Assembly: GCA_019084245.1 (NCBI GenBank)
Contig: JAHRFE010000007.1
Coordinates: forward strand, 124,001 to 188,000
DNA length: 64,000 bases
From: Hoeflea sp.
Lineage (GTDB): Bacteria; Pseudomonadota; Alphaproteobacteria; Rhizobiales; Rhizobiaceae
Direction of reading: 5' to 3'
The notes under the pieces: model-generated
Told to the model about the DNA's origin: nothing
What the model saw: only the letters and a program-made list of their open reading frames with translations
Database searches by the model: none
Position numbers and translations under genes: made by a program
In this document: positions 1-64,000 of the stretch, in pieces
Layout: each line of letters opens with the position of its first letter
How positions within the stretch are numbered: the first letter of the stretch is position 1

Positions 1-51
1 GCGGCGCATGCCGCGCTTGGACGGGGAGGTTTTACGCTTCGGAACAGCCAT
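1..51 (-). CDS. rpmF: 50S ribosomal protein L32, N-terminal fragment
   Basis: Only the first 17 codons lie in the window; the gene runs off the left edge. The reverse strand reads MAVPKRKTSPSKRGMRR, the characteristic basic N-terminus of L32, a large-subunit ribosomal protein. The ATG is the complement of 49-51, preceded on that strand by a GGAG-type ribosome-binding site. It is transcribed in the same direction as the GST and mtgA genes, but about 180 bp separate it from the GST stop, so an operon is possible but not shown. Confidence 0.93.
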   Translation of the reverse strand, partial: MAVPKRKTSPSKRGMRR

Positions 52-230
52 GACGAACTCCAGTTCAACATTTAGACATGATCGACGGCCGACCCGGGGG
101 CCGAAACTGACGCATGCCGATTTCGGAAATTTGACGGGCTTATACATGGCAATTGCGGGTTTGACCAGCGTTGGCGCGCATTTTTTTGCCACCGGAAACC
201 CGCTCGGGCTCTGCCGCATCAGCCACTCCC

Positions 231-878
231 TCAGGCCTCGTCTTCCTCGACGACCCATGGTTCGGCGCGGCCGGCCGCTTCCCACTCGCGCCACGCCGGC
301 AGCTGCTTCATCCGGGACATGTAGCCCGCCACATCGGGCCGGGTTTCGAAGGCATAGACGTCAAGACGGTTGACCACCGGCGCAAACATGGCGTCGGCGA
401 TCGAAAACCCGCCCAGCAGGAACGGTCCGCCATGCTGCTCGAGGCACTCGCTCCACAGGGCCTGGATGCGAGCGACGTCGGCGAGAATGGCGGGTGTCAG
501 GGCGATTGGCCGGCGCTCGCGCCGCATGTTCATCGGGCAGGCGGACCGCAAGGCCTGAAACGAGGACACCATCTCGGAACTCATCGCCATGGCCTTGCTG
601 CGCGTTACTGGATCCTCGGGCCACAGGCCCGAGCCCGGATGCTTGCGGGCGACATGATCAAGGATGGCCAGGGATTCCCAGATGGTGGCGCCATCGTCGA
701 CCAGGACCGGGACCTTGCCGGTGGGCGAGAATGCCTTGAACGCGGGATTGCCTCGGGCCATGTCGAAAGGGACCAGACTTTCCTCGAACGCAATGCCGGT
801 CACGCGCATGCCGATCCAGGGCCGGAACGACCAGGAGGAATAATTCTTGTTGCCAATGTAAAGGACCGGGCCGGCCAT
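231..878 (-). CDS. Glutathione S-transferase family protein
   Basis: A 215-residue cytosolic protein of normal GST length. The N-terminal half (about 1-80) is thioredoxin-like, with a VPVLVDDG stretch matching the conserved cis-proline and glutathione-binding strand, followed by WESLAILDH. The C-terminal half is helical and carries a GGFSIADAMFAPV segment matching the GST N-capping region. The start has a GAGG ribosome-binding site seven bases upstream. GSTs conjugate or reduce electrophiles with glutathione; the substrate cannot be inferred. It lies between rpmF and mtgA on the same strand. Confidence 0.9.
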   Translation of the reverse strand: MAGPVLYIGNKNYSSWSFRPWIGMRVTGIAFEESLVPFDMARGNPAFKAFSPTGKVPVLVDDGATIWESLAILDHVARKHPGSGLWPEDPVTRSKAMAMSSEMVSSFQALRSACPMNMRRERRPIALTPAILADVARIQALWSECLEQHGGPFLLGGFSIADAMFAPVVNRLDVYAFETRPDVAGYMSRMKQLPAWREWEAAGRAEPWVVEEDEA

Positions 879-952
879 GGGCGCACCTCACGATGATGGG
901 AGTTCAATCCCTTGCATGCGCAGCAAGGCGGGAAAAGCCAATTCCCTTGAAC

Positions 953-1702
953 TCAATCATAAAGGCATTTGATGTAGGCGCCGGACTGGGCGGCTCTCTT
1001 TTCAATGATGCCGGCCAGGCGTGTCATGCCGCGCGAGGGGTTGGCGGCATTGCGCTTGATCGGGTTGGGCAGGGTGACGGCAAGGAGCGCGGACTGGCGG
1101 GCCGAGAGTTTGGCGGCCGGCACGCCGAAATAGGCCTGAGCGGCGGCTTCGACGCCATAGACCCCCGGCGCCCATTCGGCGATATTGAGATAGATTTCCA
1201 TCGTACGCCGCTTGGTCCAGAGCATATCCATCCACATGGCCAGCGGGATCTCCAGCGCCTTGCGCACCACTGAACGGGTTGATGGGAGAAACAGGTTCTT
1301 CGCGGTCTGCATCGGTATCGTGCTGGCGCCGCGGGTGGCTTCGCCGACCAGCGCGTCATCGATCACCAGATTGAGCTCCTTCCAGTCGATGCCGGAATGG
1401 GTGCAAAACTGACCGTCTTCCGACATCATCACCGACTGCACCAGAACAGGGGCGATGGCATCGAAATCGACCCACTGGCGCTCATAGGCCCGGCCCGACA
1501 TCATCTCGCCCAGCATCAGGGTGGAGACCGGACGGATCTGCGGCATGGCATAGAGCGGAATCAGCAGATAGGGCAGGCCGACCGCCAGGACCACGAGGAC
1601 GAAGGCCCATGACAGAACGCGCCGGAAAATCGACCGGCGGCGGGGCGGTCGGCCTGTGTCCCGCCTCTCTCCGACAATATCGCTGGAATCCTGTCTGGTC
1701 AC
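953..1702 (-). CDS. mtgA: Monofunctional biosynthetic peptidoglycan transglycosylase
   Basis: A 249-residue GT51 glycosyltransferase that polymerises lipid II into glycan strands at the inner membrane. A basic N-terminus (~30 residues) is followed by one membrane segment ([18 protein letters not shown]). GT51 motifs follow in order: [14 protein letters not shown] with the catalytic Glu, [17 protein letters not shown], and [20 protein letters not shown]. There is no transpeptidase domain, so it is MtgA rather than a class A PBP. The start is GTG (complement of 1700-1702) with AGGGAAAG upstream. It is divergent from ispA. Confidence 0.95.
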
Positions 1703-1917
1703 CTGACTTTCCCTGGATGAAAGATGCCGCCTGCCGAGGCCTGGCTCATGTCCTTATCTAGCTTGCGCGCGGATGGCCAGTCCAAAGCCGCGCTCCCCGC
1801 GCCATTCCCGCCGTGGCTCATTCATCCCGACGGACGCTGGTCCGCCCATCGCGCCGGGGATTTCTTCGGGGCAAACAAGCCATTGCCGCGCGCTGCACGG
1901 CATGGCAAGAAACCGGC

Positions 1918-2835
1918 ATGGACCGGGTTCACACAGACAGCTTCGCCGCGCGGCTCGACGCTGCGGCACAGGATGTGGCGGCGCTGCTTGCGGCACTGCT
2001 TTCAGACATGCCGCTCGACGGCGAGATCGCCCGTCCCCAGCAGCTGATGAGCGCGATGCGCCACGGGGTGCTCAATGGCGGCAAGCGGCTGCGCCCGTTT
2101 CTGGTGCTGGAGACCGCGCGGCTTCTGGGCGGGCCGGAGGCTGCGGCACTGCGCGTTGCCGCTGCACTGGAATGCATTCACTGCTATTCGCTGATTCACG
2201 ATGACCTTCCTGCAATGGATGATGACGACCTCAGGCGCGGCCAGCCGACGGTCCACATCGCCTTTGACGAGGCGACGGCGATTCTGGCCGGCGATGCGCT
2301 TCTGACCCTGGCCTTTGATATTCTTTCCGCACCCGAAACGGTTTTGCCGGACTGTACCAGACTGGCGTTGATCAACCAGCTTGCCCGGGCTTCCGGCGCC
2401 GGCGGCATGGTCGGAGGTCAGGCGCTGGACCTTCAGGCCGAGCGGGTATCGCCGGATGAGGCTGGAGTGGTGCGGCTTCAGGCGATGAAGACCGGCGCAT
2501 TGCTGCGCTATGCCTGCGCGGCAGGCGCCATTGCTTCCGGGGCAGACGCCGAAACCCTCGCCCGGATGACCAGGTTCGGCGACGTCATCGGGCTTGCCTT
2601 TCAATTGGCGGATGATCTGCTGGATGTGACCTCGGATGCCGCCACCCTGGGCAAGGCCGCGGGCAAGGATGCCGGACGCGGCAAGGCGACATTGGTGTCG
2701 CTTCACGGCGTCGATGCGGCACGGCGCAAGCTCGATGGCCTGGTCGAGGAAGCGGCGCTGCTGCTTGAACCGTTTGGAGCGGGGGCCGGCCCCTTGATCG
2801 AAGCCGCCGGGTTCATTGCCAGCCGCGACCGGTAA
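1918..2835 (+). CDS. ispA: Farnesyl/geranyl diphosphate synthase (polyprenyl synthetase)
   Basis: Condenses IPP with DMAPP/GPP to short-chain prenyl diphosphates that feed undecaprenyl phosphate, quinones and hopanoids. All five prenyltransferase regions are visible: GGKRLRPFLVLE, the first Asp-rich motif DDLPAMDDDDLRRG, GQALDLQAE, KTGALL, and the second Asp-rich motif FQLADDLLDVTSD followed by GKAAGKDAGRGKATLVSLHG. The four-residue insertion in the first DDxxD motif is typical of bacterial class II FPP synthases. I place the start at ATG 1918 (305 aa), because upstream in-frame codons (from 1813) do not resemble the family. Confidence 0.93.
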   Translation: MDRVHTDSFAARLDAAAQDVAALLAALLSDMPLDGEIARPQQLMSAMRHGVLNGGKRLRPFLVLETARLLGGPEAAALRVAAALECIHCYSLIHDDLPAMDDDDLRRGQPTVHIAFDEATAILAGDALLTLAFDILSAPETVLPDCTRLALINQLARASGAGGMVGGQALDLQAERVSPDEAGVVRLQAMKTGALLRYACAAGAIASGADAETLARMTRFGDVIGLAFQLADDLLDVTSDAATLGKAAGKDAGRGKATLVSLHGVDAARRKLDGLVEEAALLLEPFGAGAGPLIEAAGFIASRDR

Positions 2836-2952
2836 GAGCCGGCCCTGCCCGGGCCGAATTTTGATGGCGTGAAGCGCCCCATACAGGCCTCTTTATACGA
2901 GTTTATTAACCAACTCGCGGCATTATCCTGAAAAACAGGTGCTGCCAGAAAC

Positions 2953-5475
<2,523 letters not shown>

Positions 5476-5829
5476 TCGTCGCCCCTTGCGAAGTGACCTG
5501 CGGGACGACTGCGCCCCCCGGGCGAAGGGTCATTCCAGACAAGGCTGTTTTGGCTTGGGTCAGACCTGTCGGCACAACCGGGCAACACAATACACATGCG
5601 CCCCGGCCTCCGTGAGGATCACAAGGATGCTGACGCATGCGCGCCCTTGTCCCTTCTTTTCATGGGGGGGTAAGCGCGGTGTTCCGTCTGTCAGGATTTG
5701 CGGAGATTGCTCCCGTATCACCGCAGTGCCGCCCCTTTACCTTGGCCATTCGCACTTGGGTTTGGTCCGGGTGCCTGGCCTGTTGCAGGGTGTCGATGCA
5801 GGTCTGTGCGTGCCGGAGCCAAGTATGCA

Positions 5830-5940
5830 ATACTCGGGCCTGTCCCGAGTATCTGCCGCCGCCCGCCGCGCCACAGTTGGTCCAGCGGGAAAACCCGAGG
5901 GGCCAGCAGATCCTCGGCACGACGGCCGAGGATGACGACG
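5830..5940 (+). repeat. Intergenic repeat, copy 1
   Basis: Begins with the short palindrome ACTCGGGCCTGTCCCGAGT and ends with TCCTCGGCACGACGGCCGAGGA, so both ends can form hairpins. The second copy at 6874 matches almost base for base, in the same orientation, with only a handful of differences and a one-base length change. Rhizobial genomes carry mosaic intergenic palindromic elements (for example RIME-type) of similar design; assignment to a named family is inference. Confidence 0.85.
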
Positions 5941-6639
5941 GAGAGGCGGGCCGGGCGTGATGATGGCGAGGGCGGGGGGACGACGCAGGGGGCGTGCCAA
6001 GCCGCCGCGCACCTGTCACGACGTGCAGGAACCGTCCCGAAAACGTGGATAGACCCGCTCAGCCGTTCCAACAAGTCCAGTCACTTAACCGAAAATCCGC
6101 CCGATCTTTTCCCCACCTTCCACCCGCATGCGATCATCGTTGCACTTCCGCTGCCGGATGGTCTCGCGAGCGTATCGGGCCAGGCGGAAGGGAATGCCCC
6201 GGTGCGCCGCGTCTCGACGCAAGGCGCGCACTCCGGGGAGGCGATGGCCAACGCGGTTCCGCTGGCGGGCGGCGCTCTTGAGCGCCGTGCAAAGCCAGCC
6301 ACCGGGCCGGGTCCCGATCCGTCCGCGACATGCGGGCGAGGGCGGGGGCCAGCGGTCCGGGCCTGTGGCGGACATGCCGCGCTCGATGCGAACTCCCCGG
6401 GCGATCCCGCCTCAGGGGGCCGGCATCACCCAAGAGCGCGCGCAGGGTCCGTGCCGGAATTCGCGCCCAAAGCATCTCTCGCGGATCGAGTCCCGACCCG
6501 CGGCCGGGGCAACCCGGGCGGAGAGCCCCGATGAGGGGCCGGTGGATAAGCCAGCTCCGTGTGCGTGCGAGGCCGACGCCTGTCGGGTGGGGACGCCATC
6601 CGGCGAGTTCCGGGCCGCGCGCTGTCAGCGCCACCCCCT

Positions 6640-6670
6640 TGCCCATGCCGGCTGACACCCGGCATGGGCA
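6640..6670. repeat. Perfect 12-bp inverted repeat
   Basis: TGCCCATGCCGG, a 7-nt loop, then CCGGCATGGGCA. No T-run follows on either strand, so it does not look like an intrinsic terminator. Its role is unknown. Confidence 0.7.
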
Positions 6671-6873
6671 AAACACATACCTCCGAAGGCACTGCCCCGC
6701 GCGGCCCTCCGGACTGCCTTCCTGACCACACCCCGGCGGCATTTGTCGCGCGGCAGTGCGCCCGGCTGCCTCGCTGGGCACGGTTGACTTTCGGGCGAAG
6801 CAAAGCCGAAGCCCCGACCGCCGGCCCCTCGTTTCGTCATCCTTGGCCCCGGGCATCCGCCCCCTCCGCCGTC

Positions 6874-6981
6874 ATACTCGGGCCTGTCCCGAGTATCTGC
6901 CGCAGCCCGCCGCGCCACAGTTGGTCCAGCCGAAAACCCGAGGGGCCGGCAGATCCTCGGCACGACGGCCGAGGATGACGA
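6874..6981 (+). repeat. Intergenic repeat, copy 2
   Basis: Second copy of the element at 5830, in the same orientation: it starts with the ACTCGGGCCTGTCCCGAGT palindrome and ends with the CCTCGG...CCGAGG hairpin. The two copies bracket about 0.93 kb of DNA without a recognisable gene. Confidence 0.85.
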
Positions 6982-7230
6982 TGGCGGGGCGGCGGCCTCA
7001 CGATGGCCCTGGCGGGGAAGAGGGTGGCGAGGCGTCCTACGGTGCCGACGGCGAGGGCGGCGACGGCGCGGCGCCCCCACATTGACGCCCAGGCCGGTGA
7101 CACCTCGGCCATCGCCCGCAAGGCGGCCGCGCAATCCAGTCCCCGGCATGCTGCACTCCGCCTTTGCCCTTGCATCGCGCCCTTCGCCTGTGGCACCTGT
7201 GCGCCACCACCTTCACAAAGGAGCCCCGCC

Positions 7231-7644
7231 ATGAGCCGAGACGACACCACAGCCCTGATCCGCCGCTATCTCGAGGCCTTCAACGCCAAGGACTCCGACG
7301 GCATGCTCGATTGCCTCACCGATGACGTGGCCCACGACATCAACCAGGGCGGGCGCGAGATCGGCAAGGAGAAATTCCGCTGGTTCAACGCCAAGATGAA
7401 CCGGCATTATGACGAGGAACTCGGCGACATCGCCATCATGGTGGACGAGAGCGGAGGCCGCGCGGCGGCCGAATTCACCGTGCGCGGCACCTATCTGGCG
7501 ACCGACGAGGGCCTGCCCGAAGCCAATGGCCAGCGCTACTCGCTGCCCGCGGGCATCTTCTTCGAGATCGACGACGGGCTCATCAGCCGGGTGACAATGA
7601 GCTACAACCTTCCGGGCTGGATCGCCCAGGTCAAGGCCGGCTGA
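7231..7644 (+). CDS. NTF2-like / SnoaL-type ketosteroid-isomerase-related protein
   Basis: A 137-residue cytosolic protein with the alpha+beta cone pattern of the NTF2 superfamily: an N-terminal helix (TTALIRRYLEAFNAKD) leading into DGMLDCLTDDVAHDIN, then beta strands ending in GIFFEIDDGLISRVTMSYNL. The start at ATG 7231 follows AAAGGAG with good spacing. Only 11 nt separate it from the following GNAT gene, so the two are probably co-transcribed. Members of the fold include isomerases, cyclases and non-enzymatic binding proteins; the ligand is not predictable here. Confidence 0.85.
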   Translation: MSRDDTTALIRRYLEAFNAKDSDGMLDCLTDDVAHDINQGGREIGKEKFRWFNAKMNRHYDEELGDIAIMVDESGGRAAAEFTVRGTYLATDEGLPEANGQRYSLPAGIFFEIDDGLISRVTMSYNLPGWIAQVKAG

Positions 7645-7655
7645 GGCGCAAGCGC

Positions 7656-8258
7656 TTGACGGCCACGCCGCCGCTCACCTTCTCGGTGCTGGGCGCGGAC
7701 GAGATCGGCGCCGCGCTCGAGGATCTGGCGCGGCTCAGGATCGCCGTCTTTGCCGCCTGGCCCTATCTCTACGAGGGCGATGCGGCCTATGAACGGCGCT
7801 ATCTCGCCCGATTCGCCGCCTCCCCGGGCGCCGTGATCATCGCTGCGCGCGATGGCGCGGGGCGCATGGCCGGCGCGGCGACGGCGGCGCCGCTTGCCGA
7901 TCACGCCGACGAATTCGCAAGCCCCTTTGCGAAGGCCGGGCTCGATCCACGCGACTTCTTCTACCTGGCCGAATCGGTGCTGCTGCCAGACTACCGGGGG
8001 CAGGGCGCGGGACGACGCTTCTTCGAGCTGCGCGAGGCGGCCGCCCGCGCCCAGGGCTTTTCGCGCAGCGTCTTCGCCTCGGTCATGCGGCCCGCCGATC
8101 ATCCGGCCCGTCCGTCCGACTACGTGCCGCTCGACGCCTTCTGGCGGCGGCTCGGCTACCGGCCGATCGAGGGCCTTGTGGCGGACTTCTCCTGGCGCGA
8201 CCTCGGCGCGACGGCGGAAACCGTCAAGTCCTTGCAGGTCTGGGGGAAGACGCTGTGA
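7656..8258 (+). CDS. GNAT family N-acetyltransferase
   Basis: A 200-residue acetyl-CoA-dependent acyltransferase. The central acetyl-CoA pyrophosphate loop is visible as LPDYRGQGAGRRFFELRE (R/Q-x-x-G-x-G/A), preceded by the beta strand FYLAESVLL. The N-terminal VFAAWPYLYEGD segment resembles a conserved alphaproteobacterial GNAT subgroup. The start appears to be TTG at 7656, since no better in-frame start precedes the conserved part. Second gene of a probable two-gene unit with the NTF2-like protein. Acceptor substrate unknown. Confidence 0.87.
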   Translation: MTATPPLTFSVLGADEIGAALEDLARLRIAVFAAWPYLYEGDAAYERRYLARFAASPGAVIIAARDGAGRMAGAATAAPLADHADEFASPFAKAGLDPRDFFYLAESVLLPDYRGQGAGRRFFELREAAARAQGFSRSVFASVMRPADHPARPSDYVPLDAFWRRLGYRPIEGLVADFSWRDLGATAETVKSLQVWGKTL

Positions 8259-8365
8259 GGTGCGGGGAGCGCGCGGGACGCGCCAAGTGCTGACGCCGGC
8301 GAATTCTGTTGCGCAATGGTGCGGCGGCTGATTACCTCCGATCATCGCAATCAAGAGGATCGGTC

Positions 8366-9382
8366 ATGGCGTCGATGAAGTTCACTGCACTCGCAATCCT
8401 GATGCTGTTTTCAGTGGCGCAAGCGGCAAGGGCCAATGACACCACCGCCGAGATGAAGACCGGCGGCCTGGTTTTCGTGCAGACCGACGCGATCTCCATG
8501 GTGGAGGAGAAGCTCTATATTTCGCCCCGCGAGGTTCGTGTCGAATACCGGTTCCGCAACATCACAGACAGGGACGTCGAGGCGCTGGTTGCCTTCCCGG
8601 TTCCCGACATTGAAGGCGGCTACGACAGGATGGTCGCGGTCGATCCCGATGCAGGCGACAATTTCCTCGGCTTCGAGGCGAGCCAGGATGGAGTGCCGAT
8701 CAAGGCGGAACTGCAGCAGCAGGCTGTCGTCCACGATGTCGACCTGAGCGCGGAGCTCAAAGCTGAAAACATTCCGCTGATGCCGGGTGCGGAGGCGACC
8801 GCTGCCGCGCTGTCGAGGCTCGGCCCGCAAGCGGTCGAGCGGTTCAGGGGGCTTGGCCTCATCGGCATCGAGCAATGGGACGACGGCAGCGGCATGAAGG
8901 ACCATCTGGTGCCGCTCTGGACGCTGAAATCGGTCTACTGGTGGAAGACCGTCTACCCGGCCAACAGCGAGGTGACCGTGAGCCACCGCTACACGACCAG
9001 CGTCGGCGGCACGGTCGATGTCACCTATCTCGACGAGAACGGCGAGCCGCGCGGCGAGCGCTTCGCTGAATACGAGAAGCGATACTGTCTCGATGACGCC
9101 ATGGTGCGGATCGCGCAGAAAAACCGCAAGGCGACGCTGGAGACGGGAATGCCGCTCTATGTCGAGAACTGGATTTCCTACATCCTGATGACCGGCAACA
9201 ACTGGGCCGGGCCGATCGGCTCGTTCACGCTGACCATCGACAAGGGCGATACCAGAAACGTGGTCAGCTTCTGCGGCGAAGGCGTGACCAAGACCGGGCC
9301 CACGACCTTCGAGATGAAGAAGACGGATTTCTATCCCGAACGCGATCTGGAGATCCTGCTCCTGGTCCCGGCAGGCTTCTGA
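8366..9382 (+). CDS. DUF4424 exported protein
   Basis: A 338-residue protein with a clear signal peptide (hydrophobic residues ~5-18, cleavage near ARA|ND), so exported to the periplasm. The start at ATG 8366 follows AGAGGATCGG; an ATG three codons later is also possible. The mature part shows beta-rich segments (EVRVEYRFRNITDRDVEALV; VYPANSEVTVSHRYTTSVGG) and WISYILMTGNNWAGPIGSF, all typical of DUF4424. The family has no established function. It is followed by the inverted repeat copy at 9384. Confidence 0.85.
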   Translation: MASMKFTALAILMLFSVAQAARANDTTAEMKTGGLVFVQTDAISMVEEKLYISPREVRVEYRFRNITDRDVEALVAFPVPDIEGGYDRMVAVDPDAGDNFLGFEASQDGVPIKAELQQQAVVHDVDLSAELKAENIPLMPGAEATAAALSRLGPQAVERFRGLGLIGIEQWDDGSGMKDHLVPLWTLKSVYWWKTVYPANSEVTVSHRYTTSVGGTVDVTYLDENGEPRGERFAEYEKRYCLDDAMVRIAQKNRKATLETGMPLYVENWISYILMTGNNWAGPIGSFTLTIDKGDTRNVVSFCGEGVTKTGPTTFEMKKTDFYPERDLEILLLVPAGF

Positions 9383-9383
9383 A

Positions 9384-9474
9384 GCCAGTCGCGTTCAAAC
9401 GGATTCGCTTGAACGATAACGACGTGCATTCATTCAAGATGTTGCAGCGCGGCGCGTCCAGTCGGATGCGCGGC
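9384..9474 (+). repeat. Intergenic palindromic repeat (left copy of inverted pair)
   Basis: Contains the hairpin CGTTCAA-N10-TTGAACG followed by GATAACGACGTGCATTCATT. The same sequence in inverted orientation lies at 11190-11283. It begins two bases after the DUF4424 stop codon. The rest of the gap up to 9730 shows only the leader of the next gene and no other gene. Confidence 0.8.
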
Positions 9475-9730
9475 GCTTGTCTTGTGACCATTCCTGTTTC
9501 TTGTGAGGAAAAGAAACGCCGGCGAGGGTAGCCGCCCTCGGCCAGCGATGGGGCACAGGATCGCGGCGCTGTCTGCTCCTGCAAGCTGAATGCATCATGA
9601 ACGGGCGGTTCCGGTTCGGTTCAGACTGGCGGGACTAGTGTGGGGTCAATCGATCGGGACACCGGTTGAGACAGGATCGAAACCCGGGACACCCCCAAGG
9701 CGCAAGCGCCCTCACACCAGGAGAACAGTC

Positions 9731-10126
9731 ATGAACGCTTTCATCCGCAATGCCCTCGCCGCCCTCGTTGTCGCCACTGCCGGCATCGCTGCTTCCGCAC
9801 CTGCCGCAAATGCCGGCGGCATCGGCTTCGAACTGTCCATCGGCGGCCCCGGCGGCAGCATCGTCGTCCGCGACCATGACCGCCGCGGCGGCTGGGACCG
9901 TGGCCGCGGCCCTGGCCGGGACCGGGGCCACGGCTGGGACCGCGGCCGCAGCTTCTGCAGCCCGCACCAGGCCGTCGACAAGGCCCGCCACATGGGCGTT
10001 CGCCGCGCCGAAATCGTCGGCGCCGGTCCGCGCCGGGTCGTTGTCGAGGGCTTCCGCCATCACCGTCCGGCCCGCGTGATCTTCGCCAATGAGCGCCATT
10101 GCCCGGTCATCGGCTTCCGCCGCTAA
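9731..10126 (+). CDS. Small exported Gly/Arg/Asp/His-rich protein
   Basis: 131 residues. The signal peptide is clear (AALVVATAGIAASAPAANA|GG), with the start at ATG 9731 after CAGGAGAACAG. The middle is low-complexity, with repeats of DRRGGWDRGRG type. The C-terminal 60 residues form a compact domain (SPHQAVDKARHMGVRRAEIV...ANERHCPVIGF) containing two Cys that could form a disulfide. I do not recognise an assigned function; similar small periplasmic proteins are common in rhizobia (recollection, not checked). A strong terminator follows directly, so it is the end of its transcript. Confidence 0.8.
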   Translation: MNAFIRNALAALVVATAGIAASAPAANAGGIGFELSIGGPGGSIVVRDHDRRGGWDRGRGPGRDRGHGWDRGRSFCSPHQAVDKARHMGVRRAEIVGAGPRRVVVEGFRHHRPARVIFANERHCPVIGFRR

Positions 10127-10163
10127 GCAGGCATGGTTCAGGCCGCTGCTTCGACCCCGCACG

Positions 10164-10197
10164 ACAAGACCCCGGGAACCTCTTCCCGGGGTCTTGT
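10164..10197. terminator. Strong intrinsic terminator-like hairpin
   Basis: A perfect 15-bp stem, ACAAGACCCCGGGAA pairing with TTCCCGGGGTCTTGT around a 4-nt loop, 37 nt after the small exported protein gene. It lies between convergent genes and could serve both strands. Confidence 0.85.
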
Positions 10198-10269
10198 GCT
10201 GTCCGGTCCTGTCTTAAGGATTGGGCGGCGAGCCCTGCGCCTGCCGCACGAGGCGCGCCGCGAGATTCA

Positions 10270-11031
10270 CTACTGCTGAATTTCCCAGCTGACGCTGACG
10301 GTGACGCGGTACTCGTTCTCGCCCGAGGCCACCGGCACCGCCGAATCGGCCTTGGCGGAGGCGCCCGCCATTTCGGCGCGCATCATCGGCATCGGCGGCG
10401 CTGAATAGGCGTTCTCGGAAACTTGCGTGATGCGGCCGAGCGACACGCCGAGCGCCTCGACCATTGCTTCCGCCTTGGCTTTTGCCTTGGCGATGGCGTT
10501 GAGCCGGGCGGTTTCGCGCACGGTGTCCTGGTCGTCATTGGTGAAGATCACGTCGCCGCCCTGGTTGACGCCGAGGCTGACGGAGCTGTCGAGAATGGCG
10601 CCGAGCCGGTCGAGATCGCGGATGCGCACGGTCAGCGTGTTGTTGACGCTGTAGCCGGTGATCCTGGGCTGCTCGGTGGTGCCGTTCTGGTTCTGCGGAT
10701 AGACCCAGCGCGGCTGGATCGAGAAGCCGCCGGTCTGCAGATCGCGCTCGGCGATGCCTTCTTCCTTCATCGCGGCCAGCACCGCGGCCATCGCCTCGTT
10801 GTTGGCGTCAAGCGCCGCGCGCGCGGTCTCGGCCTCGCGCAACACCGTGAGCGCCACGACCGCCATGTCCGGCGCGACGGCGGCCACACCTTCGCCGGAC
10901 ACCGAGATCACCCCCGGCGCGGGCGTCCTGGCGTCCTGGGCGTAGGCCCGCGGAGCGGCGGAAAGCAGTGTGGCGGCGAGCGCGGCCGCGAGCACGATCC
11001 GGTTGCCTGTTGTGGGAGAAAGTGAGGTCAT
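10270..11031 (-). CDS. SIMPL domain (DUF541) periplasmic protein
   Basis: 253 residues with a signal peptide (IVLAAALAATLLSAAPRAYAQ). The SIMPL/DUF541 domain is recognised by ISVSGEGVAAVAPDMAVV at its start, AIAKAKAKAEAMVEALGVSL in the helical part, and the C-terminal ENEYRVTVSVSWEIQ strand. E. coli YggE and mammalian SIMPL belong to the family; members have been linked to oxidative stress but have no defined reaction. The start (complement of 11029-11031) matches the signal peptide and has a GTGAG-type site upstream on its strand. Confidence 0.9.
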   Translation of the reverse strand: MTSLSPTTGNRIVLAAALAATLLSAAPRAYAQDARTPAPGVISVSGEGVAAVAPDMAVVALTVLREAETARAALDANNEAMAAVLAAMKEEGIAERDLQTGGFSIQPRWVYPQNQNGTTEQPRITGYSVNNTLTVRIRDLDRLGAILDSSVSLGVNQGGDVIFTNDDQDTVRETARLNAIAKAKAKAEAMVEALGVSLGRITQVSENAYSAPPMPMMRAEMAGASAKADSAVPVASGENEYRVTVSVSWEIQQ

Positions 11032-11189
11032 GAAAAGTCTCCGATCTGATGCAATTGTCCCGTCGTCCATCTGTTTGGCGGGGGATTGTGGACGCATTGC
11101 GGCGATGGCCTCCGGTCTGCCGCAGCCCCACGGCGATCTCATGCCAATGCCCGGATTCACGGCGTCCGGCAAGGCCCGGCCTTCGCAGC
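11032..11189. other. Leader region of the SIMPL gene
   Basis: First part of the gap between the SIMPL gene and the tRNA. It should hold the promoter of the SIMPL gene on the minus strand, but I could not pick convincing -35/-10 boxes. The rest of the gap holds the inverted repeat copy at 11190 and then about 200 bp with no recognisable feature. Confidence 0.4.
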
Positions 11190-11283
11190 GCCGCACATCC
11201 AACCGGATGCCAAAGGTCGCTCTGCCATCTTGAATGAATGCATGTCGTTATCGTTCAAAGACACCCGTTTGAACGCGACAGGC
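11190..11283 (-). repeat. Intergenic palindromic repeat (right copy of inverted pair)
   Basis: On the minus strand it reads GCCTGTCGCGTTCAAACGGG and continues with TTGAACGATAACGACATGCA, matching the copy at 9384 with the same CGTTCAA/TTGAACG hairpin. Together the copies flank the small exported protein and SIMPL genes in inverted orientation. Confidence 0.8.
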
Positions 11284-11488
11284 CTTGGCGTGCAGTCTAT
11301 TGGCCGAACGTCCGCGCGCGCCTGTCGGCCGCAGCCGGGACGAATGCCGGCATGGCGCCGCAAACTCTTGTGATGGCTTTCATTTTGGTCTAAACCGCGT
11401 CGATCCGGACAGACCGTCCGGCCGGGGATCTTGCCCGCAGCCTGCGCGCCGCGGCTTTCAGGCGGCGGTCGCCGCATCGGGAAACTCC

Positions 11489-11563
11489 GGGCCTGTAGCT
11501 CAATGGTAGAGCCGGCGGCTCATAACCGCTTGGTTGCAGGTTCGAATCCTGCCGGGCCCACCA
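11489..11563 (+). tRNA. tRNA with CAU anticodon (tRNA-Met or lysidine-type tRNA-Ile2)
   Basis: A full cloverleaf folds: acceptor GGGCCTG/CGGGCCC with discriminator A and encoded CCA, D-arm GCTC/GAGC, anticodon stem GGCGG/CCGCT with loop CTCATAA, and T-arm GCAGG/CCTGC with TTCGAAT. The anticodon is CAU. It is not an initiator tRNA: position 1 pairs with 72, and the anticodon stem lacks the three G-C pairs. The acceptor has C4-G69 and C5-G68 pairs, which TilS favours in E. coli, so the lysidine-modified isoleucine tRNA reading AUA is at least as likely as elongator Met. Confidence 0.93.
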
Positions 11564-11689
11564 TCTTTCCTTGTAGCGCGCGCCGCCGCGGCACTCCTGT
11601 CCGCGTGGTTCGGCTCAGACGAGCCGCCTGGCATCACACCTCGCAGGTTCCAAAGCCTGTCGCCCGCCTCCGGATGATCGCGGTATGGC

Positions 11690-12907
11690 TCAGGGCAGGG
11701 CCTTGAGGAGCTTCGGGTCCGAACGCGTGTGGACGCAGATGCGGTTTCGCCCCTGTTTCTTGGCTTCATAGAGGGCCGCGTCGGCCGCGGCGAGCATCTC
11801 TTCCCGGCTTGTCGCCGAACCGGGCGGGCAGGAGACCAAGCCGATGCTGACCGTCTGGCGCGGCGGCGCGTTGGGCAGGGTGTCGAGCGCGGTGAGCCGC
11901 ACGGCCACGCGGATGCGCTCGGCCATCGCCAGCGCGGCCGTCTCGTTCTCGCCGGGCAGGATCACCACGAATTCCTCGCCGCCGTAGCGGGCAACAAGCG
12001 CGCCGTCGAACCCCGAGACAACGTCGTTGATCGCCCTCGAGAGCAATTGCAGGCATTCGTCGCCGGACTGATGGCCATAGGTGTCGTTGAACGGCTTGAA
12101 GTGATCCACGTCGATCATCATCAACGAGATGGCGGAGCGATCCTGCCGGGCGGCGGTGACGGTCTCGGCCAGGACGAGGTCGAACTTGCGCCGGTTCGCC
12201 AGGCCGGTCAGCGGGTCCTCATAGGCCTTGGTGGCCAGGGTCTCGTTGGCAATCCGCAGCAGTTCGTTCTTCTCGATGATTTCGGAAAGCAGCCGGTCGG
12301 CCGTCTGTTCGGCGCGCAACTGACGGATCCGGTTGTTGACCATCTGCATGATGAAGGAGGCCAGGAAGGCGGAATAGAGAAGGCCGGCGGGAAGAAACAC
12401 ATAATTGCCGTCGGCAAAGGCCGCGACGCTCATCTGGCCGATGACCAGCGCGATGTTGATGAAGGCCGTGCCGGGGATCATGTAGGCCCGGCCGGCAGCG
12501 CCCTGCATGATCGCGCAGGCGACCGCCACGGTGATGATCTGGGTGCCCGGCGAGGTGTCGTACATCAGCATTGCGGCGGACAGGCCCCAGCCGAAGCCGG
12601 AGAGCAACGATCCGAACACGAAAAGACGGATCCACCGGGGATCCAGCGCCCCCGGGCCCCGTGCGAGGAAGAGCTGTTCGATGTAGATCCGGTAACCCAG
12701 GCATGCCAGCACCACAAGCGCCGACAGCAGGCCTGCCGTCACCGAACCGGACAAGCCGGCGGTCAGGGAGGCCAGCCCGACCCCGAAAGCGGCAAGGATA
12801 TGGGGTTTTGAGCTGAAGAGTTCCCGAAGCGTGTCCTCAATCTGTCGTTCGGACGCAATCTCGCGGCCGACGATCGTGAAAGGGTTCCACATGGCAAGAA
12901 AGCGCAT
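11690..12907 (-). CDS. Membrane-bound diguanylate cyclase (GGDEF)
   Basis: A 405-residue protein making cyclic di-GMP from two GTP. The N-terminal half has about six hydrophobic segments between residues ~35 and 190 (for example ALVVLACLGYRIYIEQLFLA; VGLASLTAGLSGSVTAGLLS), forming a membrane sensor. The C-terminal GGDEF domain shows DPLTGLANRRKFD, MIDVDHFKPFNDTYGH and an intact RYGGEEF active site. The usual RxxD inhibitory site just upstream is not seen (FDGA occupies that place). I choose ATG at the complement of 12905-12907, which has AGGAC upstream, over the TTG at 12934. Confidence 0.92.
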   Translation of the reverse strand: MRFLAMWNPFTIVGREIASERQIEDTLRELFSSKPHILAAFGVGLASLTAGLSGSVTAGLLSALVVLACLGYRIYIEQLFLARGPGALDPRWIRLFVFGSLLSGFGWGLSAAMLMYDTSPGTQIITVAVACAIMQGAAGRAYMIPGTAFINIALVIGQMSVAAFADGNYVFLPAGLLYSAFLASFIMQMVNNRIRQLRAEQTADRLLSEIIEKNELLRIANETLATKAYEDPLTGLANRRKFDLVLAETVTAARQDRSAISLMMIDVDHFKPFNDTYGHQSGDECLQLLSRAINDVVSGFDGALVARYGGEEFVVILPGENETAALAMAERIRVAVRLTALDTLPNAPPRQTVSIGLVSCPPGSATSREEMLAAADAALYEAKKQGRNRICVHTRSDPKLLKALP

Positions 12908-13078
12908 CGGGATGTCCTGTTGGGCGCCCTGCAAGCGCGTTCAGCCTCGAAAAGCCGAAGCGGGATGCTCGGTTTTTCCAGGCTGGCACGTTCGGGCCAT
13001 TGCGCGCAGTGTAAAAGACATTCGTAAACAATGCCTTGCACGTCCGACGCATTGACCTCGACGGCGTGTTCTGCCGAT

Positions 13079-13972
13079 TCACTCGATCCCGTTGGCCTTG
13101 GCGATGAAGTCTGCCAGATGCGGGACGTAGTCCTCGGCGCCGCTGCCGCCGGTTGAGACCGCGAGAGCGAAGCTGTTCTTGACCGCGCTTGACATGGAGG
13201 TGGTCACGGAAGCGGCGTTGGCCATGGATTCGACGTAGCGCATGTCCTTGTAGGCATTGCCGAGGGTGAACTTGTGGGCCTCGCGATTGCCTTCCAGCGC
13301 GTAGCCCATGAAGGTCTGGTAGAAGCCGCAATCCATGCGGCCGCCGCGGATCACCTTGTCGAATTCCGTGACCGGAATGCCGACCTTGCGCGACAGCGCC
13401 AGCGCCTCGGAATAGAGCGCGGCATAGCCGAGCGAAATGAAATTGTTGAGCAGCTTCATCTTGTGGCCGTCGCCAATGCCGCCGACATGGACGATCTTGG
13501 CGGCCCAGGTGGCGATCACCGGCTCGATGCGGGCAAAGAGGTCATTCGTGGCGCCGACCATGCAGTCGAGCTTGCCCTCCCAGGCCTCCTTCGGCGTCCG
13601 GCTCAGGGGCGCATCGGCGAAATCGACGCCGATATCGGCAAGTTCACCGGCCAGACGCTCGGTGACGGTGGGGTCGCTTGTCGAGCAATCGACGATGACG
13701 CTGCCCTTCTTGAGCCCCGGCTTCAGCGCGGCGACGGCGGCCTCCACCTCGGGCGACCCGGTCAGGCACAGGAAGATCAGCGAAGAGGCGCCTGCCAGTT
13801 CCTGCATCGACTGTGCCTCGGTGGCGCCGCGCCCCACCAGATCGTCGATGGGGGTGCGGTTGCGATGGGCGATCACCGTCAGGGAATACCCCTTTTCGAC
13901 GATGTTTTTGGCCATGCCATGGCCCATCAGGCCGGCGCCGACAAAGCCGATGGTTTCAGGTGCTTGCGTCAT
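13079..13972 (-). CDS. NAD(P)-dependent beta-hydroxyacid dehydrogenase (3-hydroxyisobutyrate dehydrogenase family)
   Basis: 297 residues. The N-terminal Rossmann fold begins IGFVGAGLMGHGMAKN, followed by the family signatures LKKGSVIVDCST and FADAPLSRTPKEA. The catalytic lysine region GIGDGHKMKLLNNFISLG (G-x-G-x-x-x-K-x-x-N-N) is intact, so it should be active. Members oxidise 3-hydroxyisobutyrate, tartronate semialdehyde or similar acids; the exact substrate cannot be told. The start at the complement of 13970-13972 directly precedes the dinucleotide-binding motif. It stands alone between a diguanylate cyclase and an iron-binding protein gene. Confidence 0.9.
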   Translation of the reverse strand: MTQAPETIGFVGAGLMGHGMAKNIVEKGYSLTVIAHRNRTPIDDLVGRGATEAQSMQELAGASSLIFLCLTGSPEVEAAVAALKPGLKKGSVIVDCSTSDPTVTERLAGELADIGVDFADAPLSRTPKEAWEGKLDCMVGATNDLFARIEPVIATWAAKIVHVGGIGDGHKMKLLNNFISLGYAALYSEALALSRKVGIPVTEFDKVIRGGRMDCGFYQTFMGYALEGNREAHKFTLGNAYKDMRYVESMANAASVTTSMSSAVKNSFALAVSTGGSGAEDYVPHLADFIAKANGIE

Positions 13973-14232
13973 GTCTGGTCTCCGAAAAGGGCTGGTCCGG
14001 GCACAATGCCCACCGAAAAATCTCGATCCTTGCTGGAGGTGCGGGTCACGAGCGATTGGGAAGGTCTTACAGTAGCTGAGAGCGGACAAGAATATCAAAC
14101 TTCCGACAGGCTCCAAAAAATAGTCCTCAAACGCGGCCGGAGATGGTTTTCGCTGTCGAACACGTCACCGGTCCCGTCGCGATCGCGAAAAAATACCTTC
14201 TGAGAAAACTCATCTTATTGCGCTTGCGGCGG
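13973..14232. other. Intergenic stretch upstream of the dehydrogenase
   Basis: This part of the 330-bp gap between divergent genes should contain the promoter of the dehydrogenase. It becomes AT-rich toward 14100-14260. I see no ORF or structured RNA in it. Confidence 0.4.
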
Positions 14233-14259
14233 TTGACAGAAAAACTCCCGATTTATAAA
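14233..14259 (+). promoter_or_regulatory. Candidate sigma70-type promoter for the iron-binding protein gene
   Basis: TTGACA at 14233-14238 and TATAAA at 14254-14259, with a 15-nt spacer (one or two bases short of ideal), 44 bp before the start codon in an AT-rich patch. I could not find a convincing Fur, Irr or RirA operator around it. Confidence 0.45.
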
Positions 14260-14302
14260 CATGACATCGAAATTCAAGTTTACATCCACCCAGAGGAACC
14301 CC

Positions 14303-15334
14303 ATGACCAATCCCGCATCGCGCCTGCTCGCGCTTTTCGCTTCCGTCGCGGCCTTTGCCGCCCTTGCTGCACCGGCTCATGCCGAGGGCGAGGTCAATAT
14401 CTATTCGTCGCGGCATTACGACACCGACGCACGGCTCTACAGCGATTTCACCGAAGCCACCGGAATCAAGATCAATCTGATCGAGGGCAAGGAAGAGGAA
14501 CTGATGGAGCGGATGAAGGCTGAAGGCGCCAACAGCCCCGCCGACGTGTTCATCACCGCCGACGCCGGCCGCCTGTGGCGCGCCGATCAGATGGGCCTGC
14601 TGTCGCCGGTGGACTCCGAGGTTCTCAATGAGCGTCTTCCCGAAAGCCTGCGTCATCCCGACGGCCACTGGTTCGGCATTTCCAAGCGCGCCCGCGTGAT
14701 CTTTTACGACAAGGAAAAGGTGACCGAGCCGCCGCAGACCTACGCGGCGCTGGCCGATCCGAAATACAAGGGCCTGGTCTGCACCCGCACCGGCTCCAAC
14801 ATCTACATGCTGTCACTGCTGGGCGCCTATATCGCCAACAATGGCGACGAGGCGGCGAAGACCTGGGCGCAGGGTCTCAAGGACAATCTGGCGCGGGAAC
14901 CGCAGGGTGGCGACACCGACCAGCTCAAGGGCATTGTCTCGGGTGAATGCGCCATCGCGGTCGCCAACACCTATTATTTCGCCCGCGGCATTGCCAGCCA
15001 GGTCGATGGCCTGAGCGAAGGCGTTGACAAGATCGGCATCGTCTTCCCCGATCAGGACGGCAACGGCACCCATGTCAACATCTCCGGCGCCGGCGTTGCG
15101 GCACATGCGCCAAATCGCGACAATGCGGTCAAGCTGCTCGAATACTTCACCTCGGACTCGGCGCAGTCCTATTTCGCCAACGGCAACAATGAGTATCCTG
15201 TGGTCGAAGGCATCGCCGCCTCTTCGGTGGTCGAGGGTCTCGGCAGCTTCACCGCCGACACGCTCAACCTCAACGAGCTTGGCAAGAACCAGGCCCGCGC
15301 CCAGGAAATCTACAACGAGATCGGCTACAAGTAG
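14303..15334 (+). CDS. Fe(3+) ABC transporter periplasmic substrate-binding protein (FbpA/FutA type)
   Basis: 343 residues with a Sec signal peptide cleaved near PAHA|EG. The mature N-terminus VNIYSSRHYDTDARLYSDF and the paired tyrosines in ANTYYFARG are typical of ferric-binding proteins of the FbpA/FutA/Idi family, in which those tyrosines ligate Fe(3+). The start at ATG 14303 has AGAGGAACC upstream; an ATG at 14261 is less likely. It stands alone with its own terminator. The cognate permease may be the FbpB-type gene at 22516; no ATPase gene is in the window. Confidence 0.9.
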   Translation: MTNPASRLLALFASVAAFAALAAPAHAEGEVNIYSSRHYDTDARLYSDFTEATGIKINLIEGKEEELMERMKAEGANSPADVFITADAGRLWRADQMGLLSPVDSEVLNERLPESLRHPDGHWFGISKRARVIFYDKEKVTEPPQTYAALADPKYKGLVCTRTGSNIYMLSLLGAYIANNGDEAAKTWAQGLKDNLAREPQGGDTDQLKGIVSGECAIAVANTYYFARGIASQVDGLSEGVDKIGIVFPDQDGNGTHVNISGAGVAAHAPNRDNAVKLLEYFTSDSAQSYFANGNNEYPVVEGIAASSVVEGLGSFTADTLNLNELGKNQARAQEIYNEIGYK

Positions 15335-15388
15335 GCGGCCCACAATCCCCTTACCGCCGGGGAAATGACCGCTTTCCCGGCGGACGAG

Positions 15389-15420
15389 AAGGCCCGGACA
15401 ATTGGCGTCCGGGCCTTTTT
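15389..15420 (+). terminator. Intrinsic terminator of the iron-binding protein gene
   Basis: AAGGCCCGGA, a 9-nt loop, then TCCGGGCC running into TTTTT: a classic GC stem with T-run 55 nt after the stop codon. Confidence 0.9.
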
Positions 15421-15744
15421 GGCTTTGGGAACGGGTGATTGTGAACCATTCAGGGGTGGTTTCATCACCTTGCGGTCCTGTCGTGCAGGGCTTGGTTGCC
15501 AACGTTTGAATGCAACCGCCTGCGCGGTCACATCGTTGCAGAGGCAAGATTTGCAAGGAAGCCCTTTTCACGGGCCGTCAAATGCGCTCAGTTGCGGGCC
15601 TGTCAAACACCGTGCACAAGCGGATATCGTTTTTCCGTCCGGAATTGCACAAGTCCCATGACACAGATCATTTTCACGGCTCGGAAAAATGGGAAAATTC
15701 TTCATGTAGCCAAGGACTTGAGAACACTGGAAAGCAGATTGACC
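15421..15744. other. Leader of the P-type ATPase gene
   Basis: About 320 bp between a terminator and the ATPase start. The ATPase frame stays open back to 15496, with an alternative ATG at 15658, but the translation upstream of 15745 does not resemble the family. No other feature was recognised. Confidence 0.4.
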
Positions 15745-18432
15745 ATGGAACACTCTCACCACGCGATCGACACGGACGCGTCGCTCAAGGCCATGCAGGC
15801 GAGTGCCGGTGGCCTGAGCCAGGACGAGGTCGCGGCCCGCCGTGAAATCCATGGGCCGAACCGGTTGCCGCAGGCTCCCAAGCGAAGCGTGATCCTCCGG
15901 TTCCTCTCACATTTTCACAACATCCTGATCTATGTGCTGATCGGCTCGGCCGTCATGACGCTGTTCATGCAGCATTACGTCGATACGGCGGTCATTCTCG
16001 CTGTCGTGATCGCCAATGCGATTATCGGGTTCATTCAGGAGGGCAAGGCCGAGAAGGCGATGGATTCCATTCGCCAGATGCTCGCGCCACACGCGTCCGT
16101 GTTGCGCGATGGCGAGCGCCGCACTGTCGAAGGTGAGGATCTGGTTCCCGGCGACATCGTTCTGCTGGAGGCTGGCGACAAGGTGCCGGCCGATCTGCGG
16201 CTCATCCGCGTGCACGGATTGCAGGTCCAGGAAGCGATCCTGACGGGCGAATCCGTGCCGGTTGACAAATCCACCGGTCCCGTTGCCGCGGAGTCCGCAC
16301 TGGGCGACCGGTCCTGCATGGCGTTCAGCGGAACGCTGGTGACAGGCGGGCAAGGCCGCGGCCTTGTTGTCGCGACAGGCGCCAGCTCCGAGATCGGCCG
16401 CATCAGCGGACTGCTCTCGGAGGTGGAGACGCTGACAACGCCGCTTGTCCAGCAGATGGATGTTTTCGCCAGATGGCTGACATTGCTGATCCTCCTGGTC
16501 GCAGGCGCCTTGCTGGTCTACGCCTATTTCGTCGAGCATCAGGATTTCGCCGACATGTTCATGGCGGTTGTCGGCCTCTCGGTCGCCGCCATTCCCGAGG
16601 GGTTGCCGGCGGTGTTGACGATCACGCTTGCCGTCGGCGTGCAGGCCATGGCCAGGCGCAACACCATCGTGCGCAGGCTTCCCGCCATCGAGACGCTGGG
16701 CTCGGTGTCGGTGATCTGCACCGACAAGACCGGGACGCTCACACGCAACGAGATGATGGTCGCCTCGGTCGCCTTGCCCGGCCATGTGTATTCGCTTGAG
16801 GGAAACGGCTACGCACCCGAGGGCGCCATTCTGCTGGCGGACGCACCGGTCAAGGGTCACGACCATCACCAGCTCGTCGAACTGGCCGGCGCCGCCGCTG
16901 CCTGCAATGATTCCTCCCTGCACCGGCGGGAGGGCTTCTGGGCGGTCGAGGGCGATCCGATGGAGGGGGCCCTGCTGGCGCTCGCCGGCAAGGTGGGCAT
17001 CGACGTCCAGAATGGGTTTTCAGCCCGAAACCGCACCGATGCGATCGCGTTTGACGCCCGCCACCGCTTCATGGCGACCTTGCACCATGACCATCCCGAC
17101 CACGCGGATATTTTCGTCAAGGGCGCGCCGGAACGGGTGCTGGAGATGTGCGCGCAACAGCGCGGCGCGTCTTCGGACGAAACGCTCGACGAAACCTACT
17201 GGATTGAAACCTCGGAAAAACTGGCGGCTCAAGGGCAGCGGGTTCTCGCGATCGCGGCGCGCCGGGTCAGGCCCGAGCTGACATCGATCGGATTTGCCGA
17301 TGTGGAAGGCGGCCTGGTCCTGCTCGGCCTGGTGGGCCTGATGGATCCGCCTCGCCCTGAAGCGATCACAGCGGTGGCGGAGTGCCGTGACGCAGGGATC
17401 CGGGTCAAGATGATCACCGGCGATCATGCCGGAACCGCCGCCGCGATCGGCCGGATGATCGGCCTTCAAAACCCGGACCAGGTCCTGACCGGTGCCGCCA
17501 TCGACCAGATGGACGATGCCCATCTGGCGGCAGCGGTGCTCGACACCGACATCTTCGCCCGCACCAATCCCGAGCACAAGCTGCGCCTGGTGACAGCGCT
17601 TCAGGCCCAGGGACTGACGGTGGCAATGACCGGCGACGGGGTCAACGATGCTCCGGCTCTCAAGCGCGCGGACGCAGGCATCGCCATGGGGCTCAAGGGC
17701 AGCGAAGCCGCCAAGGAAGCAGCCGAACTGGTGCTGGCGGATGACAATTTCGCCTCCATCGTCGCCGCCGTCCGCGAGGGGCGAACGGTCTATGACAACA
17801 TCAAGAAGGTCATCAGCTGGACCTTGCCGACCAATGCCGGCGAGGCGATGACCATCATCGTCGCCCTGCTGTTCGGCATGGTGCTGCCGATCACGCCGGT
17901 GCAGATCCTGTGGATCAACCTGGTGACGGCGGTGACGCTGGGCCTGGCGCTGGCCTTCGAGCCGACCGAAGAAGATACCATGCGCCGCCCGCCGCGCCCG
18001 CGCCATGAGCCGATCCTGACCAGCCGTCTCGCCTGGCAGATTGTGCTGGTCTCGCTGCTGTTCTTTGCCGGCGTGTTCGGCGTCTATGCCTATGCGACCG
18101 ATCGCGGCTATTCGGTTGAGCTCGCCCGCACCATGGCGATGAACACGCTGGTGGTGATGGAGATCTTCTACCTGTTCTTCATCCGCAACATCTACGGCAC
18201 ATCGCTGACCTGGAAGGCTGCGCGCGCCACCCGCATTGTCTGGATCACGGTCATTGCCGTGACCGCGGCGCAATTCGCGGTCACCTACGCGCCGCCGCTG
18301 CAATATGTGTTTGGAACAGAGGCGGTTCCGCTGTTTGACGGCATGATCATTGTCGGCATCGGCGTGCTGCTGTTTGCGATAACCGAGGTCGAAAAGCAGG
18401 TGCGGTTGAGTATCGCGCGGCGCGCGGGCTGA
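15745..18432 (+). CDS. Cation-transporting P2-type ATPase
   Basis: 895 residues. It has the order of a P2 ATPase: an N-terminal cation ATPase domain (LSQDEVAARREIHGPNRLP), the actuator with LTGESVPVDK, IPEGLPAVLTITLAVG in the fourth membrane segment, the phosphorylation site CTDKTGTLTRNEM (Asp ~327), KGAPERVLEMC in the nucleotide domain, the hinge MTGDGVNDAPALKRADAGIAMG, and a six-helix C-terminal membrane domain. PEGLP points to the Ca2+/Na+,K+-type P2 branch rather than heavy-metal (CPx) or MgtA pumps; the ion is not settled. Starts at 15658 or further upstream are possible. Confidence 0.9.
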   Translation: MEHSHHAIDTDASLKAMQASAGGLSQDEVAARREIHGPNRLPQAPKRSVILRFLSHFHNILIYVLIGSAVMTLFMQHYVDTAVILAVVIANAIIGFIQEGKAEKAMDSIRQMLAPHASVLRDGERRTVEGEDLVPGDIVLLEAGDKVPADLRLIRVHGLQVQEAILTGESVPVDKSTGPVAAESALGDRSCMAFSGTLVTGGQGRGLVVATGASSEIGRISGLLSEVETLTTPLVQQMDVFARWLTLLILLVAGALLVYAYFVEHQDFADMFMAVVGLSVAAIPEGLPAVLTITLAVGVQAMARRNTIVRRLPAIETLGSVSVICTDKTGTLTRNEMMVASVALPGHVYSLEGNGYAPEGAILLADAPVKGHDHHQLVELAGAAAACNDSSLHRREGFWAVEGDPMEGALLALAGKVGIDVQNGFSARNRTDAIAFDARHRFMATLHHDHPDHADIFVKGAPERVLEMCAQQRGASSDETLDETYWIETSEKLAAQGQRVLAIAARRVRPELTSIGFADVEGGLVLLGLVGLMDPPRPEAITAVAECRDAGIRVKMITGDHAGTAAAIGRMIGLQNPDQVLTGAAIDQMDDAHLAAAVLDTDIFARTNPEHKLRLVTALQAQGLTVAMTGDGVNDAPALKRADAGIAMGLKGSEAAKEAAELVLADDNFASIVAAVREGRTVYDNIKKVISWTLPTNAGEAMTIIVALLFGMVLPITPVQILWINLVTAVTLGLALAFEPTEEDTMRRPPRPRHEPILTSRLAWQIVLVSLLFFAGVFGVYAYATDRGYSVELARTMAMNTLVVMEIFYLFFIRNIYGTSLTWKAARATRIVWITVIAVTAAQFAVTYAPPLQYVFGTEAVPLFDGMIIVGIGVLLFAITEVEKQVRLSIARRAG

Positions 18433-18608
18433 AGGTTTTGGACCTATCCGCCGCCGGCCATCTGACCGGCGGCGGCCAAGGTATTGCTCCCGACGCCGGA
18501 CCTGGCGATGCCGGTTTGAAAGCAATATTGCAAAGACAGGCAGTTCAAGCCAAAAATAGCCTATTGGATTCTCCGGATTGCCGGCAGAGTAGGGGATCCC
18601 GGGGCAAG

Positions 18609-20348
18609 ATGCAGGACACGCTGAGACATTCGGATCGATTGTTGAACCTTCTCGACAAGGCCTATGACGCGCCTTTTCGTCCCGACAGCTTTCATGAACT
18701 CATGACCGCCGCGCATGATTTCTATTTCACCGAGCCTGATGATTTTTCCTCGCATGCGCTCAAGCAGGCCGACTACGAGAACAATGCCACCATTTTGAGC
18801 CATCTGAGCCGGATAGAGCGGCTGCTCAACGAGCGGGAACTGGAGAACCGTTCGCATCCCATCAATATCAGCAGCCCGGCGCTCAGCACCCTGCTGGTTG
18901 ATCCGGAAACCGGAATGGTGGAAGGAAACGCCCGGGCCAGTGAATTCTTCAAGCATGGCTTCCCGATCCACATCAAGCATCTCAATCTTAACGCGTCTTC
19001 CCGGAACCAGCTTCTGAAGATGGCGAAGGACGCCGTTGCAGCCGGCGAGTTTGACAGTGACATCTGTCTCATCAAGCGAAAGGACGATGCGGCGGCGCAT
19101 CTGGCCAAATGCGGCAGATGGGTCAGTTCCGAATACACCAGCGGCGCCAGAGCCCGCGGCCTGGCGGTGTCCATCGTGCATTTCGAATGGACCGCCGAGG
19201 CGCTTCAATTCTGCCAGTCGATGTTTGACCTGTCGGTGTCGGAAACCGAGGTCCTGGCGGCGCTGCTCAACGGGAAGTCACAGCCCGAGATCGCGGAAGC
19301 CCGGTTTCGCAGCGTCGAGACGATCAAGTCGCAATCCAAGGCGATCCTGCGCAAGTCGGGGTGCCGCAAGATCTCAGATCTGCTGGTGCTGGCCACAACC
19401 TATGGGTTGCTTGTCGACCCGGGAAGAACCCATTCGGGCATGTCAAGAACCGAGGTTCCGTTCTTCGCGCGACCTGACCGGATCTTCACCCGACCGGATG
19501 GCCGGAAGATCAGCTACGGCGTGTTTGGCGACCCGGCCGGCAAGCCGGTGCTTTTTGTTCATGGCATGGTTCAGGGACCGTTCTTTCCGGCTGACATGAT
19601 CGAGAACTTCAAGCGCGACGGCATCCGGATCATAGCCCCCTCACGGCCGAGCTTCGGACAGACCGATGCGCCGGAAAACTGGCACGAGTTCGATTCCGTC
19701 GTCATTGACGATATGATGCTGTTGCTGCCGGAGCTGGCCCGCGAGCCGGTGACCGTGATCGCGCACCAGGGCGGCGTCAGCCATGCCTGCCGGATCGCCC
19801 ATGCGCTCGGCACGCAGACCCGGAACATGGTGATGGTGAGCGCCGGAATTCCCATCGACGAGAAGAAGCATCTTCCGCACATGGGGGTGCAGACCCGGAT
19901 TGCCGCGCTGGGGGTCAAGTACACGCCCCGCATCCTGGAGACGATGATCCATATCGGAATCGTCAACTGGCTCCGCAAGGGTCTCAAGCCCTATGCCGAG
20001 CACCTGTTCTCGAACTCGCCCACGGATCTCGCCCATCTCGAGGACCCGCGCATCTACCCGATCTGCGAGGCGGGGATCCTGCACATGATCGAGCAGGGGG
20101 CGAAGGCCATCATCTATGACGGCAAGGCCGCCATGGCCGACTGGGAGAGCGATTTCCTGAAGCTCAAATGCCCGGTCAAGTGGCTGCACGGCACCAGGGA
20201 TCCGGTCATGCGCTATGACTTCGTGCAGGAATTTGTCGCGGCCCATGGCGGCGCGCCTGTCGAGCTGATCGAGAATGGCGGCAATACCATGCACCTGTCG
20301 CACAGCGATGTTTTCCATCGGGTCATCGCCGAGGCGGTTTCTGGCTGA
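18609..20348 (+). CDS. LuxR-type regulator fused to a nucleophile-less alpha/beta-hydrolase domain
   Basis: 579 residues in an unusual order. Residues ~1-200 include a PAS-like segment (LLVDPETGMVEGNARASEFF). Residues ~205-268 are a LuxR helix-turn-helix (DLSVSETEVLAALLNGKSQP, then EIAEARFRSVETIKSQSKAI). Residues ~295-579 are an alpha/beta hydrolase starting DGRKISYGVFGDPAGKPVLF. The nucleophile elbow reads AHQGGV, with Gln387 where the serine should be, while Asp531 (HGTRDP) and His562/565 are retained. So the hydrolase part is probably a ligand sensor, not an enzyme. The start at ATG 18609 fits the leading GGGG-rich site. It follows the ATPase gene by 176 bp. Confidence 0.85.
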   Translation: MQDTLRHSDRLLNLLDKAYDAPFRPDSFHELMTAAHDFYFTEPDDFSSHALKQADYENNATILSHLSRIERLLNERELENRSHPINISSPALSTLLVDPETGMVEGNARASEFFKHGFPIHIKHLNLNASSRNQLLKMAKDAVAAGEFDSDICLIKRKDDAAAHLAKCGRWVSSEYTSGARARGLAVSIVHFEWTAEALQFCQSMFDLSVSETEVLAALLNGKSQPEIAEARFRSVETIKSQSKAILRKSGCRKISDLLVLATTYGLLVDPGRTHSGMSRTEVPFFARPDRIFTRPDGRKISYGVFGDPAGKPVLFVHGMVQGPFFPADMIENFKRDGIRIIAPSRPSFGQTDAPENWHEFDSVVIDDMMLLLPELAREPVTVIAHQGGVSHACRIAHALGTQTRNMVMVSAGIPIDEKKHLPHMGVQTRIAALGVKYTPRILETMIHIGIVNWLRKGLKPYAEHLFSNSPTDLAHLEDPRIYPICEAGILHMIEQGAKAIIYDGKAAMADWESDFLKLKCPVKWLHGTRDPVMRYDFVQEFVAAHGGAPVELIENGGNTMHLSHSDVFHRVIAEAVSG

Positions 20349-20389
20349 AGCGTGCCGCGTTCGAGGACCAGTTCGAACGCGACACGCTT
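20348..20389. terminator. Hairpin after the LuxR-hydrolase gene
   Basis: AGCGTG-C-CGCGTTCGA and TTCGAACGCG-A-CACGCT pair around a short loop, immediately after the stop codon. There is no T-run, so it may be a factor-independent terminator of modest strength or a member of the palindromic repeat family seen at 9384 (shared TCGCGTT / GAACG core). Confidence 0.5.
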
Positions 20390-20444
20390 GCCAATCATCC
20401 TTTCCAGGATGAGCTTGGATGCAGCCGGGGCTGCGGGTTCGAAA

Positions 20445-21158
20445 TCAGCCGCCGCGGCGCCACATGGTCACCGGCGTTCCATCGGCCAGCGCGCCGGAGA
20501 AATAGTTGATGCCGTCGCGCTTCAGTTCGGCCACGGGCTGACCATTGCCGCTTTCGATGGCCAGCACTGCGTCATAGCCGGTGAAACTGTATCCCAGGGC
20601 AAATCTTCCGGCATTGGCGAGATACGGATTGGTGCAGGAGATGTTGTTCATGTTGCCGCCCTTGGCGTCTTTCAGCTTGTAGCCGCTGGTGGTGCCAAAA
20701 CCTCGGGCGATGACGCCAGCGCCGGTCCGGATCTGAAGCTCGCAGCCGCAGTTCGACGATCCGTCGGTCATCATCCACTTGCCGCCAAGGTCCTGCTCGG
20801 TGCGGACCACCTGGCTTGCGACCGTTGCGCCAATGACGCCGCCGCCGATCACGTTGCCCAGAACATTGCGCCCGACATTGCGAACAAGATTCTTGCCGAC
20901 CGCGTTCTTGGCGAAATCGGCGCCCTTGGCCGGCTTCGGCGGCGGCCCGCCGGCGAGCGTCATGGCGCAAACGCCCGGATTGGCTTGCGTGGCCGCGAAG
21001 GCGGTGACGGTGGGCGTCGCCGTATCTACCGTTTCTGCTGCGGCGGTTTGCGTCGCTTCACTTGTGCCGGGGGCTTCGGTCTTCGCCGTCTGGGAAGGCG
21101 TCTGGCAGGCCGCAATCAGGGTGAGGGCCCCCATCAGGCCGATGGTCTTGAGTTTCAT
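20445..21158 (-). CDS. Outer-membrane lipoprotein with AprI/Inh-type protease-inhibitor domain
   Basis: 237 residues. The lipobox LIAAC sits near residue 18, so it is lipidated, followed by a Thr/Ala-rich linker. A glycine-rich segment (NVLGNVIGGGVIGATVASQV) resembles glycine-zipper membrane segments. The C-terminal ~100 residues (DLGGKWMMTDGSSNCGCELQ ... FSGALADGTPVTMWR) fit the small beta-barrel of AprI/Inh inhibitors, as in Brucella Omp19. The start at the complement of 21156-21158 has GGGGACAAG upstream. Inhibitor activity is inference from domain shape. Confidence 0.75.
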   Translation of the reverse strand: MKLKTIGLMGALTLIAACQTPSQTAKTEAPGTSEATQTAAAETVDTATPTVTAFAATQANPGVCAMTLAGGPPPKPAKGADFAKNAVGKNLVRNVGRNVLGNVIGGGVIGATVASQVVRTEQDLGGKWMMTDGSSNCGCELQIRTGAGVIARGFGTTSGYKLKDAKGGNMNNISCTNPYLANAGRFALGYSFTGYDAVLAIESGNGQPVAELKRDGINYFSGALADGTPVTMWRRGG

Positions 21159-21393
21159 TGCTTGTCCCCGTTGCTTCATCGCCGTGCGACGAGGACGGAC
21201 CACCTGGAGGAGTTCAGGTGGACAATTCGCGCGCTCAGCCCCCGACGTGCATCCATCTTGTTGTTTTGATGCAGCAATCAGTAAGCCGCGCATGGTCGCG
21301 GCATGCAATAACCCTGTCGGGTGATAAGCATAGAGAACTGCCACTGGACCGTGATTCAGCCTGCTGGGATTCAAGGGCTGCCGGCCGGCTCGC

Positions 21394-22425
21394 TCAGACC
21401 TTGCCGCTCGCCGAAAGCAGGACCGCGACCGGGCGCGTCGTCCTGATTTCAGCCAGAACGAGAATAAGGCTCGCCGTCATCGGAACCGCCAGAAGCGCGC
21501 CCGGCAGTCCCCAGAGCGTGCTCCAGACCGCCAGAGCCAGGAGCACGACAAGCGGGCTCAGGTTGAAGGCGCGGCCCATCATGCGCGGCTCCAGAACCGC
21601 GCCGACGAAGATTTGCGCTGCGGACAAGGACAAAAGCACGACCCCCGCCATCCAGAGCGTGCCGAATTGGGCGAGGCTGAGCAGGACAGGAAAGATCACG
21701 CCAACCAGCGAGCCGATATAGGGGATGTAGTTCAGGAATGCGATCAGGACCGCCCAGAACAGGGCGAACTCGATCCCGAGCACCAGCATGATGACGAAGG
21801 ACACCGAACCGAGGATCAGGTTGACGACGGTCTTGACGAACAAATACTGGCCGATCCGCTCGTTGATCCGCGACAGAAGCGTAAGCGCACGGCCGCCGGC
21901 TTCTTCGCCACCCAGCGCAATCACCACTTTCCGGGTCATCATCCCGCGCTCGGCCATGAAGAAGCTGGCATAGAGCACGACAAGGAACAGAGTGGCGCCG
22001 AAGCCGCGCAGGGACAGCAGCGCCGGCGCTATCCATGACCGGATATCCATCTGATCGAGCGTGACGCGCCGAAGGTTTTCCCATGTCGGCTCGTCTTCGA
22101 TCCCCAGCAGGCTGGCGCTGCGTGTCACAAGTATCTGAAGGTTTGTTTCATATCGCGGCAGCACCGCCGCCACCTGGGCCAGGTTGTTGATGACAAGAAT
22201 AAACAGAAGCACCACCGCGAAGACGAAGGCGATCAGGATGAGGGTCCGCCGCGCCCAGGCCGGCAGGCGGCCGACGACCGGCAGGGCCTGCATGCTCTCC
22301 GCCGCGGTCGACAGCACATAGACGGAAATCGCCGCGGCGATCACCGGGATCAGCACCGGCTTTCCGATCCAGATCAGCCAGCCGATCATCAGGGTCAGCG
22401 CAAGTCCGTAGGTCGCGTTCCGCAT
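21394..22425 (-). CDS. AI-2E/PerM family membrane protein
   Basis: 343 residues with about eight hydrophobic segments. Family features are the paired N-terminal helices (ALTLMIGWLIWIGKPVLIPV), a long soluble loop at ~90-150, and the conserved C-terminal core SFVIMLVLGIEFALFWAVLI followed by NYIPYIGSLVGVIFP. Family members include TqsA (autoinducer-2 export) and Na+/H+ antiporters, so the name does not fix the substrate. It lies 90 bp from the permease gene downstream of it in sequence and on the same strand, so read-through from 22516 is possible. Confidence 0.9.
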   Translation of the reverse strand: MRNATYGLALTLMIGWLIWIGKPVLIPVIAAAISVYVLSTAAESMQALPVVGRLPAWARRTLILIAFVFAVVLLFILVINNLAQVAAVLPRYETNLQILVTRSASLLGIEDEPTWENLRRVTLDQMDIRSWIAPALLSLRGFGATLFLVVLYASFFMAERGMMTRKVVIALGGEEAGGRALTLLSRINERIGQYLFVKTVVNLILGSVSFVIMLVLGIEFALFWAVLIAFLNYIPYIGSLVGVIFPVLLSLAQFGTLWMAGVVLLSLSAAQIFVGAVLEPRMMGRAFNLSPLVVLLALAVWSTLWGLPGALLAVPMTASLILVLAEIRTTRPVAVLLSASGKV

Positions 22426-22515
22426 GCTTTTCCCGTTCCCCGGCGTGGATGTGGCGTCGTCGTTCCTACCCTACTTCCGCGAGCTTTCAATACAAGCGGG
22501 GGGCAGGCGCCAACT

Positions 22516-24198
22516 TCACACTGATGGCAGCAGCGCATCGATTCTTGGCCGGACCACCTTTTGCGGACGGCTCGACTTGCCGATGGTGTGGCAGAGCAGG
22601 ACCACCGGCAACAGCCCGAAGCCGACGATCATCAGCGAGGGCAGGGCCGCCTGCTGCAGCCGCTCGTCAGATGCCAGCCGGTAGGCCTGGACGGCGAGCG
22701 TGTCGAAGTTGAATGGCCGCATGATCAGCGTCGCGGGCAGTTCCTTCATCACGTCGACAAAGACGATGAGCAGGGCGGTGAGCAGGCTGGGTCTGAGCAG
22801 CGGCAGATGCACGTCAAACAGCATCCGCCCGGAGGTGCGGCCAAGCGTGCGGGCGGCGGCGTCGATATTGGGCTTGATCGCCGAAATGCCGGTGTCGAAG
22901 GCGCCGAGCGCTGCGGCGATGAAGCGCACCATGTAGGCCACCACCAGAAGCCCGATGGAGCCGGTGAAGAACAGCCCCGTGGAATAGTCGAAATTGGTCC
23001 TTGCCCAGGCGTCGACCATGTTGTCGAGCGCCGCGAAGGGGACCAGCAGGCCGACTGCGATGACGCCGCCCGGAACCGCGTAACCGATGCCGGCGGCGGC
23101 GGCGGAAAACCGGGCGGCGAGGCTCGGCGCGATGCGGGCGCAAAAGCCGATGATGACGGCGCAGGCGACGGTGACAAAGGCGGTGATGGAGGCGAGCGTC
23201 AGCGAGTTCTGCACATAGCCGAGATAACGCGGCGAGAACGGGGACGCGCCGGCCCTGATCGCCATGTCGGTGAGGACAACGAGCGGAATGGCGAAGCCGA
23301 TGGCGACCGGCAACGCGCAGGCGGCAAACGCCAGGCCGGCGCGCCAACCGCGCAAAGGATGCCGCTCCATGGCCTCGATGCGATTGCCGGCGGGAAAGCG
23401 CTTGGCGGCCCCGCGCTGGGCCCGTTCCAACAGCGCGAAGGTGAGCGCCACGATGAGCAGGCAGAGCGCCAGCTGCGAGGCCGCCATCCGGTCGCCCATC
23501 GAGAACCATGCGGCATAGATGCCGGTGGAGAAGGTCTGTACTCCGAAATGGGCCACGGTGCCGAAATCGGCGATGGTCTCCATCAGCGCGAGAATCACGC
23601 CGCCGGCGATGGCCGGGCGCGCCATCGGCAGGCTCACGCGCCAGAAGGCGGACCAGGGCGTGTGGCCGAGCGTCCGGGCGGCGAAATAGGCGGTCGGCGA
23701 CTGCTTGAGGAAAGCCGCGCGGGCGAGCAGATAGACGTATGGGTAAAGCACGAAAATCAGCATCGCCGCGGCGCCGCCCAGCGAGCGGACTTCGGGAAAC
23801 CAGTAGTCCCGCGGACCCCAGCCGGTGACGTTGCGAAGCGCTGTCTGCACCGCGCCGGGATGATCGAGCAGGTCGGTATAGGCATAGGCCAGCACATAGG
23901 CCGGAAAGGCCATCGGCAGCGCCAGCACGATCTCGAAGGTGCGGCGGAAGGGGAAGCTGCAGGTGGTCACCAGCCAGGCCGTGCTGGTGCCGACGATTGC
24001 GGTGCCAATGCCCACCAGCACCACCAGTTCGATTGTGGTCCAGGCATAGCGCGGCAGCACCGTCGCCATCAGGCTGTTCCAGGTGTCGAGCGTGCCCGAG
24101 GCCGCCGCAAACCCCACCGCCAGGATAGGCGCGAGGCACAGAAGCGATACGATCCAGGCGGCAATTTTGAGTGCGCGTTCGCCCACGGTGCGGCTCAT
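22516..24198 (-). CDS. Iron(III) ABC transporter permease, two fused permease domains (FbpB type)
   Basis: 560 residues with about 12 membrane helices in two homologous halves, each with an EAA-like loop contacting the ATPase (AARTLGHTPWSAFWRVSLPM near 180; AARTLGRTSGRMLFDVHLPL near 450). Fused double permeases are typical of ferric ABC importers such as FbpB/SfuB. It lies divergently from bfd, an iron-regulated gene, which supports an iron role. Neither a binding protein nor an ATPase gene is adjacent; the binding protein at 14303 is a plausible partner. Confidence 0.9.
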   Translation of the reverse strand: MSRTVGERALKIAAWIVSLLCLAPILAVGFAAASGTLDTWNSLMATVLPRYAWTTIELVVLVGIGTAIVGTSTAWLVTTCSFPFRRTFEIVLALPMAFPAYVLAYAYTDLLDHPGAVQTALRNVTGWGPRDYWFPEVRSLGGAAAMLIFVLYPYVYLLARAAFLKQSPTAYFAARTLGHTPWSAFWRVSLPMARPAIAGGVILALMETIADFGTVAHFGVQTFSTGIYAAWFSMGDRMAASQLALCLLIVALTFALLERAQRGAAKRFPAGNRIEAMERHPLRGWRAGLAFAACALPVAIGFAIPLVVLTDMAIRAGASPFSPRYLGYVQNSLTLASITAFVTVACAVIIGFCARIAPSLAARFSAAAAGIGYAVPGGVIAVGLLVPFAALDNMVDAWARTNFDYSTGLFFTGSIGLLVVAYMVRFIAAALGAFDTGISAIKPNIDAAARTLGRTSGRMLFDVHLPLLRPSLLTALLIVFVDVMKELPATLIMRPFNFDTLAVQAYRLASDERLQQAALPSLMIVGFGLLPVVLLCHTIGKSSRPQKVVRPRIDALLPSV

Positions 24199-24363
24199 TC
24201 CTCAAGTTCGGCGCCGTCCCGGTCAAACCGGCGGCATCATCGGTCCGGTGTTCGGCTCAACCCCGATTTCCGGGTTTGACAGCGCCACACGCCTCGGACA
24301 AAGATTGTGGAGTAAATCATACAGGTTTTAGCGTCAACCTGGCGCACGCAACCGGACCCGAGC

Positions 24364-24582
24364 ATGATTGTCTGCCAGTGCAACATCCTGTCAAAAGCCG
24401 AGATCGAGACGGCGGTGGAACAGCTGCTCTTGCAGGATCCATGGCGGCTGATCGTGCCCTCCACTGTCTACCACGCCATGCGGATGCGCGGTCGCTGTTG
24501 CGGCTGTTTCCCCGATGTTGTCGAGATCATCGGCGAAGTGACGGCGCGGATACGGCCGGAGCAGGCGCGGGATGCCTCATGA
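24364..24582 (+). CDS. bfd: Bacterioferritin-associated ferredoxin
   Basis: 72 residues. The [2Fe-2S] cysteine pattern is clear: MIVCQCN at the start and RGRCCGCFPDVV after about 40 residues (C-x-C ... C-x-x-C type). Bfd reduces bacterioferritin-stored Fe(3+) so that iron can be released, and is normally made under iron limitation. The ribosome-binding site is weak. The 165-bp region shared with the divergent permease gene probably holds a common iron-responsive operator, though I could not identify a clean Irr or RirA box. Confidence 0.9.
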   Translation: MIVCQCNILSKAEIETAVEQLLLQDPWRLIVPSTVYHAMRMRGRCCGCFPDVVEIIGEVTARIRPEQARDAS

Positions 24583-24704
24583 TGCGAAGTCATGCCGCTT
24601 GCCGATTGACGTCATCGCGGCCAATGCCTAAATCATGGGTAAACCAATTCAACACCCGGCGCAGCCGCATGGTTTTGCGCCCGACTGCAAAGGCAGACGA
24701 ACCC

Positions 24705-25043
24705 ATGGACCTTCGCTCCGTAACGCCGACCTATTCCGTCACAGGCCAGATCGAGGTCGAAGATCTGGCCGCCATCAAGGCCGCCGGCTTTCAATCCATC
24801 GTCTGCCACCGTCCCGACGACGAGGTGGCAGACCAACCGAGTTTCGAGAGCATCAGGCAGGCCGCCGCCGCCCTTGGCATCGAAACACGCCACATCCCGG
24901 TCGGTCCGACGGGCGTAACTGCTGATGCGGTGCGCGAGATGGTCGATGCCATCGAGGAAATGCCCAAGCCCATGCTCGGCTATTGCCGCTCGGGCGCCCG
25001 CTCGACGGCGATCTACCAGCATACGGAACATATGCGCGGCTGA
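24705..25043 (+). CDS. TIGR01244 family phosphatase/sulfurtransferase-like protein
   Basis: 112 residues. It matches the small DUF442/Blh-type family: N-terminal MDLRSVTPTYSVTGQI, then DLAAIKAAGFQSIVCHRPDD and the active-site loop YCRSGARS (C-x5-R of tyrosine-phosphatase/rhodanese-like folds) near residue 97. In some bacteria the domain is fused to a metallo-beta-lactamase (sulfur dioxygenase) and linked to sulfide detoxification; here it is alone. I place the start at ATG 24705 because the upstream in-frame sequence overlaps bfd and looks non-coding. Confidence 0.85.
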   Translation: MDLRSVTPTYSVTGQIEVEDLAAIKAAGFQSIVCHRPDDEVADQPSFESIRQAAAALGIETRHIPVGPTGVTADAVREMVDAIEEMPKPMLGYCRSGARSTAIYQHTEHMRG

Positions 25044-25321
25044 AATATTCCTGGGTTAAAGCTCGGCCTGCTTGACGGCGACTGCGGCCGCCAGGCGTGA
25101 CTTTGGTCGCCAACATGCGCTCTTTCTGTCTGAGCGCCTGTGTCAGCGATGCGCCGCTTGCCGCCGTTTAAATGCCACGGCGCTCATCCGCGCCCGACCA
25201 TCTCCCTCATTCTCCAGTTCGCACACGCCTGGCGGAACCTTACCGCCGCAGCGGCGTTAACCTCGCGTCTGCCGAGACGAATGAGATGTCTCGGACCAAC
25301 CAAGTGACGAAAGGGTCTCAA

Positions 25322-25402
25322 ATGCGTGCGATCGGACTTTGGCTGCTCGGCATTCCCATCTGGATCATCATCATTCTCGCCATTTTCACCAGCTGGGTGT
25401 GA
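25322..25402 (+). CDS. 26-residue membrane micro-protein
   Basis: Starts MRAIGLWLLGIPIWIIIIL and ends FTSWV: one hydrophobic helix. It has a good ribosome-binding site (GAAAGGG) seven bases before the ATG, and the stop is 46 bp before a second micro-protein gene. Together with 25449 and the PhnA-like gene it looks like a three-gene operon. Function unknown; short single-helix proteins often tune larger membrane partners. Confidence 0.65.
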   Translation: MRAIGLWLLGIPIWIIIILAIFTSWV

Positions 25403-25448
25403 AGGCAGATATCCGGGCGTCCCCTCAACCCAAACAGGAGCCGAAACA

Positions 25449-25523
25449 ATGAACGGTATTATCTATCTCGTCGGACTGGTCGTGGTCGTCCTGGCCATCT
25501 TGTCTTTCCTCGGACTAAGCTAG
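25449..25523 (+). CDS. 24-residue membrane micro-protein
   Basis: Starts MNGIIYLVGLVVVVLAILSF and ends LGLS: a single hydrophobic helix spanning almost the whole protein. A strong AGGAG lies eight bases before the ATG. Its stop is 10 bp before the PhnA-like membrane protein, so the two are probably translationally linked. I recall similar peptides ahead of this gene in other rhizobia, which supports it being real, but I cannot verify that here. Confidence 0.75.
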   Translation: MNGIIYLVGLVVVVLAILSFLGLS

Positions 25524-25533
25524 GATCATCTTG

Positions 25534-26433
25534 ATGGCCAATATTGACGAAACACTCATTGTCGCGTCTGCTGCTCCGCAGGAGCATGCATCCTATGTCG
25601 ATTGGCCGGCCATTTTCGGCGGCATCGTGCTCGCCTCCGGCGTTTCGGTGGTGCTGATGAGCTTCGGCGCCGCCATGGGTCTCACCTTCACCGCCGTCGC
25701 CGACCGGCCGGGCGCACATGTGGTCGGCATGAGCATCGGTGTCGCGCTGTGGTTCATCTGGGTGCAGGTCTCGAGCTTCATGGCCGGGGCCTATCTCACC
25801 GGACGGATGCGCAAGCGTTTCCACGACAGCACCGCCCATGAGGTCGAAGTCCGCGACGGCGCGCACGGCCTGCTCGTCTGGGGCGGCGCCATCATCCTCG
25901 GCGCGCTGATCGCCGCAAGCGGCCTTGGCGCGGTCACATCCGCCGTCAGCACGACCGTGGGCGCTACAGCCGGCGCTGTCGGCCAGGCGGTCTCATCGGA
26001 CGCCCTGACAGACGAATATGGCTATTTCGCCGATTCGCTGCTGCGTCCGGCGCCGGGTGGCGCCGGGACGACAGGCGCAGACGACCGCGGTCCGGTGACT
26101 GCGGAAGTGTTGCGCATCCTGTCCAATGCCGGATCGGACGAGGTTTCCGAAGACGACAGGGCCTATCTCGGCTCGGTCGTGGCGGCCCGCACCGGACTTG
26201 GCCAGGAGGAAGCCACGGCGCGCGTCGACAGCGTGCTGACCGGCTATTACGAAGCTCGCACGGAGGCCGCCGAAGCCGCTGAAACGGCCCGCCGTGTCGG
26301 CATCATCTCGGCCTTCCTGATCGCCGCTTCGCTCCTGGTCAGCGGCGCCGGTTCCTACTGGGCCGCGACTGCGGGCGGTGCGCATCGCGACGAGCGCGTC
26401 GAGTTCGACCACATGTTCCGCCGCGTCGGCTGA
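25534..26433 (+). CDS. PhnA-like integral membrane protein (rhizobial family)
   Basis: 299 residues with about four membrane segments: GIVLASGVSVVLMSFGAAMG, VVGMSIGVALWFIWVQVSSF, GLLVWGGAIILGALIAASGL, and near the C-terminus IISAFLIAASLLVSGAGSYW. Between the third and fourth lies a ~100-residue soluble loop (SEDDRAYLGSVVAARTGLGQ) resembling an acidic helical domain. It is annotated in rhizobia as 'PhnA-like', but I see no PhnA zinc-ribbon motif, so that name is misleading. ATG 25534 is preferred over TTG 25531 on spacing from AGGA. Function unknown. Confidence 0.8.
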   Translation: MANIDETLIVASAAPQEHASYVDWPAIFGGIVLASGVSVVLMSFGAAMGLTFTAVADRPGAHVVGMSIGVALWFIWVQVSSFMAGAYLTGRMRKRFHDSTAHEVEVRDGAHGLLVWGGAIILGALIAASGLGAVTSAVSTTVGATAGAVGQAVSSDALTDEYGYFADSLLRPAPGGAGTTGADDRGPVTAEVLRILSNAGSDEVSEDDRAYLGSVVAARTGLGQEEATARVDSVLTGYYEARTEAAEAAETARRVGIISAFLIAASLLVSGAGSYWAATAGGAHRDERVEFDHMFRRVG

Positions 26434-26459
26434 ACGACAAAACGACATGCGACATTGAC

Positions 26460-26485
26460 AGGCGCGGGATGAAAGTCCCGCGCCT
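26460..26485. terminator. Bidirectional terminator-like hairpin
   Basis: AGGCGCGGGA, a 6-nt loop, then TCCCGCGCCT between the convergent PhnA-like and DCC genes. The stem is a perfect 10 bp. Confidence 0.85.
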
Positions 26486-26493
26486 CTTGACGT

Positions 26494-26907
26494 TCAGGGC
26501 CGGGGCGTGTGCGGGGTTTCCCCGGGACCGCCGTGGCCGCGCCGGGCGCGGTAGCTGCGCTGCCATTTGAGAAATGCCAGATAGGCCAGTTGGGCTGCCT
26601 GGCGGATCAGCGGCGTACGAAACAGGAAGGCGCCCCATCGCAGACCGGGCAGCTTGCCCCAGATGGCCGCGAAGGCATCGACGCCGATCTGCCAGGGACC
26701 GTCGCCATCGCGCGCATGAAACTTTCCGAGCAGATCCGCGCGGCTCTTGCCCGCGGGCAATTGCCGGTCGGTGAGCGCAACGATGTCGATCCAGTCGATC
26801 CTGCCCTGCCGGTCGATGCGGCTGTAGAGCGCCACCTCCTGGCGGCAGACGGGACAATCGCCGTCGTACCAGACGGACAGGGCGGAACCTGGTTGGGTGC
26901 TGTTCAT
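26494..26907 (-). CDS. DCC family thiol-disulfide oxidoreductase-like protein (DUF393)
   Basis: 137 residues. It begins SVWYDGDCPVCRQEVALYSR, with the D-x-x-C-x-x-C motif that names the DCC family and resembles the thioredoxin CxxC. GKFHARDGDGPWQIGVDAF is also conserved in the family. The start at the complement of 26905-26907 places the motif near residue 18. It probably acts as a cytosolic or membrane-associated redox protein, but no DCC reaction is established. It precedes the ThDP/CoA-transferase genes on the same strand but is their downstream neighbour (46 bp after the ThDP gene stop). Confidence 0.88.
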   Translation of the reverse strand: MNSTQPGSALSVWYDGDCPVCRQEVALYSRIDRQGRIDWIDIVALTDRQLPAGKSRADLLGKFHARDGDGPWQIGVDAFAAIWGKLPGLRWGAFLFRTPLIRQAAQLAYLAFLKWQRSYRARRGHGGPGETPHTPRP

Positions 26908-26953
26908 TGCCTCAAACTGGGGCTGTCGGCGCAAACAACAAGGGCAGCGAGCT

Positions 26954-28624
26954 TCAGTCCGCTTTCTTCACCCCCGTCCCCGAGATCTGGTCCAATGTCC
27001 GCGTCGGGGTGATCGCCTGCTGATCGAGCTTGATCTCGATGATCGAGGCTATACCGCTTGCCCTGGCGCGCTCGAAGGCCGGGACGAAATCCTCGGTCTT
27101 TTCCACTGTCTCGCCATGGCCGCCATAGGCGCGGGCAAGGGCCGCGAAATCCGGGTTGACAAGGTCGGTGGCGCTGACCCGGCCGGGATAGTCGCGCTCC
27201 TGGTGCATGCGGATGGTGCCGTACATCGAATTGTTGACCACGATGACGATGATCGGCAGCTTGTGCTGGATGGCGGTGGCGAATTCCTGGCCGTGCATCA
27301 TGAAGCAGCCGTCGCCGGCAAAGGCCACCACCAGCCGCTCGGGAAACGCCTGCTGGGCGGCGACCGCTGCGGGCACGCCATAGCCCATCGAGCCCGATGC
27401 AGGGGCCGCCTGGGTCGCGAATTTGCGGAAGCGGATGTAGCGGTGCACCCAGGTGGCGTAATTGCCCGCGCCGTTGGTGAGGATCGCGTCCTCGGGCAGG
27501 TTGTCGCGCAGCCAGGTGATGATCGGGCCCATGTGGACGTCGCCGGGTCCGGTTTCAGGCGGCATCGACCAACTCAGGTATTCCTCATGCATGCGCGCCA
27601 CCCGACCGGCGCGCGCGGGCGTGACCTCGACATCAAGCTCGGACAGCGCCTCGGCGAAGGAGGCGGGGTCGGCGTTGATGGCGAGCGCCGGACGGTAGAC
27701 CCGGCCGAGTTCGCCGCTGTCCGCGTGGACATGAACCAGCGGCTGGGATGGAAACGGCACGCTAAGCAGCGTGTAGCCCGAGGACGGCATTTCGGAAAAA
27801 CGGCCGCCGACCAGCATCACCAGGTCCGAGCTCGAGATTTCATGGGCGAGCGCCGGATTGATGCCGATGCCGACATCGCCGGCATAGCAGGGATGGAGAT
27901 GGTCAAACAGCATCTGGCGGCGGAACGAGCAGCCGACGGGGATCTGGGCGCGCTCGGCGAAGTGCCGCACCTGGTGCACGGCCGCTTCGGTCCAGCGGGT
28001 GCCGCCGAGGATGATGATCGGCCGCTCGGCCTTCGAGATCCGTTCGGCGAGATCGGTCATCTCGGCCTTGCCGGGATGGTTGGCGGGGACCGGGTTGGGC
28101 AGGATCCGGACCGGGGGCTTGGCGACGGTTTCGCGCAGCACATCCTCGGGCAGCGACAGCACCACCGGACCGGGGCGCCCGGAGAGCGCTACCGAGAAGG
28201 CGCGGTTGACGAATTCCGGGATGCGCGCCGGATCGTCGATCTCCCCCACCCATTTGGCGAATTCGGTGAACGCCCGGCGGTATTCGACCTCCTGGAAAGC
28301 CTCGCGCTCGCGGGCGTCGCGCTGGACCTGGCCGATGAACAGGATCATCGGAATCGAATCCTGACGCGCGATGTGCAGCCCCGCAGCGGCATTGGTGGCG
28401 CCGGGGCCGCGGGTGACGAAGCAGATGCCGGGCTTGCCGGTCAAGCGGCCCCAGCTGTCTGCCATCATCGCCGCCCCGCCTTCCTGCCGGCAGACGGTGA
28501 CGCCGACGCCCGAATCGACCAGCGCATCGAGCACCGCGAGATAGCTTTCGCCGGGCACGCAGAACAGGCGCTCGACACCATTGGCCTTGAGCGTGTCGAC
28601 AATCAGTTGGCCGCCGGTTTTCAT
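26954..28624 (-). CDS. Thiamine-diphosphate-dependent enzyme (acetolactate synthase-like / acyl-CoA lyase-like)
   Basis: 556 residues in the usual three ThDP domains. The activating Glu lies in CRQEGGAAMMADSWGR, and the ThDP-binding motif GDGCFMMHGQEF ends in IVIVVNNSMYG. The closest families by motif are acetolactate synthase large subunit, oxalyl-CoA decarboxylase and 2-hydroxyacyl-CoA lyase. Its ATG overlaps the stop of the CoA-transferase gene by 4 nt (ATGA), so the two are translationally coupled. That pairing favours an acyl-CoA substrate over acetolactate synthesis, but this is inference. Confidence 0.85.
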   Translation of the reverse strand: MKTGGQLIVDTLKANGVERLFCVPGESYLAVLDALVDSGVGVTVCRQEGGAAMMADSWGRLTGKPGICFVTRGPGATNAAAGLHIARQDSIPMILFIGQVQRDAREREAFQEVEYRRAFTEFAKWVGEIDDPARIPEFVNRAFSVALSGRPGPVVLSLPEDVLRETVAKPPVRILPNPVPANHPGKAEMTDLAERISKAERPIIILGGTRWTEAAVHQVRHFAERAQIPVGCSFRRQMLFDHLHPCYAGDVGIGINPALAHEISSSDLVMLVGGRFSEMPSSGYTLLSVPFPSQPLVHVHADSGELGRVYRPALAINADPASFAEALSELDVEVTPARAGRVARMHEEYLSWSMPPETGPGDVHMGPIITWLRDNLPEDAILTNGAGNYATWVHRYIRFRKFATQAAPASGSMGYGVPAAVAAQQAFPERLVVAFAGDGCFMMHGQEFATAIQHKLPIIVIVVNNSMYGTIRMHQERDYPGRVSATDLVNPDFAALARAYGGHGETVEKTEDFVPAFERARASGIASIIEIKLDQQAITPTRTLDQISGTGVKKAD

Positions 28625-29811
28625 GGTTCAGTCCTTTTGGTCTTGATGGATGCAAGTTCGCTGAGCACTTCATCGGTGTGCTCGCCCAGGCGCGGGCTTG
28701 GCCTGTCGTAACGCAGCGGCGAGGCGGGAAGCTGGATCGGCGCGCGCACCGAGGGGATATGGGTTCCGGCGCGATCGACCAGATCCATCCGCAGTCCGCG
28801 GGCAATCGCCTGCGGATCGTCGAACATCTCGGCGATGGTGTTGATCGGCCCGGCAGGCACGGCATTGGCCTCGCAGGCGGCGAGCATGTCGGCCTTGGTC
28901 CATTTGGCCATCTCGGCGATGATCGCCGCGCGCAGCCGCTCGCGATGGGCGACGCGCAACGGGTTGGTCTGGAACTCCGGATCGGCGCCGAGCGCGACGG
29001 CGCCCAAAAGCTTGCAGAAGCGCTGGAACTGGCCGTCATTGCCGACCGCGATGATGACATGGCCATCAGAGACCGGGAACACCTCGTAGGGCGCGATGTT
29101 CATGTGGGCATTGCCCATCTGCACCGGGGCTGTGCCCGAGACCAGGTAATTCAAGTTCTGGTTGCCCAAGATGCCGGCCTGGGTGTCAAACAGCGCCATG
29201 TCGATCATCTGGCCCTCGCCGGTCCTCTCGGCATGGCGGAGCGCCGCCTGGATGGCGATGACCGAATAGAGCCCGGTGAAGATGTCGGAGATGGCGACGC
29301 CGGCCTTCTGCGGCTCGCGTCCCGCTTCGCCGGTGATCGACATCATGCCGGCCATGGCCTGGATGATGAAATCATAGCCGGCGCGCGGCGCGTAGGGCCC
29401 GGTCTGGCCAAAGCCGGTGATCGAGCAATAGACGAGCGCCGGATTGGCCTCCTTGAGGCTGTCGTAATCGAGGCCGTATTTTCTGAGCCCTCCCACCTTG
29501 AAGTTCTCGATCACCACGTCGGCGGTGGCGATCAGATCGCGTGCTGTCTCCGCGCCTTCGGGGCTCGCGATATCGAGCGTGATCGAACGCTTGCCGCGGT
29601 TGGCGGCATGGTAATAGGCCGCCGAAAGGTTCTCGCCATCGGCGCCGGTGACGAAGGGCGGGCCCCAGCGGCGCGTGTCGTCGCCGCCGTCGGGATGCTC
29701 GATCTTGATCACGTCGGCGCCGAGATCGGCGAGCAATTGACCGGCCCAGGGACCGGCCAGGATGCGGGCCAGTTCGATCACCCGGACACCCTTGAGCGGC
29801 GCGTCAGCCAT
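28621..29811 (-). CDS. Class III (CaiB/BaiF) CoA-transferase
   Basis: 396 residues. It begins LKGVRVIELARILAGPWAGQ, followed by DVIKIEHPDGGDDTRRWGPP. The catalytic Asp that forms the acyl anhydride is visible as D147 in RAGYDFIIQAMAG. These enzymes move CoA between carboxylic acids (formyl/oxalyl, carnitine, succinyl/mesaconyl). It is first in a two-gene operon with the ThDP enzyme (4-nt overlap). The layout resembles frc-oxc (oxalate degradation), but I cannot confirm the substrate. The start at the complement of 29809-29811 is well placed for the fold. Confidence 0.9.
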   Translation of the reverse strand: MADAPLKGVRVIELARILAGPWAGQLLADLGADVIKIEHPDGGDDTRRWGPPFVTGADGENLSAAYYHAANRGKRSITLDIASPEGAETARDLIATADVVIENFKVGGLRKYGLDYDSLKEANPALVYCSITGFGQTGPYAPRAGYDFIIQAMAGMMSITGEAGREPQKAGVAISDIFTGLYSVIAIQAALRHAERTGEGQMIDMALFDTQAGILGNQNLNYLVSGTAPVQMGNAHMNIAPYEVFPVSDGHVIIAVGNDGQFQRFCKLLGAVALGADPEFQTNPLRVAHRERLRAAIIAEMAKWTKADMLAACEANAVPAGPINTIAEMFDDPQAIARGLRMDLVDRAGTHIPSVRAPIQLPASPLRYDRPSPRLGEHTDEVLSELASIKTKRTEP

Positions 29812-29980
29812 GATCCGCCACCTCGCCGGTCGGTGCGGCACGGACGGACGGTGACAGGTGTTGGAGCGAGAGGGGATGAGCAATCATGGGCGGGATTCCG
29901 GTTTGGACTGCTGATAGCAGAAACGCCTCGGACCTGTCACGTCGGGCGCGCTGTCGCAGGATTTTTATTGCGGCTCCGGC

Positions 29981-30925
29981 TCATGCCCGTGCGGCTGAAG
30001 GCAGGGCGGTGTCGAGCCAGACGGCGAAATTGGCCATCGACTGCTCCCGGTTGATCTCGTTCAGCGTCTCGTGCCGGGTCTCGGCGAGGACCTGCAGAGT
30101 GACATGGGCAAGGCCCGCTGCCCGCATCTTCGCCTCGAGCCACTTGACCGCCTCGCCCTTGTCGGTCGCGGGATCCTGCGCGCCGCCAATCAGGTGCACC
30201 GGCAACGATTTTGGCAGTTTCGCCAGGTTTTCCGTGGCTCCGCCGGCGTAGATCAGCTCGAACACGTCGCGCCACATGCTCACCGTGGCGTCCCAGCCGC
30301 AGAGCGGGTCGGCGATGTAGAGGTCGACCTCGTTCGCTTCCCGGCTGAGCCAGTCAAAGTCGGTGCGGCGGTTGGGCATGGCCTTGGCCCAGGCCTGGAA
30401 GGTGAGTTTGGGCAGCATTGCGCTCGGCGTGTCGGAACCCTTGAAAAAGGCCTCGACGGCGAGAATCGCCTGGCCGGCGCGGCCTGCAATGCCAGCGTTG
30501 AAATTGGAGTTCCACACCGCCAGCGCGGCACTGGCGCCCGGATGAGCCTCGGCGAAATTCAGTGCGATCAGGCCGCCCATGGAGTGCCCGAAGGTGACGA
30601 CCGGCAGGCCGGGATGGCGCTCGGCGATCAGCGCATGCACGGCAGCAACATCGGCGATCACCTTGGTCGCCCCTTCCTTGCTGGCGAAGGCGCCGGGGAT
30701 CGAGTCCGGCGCGCGGGTCAGGCCATGGCCGCGGTGATCATGGGCATAGACATGAAACCGGCGCCTGGCCAGGAAGGTGGCGAAGCGCGCGTAACGGGCG
30801 GCGTGTTCGGCCAGTCCGTGATTGATCTGAACCACGCCACGGGCAGGGCCTTCCGCCGGCACGTGGCGGACGGCGAGATCTGCGCCGGTGGGGCTCGACA
30901 GGGTGAAGGGAGAAAAATCGCTCAT
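29981..30925 (-). CDS. Alpha/beta hydrolase, monoacylglycerol-lipase-like (lysophospholipase)
   Basis: 314 residues with Hydrolase_4 (serine aminopeptidase S33) features: oxyanion segment INHGLAEHAARYARFATFL, HDHRGHGLT, nucleophile elbow FGHSMGGLIAL (S115), acid region GAQDPATDKG and catalytic His region ETRHETLNE. It should hydrolyse monoacylglycerols or lysophospholipids. There is no signal peptide, so it is cytosolic. The start at the complement of 30923-30925 (MSDFSP) is preferred over one seven codons upstream. It stands alone on its strand. Confidence 0.88.
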   Translation of the reverse strand: MSDFSPFTLSSPTGADLAVRHVPAEGPARGVVQINHGLAEHAARYARFATFLARRRFHVYAHDHRGHGLTRAPDSIPGAFASKEGATKVIADVAAVHALIAERHPGLPVVTFGHSMGGLIALNFAEAHPGASAALAVWNSNFNAGIAGRAGQAILAVEAFFKGSDTPSAMLPKLTFQAWAKAMPNRRTDFDWLSREANEVDLYIADPLCGWDATVSMWRDVFELIYAGGATENLAKLPKSLPVHLIGGAQDPATDKGEAVKWLEAKMRAAGLAHVTLQVLAETRHETLNEINREQSMANFAVWLDTALPSAARA

Positions 30926-31070
30926 GCGCCATAGGTCACGGCTCATGGGCGAAAATCAAGCGGATTTGGGGCTCGTTTTGCGGATGATAGCGACCAGGCC
31001 CTGCAATCGGCGGGTTGCCCTTGCTCAAAAAATCGTTAGGTGAAGGCCAACAAGCCAAGGAGTGCCGGAT

Positions 31071-31301
31071 TTGAGCGACCTGACCCTGACCCAAGCCATC
31101 GACAACATCTATCTGTCGATCAAGAACGACAACGAAGAGCTGGACGCCCACATTGCGGCGCTCAAGGCTGTGATGAAGCGCGAAGGCGTCAAGGAAGCGG
31201 TGTTCGATCCCTCAAAGCTGGCGCAGTCCAATCGGCAGGGGCGCAAGATCATGCAGTCCTATTTCCGCCAGAAGGGCGTGGCAGTCGGTTTTTCGGCCTG
31301 A
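31071..31301 (+). CDS. Conserved 76-residue hypothetical protein
   Basis: A small, charged, helical protein: LTLTQAIDNIYLSIKNDNEE at the start and SNRQGRKIMQSYFRQKGV near the end. The start is decided by the ribosome-binding site: AAGGAG at 31057-31062 is eight bases before TTG 31071, whereas the in-frame GTG at 31062 overlaps it. No domain is recognised. It has its own terminator immediately after and stands between divergent and unrelated genes. Similar short proteins occur in other Rhizobiales (recollection). Confidence 0.7.
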   Translation: MSDLTLTQAIDNIYLSIKNDNEELDAHIAALKAVMKREGVKEAVFDPSKLAQSNRQGRKIMQSYFRQKGVAVGFSA

Positions 31302-31328
31302 CCGCAAGCTTGCTTCCCACCCAGCGAC

Positions 31329-31364
31329 CCTGTCGCCGGCGCGGTCGCGGCAGGCTTTCTTTTT
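31329..31364 (+). terminator. Intrinsic terminator
   Basis: CCTGTCGC and GCGGCAGG pair (one G-T) around a 10-nt loop, followed by CTTTCTTTTT. It ends the transcript of the 76-residue protein gene. Confidence 0.75.
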
Positions 31365-31456
31365 GTCCCGCATTGGCTAATGTTGCCTGATCCGGGGTGA
31401 GGGATGCTCCCCGGACGGGGACACGGGGACAGCGCCAGGTGAGTCATGAAGATCCG

Positions 31457-33133
31457 ATGGATGCCGGTGATCTGGACGCAGCGCTCGGCGATGACGCGCG
31501 CGGATCGGCGGCGCTGAACAGCAGACCTCCGCGGGATTGGCGCTATCGCGGCGGATCGGCGATGCTGGTGTTCATCATCGGCGTTGCCTGCGGCATTCCG
31601 GTGGCGATCTTCATGCCCGGATTCTTGACCGACCATGGCTCGGTGGTGCTCGGCATCGTGCTCGGGGCATTTTTCTTCGTCACCGTCGTGCTGTCGATGA
31701 TGTTCGTGTTCCGGCAACCCCTGTGGCGCTGGGTGTTCCAGCGGACCGAGGTCGAGGTCACCCGCTTTGCCGGGCCGCTTGCCGATGTCGCCCGTTTCGC
31801 CGCCACCCAGAAGGTCGATGAAGCCACCAACGCCGCGCGGGATTTCGCCGAGATCGTGCTGGCGCGCTACGCCTGGATCACCACGCGGCGCTGGCTGGTG
31901 GCCTCGATCACCGGGCTGATCGCGGCGATGGCGGCGCTGGCGGGCTCGGCGCTGCTGTTCGAGCAGAACAAGCTCTTGAGGGCGCAGTCGGAGCTGCTGG
32001 CCGAGCAGAACACGCGCATTGATGAGCAGACCGGCCTGCTCCGGACCCAGATCGCGCTGGGGGAAGCGGAGCGCAGCGTGTCGATCGTGCCTGAGCTGCT
32101 GACCATTTCAAGTCTGCTCGGCGAGGAGACCACGCGGCTGTCGGGCGACGGCCGAACCGGATCGGTGTTTTTCCTCGACGAATTGTCCGAGCCGCTGCGC
32201 AACCGCATCGTGGCCGCGACCAATGTCGCCCGGCCCTACCGCTATCTTGCCGCCACCGGGGTTGAATCGCGCGACGGCGAGGCGGTCACCGTGGCGGCGC
32301 TGTCGCGGCGCACGGATCTTGCAGCGCGCCTGAGTTCGCTGCCGGGATGGTCGGCCGCGCCGGTCGACACCACCGCTCTCATCGACCGGCCGCTCAGCCC
32401 CGAACGCGGGCAGATCATCACCATGCTGTTCAATGCCGGCATCTACCAGACGGAGCTGCTCAGTTTCCGCGGCGCGGATTTCTCCCATGCCGAAATCCGG
32501 CTGCCGACGCTCGGCCTGATGAGCCTGCGTCATGCCACATTCAGATTTGCCGATTTCACCTGGCTCAGGATTGTCGAGTCGAGATTCGGCGCGGCCTGGC
32601 TCGAGCATGCAAGGTTCCGAAACGCCATCATCACCAAGTCCGATTTTTCGGGCATCGCCGCGGATGACCTCGAGCCGCCCTTTGCCGATGACGACGCGCC
32701 CGAGATCATGCGCACCCAACTGGCCGGGACCGATTTCAGCCGGGCGGTGATCGCCGCCACCAGCTTTGCCCATTCGACCGGGCTTGCGGTCAATTTCGAC
32801 GAGGCGGCCATGGTCGACTGCGATTTTTCCGGCGCGATCATCTCGGCCGGTACTTTCCGCAATGCGTTGATGATCGCCCCGAATTTTGAAGGAGTCGATC
32901 TCCGCTCGGTCGATTTCGACGGCGCCATCGTGTTCGAGGCGGATTTTCTCGATCGCCTGAGCCGGGAGGCGGCGCCCGACAGCTTCATAGCCAGCCGCTA
33001 CGTGAGCGAACCGGTGGAACTGGCGGAGGCGGAAGCTCACCCGGGCTTCATCGAACTCTCCAACTATTATGATCCCGCCCGTCTCGAGGGCGTGAGCGCC
33101 TACCGGATCCGCCGGGTAGAAGAGTTTCAGTAA
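31457..33133 (+). CDS. Pentapeptide-repeat membrane protein
   Basis: 558 residues from ATG 31457 (GTG at 31397 or 31439 also possible). Three membrane segments: [40 protein letters not shown] and, after ~80 residues, [21 protein letters not shown] coiled coil follows ([20 protein letters not shown]). The C-terminal half carries degenerate pentapeptide repeats (A[D/N]F/LRxA-like: [57 protein letters not shown]), predicted to form a right-handed beta-helix. Function unknown; ligand- or protein-binding scaffolding is likely. It precedes ettA by 95 bp on the same strand. Confidence 0.75.
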
Positions 33134-33227
33134 CCCGCAGCCCATCGCGATCCATGCTGCGCATTGCCCTTGCCGCCCATTTCGCATAGACAGCGGACAA
33201 CCATCCAATTCATGTCTGGAGCGCATC

Positions 33228-34877
<1,650 letters not shown>

Positions 34878-34953
34878 GAACAGCTCGCTGTAGCGCGGTG
34901 GCGTTGAATTGCGCTGCCGCGCGCAGTAGACTGTGGCGCAAAGGATTGCCGCG

Positions 34954-35202
34954 ATGCTCATACTGGACCTGCCGGAAGACCTCGACCATTTGCTCGCCCG
35001 CTTTGCCAAGGACCTTGGCATCAGCAGGGAAGAACTGGCCCTGCGCGCGATCAAGGAACGGATCGAGGATCTGGAAGATCTGGCTACCGCAGAAGCTGTG
35101 CTGGCCAAGGATAACGGCAAGCGCATTCCGCTGGCCGAGATTTTGGCGGAGTTCGGTGACGACCCGGACGGAGATGGAAGCTCCTTGCACGCAGCAGAAT
35201 GA
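34954..35202 (+). CDS. RelB/DinJ-like antitoxin
   Basis: 82 residues from ATG 34954, chosen over GTG 34933 because AAAGGA sits eight to ten bases before it. The N-terminus MLILDLPEDLDHLLARFAKD is a ribbon-helix-helix-like DNA-binding segment, and the acidic tail (AEFGDDPDGDGSS) suits wrapping around a basic toxin. The stop overlaps the toxin start by 4 nt (ATGA), standard for a co-translated type II antitoxin. Autoregulation is expected; the operator was not identified. Confidence 0.85.
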   Translation: MLILDLPEDLDHLLARFAKDLGISREELALRAIKERIEDLEDLATAEAVLAKDNGKRIPLAEILAEFGDDPDGDGSSLHAAE

Positions 35203-35465
35203 CTTGGGTTGTCGCGTTCACCGAATCCGCGCGCAAACAACTATCCAAGCTCAATCCGACTGATCGGAGCCGGGTTCTCAAGTATCTCAATGAACGTGTT
35301 GTTGAACACCCAGACCCCCGCGAGCTAGCCAAGCGATTGCAGGGCAAGAGCGGTGAGCTTTGGCGGTTTCGTGTCGGCGATCTGCGGATCATTGTACAAA
35401 TTTCTAAGGGCCAGATGACCGTTGTGGTCATCGAGATCGGACACCGCAGGGAGATCTATCGTTGA
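35199..35465 (+). CDS. RelE/ParE family toxin
   Basis: 88 residues. It begins MTWVVAFTESARKQLSKLNP, then ends LWRFRVGDLRIIVQISKGQM and IEIGHRREIYR, the core RelE/ParE fold. The conserved Arg of LWRFRVGDLRII and the C-terminal H-R-R-E-I-Y resemble the mRNA-cleaving RelE subgroup. It overlaps the antitoxin gene by 4 nt upstream and an SDR gene by 4 nt downstream, so three genes are coupled. Confidence 0.9.
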   Translation: MTWVVAFTESARKQLSKLNPTDRSRVLKYLNERVVEHPDPRELAKRLQGKSGELWRFRVGDLRIIVQISKGQMTVVVIEIGHRREIYR

Positions 35466-36142
35466 CCACCATCCTCATCACCGGCACCAATCGCGGCATC
35501 GGGCTGGAACTCGCGAAACAGGCCTTGGCCAAGGGCTGGACGGTCTATGGTTCGGCGCGGGCAGTGGTGACCGATCCGGACGCGCATATCTGCCATCATC
35601 CAAAGTTCCACGACCTGGTATTCGACGTCACCGATCACGAGGCGGTGCGGGCGGCTGCGGCGAGCATCAGTGAACCGATCGACATCCTGATCAACAATGC
35701 CGGCACCATCGGTCCAAAGCGGCAGTCGACGCTGGACATGGATTTCGAGGGATTTGCGCAGACGCTGGCGATCAACACGCTGGCGCCGCTGGCTGTCGCC
35801 CAGGCGTTCCTGCCGCATCTCAAGCGCAGCGCGAACCCGCGCATCCTCACCATTTCCTCGCAAATGGGGCGGATGTCCTATGCCAAGTCCGACCAGATCG
35901 CCTACCGGGCGTCGAAAGCGGCGGTCAACAAGGTGATGCAGGGGCTGGCGACCGATCTTGCGCCGATGGGCGTGGCTGTGGTGCTGGTCCATCCGGGCTG
36001 GGTCCGGACCGACATGGGCGGGCCCGGGGCCGATATCGATGCGGCGACCAGTGCCGGCGGCATTCTCACGCTGGCCGAGGGTCTGTCGCTCGACGGCACC
36101 GGGCAGTTCACCAATTGGGACGGGTCTGCGGCCGAATGGTGA
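35462..36142 (+). CDS. Short-chain dehydrogenase/reductase (SDR)
   Basis: 226 residues with a classical SDR core: cofactor motif TGTNRGIGLELAKQ, NNAG in INNAGTIGP, catalytic Ser in ISSQMG, and Y-x-x-x-K in AYRASKAAVNKV. It resembles sniffer/carbonyl-reductase-like SDRs. The start is a TTG at 35462 overlapping the toxin stop (TTGA), with GGGAG about eight bases upstream; the glycine motif follows within seven residues, so no later start fits. It is unusual as a third gene coupled to a toxin-antitoxin pair. Substrate unknown. Confidence 0.88.
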   Translation: MTTILITGTNRGIGLELAKQALAKGWTVYGSARAVVTDPDAHICHHPKFHDLVFDVTDHEAVRAAAASISEPIDILINNAGTIGPKRQSTLDMDFEGFAQTLAINTLAPLAVAQAFLPHLKRSANPRILTISSQMGRMSYAKSDQIAYRASKAAVNKVMQGLATDLAPMGVAVVLVHPGWVRTDMGGPGADIDAATSAGGILTLAEGLSLDGTGQFTNWDGSAAEW

Positions 36143-36166
36143 GGCCGGTGGCCCCTGACCGGCGGA

Positions 36167-36739
36167 TCAAAGAACGGCGCGAAACACTGCCGCGATCTGG
36201 TCGGTGGTCGGCTTCGGGCCCTGGCCGGTCGCGTGCATCAGGCTGATGCCGTCAATCAGGGCGGCGCAGGTCTCGATCGGCATGTCTTTGCGGCCCTCGG
36301 AAATCAGCTGCAGGAAGAACTCGATGGGCCGCCGGGCCGCCGCCGTCAGAAGGTCTCCCACATCGGCAAGCTCTTCGCGGCGTGAGGCCGCCAGGGTGAG
36401 TTCCATGCGGGCCAGGAACAGGTCCCGCGCAGTGTCGGCGTAGGACACGACTTCCTTGGCGACATAGTCCACCGCAGCATCCACGCCCTGTCTGGCGGCA
36501 ATCTCGGCAAAGCCCAACTGCAACTCGTCGCAATCCTTTTCAAGAAGCTCAGCCAGATGGCGGGACGCCTCGACAAGCAGCGCTTCCTTCTTCGGGAAAT
36601 AATAGGTGGAGGATCCCTGCGGCAGGCCGGCGGCCTCGTCGATCGCCCGGTGGGTCACGCCCTCAAGGCCGCGGCTCGCCAGCAGCTTGATGACCGCATC
36701 GAGGATGATCAAGCGCCGTGCCTGTTTCGAACTTGACAT
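36167..36739 (-). CDS. TetR family transcriptional regulator
   Basis: 190 residues. The N-terminal DNA-binding domain reads RRLIILDAVIKLLASRGLEG, followed by THRAIDEAAGLPQGSSTYYF with PKKEALL, a clear TetR helix-turn-helix. The C-terminal ligand-binding domain is helical. It is divergent from the RidA gene with a palindrome between them, so it probably represses both. Inducer unknown. Confidence 0.9.
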   Translation of the reverse strand: MSSSKQARRLIILDAVIKLLASRGLEGVTHRAIDEAAGLPQGSSTYYFPKKEALLVEASRHLAELLEKDCDELQLGFAEIAARQGVDAAVDYVAKEVVSYADTARDLFLARMELTLAASRREELADVGDLLTAAARRPIEFFLQLISEGRKDMPIETCAALIDGISLMHATGQGPKPTTDQIAAVFRAVL

Positions 36740-36751
36740 GGGTGGCTTTCG

Positions 36752-36781
36752 TTTGTAGCAAAAAACTCTACAAATGTAGAG
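36752..36781. promoter_or_regulatory. Probable TetR operator
   Basis: CTCTACAAATGTAGAG (36766-36781) is a perfect 7-bp inverted repeat with a 2-bp centre. A second arm TTTGTAG at 36752-36758 pairs with CTACAAA at 36768-36774. It lies in the 69-bp gap between the divergent TetR and RidA genes, where such autoregulatory operators usually sit. Confidence 0.75.
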
Positions 36782-36808
36782 AAAATCAGATCACAGCAAG
36801 GAAGTCCT

Positions 36809-37216
36809 ATGACACAGAAGATCACCCGTTTGAACCCTCCATCTTTGCCGGATGCCGGGGCGTTGGGCTATTCGCAGATCTCCATCGTTGACCCGGGCCG
36901 CATGGCCTTCATCTCGGGGCAGGTGGCCGCAAGGCCCGGTGGCGAACCTGCGCCGGCCGGTCTGGTCGAACAGGCCGGGATCGTGATGGCCAATACGAAA
37001 GCCGCACTCGACGCCATCGGCGCAACACCGCATGACATCGCTATCCTGCGAATCTATGTCGTCGATCTGACGCCGCAACGGCTGGAGGAGAGCATGCCGC
37101 CCCTGCTGGCCATGCTCGACGGCGCCCAGCCGAGCATCACCGGGATCGGCGTGGCAGCCCTTGCCGGACCGGATCTGCAAATCGAGATGGAACTGACGGT
37201 CAGGCTTCCCGACTGA
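36809..37216 (+). CDS. RidA family protein (YjgF/YER057c/UK114)
   Basis: 135 residues. Family features are MAFISGQVAARPGG near residue 33, LVEQAGIVMANTKAALDAIG, ILRIYVVDLTPQ and GVAALAGPDLQIEMELTV at the end. RidA proteins hydrolyse reactive enamines/imines released by PLP enzymes, although this TetR-paired subgroup may act on another intermediate. The start at ATG 36809 has AAGGAAG upstream. It is divergent from, and probably controlled by, the TetR regulator. Confidence 0.9.
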   Translation: MTQKITRLNPPSLPDAGALGYSQISIVDPGRMAFISGQVAARPGGEPAPAGLVEQAGIVMANTKAALDAIGATPHDIAILRIYVVDLTPQRLEESMPPLLAMLDGAQPSITGIGVAALAGPDLQIEMELTVRLPD

Positions 37217-37227
37217 GCTTGCGGCAG

Positions 37228-37252
37228 TTCGGGGACGGCGACTGTCCCCGAA
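37228..37252. terminator. Bidirectional intrinsic terminator
   Basis: TTCGGGGAC, a 7-nt loop, then GTCCCCGAA followed by TTTAAA, between the convergent RidA and secreted-protein genes. Confidence 0.8.
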
Positions 37253-37259
37253 TTTAAAC

Positions 37260-37694
37260 TCACTCGATCCGGCAGCAGAATGGGAAGAACGGCGGGCTGA
37301 GGCCCGGCGCGGCGGTCGGCGTGAAGGTGAAGTCGCTGACCCGGTCGCTCTCGTCAGTGCAGCCGCCGGGCGTGTAGGCGATGGAGCCTGTGACCGGATG
37401 GCTGGTTTCGAGCTGCCAGGGGTTCTCGCTCGAAAAGCCGATGCCGCCCGGTGTGGTCTGGATGCCGTCGCCGGAAAAGGCGTCGATGAAATCCGCGCTC
37501 ATTTCGCCGTTGCAGCTCAGCTCAATCGCCCAGTTGGGCTCGAAGCCGGAGCAGATCATGGTCTGGCCGGGCTCGATGAGGCCGTTGCAGGACAGGTCGG
37601 CGGCAAGCGAGGCCACCGGGTGGCCGAGCGTGAGGGCGAGGGACAGGCACAGGGGCCCGGCAAATCTGCGGGACAGTGCATGGGCAAACATCAT
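37260..37694 (-). CDS. Small secreted hypothetical protein
   Basis: 144 residues with a signal peptide (RFAGPLCLSLALTLGHPVAS, cleavage near SLA|AD). The mature part has several Cys (SCNG, MICSGF, LSCNGE, GGCTDE, FCCRIE), suggesting disulfides in the periplasm. SGFEPNWAIELSCNGEM resembles segments of small periplasmic proteins of the COG3650 type; a firm assignment is not possible. AGGGAG precedes the first of two tandem ATG codons. Confidence 0.7.
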   Translation of the reverse strand: MMFAHALSRRFAGPLCLSLALTLGHPVASLAADLSCNGLIEPGQTMICSGFEPNWAIELSCNGEMSADFIDAFSGDGIQTTPGGIGFSSENPWQLETSHPVTGSIAYTPGGCTDESDRVSDFTFTPTAAPGLSPPFFPFCCRIE

Positions 37695-37875
37695 CAGTGA
37701 TCTCCCTGATCAGCGGTGTCAGCTCCCCGGCCTCGAAAGATATCACACTCTTCCGGAAAGGTGAATTGGGTCCGCCAGCCAGGGTTGCGTGAGAGGTTTT
37801 GCACTGTCACAGCCCTGTTATCTGGTCCCGCTATGGCTCGGCGACACACTTCCCGATCCTGACTGGAGTTGCCCC

Positions 37876-38862
37876 ATGAACCGTATGATCCCGCTGTCGC
37901 TTGGCCTCGTCGCCTCGCTCGTCCTTCTTGCCGGTCCGGCCCGCGCCGTTGAGGGCACGCTGACGCTCTACACCAGCCAGCCCAACACCGATGCGCAGCA
38001 GTCGGTCGACGCCTTCATGAAGGCCTATCCGGACGTGACGGTGACCTTCGTGCGCGACGGCACCACCAAGATCATGGCCAAGCTCGAGGCCGAACTCGCC
38101 GCCGGCGTGACCCCCGCCGATGTGCTGCTGATCGCAGACAGCGTCACCATGGAAGGCCTGAAGGCCCGCGACCTGTTGCTGTCGCATCCTGACGCCGACA
38201 TTTCGGCCTATGCCGAGGGCGTCCATGACTCGGGCAAGACCTGGTTCGGCACCAAGCTGATCACCACCGGCATCATGTACAACACCGCAGCCACCATGAT
38301 CCCGGCATCGTGGGAAGACCTGCTCAAGGACGAGGCCAAGGGCCAGGTGGCGATGCCGTCGCCGCTGACCTCGGGCGCTGCCCTGATCCACACCGCCACG
38401 CTGGTCGGCAATCTCGACGCCGGCTGGGGCTATTACGAGGCGCTCGCGGCCCATGGCGCGCAGGCAGCCGGCGGCAATGGCGGCATTCTCACCCAGGTTG
38501 CCGGCGGCGAGAAGCTCTATGGCATGGTCGTCGACTTCCTGCCGATCCGCGAAAAGGCCAAGGGCGCGCCGGTCGAGTTCGTGTTCCCGGAAGAGGGCGT
38601 CTCGGCGATTTCCGAACCGGTGGCAATCCTCGCCTCGACGCAAAACCCCGACGCCGCCAAGGCCTTCGTCGATTTCCTGATCTCGAAGGAAGGCCAGGAA
38701 CTGGCGCTGAGCCAGGGCTACCTGCCGGCCCATCCGGACGTGGCCGTTCCCGAAGGCTTTCCGGACCGTTCGACCATCAAGGTGATGCCGTTCGACGCCG
38801 CCAAGGCGCTGGCGGAAGCCGAGGCCAACACTGCCCGTTTCGCCGAAATCTTCGGCCAGTAA
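37876..38862 (+). CDS. ABC transporter substrate-binding protein, iron(III)/2-aminoethylphosphonate-like
   Basis: 328 residues with a signal peptide (SLGLVASLVLLAGPARA|VE). The mature start TLTLYTSQPNTDAQQSVDAF and the fold place it in the FbpA-like (SBP_bac_6/8) group. It lacks the paired tyrosine motif seen in the protein at 14303, so the ligand may not be ferric iron; phosphonates, thiamine or spermidine-type ligands are alternatives in this superfamily. The permease gene starts only 7 bp downstream, so they form an operon. No ATPase gene follows. Confidence 0.85.
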   Translation: MNRMIPLSLGLVASLVLLAGPARAVEGTLTLYTSQPNTDAQQSVDAFMKAYPDVTVTFVRDGTTKIMAKLEAELAAGVTPADVLLIADSVTMEGLKARDLLLSHPDADISAYAEGVHDSGKTWFGTKLITTGIMYNTAATMIPASWEDLLKDEAKGQVAMPSPLTSGAALIHTATLVGNLDAGWGYYEALAAHGAQAAGGNGGILTQVAGGEKLYGMVVDFLPIREKAKGAPVEFVFPEEGVSAISEPVAILASTQNPDAAKAFVDFLISKEGQELALSQGYLPAHPDVAVPEGFPDRSTIKVMPFDAAKALAEAEANTARFAEIFGQ

Positions 38863-38869
38863 AGCCGCG

Positions 38870-40630
38870 GTGACAGTCACCACGGTTGCGGGTCCGCGTC
38901 TCAGATGGCGCGGACCTTCCATTGGCTGGCGGCAGCGCGAGGGCAGGGGCCTCATGCTGGCGCTGGCTGTTTTCATTGTGCTGTTTTCCGTCATTCCGGT
39001 TGGCCGTCTCATCCTCACCGCGTTCGATGGCGGCGTGGTTGCGTTCTGGCAGGTAATCGATGCGCCCGAGGTGTGGCGGGCATCGCGCAACACGCTGGTG
39101 GTGGCGCTCGGCTCGGGAGGCCTCGCGATGCTGATTGGCGTCAGCTTCGCGCTGATCCTGTCGGTCACCAATCTTCGCGCCCGCACGGCGCTGGCCTTCA
39201 TCATGGTGCTGTCGCTGATGATCGCGCCGCAGATTTCGGCGCTCGCGTTCAAGACGCTGGCCGGCCCTGCCTCGCCGCTGCTCAAGCTGATCGGCCTTGC
39301 GCCATCGCCCGGGACGCCCAATCCGATGCTCGGGCAGTTCGGCATCATCCTGGTGATGGGGCTGCACCATGCGCCGCTCGTCGCCATCACGCTCGCCTCG
39401 GGGCTTGCCTCGATCCCGCGGCCGCTGATCGAGGCGGCGCGGCTGGAAGGCGCCAGCCCCTGGCAGGTGGTGCGCTACATCATGCTGCCGCTGCTCAGAC
39501 CGTTCCTGCTGACGGCAGCGCTTCTGGTGTTCGTCGCCGGCACCGGCAATTTCGGCATTCCGGCGCTGCTCGGCCTGCCGGTCGGCTATGTGACGCTGCC
39601 GACGCTTTTGTTCCGCAAGCTCGCGAGCTTTGGGCCGGGCGCGATCAATGATGCGGCGGCGATCTCGGTGCTGATCGCGGCGATCGCCTGTACCGGCGTC
39701 ATCGCCGCCGGCCTGGTTCTGGCGCGGGCGCAGAACCGGCTGGAAAGCGATCACCGGCTGGAGCCGTTCTGGGATCTGGGGCGCTGGCGGCTGGCGATGG
39801 AAATGGCGGTCTGGGGCTTTGTCGCGCTGACCATCCTGCTGCCGCTGGCTTCGCTTGTGGCGACCTCGGTGGTGCCGGCCTATGGCGTGCGGCTGTCGCT
39901 TGAGAGTGCCACGCTCCGGCAATATGCCGAAGTGCTGTTCCGCCAGGACCTGACCGTCCGGGCGTTCCGCAATTCGTTGATGCTGGCGGGCGCGGCCGCG
40001 CTCAGCCTGGGCGTCATCGCGCTGATTTCGGCCTATGTGCTGGACCGGGCCAAGCCCAAGGCGCGGGCGGCGGCGTTTGCGCTGATCGAGTTGCCCTATG
40101 CAGTGCCCGGCATCGTGCTGGCGATTGCCTGCATCCTGTTGTTCATCAAGCCGCTGCCGCTGATCGGGGTGTCGATCTACGCCACGCCCTGGATCATCCT
40201 GTTTGCCTATCACGCGCGGTTTTATGCGATTGCGCTGAAACCCGTGCTGGCGGCGATGGCGACGCTCGACGATGCGGTGCAGGAAGCGGCGGTGTGCGAC
40301 GGTGTGGGGCTCTATCACCGGCTGCGCCACATCGTGGCTCCGCTGGTGTTTCCGGCGGTGTTCGCGGGGATGCTGATGGTCTTCCTGCTGGCGTTCAACG
40401 AGCTCACGGTCTCGGCGCTGTTGTGGTCGGCGGGAACCGAGACGCTGGGCGTGGCGCTGTTGAGCCTCGAGGATTCAGGTCTCGCGGCGGAAGCGGCCGC
40501 CGTGGCGGTGGCGGCGACGCTGCTGGTTCTGGTGCTGATGCTGGTCATGCAGTTGATGGCGCGGCGGCTGCCGCCCGACGCGCTGCCCTGGCAGGGACTG
40601 GCGGGGCCGGGCAAATTGCGGCGCGGCTGA
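38870..40630 (+). CDS. ABC transporter permease, two fused domains
   Basis: 586 residues with about 12 membrane helices in two halves. Each half has an EAA loop (EAARLEGASPWQVVRYIMLP near 190; EAAVCDGVGLYHRLRHIVAP near 480). The start is GTG at 38870. It is paired with the binding protein immediately upstream. The ATP-binding subunit is missing from this locus; the next gene is an unrelated MOSC protein 85 bp away. Confidence 0.88.
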   Translation: MTVTTVAGPRLRWRGPSIGWRQREGRGLMLALAVFIVLFSVIPVGRLILTAFDGGVVAFWQVIDAPEVWRASRNTLVVALGSGGLAMLIGVSFALILSVTNLRARTALAFIMVLSLMIAPQISALAFKTLAGPASPLLKLIGLAPSPGTPNPMLGQFGIILVMGLHHAPLVAITLASGLASIPRPLIEAARLEGASPWQVVRYIMLPLLRPFLLTAALLVFVAGTGNFGIPALLGLPVGYVTLPTLLFRKLASFGPGAINDAAAISVLIAAIACTGVIAAGLVLARAQNRLESDHRLEPFWDLGRWRLAMEMAVWGFVALTILLPLASLVATSVVPAYGVRLSLESATLRQYAEVLFRQDLTVRAFRNSLMLAGAAALSLGVIALISAYVLDRAKPKARAAAFALIELPYAVPGIVLAIACILLFIKPLPLIGVSIYATPWIILFAYHARFYAIALKPVLAAMATLDDAVQEAAVCDGVGLYHRLRHIVAPLVFPAVFAGMLMVFLLAFNELTVSALLWSAGTETLGVALLSLEDSGLAAEAAAVAVAATLLVLVLMLVMQLMARRLPPDALPWQGLAGPGKLRRG

Positions 40631-40715
40631 TCCGGGTTCATGTTTTTTGATTGGTTCATCACCGCGCGATTGGGTATGTCTCGGTCCTCGATGATTTGCC
40701 TGCCTGGAGCCTGCG

Positions 40716-41342
40716 ATGACCCTTCCGATGTTTCCCGACCTTGCGCCCGCGCTGCCGGAAATCGTGCCTGCGCGGCTGATCAAGGGGGAGGTGACGGCGG
40801 TTCTGGCGGCCCTTGGCGGGGATTTCCCGACCGGGGACGTGGCTGAGCTTACCCTCGGCTATGACGGCATCGAGGGCGATTATCATGCCGGGTCGACGCG
40901 CAAATCGGGCGGCCGCGAGCCGTGGTATCCGCGCGGCACCGAGATCCGCAACGAGCGGCAGGTGTCGATCGTGGCCGAGGATGAGCTGGCGATCGCGGCC
41001 AGCGCCATGGGCATCGAGCGGATCGAACCGGGCTGGATCGGCGCCAATCTGGTGATTGCCGGCATCCCGCTTCTGTCGATGTTGCCGCCGCGCACGCAAT
41101 TGTTCTTCGAGGGCGGGGTGACGCTCCGCATCGACGGCGACAATGCTCCGTGCCGGATCGCCGGCGCGATGATTGCCCGGAATTATCCCGATATGGACCA
41201 GACCTCGCTCGCGCTGCATTTCGTCAAGGCCGCCAAGCGCCGCCGCGGTATTGTTGCCTGGGTGGAAAAGCCCGGGCTGATCCGCAAGGGTGAAAAGATC
41301 ACCGCGCATATCTGGGAACAGTGGATTTATCCGGCCGGATGA
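40716..41342 (+). CDS. MOSC domain protein
   Basis: 208 residues. It carries the MOSC signature: LGYDGIEGDYHAGSTRKSGG, NERQVSIVAEDELAI, GANLVIAGIPLLSM and the conserved cysteine in GDNAPCRIAG. MOSC proteins bind molybdenum cofactor or sulfur through that Cys (MOCS3/mARC-related, YiiM-like). There is no transporter partner nearby and no membrane segment, so it is cytosolic. Substrate unknown. Confidence 0.88.
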   Translation: MTLPMFPDLAPALPEIVPARLIKGEVTAVLAALGGDFPTGDVAELTLGYDGIEGDYHAGSTRKSGGREPWYPRGTEIRNERQVSIVAEDELAIAASAMGIERIEPGWIGANLVIAGIPLLSMLPPRTQLFFEGGVTLRIDGDNAPCRIAGAMIARNYPDMDQTSLALHFVKAAKRRRGIVAWVEKPGLIRKGEKITAHIWEQWIYPAG

Positions 41343-41474
41343 GCGTGGCCTGATCGCTGTGATCTGCCCTGTTGCGCCGCGCAGCAGGGCTTGGCCGTGC
41401 CAAGCGTATTTCAAAGAGCCAAAACGACAATAAGTTTCGTCCCAGCGACATTGCGCTTGCCTCATCTTTTGAAA

Positions 41475-41498
41475 TGACATAAACATATCTTTATATCA
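41475..41498. promoter_or_regulatory. Imperfect inverted repeat, likely ArsR-type operator
   Basis: TGACATAAA, six bases, then TTTATATCA (8 of 9 paired), 15 bp before the ArsR-methyltransferase start, in an AT-rich promoter region. Position and shape fit autoregulation of the regulator/metF operon. The ATA...TAT content resembles ArsR/SahR-type sites, but I cannot test it. Confidence 0.6.
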
Positions 41499-41513
41499 TT
41501 TTTGAGGTTGTGA

Positions 41514-42530
41514 ATGCTGTCCCTGTCTCCCCTTACCCTGGAAGAATGCGTCGAGGTCCTCAAGGCCGCGGGCGAGCCGACGCGGTTGCGGCTGATCGCG
41601 CTTCTGAGCCAGGGCGACCTGACGGTGAGCGAGATGACCGAGGTGCTGGGCCAGTCGCAACCGCGGATCTCGCGCCATCTCAAGCTGCTGGGCGAGGCCG
41701 GACTTGTCGAGCGCTACCAGGAAGGCGCCTGGGCCTATTTCCGCATGACGCGCGACGGGGTGCGGGCAAGGCTGATGCAGCAGGCGCTCAGCGCCACCTC
41801 GCAGGCGGACGCGCATCTGGCGCGCGATGGCGAGCGCCTGGCGACCGTCAAGCAGGCACGCGCCAGCCGCGCGGAGGCCTATTTTTCCGCCAATGCTCAG
41901 AGCTGGAACGATCTGCGAAACCGGCATGTCGCCGATGAGAAGGTCGAGGCCGAGATCCTTGAGCTGATCGGCCGGACGCCGTTCGACGGGCTTCTTGATC
42001 TTGGCACCGGAACCGGTCGCATGCTCGAATTGCTGGCCGACCGCTACCGCCGCGCCATCGGCATCGATTCCAGCCGCAACATGCTGTCGATTGCCCGCGC
42101 GCAGCTCGACGAGGCGGGCATCACCCATGCCTCGGTGCGCCAGGGCGACATTCTCAACCTGCCGCTCGACCGCGAGAGCTTCGACGTGGTGACCATTCAC
42201 CAGGTGCTGCATTTCCTGCACGATCCGCTGCCGGCGATCACCGAAGCCGCCCGCATGCTCCGGCCCGGCGGCCGCGTCGTGGTGGTGGATTTCGCGCCGC
42301 ATGATCATGAGGAGCTCAGGCTCGAGCATGCTCATGCACGGCTTGGGTTCAGCCAGCAGCAGGTTGCCGACTGGCTCAGGCAGTGCGGCTTGACGGTCGA
42401 CAAGATTGTCGATCTGCCCGCCGGATCCGGCAGTGACCGGGCCCTGACCGTAACAATCTGGCTTGCCCGCGACCCGCGCCTGCTGATCGCCTCCGACCCC
42501 TCCACCTCCCCAAGCACAGGAACAGCTTGA
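41514..42530 (+). CDS. ArsR family regulator fused to a SAM-dependent methyltransferase
   Basis: 338 residues. Residues ~5-90 are a winged helix (PTRLRLIALLSQGDLTVSEM, then RISRHLKLLGEAGLVERYQE). Residues ~135-320 are a class I methyltransferase with motif I LLDLGTGTGRMLELLA and the post-motif DVVTIHQVLHFLHDPLPAIT. It ends one base before metF starts, so it forms an operon with metF. Control of methionine or one-carbon metabolism by SAM or SAH sensing is inferred. The start has GAGG upstream. Confidence 0.92.
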   Translation: MLSLSPLTLEECVEVLKAAGEPTRLRLIALLSQGDLTVSEMTEVLGQSQPRISRHLKLLGEAGLVERYQEGAWAYFRMTRDGVRARLMQQALSATSQADAHLARDGERLATVKQARASRAEAYFSANAQSWNDLRNRHVADEKVEAEILELIGRTPFDGLLDLGTGTGRMLELLADRYRRAIGIDSSRNMLSIARAQLDEAGITHASVRQGDILNLPLDRESFDVVTIHQVLHFLHDPLPAITEAARMLRPGGRVVVVDFAPHDHEELRLEHAHARLGFSQQQVADWLRQCGLTVDKIVDLPAGSGSDRALTVTIWLARDPRLLIASDPSTSPSTGTA

Positions 42531-42531
42531 C

Positions 42532-43443
42532 ATGAACAGCTCCTCCCGCGCCAGCGCCCAGGATTCCTCCGAGCGGATCAAGGTGTCCTTCGAATTCTTC
42601 CCGCCCAAGAATGGCGACATGGAAAGCCAGCTCTGGGAAAGCATTACGAAACTCGCGCCGTTCCAGCCGGATTTCGTATCGGTGACCTATGGCGCCGGCG
42701 GTTCGACCAAGCAGCCGACGCTCAACACGGTTGCAAGGATCTGCAGCGAAACCGCGCTGGCGCCTGCCGCGCACCTGACCTGCGTCGGTTCCGACAAGGC
42801 CGCCGTCGATGCGGTGGCGCGGGAGTTCCAGGCCGTCGGCGTCAACCATTTCGTGGCGCTCCGCGGCGATCCGCCGGAAGGCGTGGGCGCAGCCTACCAG
42901 CCGTTCCCCGGCGGCTATGCCAATGGCGCCGAACTGGTGGCGGGATTGCGCGCCCTGTCGGATTTCGAGATCTCGGTCTCCGCCTATCCCGAACGCCATC
43001 CCGAGAGCCCGGATTTCGCCACCGATATCGACATGCTCAAGCGCAAGGTCGATGCCGGCGCGACGCGGGCCATCACCCAGTTCTTCTTCGACAACGACAC
43101 CTATGAGCGCTATGTCGAGCGGGTGCGGCGCGCGGGCATCTATATCCCGATCGTGCCGGGCATTCTGCCGATCCACAATTTCGGCCAGGTGGCGCGGTTC
43201 TCGAAACTCTGCGGCGCGTCCATCCCCGACTGGCTGGCGCGGCGGTTCGACGGGCTCGAGAAGGACGCCGAGACGCGGGCGCTGGTGGCGTCAGCCGTGG
43301 CCGCCGAGCAGGTCAACGACCTGGTCGAGCGCGGCATCGACGATTTCCATTTCTACACCATGAACCGGGCGCAACTGGTCTATGCGATCTGCCACATGCT
43401 GGGATTGCGGGCCGAGGATACGGCGGTCGGCGCAGCTGCCTGA
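42532..43443 (+). CDS. metF: 5,10-methylenetetrahydrofolate reductase
   Basis: 303 residues, normal for MetF. Family motifs are KVSFEFFPPKNGDME, VTYGAGGSTKQPTLN, AHLTCVG, FVALRGDPPEGVG, ITQFFFDNDTYERYV and IVPGILPIHNF. It reduces methylene-THF to methyl-THF with NAD(P)H and FAD for methionine synthesis. It starts one base after the ArsR-methyltransferase fusion and is presumably regulated by it. Confidence 0.95.
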   Translation: MNSSSRASAQDSSERIKVSFEFFPPKNGDMESQLWESITKLAPFQPDFVSVTYGAGGSTKQPTLNTVARICSETALAPAAHLTCVGSDKAAVDAVAREFQAVGVNHFVALRGDPPEGVGAAYQPFPGGYANGAELVAGLRALSDFEISVSAYPERHPESPDFATDIDMLKRKVDAGATRAITQFFFDNDTYERYVERVRRAGIYIPIVPGILPIHNFGQVARFSKLCGASIPDWLARRFDGLEKDAETRALVASAVAAEQVNDLVERGIDDFHFYTMNRAQLVYAICHMLGLRAEDTAVGAAA

Positions 43444-43526
43444 CCATCATTATCGCGCTCGGCCAGTGCGCTGAATGGATGGACTGCCCGCGGCAGACAG
43501 AAAGCCGGGGCCGCAGTAATTAGAAA

Positions 43527-43550
43527 ACGGGAGCGATTGATCACTCCCGT
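43527..43550 (+). terminator. Hairpin after metF
   Basis: ACGGGAG, a 10-nt loop, then CTCCCGT. A CCTCAAGCTTTT stretch follows; terminator activity is likely but the T-run is offset. Confidence 0.6.
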
Positions 43551-43587
43551 CCTCAAGCTTTTGACTGTTATTCAATGCTCATCAAGG

Positions 43588-43665
43588 TCAGATGAAGAGC
43601 ATTGCGCCTACAAATATGAACGCTGCACAGATCACAAGGGCATTGAGCGATTGCGTAAATCCCAT
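43588..43665 (-). CDS. 25-residue membrane micro-protein
   Basis: On the minus strand an ATG (complement of 43663-43665) follows GGAGGACCACC, a near-perfect ribosome-binding site at ideal spacing. The peptide starts MGFTQSLNALVICAAFIFVG and ends AMLFI, followed by TGA. It is almost one hydrophobic helix. The rest of this 550-bp gap has no other gene: the metF terminator lies on one side and an AT-rich stretch (43780-43850, probably promoter) on the other. Conservation in rhizobia is recollected, not verified. Confidence 0.75.
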   Translation of the reverse strand: MGFTQSLNALVICAAFIFVGAMLFI

Positions 43666-43996
43666 GGTGGTCCTCCATCGCGTTTACAGTCAAATGATAG
43701 TCACGGCTTTGGCTCCGTGGGAAGCGAAATCGTTGCTGCAGTGCAGCTAAAAAAGCGGGAAAACGGCCCAGAACTGTTTCCATCACTTTGAAATATAATG
43801 ATTTTCAGGAAATTCATATTCTGTTAAGAAACTGTCGCATACTCCCTATGGGTGTTGAAATCCTCCGCACAATCAAGTGTGGCTGCCGCATTTTCGCCTT
43901 TTCCGGTCCATCGGTTTCCGCGGGCTTACGCAATTGGGACGTCGGGAACAGGCAGCCTTGAGCGGGAGGGTTCAGCGCCCTGGATGAGACCTTGCC

Positions 43997-45262
43997 TCAG
44001 TCTCCGAAGGCCCGCTCCAAGGCGGCAGCGACGTTTAGCAGCGCCTTGTCCTGGCCGAAGCGGGCGACGGCCTGGATGCCGAGCGGCATGCCGTTGGCGT
44101 CGCGGAACCCGGGAATGTTGACCGCCGGCGTCCCCATCAGCGTCCAGAGCTTGTTGAAGCGCGGGTCGCCGGTGCTTTCGAGCCCCAGGGGCGCGGCTCC
44201 GGGCGCTGCGGGCGTGAGCAGGATGTCGACCTCGTTAAACAGCGCCCGGGTTGCCGCGCGGCCGCGCTTGGCGAGCTTGCGGGCTGCGTCATAGGCCTGG
44301 GGGCTGATCGCCTGGCCGTTGGTGATGGTCCGGGCCAGGACCTCGCTCATCTGGTCGCCGAACAGGGCAAGGTCCGACCCGCAGACCAGGCCGGCTTCGA
44401 AATTCCGGATGTCGGAATGGGCGCCGCGCGCCATCGCCATGGCCTCGGGCTCGCCGATCTCGCCGACATCGAAGCCGGCGTCTGCCGCCTTGTCGGCTGC
44501 CTGAGACAGTGCCGCCTGCATGTCCGGGTCGGCGCCTTCGAGCAGAGCGCAGCGGTACAGCCCGACGCGGATCTTTCCCGGGTCGACGGGCTCATCGTCC
44601 ACGCCAGCATTCAGATCACGGCCTGTCAGCAGTGCTGCAAGCAGCGCCACGTCGGCAACGCCCGCGGCAAACAGGCCGACCGTGTCGAGCGTGGGCGCGA
44701 AGTGCTTGATGCCGGTGACGGGCAGCAGCCGGAAACTCGGCTTGTAGCCGGCGATGCCGCAATAGCTCGCAGGCCGGATCACCGATCCGCCGGTCTGGGT
44801 GCCGGTGGCAGCGGGGATCATGCCTGCGGCGACGGCCGCGGCGGACCCGGACGACGAGCCGCCGGGCGTATGGGCGTGATTGTGCGGATTGACGGTGGCG
44901 GCGGGATTGAGAAAGGCGAACTCCGTGCTCACCGTCTTGCCGATGATGGTGGCGCCCTGCCTGCGGGCAAGGTCGACGATCGCCGCGTCGGTCCTCGGGC
45001 GATGGCCGGCATAGGCGGGCGAGCCGTAGCAGGTCGGCTGGTCGAAGGTGTCGAAAATGTCCTTGATGCCGATGGCGACGCCCGCGAGCGGGCCTTGCTG
45101 GCTGATCACGGGTTCGTCGGCAACATGGGCGAAGGCCTTGACGCCCGGGTCCTTGCGGGCGATGGCGTCGCGGCTGAGCGCCACCATCAGCTCCGGGTTG
45201 GCCTTGCCCGCGTCGCGCGCCTTGATCAGGGCGGCCAGACTCATCATGCGATTTTCGGCCAT
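43997..45262 (-). CDS. Amidase signature family protein
   Basis: 421 residues with the Ser-cisSer-Lys triad: K67 in AIGIKDIFDTFDQ, the cis-serine ~S136 in PGGSSSGSAAAVAAG, and the nucleophile ~S160 in TQTGGSVIRPA. It is a cytosolic amide hydrolase; substrates in the family range from indoleacetamide to malonamide and mandelamide. It lacks the tail and partner genes of GatA. It may be co-transcribed with the DMT exporter gene that precedes it on the same strand (37 bp gap). Confidence 0.9.
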   Translation of the reverse strand: MAENRMMSLAALIKARDAGKANPELMVALSRDAIARKDPGVKAFAHVADEPVISQQGPLAGVAIGIKDIFDTFDQPTCYGSPAYAGHRPRTDAAIVDLARRQGATIIGKTVSTEFAFLNPAATVNPHNHAHTPGGSSSGSAAAVAAGMIPAATGTQTGGSVIRPASYCGIAGYKPSFRLLPVTGIKHFAPTLDTVGLFAAGVADVALLAALLTGRDLNAGVDDEPVDPGKIRVGLYRCALLEGADPDMQAALSQAADKAADAGFDVGEIGEPEAMAMARGAHSDIRNFEAGLVCGSDLALFGDQMSEVLARTITNGQAISPQAYDAARKLAKRGRAATRALFNEVDILLTPAAPGAAPLGLESTGDPRFNKLWTLMGTPAVNIPGFRDANGMPLGIQAVARFGQDKALLNVAAALERAFGD

Positions 45263-45299
45263 CCCGGCATCTCCCCTGAAACGACTCAGGCCGAGCCGC

Positions 45300-46226
45300 C
45301 TATTTCCATTTTATGGCCAGCCTGTTGTCCAGTGACAAGAGCCCCAGTGCGATGAGGCCCAGGCCAATCGCTTCGGTCAGCGACAGGGTTTCGCCGAGAA
45401 AGACGATGCCGAGCAGGATCGCTGACGGCGGCACCAGCAGGGTGACGAGCGAGGCCGAGGTGGCTCCCGCCACGCTGAGGATGCGGAAATAGAGCACATA
45501 GGCGAAGGCGGTGGAAACGAGTGCGAGCGCCAGGATCGCCGCGATGACCTCCATCGGCGGCATCGGCAGCGTCCAGGGCTGATCGACGACAAGCGCGAAG
45601 GGAAGCATGATCAGGCTTGAGGCGGTGAGCTGGCCGGTGGCGGTGATGCGCGGCGACAGGCCCTTGAAGCGCTTGCCGAAGGCTGCGGCAAACCCATAGG
45701 AGACCGCCGCGCCAACCACGGCAAGCTTGGCCCAGAGCGGTGCATCGGCGATGCCGAGTGCGGCAGGGCCGATGAGCAGCACCATGCCCGCGAGCCCGAG
45801 CGCGCAGCCGATCAGCTTGGCGGCGGAAATCTTTTCGTCAGTGGTCAGGACCTGGGCGATGATCACGGTCCAGAGCGGTGTGGTGGCGTTGAGAATGGAG
45901 GCCAGTCCCGCCCCGATCTCGGTCTGGCCCAGGAAGATCAGCGTGAAGGGGATGGCGTTGTTGATCAGCCCCAGGACGAGCAGTTCCGGCCAGCGGCTGG
46001 CGAGCGTCGCGTAAAACCCCGGCAGCCGGCCGAAGGCGAGGTGGAGGGCAAGGGCTGCGAGGCTCACGCGCAGCAGCACCAACGTCATCGGCGGCACATG
46101 CTGCACGGCGATGCGGCCGAAAAAGAACGAGGCGCCCCAGATCAGCCCGAGCAGGATCAGGGTCGCCCAGGTGGCGGCGGACATCGACGGGGCGAGGGTA
46201 CGGGGCATTGGGGCGGGCGTGGACAT
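45300..46226 (-). CDS. DMT superfamily transporter (EamA, RhaT-like)
   Basis: 308 residues with ten hydrophobic segments forming two EamA repeats. The first begins WATLILLGLIWGASFFFGRI and the second around LWAKLAVVGAAVSYGFAAAF. It ends LTEAIGLGLIALGLLSLD. It is a drug/metabolite exporter, often for amino acids or their derivatives. GGAG precedes the ATG. It is the upstream gene of the amidase on the same strand, which could mean export of a product, but this is speculation. Confidence 0.9.
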   Translation of the reverse strand: MSTPAPMPRTLAPSMSAATWATLILLGLIWGASFFFGRIAVQHVPPMTLVLLRVSLAALALHLAFGRLPGFYATLASRWPELLVLGLINNAIPFTLIFLGQTEIGAGLASILNATTPLWTVIIAQVLTTDEKISAAKLIGCALGLAGMVLLIGPAALGIADAPLWAKLAVVGAAVSYGFAAAFGKRFKGLSPRITATGQLTASSLIMLPFALVVDQPWTLPMPPMEVIAAILALALVSTAFAYVLYFRILSVAGATSASLVTLLVPPSAILLGIVFLGETLSLTEAIGLGLIALGLLSLDNRLAIKWK

Positions 46227-46513
46227 TGTATCTCCGTCTTGGATGGTGCGGAGGGGCTTGCCACGCCGCAGAATTCGGCGCCACCCGAAATCAGATTCTG
46301 CCTCGCGGCGCCTGAGGCTGTCACGATCAAAGAATTGATGGGATTGATCGATCCGGTTGCTGATAGGAGCACCAGATCGGGGGCTGCCGGACGCCGCGGA
46401 CGACTGCCGGTTCCTTCGTCTCCACCAGCAATACGCAACCTCTACCGCCGCGCGGCGTTGATTGAGACACTGTTCAATGGTGTAAGAGCCTTTGCGCCAT
46501 CCGGGAGACCACG

Positions 46514-47734
46514 ATGCAACGATTCGCCACGGGAACCGACGCCGCCCTCACGCTCAGGCCGGACCATCCGCTCTATTGCTTCAGGCCCGATGTGCTGAAG
46601 CAGGATGCGCGGCAGTTCATGGCGCTGTTTCCCGGAGAGACGGCCTATGCGGTCAAGACCAATGGCGAGCCGATGGTGCTGAAAACGCTGGTCGAGGCCG
46701 GGGTCAAGATCTTCGACGTCGCTTCGCCGGGGGAATTTGCCGCCGTGCGCGCCGCCTCCAAGACCGCAGAGATGCTCTACATGCATCCGGTCAAGGCGCA
46801 GTCCGATATCCGGCTGGCGCTCGAAAAATACGGCATCCGGGTGATGTCGCTCGACCACGAGGACGAGATCGCCAAGGTGCTCCGGATCGTGCGCGCGCTC
46901 GATCTCGATCCCGCCTCGATCACCATCTTCGTGCGGCTGCAGACCAAGGGCCACGCGATGTACGAGCTGTCGAAGAAATTCGGCGCCGCCCCCGGCCATG
47001 CGGTGGAACTGGTGCAGCGGCTCGACAGGATCGGCTTCAAGGTCGGGCTCTGCTTCCATGTCGGCAGCCAGGTGGAGGAGGCGGAATCCTATGAACTCGC
47101 GCTCAAATCCGCGGACTGGGTGCGCAACCGCGCCGGCGTCGACCTGGTCGGCCTCGATGTCGGCGGCGGGTTCCCGGCGGTCTATGGGCATGATCCGAAC
47201 CGCAAGGCGAAGCCGATGCCGCCGCTCGAGGATCTGATGGCCGAGCTCCGGGCCAACATCACCGAATGGGCGTTCGACGACATGCCGCTGGTGGCCGAGC
47301 CGGGCCGGGTGGTGGTGGCCCGCGCCTTCTCGCTGATCGTGCGGGTGCTCCTGAGGAAGGGCCGCAGGCTCTACATCAATGACGGCATCTGGGCCTCGCT
47401 GTCGGACAGCTGGACCGGCAAGATCACGCTGCCGGCGCGCTTCATCCCGGACCCGGCGCGGCGCATCCGCAAGGGCAAGGCCGAAAACGTGGTGCCGTTC
47501 AAGGTCTGCGGCGCGACCTGCGATTCGGTCGATATCCTGTCGCGGCCGTTCTGGCTTCCCGAAACCGTGGATACCGGCGACTGGATCGAGATCGGCCATA
47601 TCGGCGCCTATTCGCTGTCGCTCCGAACTCGCTTCAACGGGTTCTATCCGGATGATTTCGTCGAGGTGACGACGCCCTTTGGCGGCGAGGGCGCGCCGGA
47701 CGGATTTGCAAGCCTCGAGACCATGGCGGACTGA
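46514..47734 (+). CDS. PLP-dependent ornithine/lysine decarboxylase (fold III)
   Basis: 406 residues in the alanine-racemase-fold decarboxylase group. The PLP lysine is K48 in AYAVKTNGEP, followed by HVGSQVEEAESYELA, the phosphate-binding LDVGGGFPAVYG, AEPGRVVV and the subunit-interface active-site Cys in CGATCDSVD. It makes putrescine or cadaverine. It is divergent from the DMT gene. The ATG has GGGAGACC upstream. Whether ornithine, lysine or carboxynorspermidine is the substrate cannot be read by eye. Confidence 0.9.
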   Translation: MQRFATGTDAALTLRPDHPLYCFRPDVLKQDARQFMALFPGETAYAVKTNGEPMVLKTLVEAGVKIFDVASPGEFAAVRAASKTAEMLYMHPVKAQSDIRLALEKYGIRVMSLDHEDEIAKVLRIVRALDLDPASITIFVRLQTKGHAMYELSKKFGAAPGHAVELVQRLDRIGFKVGLCFHVGSQVEEAESYELALKSADWVRNRAGVDLVGLDVGGGFPAVYGHDPNRKAKPMPPLEDLMAELRANITEWAFDDMPLVAEPGRVVVARAFSLIVRVLLRKGRRLYINDGIWASLSDSWTGKITLPARFIPDPARRIRKGKAENVVPFKVCGATCDSVDILSRPFWLPETVDTGDWIEIGHIGAYSLSLRTRFNGFYPDDFVEVTTPFGGEGAPDGFASLETMAD

Positions 47735-47888
47735 GGCAATCGCCTTCCGAAACCCTGCCGACCGGAACCAATGGGACCGGTCGCGGGTTGTCCCTTGCGA
47801 GAGTAAGGGCGACGTGATGAGATCACTTTCCGCCCAGTCATTGGTCAAATGGCCCCGCAAAGGATCAATCCCGAGGGAAGGCGCACAT

Positions 47889-48368
47889 ATGGACACTCCT
47901 GTCTTTTTCGACGACTGGGCCGGCATAGGCCGCATTCTGGTCACCGCCCCCTTGGCCTATCTGGCCCTCATCGTCATGCTCAGGACATCCGGCAAGCGCA
48001 CGCTGAGCAAGTTCAACGCCTTTGATTTTGTCGTGACCATCTGTCTCGGCTCCATGCTGGCCTCGATCATCCTGACCAAGTCGGTACCGCTGATCGAAGG
48101 GGTCGTTGCCCTTGCGCTGCTGATCTGCCTGCAATTTGTCATCACCTGGCTGTCGGTGCGGAGCCAGGCGGTGGAGACCCTGGTCAAGAGTGAACCGGCG
48201 CTTCTGGTGCATCGCGGGACCTACCAGGACAAGGCGCTGCGCGAGGAGCGGGTGACGCGGGAGGAAATCACCGCGGCGCTGCATGCCAGCGGCGAGGCCG
48301 AGCTGTCGGCCTTCCATTCGGTGGTGCTGGAGACCGATGGCTCACTCAATGTGTTCAAGGCCGTATGA
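47889..48368 (+). CDS. DUF421 (YetF-type) membrane protein
   Basis: 159 residues. Three N-terminal membrane segments (VTAPLAYLALIVMLRTSGKR; DFVVTICLGSMLASIILTK; GVVALALLICLQFVITWLSV) are followed by the DUF421 soluble domain (LVKSEPALLVHRGTYQDKAL ... VTREEITAALHASGE). The core RTSGKRTLSKFNAFDFVVTI is strongly conserved in the family. ATG 47889 follows GGGAAGG and fits the first helix; an earlier start at 47817 is possible. Function is unknown; in Bacillus spores relatives (YetF/YdfR) are membrane components. Confidence 0.9.
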   Translation: MDTPVFFDDWAGIGRILVTAPLAYLALIVMLRTSGKRTLSKFNAFDFVVTICLGSMLASIILTKSVPLIEGVVALALLICLQFVITWLSVRSQAVETLVKSEPALLVHRGTYQDKALREERVTREEITAALHASGEAELSAFHSVVLETDGSLNVFKAV

Positions 48369-48508
48369 CGACGCCCTGGCTCATATCGTGCCGCGCGCAT
48401 CTGTCACGCGGCTTCCGGCCATGACTTGCGGTATGATTGCCGCTCACTGCAGCCGCAAGGCTGCGCAGGAGATCACCCCATGCCAAAACTGATCCGTTTC
48501 GTGCTTCT
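48367..48508 (+). repeat. Direct repeat A (leader and 5' end of the 81-residue protein gene)
   Basis: 142 bp beginning within the DUF421 stop codon and ending about ten codons into the next gene. It is matched by copy B at 51966-52101 in the same orientation, including an identical 22-base core that begins CCGCGCGCATCTGTCACGCG and ATGACTTGCGGTAT at the same offset. It contains two hairpins, GCCGCG/CGCGGC and CTTGCGG/CCGCAAG. Between A and B lies the TRAP operon. Confidence 0.85.
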
Positions 48509-48725
48509 CAACACCGCGCTCGGGGTTCTGATCGGCTGGTTCGTCGCTGCCGCGGTGGTGTATTTCAACATCAACGGCTTTGGCGACCTGATCTGGCGCT
48601 CGTCGAACTGGATCGCGGCGATCTTCATCCTGCTGGTCTCGTTCGGCTCCACCTTCGGCTTTGCCGTGATGGCAACGGCGGTGATGCTGATGCCGGTCGA
48701 CAAGGACGAGTTCGACAAGCTTTAG
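48480..48725 (+). CDS. Small two-helix membrane protein, hypothetical
   Basis: 81 residues from ATG 48480, preceded by CAGGAGATCA. Two hydrophobic segments: FVLLNTALGVLIGWFVAAAV and IAAIFILLVSFGSTFGFAVM, then MATAVMLMPVDKDEFDKL. The topology suggests an inner-membrane hairpin. The first ten codons and about 110 bp of its leader are duplicated at 51966-52101. Function unknown. Confidence 0.8.
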   Translation: MPKLIRFVLLNTALGVLIGWFVAAAVVYFNINGFGDLIWRSSNWIAAIFILLVSFGSTFGFAVMATAVMLMPVDKDEFDKL

Positions 48726-48752
48726 GCCCAGGTTGCCGTTCCCTGCCGGGTC

Positions 48753-50033
48753 TCAGCGATAGAGCAGCGTTGGCAGCCACATGGTGAAGATCGGGAAGAA
48801 GGTGATCACCATCAGCACCAGGAACAGCGGGACCAGGAACGGCGCCGTGGCGGTGACGCAGCGCTCGAACGGCACCTTGGAGACTCTCGAAAGCACGTAG
48901 AGCACCATGCCGACCGGCGGGGTCAACAGGCCCAGCATCAGGTTGAGCACCATGATGACGCCGAAATGCACCGGGTCGACGCCGACATGGACCGCAATCG
49001 GCAGCAGCACCGGCACCAGGATGGTGATGGCGGCCACCGTTTCCATGAAGCAGCCCACGACCAGCAGGATCAGGTTGATCAGCAGCAGCACGATGATCGG
49101 GTTTTCCGAGACGCCGAGGATGAGGGCCGCGAAAAGCTCGGGCACCCGGTTCGAGGTCAGGATCCAGGCGAAGATGGAGGCGGCCGCGACGATGAACAAG
49201 ACCACCGCCGTGGTCTCGATCGTGTCGAGCGAAACCTTGAGGAAGCGACGCAGGGTGAGCGTGCGGTAGACGAAGAGGCCGAGGATCAGCGCCCAGACAC
49301 AGGCTGCGATGGCAGCCTCCGTGGGCGTGAACGCACCTGACAGAATGCCGCCGACGATGATCACCGGCGTGAGCAGCGACAGGAAGGCATGAATGAAGCT
49401 GCGGCCCAGGATGGTGAACCGGAAGGCCTGGTCGCGGGGATATTTGTAGCGGTGGGCGTAGAACGCCACCATGACCATCAGCGCCAGGGCCATCAACAGG
49501 CCGGGGATGAAGCCGGCGGCGAACAATTGGCCGATGGAGGCGCCGGCGACGACGCCGTAGATCACCATCGGCAGCGACGGCGGGATGATCGGGCCGATGG
49601 TCGAGGAGGCGGCGGTGATGCCCACCGCGAAGCCCGGATCGTAATTGGCGTCGCGCATCGCCTTGATCTCGATGGCGCCGAGCCCGCCGGCATCGGCGAC
49701 GGCCGCGCCCGACATGCCGGCAAAGATCACCGAGGCGCCAATATTGACGTGGCCAAGCCCGCCCGGCAACCAGCCGACCAGCGCCTTGGCGAAATTGAAG
49801 ATGCGCTCGGTGATGCCGGCGCTGTTCATCAGGTTTCCCGCGAGGATGAAGAAAGGCACCGCCAGCAGCGGAAAGGAATCGACGCCGTTGATCATCCGGT
49901 GGGCAACGACAAGGCCGGGCACGCTGCCGTCGAGCAGGATGAACACGGCCGAGGACCCGGCCAGCGCGATGGCAACGGGGACGCCCAGCACGATCAGCAC
50001 CAGGACCATCACGAAGAGGAGCGTCAGAAGCAT
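48753..50033 (-). CDS. dctM: TRAP transporter large permease
   Basis: 426 residues with about 12 membrane segments and the DctM family signatures: GSVPGLVVAHRMINGVDSFP, LAVPFFILAGNLMNSAGITE, GGLGHVNIGASVIFAGMSGA, and TAASSTIGPIIPPSLPMVIY. It forms the ion-driven channel of a tripartite ATP-independent periplasmic transporter. It is the third gene of the dctPQM operon, starting 13 bp after the dctQ stop. Confidence 0.95.
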   Translation of the reverse strand: MLLTLLFVMVLVLIVLGVPVAIALAGSSAVFILLDGSVPGLVVAHRMINGVDSFPLLAVPFFILAGNLMNSAGITERIFNFAKALVGWLPGGLGHVNIGASVIFAGMSGAAVADAGGLGAIEIKAMRDANYDPGFAVGITAASSTIGPIIPPSLPMVIYGVVAGASIGQLFAAGFIPGLLMALALMVMVAFYAHRYKYPRDQAFRFTILGRSFIHAFLSLLTPVIIVGGILSGAFTPTEAAIAACVWALILGLFVYRTLTLRRFLKVSLDTIETTAVVLFIVAAASIFAWILTSNRVPELFAALILGVSENPIIVLLLINLILLVVGCFMETVAAITILVPVLLPIAVHVGVDPVHFGVIMVLNLMLGLLTPPVGMVLYVLSRVSKVPFERCVTATAPFLVPLFLVLMVITFFPIFTMWLPTLLYR

Positions 50034-50046
50034 GATGTACCTTTGC

Positions 50047-50613
50047 TTACAGCGAGGGGCCGATTATCGGGGCGCTTTCCGGATCGATCAGGCGACTGGT
50101 GCCTGTGCGCAGATGGCGCCAGAACACGCGGATCGCATAAAGGGTCATGGCCAGGAAACAGGCGGAGATGAACCAGTAGAGCGAGGATTTCGGAAAACTG
50201 ATCGAAACCATCATCTGCTGGGTTTTGCCGGCAACTTGCGTGCAGAGAATGCCCATGAAGCCGTAAAACACGATTCCGACGATATCGATGAAGTATTGCA
50301 GCGCCTGGCGCACCGGCCGGGAGAGCCATCGAAACGCCAGTTCGACGGCGATGTGGCTTTCGCGCCGGACCGCCAGCACGGCGCCGAGAAAGGTCACCGT
50401 GATCAGCAGAAAACGGGCGATCTCCTCGGTCCAGCCGAGCGAATCATTGAGCACGTAACGGGTGAAGAACTGCAGGAAGACGACAAAGGCCAGAACCCAG
50501 AACACGGCCAACACCAGACCGTCGTCCCACTGGAAGCCGGTCAGGTCCTCGTCTTCCTCATGAATCAACTCGGCGAACGAGGTCTGCGCGCCGGAATTCT
50601 CATCTTTCGACAT
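50047..50613 (-). CDS. dctQ: TRAP transporter small permease
   Basis: 188 residues with four membrane segments (VLAVFWVLAFVVFLQFFTRY, with FLLITVTFLGAVLAVRRESH, FIDIVGIVFYGFMGILC and SSLYWFISACFLAMTLYAIR) and the family region RYVLNDSLGWTEEIARFLLI. The N-terminal ~40 residues are soluble and acidic. The start at the complement of 50611-50613 is preferred over one 17 codons upstream. Middle gene of the operon. Confidence 0.93.
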   Translation of the reverse strand: MSKDENSGAQTSFAELIHEEDEDLTGFQWDDGLVLAVFWVLAFVVFLQFFTRYVLNDSLGWTEEIARFLLITVTFLGAVLAVRRESHIAVELAFRWLSRPVRQALQYFIDIVGIVFYGFMGILCTQVAGKTQQMMVSISFPKSSLYWFISACFLAMTLYAIRVFWRHLRTGTSRLIDPESAPIIGPSL

Positions 50614-50683
50614 CAGGCAAACTCCGAAGGGGTGGGGACGCGGCGGCCGATGGCCGCCACGCAACGCAAATCTTCGGTCTTTG

Positions 50684-51664
50684 CTACTTTATGGCCTGCA
50701 GCTTGTCGTAGGTGGCCTGGTCCCAGGTTGCGCTCGGGCCGTTGTGCAGCTTCATCGTGGCTTCACGGAAAGGCGTGCGGTCAACCTCGTTGACGTTGAC
50801 GCCATTGTCCTTGAACCACTGCACCAGTTCCTGCTCCGCCTTGATGATCTGATCGGTGGCGCATTTGGCGGTTTCATCCAGCACGCCCTCGAGGACCGCC
50901 TGGTCGTCCGCGCTCAATCCGCCCCAGGTCGGACCGCCGACAATGGTCATCAGCGCATCGCTGATGTGGCCGGTCAGGGTGATGTGTTTCTGGACCTCGT
51001 AGAACTTCTTGGCCTGGATGGTCGGCAGCGGATTTTCCTGGGCGTCGACGGTGCCCTGCTGCAGCGCCAGGTAGACCTCGGCGAACGCGATCGGCGTCGG
51101 GTTCGCGCCCACGGCTTCCGGGAACATCATGTAGAGCGGCGCGTTCGGCACGCGGATCTTCAGGCCGGCCATGTCCTCGGGAGTCTTGATCTCGACATTC
51201 GAGGTGACGTGGCGCTGCCCGTAATAGGTCATCGAGGTGATGTGATTGCCCGAGGCGTTCTTGTAGCCGGTCGCCAGCTCGTCGAAGAGCTCGGAATTGC
51301 GGTACTTGTCCCAGTGATCGTAGTCGCGGAACATGAAGGGCGCGCCGCCGATGGCAATGGGTCCATAGGCGCTGCCGGCAAAGAGCTGGCCGGTGTAGAT
51401 GATGTCCACGGTGCCAAGCCCGAGACCTTCATTGATGTCGACTTCCTTGCCGAGTGACGAGGCCGGAAAGACCTCGATGTCATAGCGCCCGTCGGTGGCG
51501 GTGGACAGCAGATCCGACGCCGCGACGGCGCAGGTGTGATAGGGTTCGCTGACTTCGTAGACATGGGCCCATTTCAGCGTCTTCGGCGCGGCAAAGGCCG
51601 GAGCGGACAGGGCGGTCAGCATTGTCGTTGCCAGTGCGGCCAGTGCAATATCTTGAATTTTCAT
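50684..51664 (-). CDS. dctP: TRAP transporter periplasmic solute-binding protein
   Basis: 326 residues with a signal peptide (IALAALATTMLTALSAPAFA). DctP features are LKWAHVYEVSEPYHTCAVAA, GQRHVTSNVEIKTPEDMAGL, LKIRVPNAPLYMMFPEAVGA (with the substrate carboxylate-binding Arg) and PIAFAEVYLALQQGTVDAQE. The ligand is probably a carboxylic acid; identity cannot be told. First gene of the operon, with GGGAGGAAC upstream. Confidence 0.95.
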   Translation of the reverse strand: MKIQDIALAALATTMLTALSAPAFAAPKTLKWAHVYEVSEPYHTCAVAASDLLSTATDGRYDIEVFPASSLGKEVDINEGLGLGTVDIIYTGQLFAGSAYGPIAIGGAPFMFRDYDHWDKYRNSELFDELATGYKNASGNHITSMTYYGQRHVTSNVEIKTPEDMAGLKIRVPNAPLYMMFPEAVGANPTPIAFAEVYLALQQGTVDAQENPLPTIQAKKFYEVQKHITLTGHISDALMTIVGGPTWGGLSADDQAVLEGVLDETAKCATDQIIKAEQELVQWFKDNGVNVNEVDRTPFREATMKLHNGPSATWDQATYDKLQAIK

Positions 51665-51729
51665 GGTTTAGTTCCTCCCAAAACCAAATCGACTTCCACA
51701 TCGGAAGTCATCCGCGAATTCTCCTGTGT

Positions 51730-51758
51730 ATCACACGGACCTCCCCACATGATGTCAA
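51730..51758 (-). promoter_or_regulatory. Candidate promoter of the TRAP operon
   Basis: On the minus strand TTGACA (complement of 51753-51758) and TGTGAT (complement of 51730-51735) with a 17-nt spacer, about 66 bp before the dctP start. The -35 matches perfectly; the -10 is weak, as expected for a regulated promoter. It is flanked by the tandem repeat at 51765. Confidence 0.5.
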
Positions 51759-51764
51759 ATCAAT

Positions 51765-51814
51765 ACTAACATGTCAGCTCGATGGCAAGACTAATATGCC
51801 AGTTTGATGGCGAG
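51765..51814. repeat. Two tandem 25-bp direct repeats upstream of dctP
   Basis: ACTAACATGTCAGCTCGATG and ACTAATATGCCAGTTTGATG begin two adjacent 25-bp units that agree at 20 of 25 positions. They lie just upstream of the candidate dctP promoter, on the side where an activator or repressor would bind. They may be the operator of a TRAP regulator (often GntR/FCD), though no regulator gene is in the window. Confidence 0.7.
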
Positions 51815-51965
51815 CGGCATTCTGCGGCAGGGCGCCGCAATGAAGCTGGCATTGCTGGTCCTTCCGCTGACAAGGTCGACAGGCTTGCTGGATCGCCGAA
51901 ATGATGTTGATGCTCGCGAGCCCAATCACACAATTCCAATAGAAATTGCTGCAACAAGGGCGTCC

Positions 51966-52101
51966 GACGACGCCTTGAGCTCCTATGGCGCCGCGCGCAT
52001 CTGTCACGCGGCGCTTGGCAATGACTTGCGGTATCGCTCACTTGCAGCGCAAGCTGCTCAGGAAATCATTCCATGCGAAAGCTGATCCGTCTCGTGCTTC
52101 T
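51966..52101 (+). pseudogene. Direct repeat B: truncated duplicate of the 81-residue membrane protein gene
   Basis: 136 bp homologous (about 80%) to 48367-48508 in the same orientation: the hairpin leader, a ribosome-binding site (CAGGAAATCATT) and the first ten codons (MRKLIRLVLL against MPKLIRFVLL). Homology stops at 52101, two bases before the chemoreceptor stop codon on the opposite strand, so the duplicated gene is truncated. The frame stays open for 227 codons only because it runs antisense through the chemoreceptor gene. The remaining part of the 51665-52102 gap shows no gene. Confidence 0.85.
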
Positions 52102-52102
52102 G

Positions 52103-54205
52103 TCAGGCGGCGCGGGCCTGACGATGGTGGTTGACCTGCCCGCTGAGCTGGAACCGGGCGATTGCCTGGTTGAGAGTCTCGGTTTCCGCATAGACCGTAT
52201 GCACGGCGGCCGTGGTCTCCTCGACCATGGCAGCGTTCTGCTGGGTCATCTGGTCCATCTGGTTGACGGCGGTGTTGATTTCCTGAATTCCCACGGACTG
52301 CTCCTTCGAGGAGGTGACCATCGCCTTGACGTTGGCGTTGATCGACTGCACGTGGCCGCCGATTTTCTGCAGGGCCTCGCCGGTCCGCGTCACCAGTGTC
52401 ACACCCGACTGGACATGGGCTTCGGATTTCTCCAGCAGCGCATTGATTTCCTTGGCGGCGCTGGCGGAGCGCTGGGCCAGTTCCCGTACCTCCTGGGCGA
52501 CCACGGCAAAGCCCCGGCCGGCTTCTCCGGCGCGCGCGGCTTCGACGCCGGCGTTGAGCGCCAGGAGATTGGTCTGGAACGCGATATCGTTGATCACCCC
52601 GATGATCTGCGTCACCTGTTTGGAGGAGGTCTCGATCTCGCTCATGGCGGTCACGGTGTCCTTGACGATGATCTCGGATTCGGCCGCGACGCCGGAGGCT
52701 TCGTTGACCATCCGGCCGATATCGGTGGCGCGCTGATGGGCGGCTTGCACGGTTGAAGTGATTTCATCCAGTGCGGCGGCGGTCTGCTCGAGCGAGGCGG
52801 CCTGCTGTTCTGTCCTGCGCGACAGATTGTCGGTGGAACTGCGGATCTCCGCCGTGCCCTGGCCGATATTGACCGAGCTGGAAGAGATTGTCGCAAACGC
52901 CGCTTCGAGGCGTTCGATCGACTGGTTGAAGTCCTGGCGCACCGCCTCGAGCGAGCCGGGGAACGCCCTGGTGATGCGGAAGGCAAGATTGCCATCGGCC
53001 AGTTGGCCCAGGCCTTCGGCAAGGGCGGTGACCGCCGACTGCAACTGCTGCGCCTGACGGGCTTTTTCGGCCTCGTTGGCGGCGCGTTCCTGTTCGGTGG
53101 TGAAACGGGTTTGCTCGGCCTCGTTTTCCAGGTCGATGTTGCGCAGCGCCGAATTGCGGAACACTTCGACCGCCTGGGCCATGGATCCGACTTCATCGGA
53201 GCGCCTGGCGAAGGGGACTTCGGTTTTCAGATCGCCATTGGCAAGAAGGCCCATGTAGTTGGTCATGCTGGCCAGCGGACGGTAAATCAGCGGCTTGCTG
53301 ATCAGCGCGATCGTGCAGGCTATCAGCATAAGCAGCAGGAACACGCCGGCCGCCGCCCACAGGCCTGCAGCAGCAATAGCGTTGTAACTGGTGCGGTCAA
53401 CCGCGACGAGCGCCACGCCGATGGTGCTTCCGGAGACATCGGTGATCGGAAACACGATGTTGGCGTAGACGCCGTCGGTTCCTGGCATTTCATCGAATGT
53501 CACCCGTTCGCCGACAAGATCGGCAAGGCCCAGGGATTTTGCGGGGTCCTGTCCGGCGGGCAAGGTTGTGCCGATCTCGTGAAGACCGTCGTCGCGGAGT
53601 GCGAAGATTGCCGCCGGATTGCCGGTGTTCTGGGTAAACTTCTCGACAAAACCGCTGTGCAGGCTGAGGCCGAATTCCACCGATCCCAGGTGCTTGCCGT
53701 CAAGGGAGATCGGCGCAAGGCCGCGGATACCGATTCCGGCTACGCCTGCCTCAAGGCCGGAAAGGCTGGTCTTGGTCGCATTGACCTCAAGCACCGTGTT
53801 GCGGAAGCTGGAAAGGTCATCGCCGAATTCCTCCGGCTTGTGAACCCTCAGGAAGGAGGTGGCCGGGGGAAGGTGGAACTGGAACTGCCGCACATCATAC
53901 TCGGTCTTGAGCATGTCGAACGCGCTCTTGAATTCCCTGGCCAGCGTGTCGCGATCGCCTGCAGCGAACAATTCCTTCACGCTTTGCTGCTCGGCAACAA
54001 GCTTGGACAGCATGGTGGCGGACCGCTGCGAGGCCGATAGCTCCGACTTGAATTCGGTTTCGACGCTTGAAAGCTTGTCCTGCATCGCCTGGGACACAAA
54101 ACGCTCGCTCAGATTGATCACGGTTCCCGCAACGGCAATGGCGGAAACCAGTGCTGCGCCAAAGAGCAATGTATTGAATTTGCTGCTGATGTTCATTTTG
54201 ATCAT
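52103..54205 (-). CDS. Methyl-accepting chemotaxis protein
   Basis: 700 residues. One membrane segment near 10-30 ([20 protein letters not shown]), a ~240-residue periplasmic sensor resembling a Cache fold ([20 protein letters not shown]), a second membrane segment near 280-305, then HAMP and the methyl-accepting signalling hairpin with tip [20 protein letters not shown]. No C-terminal CheR/CheB tethering pentapeptide is visible; the tail ends NHHRQARAA. The start has GAGGATC upstream. The stop sits right at the end of direct repeat B, so the last residues may have been altered by that duplication. Confidence 0.92.
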
Positions 54206-54472
54206 GGAAGATCCTCGTTCCCGCCGTGGTGCGATCAATCGGCGCCAATCTCTGTGATAGGCGGAAAGTCTGGGGTCTCATCCCGGCTAATTCGGCAACC
54301 TGCATTCAGGAACAAACAGGGCTGAAGTTTCGGAGATAAGACGTTAGAATACTATTCCATAACAACCATTGCGAACTGGTAAACGCGCCACCCTCCACTT
54401 CCCATTATTCTTCCTGATCCGTTTGCGTTTGCTGCAAAGCACACTAGGCTAACCGATCGAAGGGAGTGCCCG

Positions 54473-56089
54473 ATGGAAGAACAAATCTCCGGTGCGGTTG
54501 AAGCTGTCGGAGGCGTGGTCGAACAGGCAGTCGCCCAGGTTGTCGAGCAGGCTGCCGGGCAGGGCGGGCATCATGGCGGCGCGCTGTTGGCGATTGCGAT
54601 CGCGGTGGCCATTGCGGCGCTGATGGGCCTGGCGTTCATGCGGTTGAAGCAGCCGCCGCTGGTGGGCTTCATTCTGGCCGGGCTTGCGCTTGGTCCCACC
54701 GGTCTGGGGGTGATCTCGACATCGGAGAACGTCTCGCTGCTGGCTGAACTCGGCGTCATGGTGCTCTTGTTCTTCATCGGCATGGAGCTGTCGATCAAGG
54801 CCTTCGTGCTGAGCCTCAGGCAGGCGGTGCTGGTGGCGGGCGGGCAGCTTGTCGTCGCCATGGCGCTGGCGGCGGCGCTGGCCTTCGTGCTGGACGCGAG
54901 CCCGGCGGAAACGCTGATCCTCGGCTTCATCATCGCGCTTTCGAGCACGGTGGTGGCGATGAAGATGCTCGATGAAATGGGCGAGTTGCGCCATGCGCCC
55001 GGCCGCGTCGCCGTCGGCGTGCTGATCGCCCAGGACATCGCCGTGGTGCCGATGCTGATCCTGGTCTCGAGCCTCGGCGGCGAAACCATCGATTATGGCG
55101 AGGTGGCGTTCAAGGTGGTCGTTGCGGTGCTGCTGCTGGCGGGCCTCTTGTGGTGGTTCGGCCGCCATCCGAAGCTCAAGATGCCCTTTGCCGAGGCGAT
55201 CGAGAACAATGTCGACCTTCTGGCGATCGGTTCGCTGGCCCTGTGCTTCTCTGCCGCCGCCCTTTCGGGCCTTGCCGGGCTGTCGCCGGTCTATGGCGCG
55301 TTCCTGGCGGGCATCATCGTCGGCAATTCGACGCTTCGAAGCCGGGTGATTCCGGTGATCGAGCCGATCCAGAGCATTCTTCTGGTGGTGTTCTTCCTGT
55401 CGATCGGACTCCTGATCGATCTCGACTTCATCCTCGCCAATGTCTGGCTGGTGCTTGCCGCAGCCTTTCTTGTCGTGGCGATGAAGACCGCGCTCAACAT
55501 CTTCCTGCTCCGCATCACCGGGTCGGACCCGAAAACCGCGCTGCTCGCCGGCCTGTCGATGGCGCAGATCGGCGAATTCTCCTTTGTGCTGGCCGCCGCC
55601 GGCTTCGCCTCCGGCGCGCTGGGGGCCGACATCTACCGCCTGGCGATCGCGGTGACCGCGATTTCGCTCCTGGTGTCGCCGATCTGGTTCAACGCGATGG
55701 AGCGCGTCGAGGAGCTCGCGAACGAGGGTCTCGGCTCCTACAAGCAGGCCCTGGCGCAGGCCTATGAGGACGAACTCGACGGCGTGGAAAACGTCATGTG
55801 GGCGGTGAGGGCGCGCTACCGGGCGGCGCGGTTTGCGCTCTATCAGCGCCGCGCCCGCCGATCCGCCGCAAAAGCCGACGCGCAGTCGCCGCATGCAGGT
55901 GACGACAAGGCGGCGGACGCGGCCACCCAAGGCGCGACCGCGGATCCGGAGCCGGTGGCGCAAGGCGAGGGACCGGTCGAGAGCACGACACCTTCATCCC
56001 CTCAGGCCGGTGCGGAGCGCGACCCTGGCGCAACGGAGCCGTCGGCGGTCAAATCACGCGGAAAGCGCAAACCGGTCAAAGACGGTTGA
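54473..56089 (+). CDS. CPA2 monovalent cation:proton antiporter
   Basis: 538 residues. After a short Val/Glu-rich N-terminus come about 12 membrane segments of the Na+/H+ exchanger fold (GLAFMRLKQPPLVGFILAGL; LLAELGVMVLLFFIGMELSI; GVLIAQDIAVVPMLILVSSL with the exchanger Asp). A ~120-residue basic then Ala/Pro-rich cytoplasmic tail (RARYRAARFALYQRRARRSA) follows. It resembles KefB/KefC transporters but lacks the TrkA-N/RCK nucleotide domain, so gating must differ. Its end overlaps the convergent lytic transglycosylase by 14 bp. Confidence 0.9.
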   Translation: MEEQISGAVEAVGGVVEQAVAQVVEQAAGQGGHHGGALLAIAIAVAIAALMGLAFMRLKQPPLVGFILAGLALGPTGLGVISTSENVSLLAELGVMVLLFFIGMELSIKAFVLSLRQAVLVAGGQLVVAMALAAALAFVLDASPAETLILGFIIALSSTVVAMKMLDEMGELRHAPGRVAVGVLIAQDIAVVPMLILVSSLGGETIDYGEVAFKVVVAVLLLAGLLWWFGRHPKLKMPFAEAIENNVDLLAIGSLALCFSAAALSGLAGLSPVYGAFLAGIIVGNSTLRSRVIPVIEPIQSILLVVFFLSIGLLIDLDFILANVWLVLAAAFLVVAMKTALNIFLLRITGSDPKTALLAGLSMAQIGEFSFVLAAAGFASGALGADIYRLAIAVTAISLLVSPIWFNAMERVEELANEGLGSYKQALAQAYEDELDGVENVMWAVRARYRAARFALYQRRARRSAAKADAQSPHAGDDKAADAATQGATADPEPVAQGEGPVESTTPSSPQAGAERDPGATEPSAVKSRGKRKPVKDG

Positions 56090-57263
56090 GAAGGTCCTGG
56101 TCGGGCCAGCCATCGGCGGGCAGGCCGATACGCAATTGCTCGGCGCGCACTGCGGCACGGGTGCCGCCGCCCAGAATGCCGTCGATCTTGCCGACGTCGT
56201 GGCCGAGGCCAGCGAGCTTCTGCTGCAACTGCTTCATCGCGGCGTCACCCAGGCCGTCGCCGGGATTGCCCGGGTCATAGGGCTTGGCGCCGGCCAGCCG
56301 CGTGGCGAAATAGGCGGCCGACACGGTGTAGATAAAGCTCTGGTTCCATTCGAGATAGATCGAGAAATTCGGGAAGGCCAGGAAGGCCGGGCCGTTGCGC
56401 CCCTGCGGCAACAGGAGGTCGGCGGGCAGGTTCTGCGTGGTCGGCTGGCCATTGGGAAAGCTCACGCCAAGGGCTGTCCAGTCGCCCATCGTCATGCCCT
56501 GGCCGAGGCCGGATTTCTCATAGGGGAAATTGCCCGCAGGCAGCGCGACTTCCGCAAGCCACGGCTCCCCCGCGCGCCAGCCGAGCGCGTTGATGTGCTT
56601 GGCGGCGGTCAGGATGGCGTCGGGCGAGGATTTCTTCAGGTCGACATGGCCGTCGCCATCGCCGTCGATGCCGTGGGCGATGATGTCGCGCGGCAGCATC
56701 TGCACCTGGCCGATCTCGCCGGCCCAGGCGCCGGTGGTGGTGTTCGGATCGAGATCGCCATGGCCGACCATCTCGATCGCCGCGATAAGCTGCGGCCGGA
56801 ACAGTTCCGGCCGGCGGCAGTCATGCGCCAGCGTCGCCAAAGCATTCATCGTGTTGAAATCACCCTGCACCGCGCCGAAATCGGTCTCCAGCCCCCAAAA
56901 CGCGGTGATGACGGCGGCGGGCACGCCATATTCGGCTTGCGCGCGGGCAAAGACATCGCCGAACTGCTTCATCTTGCTTGCGCCGACCTGCATGCGGTTG
57001 GCGCTCACCGAACGGCGGGAAAACTCGAGGAAAGTCTGCCGGAAGACGCCCTGCGCCCGGTCGCGCGACAGAACGGTGTTGTCGACCGACACGCCGCGCA
57101 ACGCCGACTGCGCCACATCGGCGCTGATTCCCTTGGCGACTGCCTCGGCTTTGACGCCTTCGAGAAACTGCGCGAAATTGCCGCCGCAGGCGGGTGCCTG
57201 GGCCAGCGCCGGAGTGGAGGCGAGGCCTGCGAGCAGCAGGACCACGGAAAACTTCGATGTCAT
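56076..57263 (-). CDS. Lytic murein transglycosylase (MltB-type)
   Basis: 395 residues. The signal peptide (VVLLLAGLASTPALAQA) lacks a lipobox, so it is soluble in the periplasm. The SLT_2 domain spans ~25-300, with the catalytic Glu in FWGLETDFGAVQGDFNTMNA and the downstream GEIGQVQMLPRDI and HINALGWRAGEPW. A C-terminal peptidoglycan-binding domain (GLGHDVGKIDGILGGGTRAA) completes it. It cleaves glycan strands to 1,6-anhydro products during wall remodelling. Confidence 0.93.
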   Translation of the reverse strand: MTSKFSVVLLLAGLASTPALAQAPACGGNFAQFLEGVKAEAVAKGISADVAQSALRGVSVDNTVLSRDRAQGVFRQTFLEFSRRSVSANRMQVGASKMKQFGDVFARAQAEYGVPAAVITAFWGLETDFGAVQGDFNTMNALATLAHDCRRPELFRPQLIAAIEMVGHGDLDPNTTTGAWAGEIGQVQMLPRDIIAHGIDGDGDGHVDLKKSSPDAILTAAKHINALGWRAGEPWLAEVALPAGNFPYEKSGLGQGMTMGDWTALGVSFPNGQPTTQNLPADLLLPQGRNGPAFLAFPNFSIYLEWNQSFIYTVSAAYFATRLAGAKPYDPGNPGDGLGDAAMKQLQQKLAGLGHDVGKIDGILGGGTRAAVRAEQLRIGLPADGWPDQDLLNRL

Positions 57264-57452
57264 GATGGCGTCATCTCCTGATCAGGCGGCCTATCCACCG
57301 CAGATTTGTGGCGATGATGAGGTGATTCTAGGGATGGGCAAAACCTTTATGGGTGCTCTGGTTGATGTCGGAACGCTTGTGGGAATGGTACCTTGCTTGA
57401 CAGGACATGCTATCAATGAACACTGTGGATAGGGTCAAACAAGTAGTCCCCA

Positions 57453-57773
57453 ATGCCTTGGTACTCGTTGTGCGGCATTTCCTCGTATCTTTTTTATGTT
57501 GGCGTTTTTTTAATATTTTTTACGGTGGTCATACTTCAAATATATTCGTTCGTCGTTTCATTTAATAACGGTGGAAGTTTCTTGGATGGATTACGAATAT
57601 ATCATTCATTTTTTTCTTTTAGTTCTTTTCTGCCGAAGAAATACAGGACTATAGAGAAAAAATACTCCCATACGAATTATTACAACCATGCGGGAAGGCT
57701 TGCCGCGATTGCGTTTGCTGTTGGTTTGTTGATTACGGTTGTCGGTCTTTCCATGATTGGATTGGCTTGCTGA
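57453..57773 (+). CDS. AT-rich orphan membrane protein
   Basis: 106 residues in a patch that is about 40% GC by eye, against 60-65% around it. Two membrane segments: YLFYVGVFLIFFTVVILQIY and RLAAIAFAVGLLITVVGLSM. Codons end mostly in A or T. No ribosome-binding site is convincing and I recognise no family. The composition and isolation between a lytic transglycosylase and a GNAT gene suggest recent acquisition, or a decayed remnant. Confidence 0.55.
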   Translation: MPWYSLCGISSYLFYVGVFLIFFTVVILQIYSFVVSFNNGGSFLDGLRIYHSFFSFSSFLPKKYRTIEKKYSHTNYYNHAGRLAAIAFAVGLLITVVGLSMIGLAC

Positions 57774-57803
57774 TTTGATGCCCACGAAGGGCACCGGCTT
57801 TTC

Positions 57804-58328
57804 TCAAGGCCCCCACAGCGCCGGTTGCATCCAGACTTCCGGGAGCTTGATTTTTCCGTGATCCGGCGACGGTGCCGATCCCAGGCCGAGCGACTGCCAG
57901 GCTTCGCGCCACTCCGCGGGCAAGGGATAGGGCGGCGCGATGGCAGGTTCGGGGGTGAAGCCGTTGCGTCCGTAATAGGCGGGATCGCCGAGCACATAGA
58001 CATGGACCACGCCTTCCCGCTCCAGCCGGCTCAGCCCTTCTCGGATCAATGCCGAGCCGATGCCCTTGCGCTGCCATTCGGGTGCGACGGCCAGCGGCGC
58101 GAGCAGTGCGGCCCGGTCCTCACTGCCGGCGATTTCGCAGAGGGTGAACAGGATATGGCCCACCGTCGCGTCCCCGGCTTCGGCCACCAGCGAGAGAATG
58201 CCGGGTTCCTTCGTGAGCAATTGCCGTACCAGCGGCTGCAGGTCCTCATCAGGGAAGGCCGCCCGATAGAGCTGTTCGATGAAGCTCAAGTCATCGGGGC
58301 GGCTTTCGCGGATTTCTATGTCGGGCAT
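57804..58328 (-). CDS. GNAT family N-acetyltransferase
   Basis: 174 residues. The acetyl-CoA-binding loop is EWQRKGIGSALIREGLSRLE (Q/R-x-x-G-x-G/A), preceded by ALLAPLAVAP and followed by VHVYVLGDPAYYGRNGF. The last segment matches small YhbS-like acetyltransferases. The start at the complement of 58326-58328 is chosen; one five codons upstream (58343) is equally possible, since neither has a strong ribosome-binding site. Confidence 0.88.
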   Translation of the reverse strand: MPDIEIRESRPDDLSFIEQLYRAAFPDEDLQPLVRQLLTKEPGILSLVAEAGDATVGHILFTLCEIAGSEDRAALLAPLAVAPEWQRKGIGSALIREGLSRLEREGVVHVYVLGDPAYYGRNGFTPEPAIAPPYPLPAEWREAWQSLGLGSAPSPDHGKIKLPEVWMQPALWGP

Positions 58329-58398
58329 CGGGCTACGGACCATTAAAGGTGACGATCGGTGCCAGCATAGCTGATGCGCCCGGGCTCACAAACCCCGC

Positions 58399-59328
58399 CT
58401 ACCTTGCGTATTTCTTCAGCCATTCCTGCCATTGCTTCTTGCTGCCGGCAAAGGCGTTGATGTCGGTGTCGCCCTTGATGCCGGGCATCATGCCGGTGCC
58501 GGTGTATTGCCAGAAGGTCCAGGGGTGGTTGGGATAGATGTCCTGGGGGTGGGCGGCGACCGACCGGAGCCAGAACTGATAGCCCTGGAAGTGGCCGTCG
58601 AGGTTCTCGCGGTGGAAATCGACCGGGGTGTAGATGATCGGCCGCTTGCCGTAGTGGCGGCCGACGATGTCCATCCAGACCTTCATTTCCGCGCGCACGG
58701 TCTCGGGGTCGGGCCGCGAGGTGCAGGTGCGCGAGGCGTGGTTCCACTCGACATCGAGAACCGGCGGCATCTGCACAGATGCGCGCGGCACATTGGCGAT
58801 GAACCATTTCGCCTGTTCGCGCGCGGGCCGGCAGAAATAGTAGAAATGGTAGGGCGCGTGCGGAATGCCCGTCGCGCGGGCCTGGCGCCAATAGTCGCCA
58901 AAACGGCTGTCATTGTGGTCGCCGCCCTCGGTCGCCTTGATGAAGACGAAGGCGACGCCCGCCTTGCGAACCTCGGCCCAGTCGATATTGCCCTGCCATT
59001 TGGAAATGTCGATGCCGTGGACCGGGTAGCGGTCGGGGTGATGCTTGCCGAAGTCCACCGGCTTGCGGTCGCCGTAGCGTCCGGGGCCGGGCGGTTCCAG
59101 CTTGACGACATCGGCCGGGCTGCGCGCGGCGGCGGACGGCTTGGCGTTGCCGATCGGCTGCAGGCTCGATTCAAGGCTTGTGGAGTTGCAGCCGGCCATG
59201 CCGAGGGTCGCGGCTGCGAGCAGCACAGTCAGCGCCCGTCTCGCGCCAAATCTCGGTTTTGCCCGCACCGCCGCATCGCATCCGAGGGAGCTTGCCGGTG
59301 TCTTGGGAGCTGTGTGGCGGTGATGCAT
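58399..59328 (-). CDS. GH25 lysozyme-like lipoprotein
   Basis: 309 residues. A long basic N-terminus leads to a hydrophobic segment ending in the lipobox LGMAGC (~residue 47), so it is a lipoprotein. After a linker, the GH25 domain starts YPVHGIDISKWQGNIDWAEV and contains PVLDVEWNH with the catalytic Asp-Glu pair region, KRPIIYTPVDFH and FWQYTGTGMMPGIKG. It is expected to cleave the MurNAc-GlcNAc bond of peptidoglycan. It is convergent with nothing and stands alone. Confidence 0.9.
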   Translation of the reverse strand: MHHRHTAPKTPASSLGCDAAVRAKPRFGARRALTVLLAAATLGMAGCNSTSLESSLQPIGNAKPSAAARSPADVVKLEPPGPGRYGDRKPVDFGKHHPDRYPVHGIDISKWQGNIDWAEVRKAGVAFVFIKATEGGDHNDSRFGDYWRQARATGIPHAPYHFYYFCRPAREQAKWFIANVPRASVQMPPVLDVEWNHASRTCTSRPDPETVRAEMKVWMDIVGRHYGKRPIIYTPVDFHRENLDGHFQGYQFWLRSVAAHPQDIYPNHPWTFWQYTGTGMMPGIKGDTDINAFAGSKKQWQEWLKKYAR

Positions 59329-59553
59329 AGGGCTCTTTTGTCAGTCAGGGTGCGTGTTTGCGGATTTACACGAGCTCGACGTCACCGTGAATCCCGCCTT
59401 GAGGCATAGGCCGGAAGCGATTTCCCCCTGTGTAACGGCAAAAGCTTAAATTTTGAGAAACAGATTAAATCATATGTTTACCATGAGAAATTGCGGGTGA
59501 CATTTTGTTAAAACCTCTCGGTGCATGATGTTTTTGGAACAGGAGTATTTAGC

Positions 59554-61155
59554 ATGATGCTGAATTCTTATCTGCCAAACGCATTCAGGCGATATGCAAT
59601 CGCTGGTTTGGCAATCGCATTGATCACACCTCTGGCGGCCTTCGCTGGAGACATTCTTGCTGGCGTCGGCGGCGGGTTTGAGACCATGACCAGTCCGATT
59701 GGCCTGGCGGCAATCGCCGCGCCGGTCGCGGTCACCGGACTTGTTGCCGGGCTCGGGCGGCGTCACGACCGGCTGGCGAGACTCTTCAAGAGGCAGCAGG
59801 ACAAGACCAAGCGTCTGAGGAAGGCGGCCTACCACGACAGCCTGACCGGACTGCGCAATCGCCGCGCCTTGACCGACGACGTCGCGCGCGCTCTTGCCGG
59901 TGAAAATGCCAGCCTGACGCTGCTGCTGTTCGATCTTGACCGGTTCAAGTTCATCAACGACACCATGGGCCATGCCGCGGGCGACGCGGTGCTCAGGGCG
60001 CTGGCCGAACGGCTCAAGGCGTCGTGTGGCGCGGACCGGCTGATCTACCGGCTGGGCGGCGATGAATTCGTGGTGTTGTGGGAGGGCTCCTGCGCCCAGG
60101 ACACCATGGCGCAGTTCTGCGACGAATTGATAGCGCGGGTGTTCCGGCCGGTTAGCCATGGCGACGGCGCCATCGACACGTCGGGCAGCATCGGCATCGC
60201 GGTCTCCGAGGGCGGCGGCGTCAGCTTGTCCGAACTGCTCAGGCGCGCCGACCTGGCGCTGTACCGCTCCAAGACAAAGCCTGGGTCGAGCTACAGCTTC
60301 TTCACCGAGGACATGGACAGCGATCACCGGCTGCGCCGCGAACTCGAAGCCACGATGCGCGACGGTATCGCCAATGGCGGCTTCGAGGTTGACTACATGC
60401 CGGTGGTCACCGCGCAGACGCTGACACCGTCGGGGTTCAAGGCAAGGCTGCGCTGGAACCATCCCGATTACGGCAATGTCGCCCATGACGTGTTCATGCC
60501 GATGGCCGAAGGCAGCGGCCTGATCGTGCTCATCGGCAAGTGGATGCTGGGGCGGGTGCTCGAGGACGCGTCCACCTGGCATCATCAGGCGGAAATCACC
60601 CTGCCGGTGTCGTCTATACAATTGCAGGACCCGGGCTATGGGGAACTGGTGCTGAAAGCGCTGGCGGAAGCGGGGATTGCGGCCAACCGGCTGGTTCTCG
60701 ACATCCGCGCCAATTCGACGCTGGGCGATTGTCCCGTGGCCTTGCGCAATCTCGAGACCCTGCGCGCGGCCCGCGTCCAGATCGCCGTCAGCGAGCTTGC
60801 GGCAAGCGTCGCGGGCCTGTCGATGGCGCGGCCCTATCCTGTCGACCGCGTCCGTCTCGACCTCGGCCGGATCAAGGCGATCGCCGGGGAAAAGCGCACG
60901 GCGCAGATGCTCAACCTGTTCCTGCAGCTCGCCGCCACCGTGGGAACGCCAGTGACGCTCACCGGCGTTGACACGGAGAACGATCTGCAGGCCGCCTGCG
61001 CCGCCGAGCCCGCTGAACTGCAAGGCGGTTTCACCGGTGCGCCGCTCAGCGCTGACCAGACCCGGCAGTTCTTCACCTCGATGGACGGGATCACCCGGCT
61101 GAGCCCCGGCAACCGCAACACGCCCGACCGGCACGGTCTTCGCGCGGTCTGCTGA
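59554..61155 (+). CDS. GGDEF protein with degenerate EAL domain
   Basis: 533 residues. Two N-terminal membrane segments are followed by a GGDEF domain with DSLTGLRNRRALT, LFDLDRFKFINDTMGHAAGD and intact RLGGDEFVVLW. The EAL domain is eroded: E-A-L-x-R-W is KARLRW, the LEITES Glu region reads LDIRANS, DDFG is SELA, and the Lys site is changed (VRLDLGRIK). So it can probably make but not break c-di-GMP, or the EAL part only binds it. The ATG has AGGAG at eight bases. Confidence 0.9.
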   Translation: MMLNSYLPNAFRRYAIAGLAIALITPLAAFAGDILAGVGGGFETMTSPIGLAAIAAPVAVTGLVAGLGRRHDRLARLFKRQQDKTKRLRKAAYHDSLTGLRNRRALTDDVARALAGENASLTLLLFDLDRFKFINDTMGHAAGDAVLRALAERLKASCGADRLIYRLGGDEFVVLWEGSCAQDTMAQFCDELIARVFRPVSHGDGAIDTSGSIGIAVSEGGGVSLSELLRRADLALYRSKTKPGSSYSFFTEDMDSDHRLRRELEATMRDGIANGGFEVDYMPVVTAQTLTPSGFKARLRWNHPDYGNVAHDVFMPMAEGSGLIVLIGKWMLGRVLEDASTWHHQAEITLPVSSIQLQDPGYGELVLKALAEAGIAANRLVLDIRANSTLGDCPVALRNLETLRAARVQIAVSELAASVAGLSMARPYPVDRVRLDLGRIKAIAGEKRTAQMLNLFLQLAATVGTPVTLTGVDTENDLQAACAAEPAELQGGFTGAPLSADQTRQFFTSMDGITRLSPGNRNTPDRHGLRAVC

Positions 61156-61338
61156 GACGCCGAGCGGTTGCGGTCGCGATCGGGCAAACGGATCCTGCAA
61201 CACCCTGATGTCTTGCATCTCCGAAAGGGCGCGGCAGCCGGTGCAACACCGCGTGCGGCCGCGTCTCTCACGGCGCTTTACATCCTTCGGGACAATTGCG
61301 ACTTTCGCCGCCTCCAGGTTTTCTTCGAAGGACGCACC

Positions 61339-61788
61339 ATGACACCGGAAACCCACGCCTGCATCTTCTGCCGGATCGGGCGCGGCGAGATCGAGGCGCA
61401 TGTGATCCATGAGGAGGACGAGATCCTCGCCTTCCTCGATATCGGGCCGATCCGGCCCGGCCATGTGCAGATCATCGCCCGCGAACATTACCCCTGGTTC
61501 GAGGCGCTGCCGGAGCCTCTCGCGGCGAGGATCATGGCGCTCGCCCAGAAGATTGCCCGTGTGCAGAAGCAGATCTATGGCGTGCCCCGCGTCGCCTTCA
61601 TGTTCACCGGCGGCGACGTGGCGCATGCGCACGCCCATCTCGTGCCGATGGTAAAGGGCGATGACGTGACCTCCCGGCGCTACATCGTCGAGGAGACGGT
61701 GACCTACCGCCCCATCCCGATGCCGCCACTCACGGAAATGGCGGCCACCGCGGCGGAATTGCGGGCTGCGATGGCCACGGCCGGCTGA
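61339..61788 (+). CDS. HIT family hydrolase/transferase
   Basis: 149 residues. Starts THACIFCRIGRGEIEAHVIH, with the His-triad motif HAHAHLVPM and FLDIGPIRPGHVQIIAREHY ahead of it. HIT proteins cleave nucleotidyl phosphoramidates or Ap4A-type substrates. CGAAGGAC precedes ATG 61339. It ends 4 bp before the convergent hydantoinase gene. Confidence 0.9.
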   Translation: MTPETHACIFCRIGRGEIEAHVIHEEDEILAFLDIGPIRPGHVQIIAREHYPWFEALPEPLAARIMALAQKIARVQKQIYGVPRVAFMFTGGDVAHAHAHLVPMVKGDDVTSRRYIVEETVTYRPIPMPPLTEMAATAAELRAAMATAG

Positions 61789-61792
61789 GTCC

Positions 61793-64000
61793 TTACGCCT
61801 TGCCGGCGCCGCCGGCTGTCGGCGTGGTCAGGATCACCGCGTCGCCGGCCTCGAGCACCGTCTGGTCGCAGGCCTTGAGCGTTTCGATGGTGCCGTCGCG
61901 GTGGCGCACCTCGGTCTTGCCGACCTCGCCTTCGCCGCCACCGTCGATGCCCAAGGGCGGGCGGTTGCGGTGCGAGGACAGGATCGCCAGATCCATGCGC
62001 TCGAGGAAGCGGATGGTGCGCCTGGTGCCGTCGCCGGCGGAAAACCTGCCCTTGCCGCCCGAGCCCTCGCGGATGTGGAAATCCTCGAGCTGGACCGGAA
62101 AGCGCATTTCCAGGATCTCCGGATCGGTGAGCCGGGAATTGGTCATGTGGGTGTGGACACCCGAGGTGCCGTTGAATCCGCGGCCCGAGTTCTCGTAGCC
62201 CGCCGGCGAGCCCGAGCAGATGGTCTCGTAGTACTGGTACTTGTCATTGCCGAAGGTGAGGTTGTTCATCGTGCCCTGGCTGTTGGCCAGCGCGCCGAGC
62301 GCGCCGAAGATGGCGTTGGTGACATGCTGCGAGGTCTCGACATTGCCGGCGACGACGGCGCGCGGATAGGCGGGCTTGAGCATTGAGCCTTCGGGAATGA
62401 TGATCCTGATGGGGCGCAGGCAACCTGCGTTCATCGGGATCGGCTTTTCGACCATCACCCGGAAACAGTAGAGCACGGCGGCGCGGGCGACAGGTTCGGG
62501 CGCGTTGAAATTGTTTTCCATGGCGCCCGAGGTGCCGGTGAAATCGACGGTCGCCTCGCGACGCTCGCGGTCGACCGAGATCTTCACCCGGATGACCTGG
62601 CCGGTGTCGGTCGGGTATTCATACTCGCAGTCCGACAACGTGGAGACCACCCGGGCGACGCTTTCAGCGGCATTGTCCTGGACATGGCCCATATAGGCTT
62701 CGACCACATCAAGGCCGAAGTCCGTGACCATCTTGCGAAGATCGGCGACGCCCTTTTCATTGGCGGCGATCTGGGCCTTCAGGTCGGCGACGTTCTGGAC
62801 GACGTTGCGGACCGGGTAGGGGTGATCGGTGAGAAGCTCGATCAGTTCCTTTTCGCGGAAGCGGCCGCGCTCGACGATGCGGAAATTGTCGATGAGCACG
62901 CCTTCCTCGTCGACGGTCGTTGCGAGCGGCGTCATCGAGCCTGGCGCGGTGCCGCCGACATCGGCGTGGTGGCCGCGCGAAGCCGACCAGAACAGGATCT
63001 CTGAGCCGTCATCGGAGAAAACCGGTGTGACCACGGTGATGTCGGGCAGATGGGTGCCGCCATTGTAGGGGGCGTTGAGCGCGAAGACGTCGCCGGGATG
63101 GATGTCGCCTTCGTTCAAACGGATGATGGTTTCCACCGACCGGTCCATCGAGCCCAGGTGCACCGGCATGTGCGGGGCGTTGGCAACCAGAGCCCCGTTG
63201 CGGTCGAAAACCGCGCAGGAGAAATCGAGCCGCTCCTTGATGTTGACCGAATAGGCGGTGTTCTGCAGTGTCACGCCCATCTGCTCGGCGATCGACATGA
63301 ACAGGTTGTTGAACACCTCGAGCATGATCGGGTCGGCGGTGTCGGCGCCGATGGCGAGCGCCCGGTCGAGTTTTTCGTAGCGGGTCAGCACGACGTGGTC
63401 GCGCGCATTGATGCGGGCTTCCCAGCCCGGCTCGATGACGATGGTCTGGTTGGGCTCGATGATCAGCGCGGGGCCGGCGACCCGGTGGCCAGGCTTCAGG
63501 CTCTCGCGGCGGATGACGCTGGCGTCGCGCCATTCTCCGCCGGTATAGACCCTGCGGGTCTCGCCATCCTCGGCATCGCCTGAAACGAGCGCGTGTTCGG
63601 GCTCGACGCGGCCGTCCTGGCGATCGTCGAGGCCTTCCACAGAGATTGCCTCGATGATGATGGTCTTGTTGTCATAGATGAAGCCGAACTGGGCCTTGTG
63701 GGCCTTCTCGAATTCGGTGCGGGCGGCCTCGAAATCATGATCGGAGAAGGCCACCGGGATCGTCGTGTCGGTGCCGTCATAGCGCAGCTGCAGCACGGGT
63801 CGCCAGCTGATCGCACTGTCGGGCACACCCTGGGCGTCGAGCTCCTCGAACACGCCCTTGCAGAGCTGGTCGATCAGCATCTTCACGTCGGTGCGGCTGT
63901 CTTCCGAAAGCGGCTTGATCAGCGCCTGCTGGCGGCTCGCGAAGACGCTTGCCAGGCCGATGCCATAGGCCGAGAGCAGGCCCGAGAAGGGGTGGATCAG
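61793..64000 (-). CDS. 5-oxoprolinase / hydantoinase (HyuA-HyuB fusion), 5' end off the window
   Basis: 735 codons are visible; the frame is open to the right edge, so the N-terminus lies beyond it. The first visible residues ([20 protein letters not shown]) are the C-terminal part of a hydantoinase A domain. From about residue 250 the protein is a hydantoinase B/oxoprolinase domain ([60 protein letters not shown]). A fused A-B protein is typical of ATP-dependent 5-oxoprolinase (OPLAH), converting 5-oxoproline to glutamate. An N-methylhydantoinase-type substrate remains possible. Confidence 0.9.

Follow-up and report, generated by a model that had tools for sequence, protein, structure and literature searches.

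P0001, a predicted regulator of 579 residues from Hoeflea sp., combines a PAS-like N-terminus, a LuxR-type helix-turn-helix (HTH) and a C-terminal alpha/beta-hydrolase domain in a single chain. As judged by alignment, this domain is without two of its three catalytic residues, the nucleophile and the histidine, and keeps only Asp531. On balance, P0001 can be regarded as a one-component regulator that would sense a small molecule through a catalytically dead hydrolase.

The gene lies at 18609..20348 (+ strand) of the window, which is the whole stretch of 64,000 nucleotides analyzed here, in a host genome of 4.82 Mb (G000:C16). The reading frame proposed by the first-pass annotation was confirmed: it holds no internal stops and its ATG at 18609 is also used by the orthologues L003–L006. 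A longer TTG-initiated frame from 18438 is taken to be an overextension. At this locus, three Hoeflea records (L003–L005) are the closest relatives with a name, at 91, 87, and 81% identity. A phage origin was considered and rejected, as the search of phage records returned no match. All NCBIfam matches of P0001 fall far under the curated cut-offs.

Domain architecture and catalytic residues

The PAS-like region comprises approximately residues 86–200 (18864..19208, +). Its assignment, as made from the sequence of the window, is tentative and comes from the family rather than from P0001 on its own: a Pfam scan of the P0001 N-terminus gave no match, whereas a profile built from 34 family N-termini found the FixL PAS domain as its top solved match (E 3.7e-4), and four of these 34 N-termini match PAS_8 in Pfam. 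The HTH follows at residues 207–266 (19227..19406, +). In P0001, the GerE match (208–262, E 1.4e-4) reaches 21.9 bits, just under the cut-off of 23.5, and GerE is matched by 18 of the 21 family members scanned (E 0.01). The region can be aligned across the 63 rows of the family alignment and shows a dN/dS of only 0.01–0.12 (0.01–0.11 between P0001 and L003–L006). The LuxR assignment therefore stands, and the region is a real and strongly conserved HTH. Unlike the quorum-sensing LuxR receptors, which hold an autoinducer-binding domain, the P0001 family shows none among the 17 Pfam families matched by 21 members, P0001 included.

Regulators of the LuxR/GerE type share the GerE HTH with P0001, but they usually carry it at the C-terminus, while in P0001 it ends at residue 266 of 579 and is followed by the hydrolase. 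Because relatives that terminate soon after the HTH exist, the best reading of this arrangement is that a hydrolase was appended to an ordinary PAS-LuxR regulator. The earlier description of the HTH as central is thus correct as to its position and incomplete as a reading. L085 and L086 match only the N-terminus and the HTH, ending shortly after the latter, and L151, L156, and L175 have a related gene of 381–405 codons immediately downstream of the fusion, for which Pfam finds PAS plus GerE in L151 and one weak match each in L156 and L175. The hydrolase-free proteins of L085, L086, and L151 share the family N-terminal profile and, as PAS-LuxR one-component regulators, the same HTH; unlike P0001, such regulators have a C-terminal HTH and no hydrolase. 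At L219 (1164–2018 and 2005–3201, −), a Ser-Asp-His hydrolase frame and a PAS-LuxR-type frame are neighbors with a slight overlap; here the fusion may exist as two genes, or it may have broken apart.

After a short linker (residues 269–290, 19413..19478, +), the hydrolase domain occupies residues 291–579 (19479..20345, +). Its proposed fold is borne out by a match to Abhydrolase_6 at 314–570 (E 3.5e-11; 44.6 bits against a cut-off of 26.3), and the family hydrolase profile matches solved hydrolases with a best E of 2.6e-36. In the pairwise alignment with the arylesterase 3t4u, Gln387 (19767..19769, +), in the elbow AHQGG (385–389), pairs with the Ser of GFSMGG, and Asn559 (20283..20285, +) pairs with the His of DAPH. 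Both residues occupy the nucleophile and His columns in the family alignments too, and when the family profile is compared with 1va4, the elbow, acid, and 'GQL' columns fall on Ser94, Asp222, and His251, presumably the catalytic residues of that enzyme. Asp531 (20199..20201, +) stands at the catalytic-acid position, where Asp is found in 58 of the 63 alignment rows and 101 of the 120 fusion rows. Two of the three first-pass statements on the triad, the replacement of Ser by Gln387 and the retention of Asp531, agree with these alignments; the third, the retention of His562/565, does not, since Gln387 and Asn559 stand in the catalytic columns. P0001 thus differs from active Ser-His-Asp hydrolases, which hold the full triad. 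It also differs from the esterase 9wlv and the arylesterase 1va4, among the closest solved relatives of its hydrolase domain, which are single-domain proteins that have no HTH and whose aligned columns hold Ser and His. Two AlphaFold2 predictions, each with the window protein and L003–L005 as input, reached a mean pLDDT of 39.6 for the full length and 38.6 for the hydrolase domain, values too low for the models to show a pocket.

As indicated by codon comparisons of P0001 with L003–L006, purifying selection is strongest on the HTH and, within the hydrolase, acts mostly on the lid, the region between the fold halves (residues 424–507, 19878..20129, +). The hydrolase has a dN/dS of 0.10–0.16, and so the domain is not a decaying remnant; the linker evolves fast (0.37–0.77). 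The lid has the lowest dN/dS of the hydrolase in four of the five usable comparisons, the last third being lower against L003; L007 is saturated at synonymous sites. Lid identity exceeds core identity in 22 of 23 pairs from the clade of P0001, in 95 of 149 other fusion pairs, and in 1 of 18 hydrolase-only pairs, with core identities restricted to 0.40–0.93, and these counts are descriptions rather than tests because the pairs overlap. Seven pairs of fusions with an intact triad show no lid excess.

Triad loss in the P0001 clade and across the family

A quick tree was built with the triad columns masked from 120 rows (112 fusions and eight hydrolase-only relatives), thinned from 128 at 90% identity, with L008 left out and with SH-aLRT support and no bootstrap. 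The tree places P0001 in a 10-row clade (SH-aLRT 99) whose rows all have Gln at position 387. This rises to 13 of 13 once the near-duplicates L003 and L072 and the truncated L008 are added, the last being assigned by similarity alone (36% identity) and being without the acid and His regions. Outside this Gln clade, Gln occurs at the nucleophile column in L136 and in L210, a cut fusion. Within the clade, the acid is Asp except in four sequences with Cys, and Asn, Gly, Ala, Thr, or Ser stands at the His position. Across 12 clade rows, the invariant polar residues include His318, Arg346, Gln387, His392, Arg395, and Arg430, as well as Asp473, His492, Gln496, Asp504, and Asp511. An invariant Gln387 next to a drifting His and acid would be the pattern expected if Gln387 has a function and catalysis has none.

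Close homologues with Ser at position 387 had been named as a finding that would refute the idea of a recruited hydrolase; the six examined (L003–L008) all carry Gln and do not refute it. An isolated mutation in P0001 was rejected, as Gln is common to the whole clade and triad losses recur across the family.

Matches to P0001 (E 1e-10 or better) are present in 45 of the 297 genomes of its taxonomic family, its own included. A 21-row profile at 1e-30 found matches in 24 of 385 genomes sampled from the class and 46 of 398 sampled from the phylum, two sets that overlap and whose matches include some hydrolase-only and N-terminal-only ones. The fetched loci with both HTH and hydrolase gave 120 fusion rows, which correspond to 119 genes because L066b repeats L089 in a cut form; left aside were the partial L076, L127, and L131, four rows with an N-terminus alone, and a shortened copy of the L066 gene. 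Among the 120 rows, the nucleophile column holds Ser in 34, Ala in 15, Gln in 14, Met in 11, Gly in 11, Leu in 10, Asp in 9, and other residues in 16. The His column holds Gln in 47, His in 31, Asn in 10, and others in 32. An intact Ser-Asp-His triad is found in 13 rows, and 20 combine a Ser, Cys, or Asp nucleophile with His (the 13 intact ones, six Asp with His, and one Cys with His).

All 13 hydrolase-only relatives (nine plus L212, L214, L215, and L219) have Ser-Asp-His. Two further sequences were set aside as probable fusion pieces and would make this 13 of 15 if counted: L211 (Gly-Asp-His), because its N-terminal half lies in an overlapping frame broken inside the HTH, and L213 (Ser-Asp-Phe), because it is cut by the contig end. 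The contrast between fusions and hydrolase-only relatives is not phylogenetically independent, since the latter are few and come mostly from one part of the tree; one intact fusion, L074, sits among them. As a same-genome control, 18 other Abhydrolase_1 frames were aligned in the same way: 16 have Ser, Cys, or Asp at the nucleophile column, 16 have His, 14 have both, and 11 have strict Ser-Asp-His. The misses are L200 and L202 at the nucleophile column and L207 and L209 at the His column. For L202 and L207, a shift of the alignment by one column seems the likely cause; alignment scores are low (0.8–4.6) for L200, L208, and L209. A nineteenth Abhydrolase_1 frame, with Leu-Asp-Gln, belongs to the family itself and is its second member in this genome (G000:C17).

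On the tree, parsimony puts the minimum number of changes at 16 for the Ser site, 11 for the His site, and eight for the switch between intact and lost, with no direction given. Judging by their nucleophile and His residues, as many as 20 of the 120 fusion rows could have kept enzymatic activity, so the role of the family need not be pure sensing. Members with an Asp nucleophile and His (L047, L069, L070, L071, L073, L101, and L147) share these features with dehalogenases or epoxide hydrolases and could be active enzymes.

Genetic neighborhoods

Upstream of P0001 lies a cation P-type ATPase gene (15496–18432), shared only with L003 and L004 among the loci compared, and downstream lie a convergent lipoprotein-like gene, an AI-2E family transporter gene, and an ABC permease gene. 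The convergent gene (20445..21158, −) encodes a putative lipoprotein of 237 residues with an Inh-like C-terminus (E 0.0022, below the cut-off), and its link to the regulator is uncertain. It adjoins the regulator in the window, L003, L004, L005, and G109, as well as in G258 by coordinates. It is found in 26 of the 297 genomes, only three of which (G000, G258, and G109) have a Gln-clade regulator; the 26 do not include G066, from which the truncated L008 comes. Since the gene also occurs in genomes without the regulator, it is not called a target. The neighbors inspected agree with the view that adjacent genes in the window reveal neither ligand nor target; no clue to the ligand was found in the neighboring genes of the compared loci, and no clear conserved operator was found by eye in the DNA upstream of six orthologues.

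Beside the regulator at four loci of the Gln clade's sister half (L141 and L142, 8707–9141; L143 and L144, 6512–6946), there is a small convergent lipoprotein-like gene of another kind, encoding 145 residues, and the two copies scanned gave no Pfam match. The Gln-clade regulators of L139 (7001–8722) and L140 (751–2436) lie immediately downstream of what we take to be a tuf-like gene, near genes presumed to encode ribosomal proteins.

Elsewhere in the family, the second triad-less fusion of the P0001 genome (L146, 8041–9927, C17) adjoins genes that we take to be zapA-, transketolase-, and gapdh-like, an arrangement found in seven loci. A VWA-domain gene lies at most three genes from the fusion in four loci (L147, 3263–4696; L149, 3186–5201; L150, 245–3214; L182, 7950–10487), on plasmids of Ruegeria, Pseudosulfitobacter, and Agrobacterium, where it is divergent, and in one other genome. 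Pfam identifies the VWA domain in the genes on the three plasmids, and BLAST groups the fourth gene with them.

Proposed mechanism and relation to known systems

In the mechanism proposed here, a PAS-LuxR regulator would carry a dead alpha/beta-hydrolase at its C-terminus as the sensor. A small molecule or, less likely, a protein partner would sit in the old active-site pocket beneath the conserved lid, and Gln387 and other invariant polar residues would help to hold the ligand. Its binding would alter the packing of the hydrolase on the PAS-HTH part, or dimerization, and in this way DNA binding. We infer that ordinary hydrolysis is absent in P0001, that its pocket binds a ligand, and that this binding controls the HTH. 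The pseudo-hydrolase idea of the first-pass annotation comes out stronger, because the His is lost too and such losses are recurrent in the family, although its detail of a retained His does not hold and its parallel with D14/KAI2 is the poorer one.

The same observations bear on other readings. The dead hydrolase might instead be a protein–protein interaction or dimerization module whose lid is packed against the PAS-HTH part or a partner protein. The conservation of the lid suits an interface as well as a pocket, and RsbQ, also an alpha/beta-hydrolase, is reported to contact a PAS domain (PMC3183031). A surface interface, however, would not need the invariance of Gln387 and of several of its sequence neighbors at the former active site, which from the fold would be expected to line the pocket, and the module reading is considered rather unlikely.

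Residual chemistry appears less probable still: P0001 would keep an unusual catalysis through another residue (e.g., His392, His562, or His565) or without a nucleophile. His392 is invariant across the 12 Gln-clade rows, and an Asp nucleophile with His, as in dehalogenases, occurs in other clades (six of 120 rows, and also the Ruegeria plasmid member); against this, within the Gln clade the His position varies freely and four sequences have Cys as the acid, a combination that, to our knowledge, fits no known alpha/beta-hydrolase chemistry. The absence of triad residues would also be expected from isolated decay, that is, a functionless, recently inactivated enzyme domain or a sequence artefact, but the loss is clade-wide and recurrent in the family and the hydrolase dN/dS stays at 0.10–0.16, so this explanation is highly improbable. 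A pseudogene was rejected on the same grounds.

Returning to the sensor reading, plants have made hormone receptors from hydrolases, some of them with catalysis lost. D14 and KAI2 are hydrolase-fold small-molecule receptors that keep Ser-His-Asp, while the gibberellin receptor GID1 keeps the Ser, has lost the His, and acts through DELLA proteins. Of the plant parallels drawn by the first-pass annotation, GID1 is accordingly better than D14 and KAI2, whose triads are intact. GID1 is a hydrolase fold turned receptor with a lost triad residue, much as proposed for P0001; unlike P0001, it is not fused to a DNA-binding domain. P0001 would best be read as a parallel of GID1 and, in concept, of the RsbQ-PAS module. 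In that module, known from RsbQ/RsbP of Bacillus subtilis and homologues, a hydrolase and a PAS domain can make one sensor, the RsbQ triad is required, and the hydrolase is a separate protein, in contrast to the single fused chain of P0001 (PMC3183031). The reported outputs are a phosphatase, a histidine kinase, and a diguanylate cyclase, with LuxR not mentioned in that text (PMC3183031). RsbQ is reported to depend on an intact triad, whereas the P0001 family has a LuxR HTH as its output and has usually lost the triad.

Weak matches to enzyme profiles, namely 3-oxoadipate enol-lactonase in 14 of 21 members and macrolide esterase in six of 21, make lactone-like ligands a reasonable first guess for the fusion family. 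A literature search found no description of a PAS-LuxR-hydrolase fusion family, subscription journals being mostly outside its coverage. Hydrolase-fold receptors and one-component regulators are already known; their combination with a recurrent loss of the triad appears to be undescribed. Such a family is easily missed under generic database labels: in 35 records, plasmid-borne members are named 'alpha/beta (fold) hydrolase', 'LuxR C-terminal-related transcriptional regulator', or 'hypothetical protein', and one is unannotated.

Beyond P0001, it is tentatively proposed, with slightly less than even confidence, that Alphaproteobacteria and other proteobacteria hold a large family of one-component regulators with dead-hydrolase sensors, which arose by repeated loss of catalysis after the hydrolase joined a PAS-LuxR protein. 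As part of this family-wide reading, and just as tentatively, the dead-hydrolase regulators could be the bacterial counterparts of the plant hydrolase-fold hormone receptors. The family spans, within one architecture, stages from intact Ser-Asp-His fusions to proteins with no triad, with the transcriptional read-out built in. If the reading is true, the step from enzyme to receptor would be directly testable, and a set of new bacterial signals would be opened.
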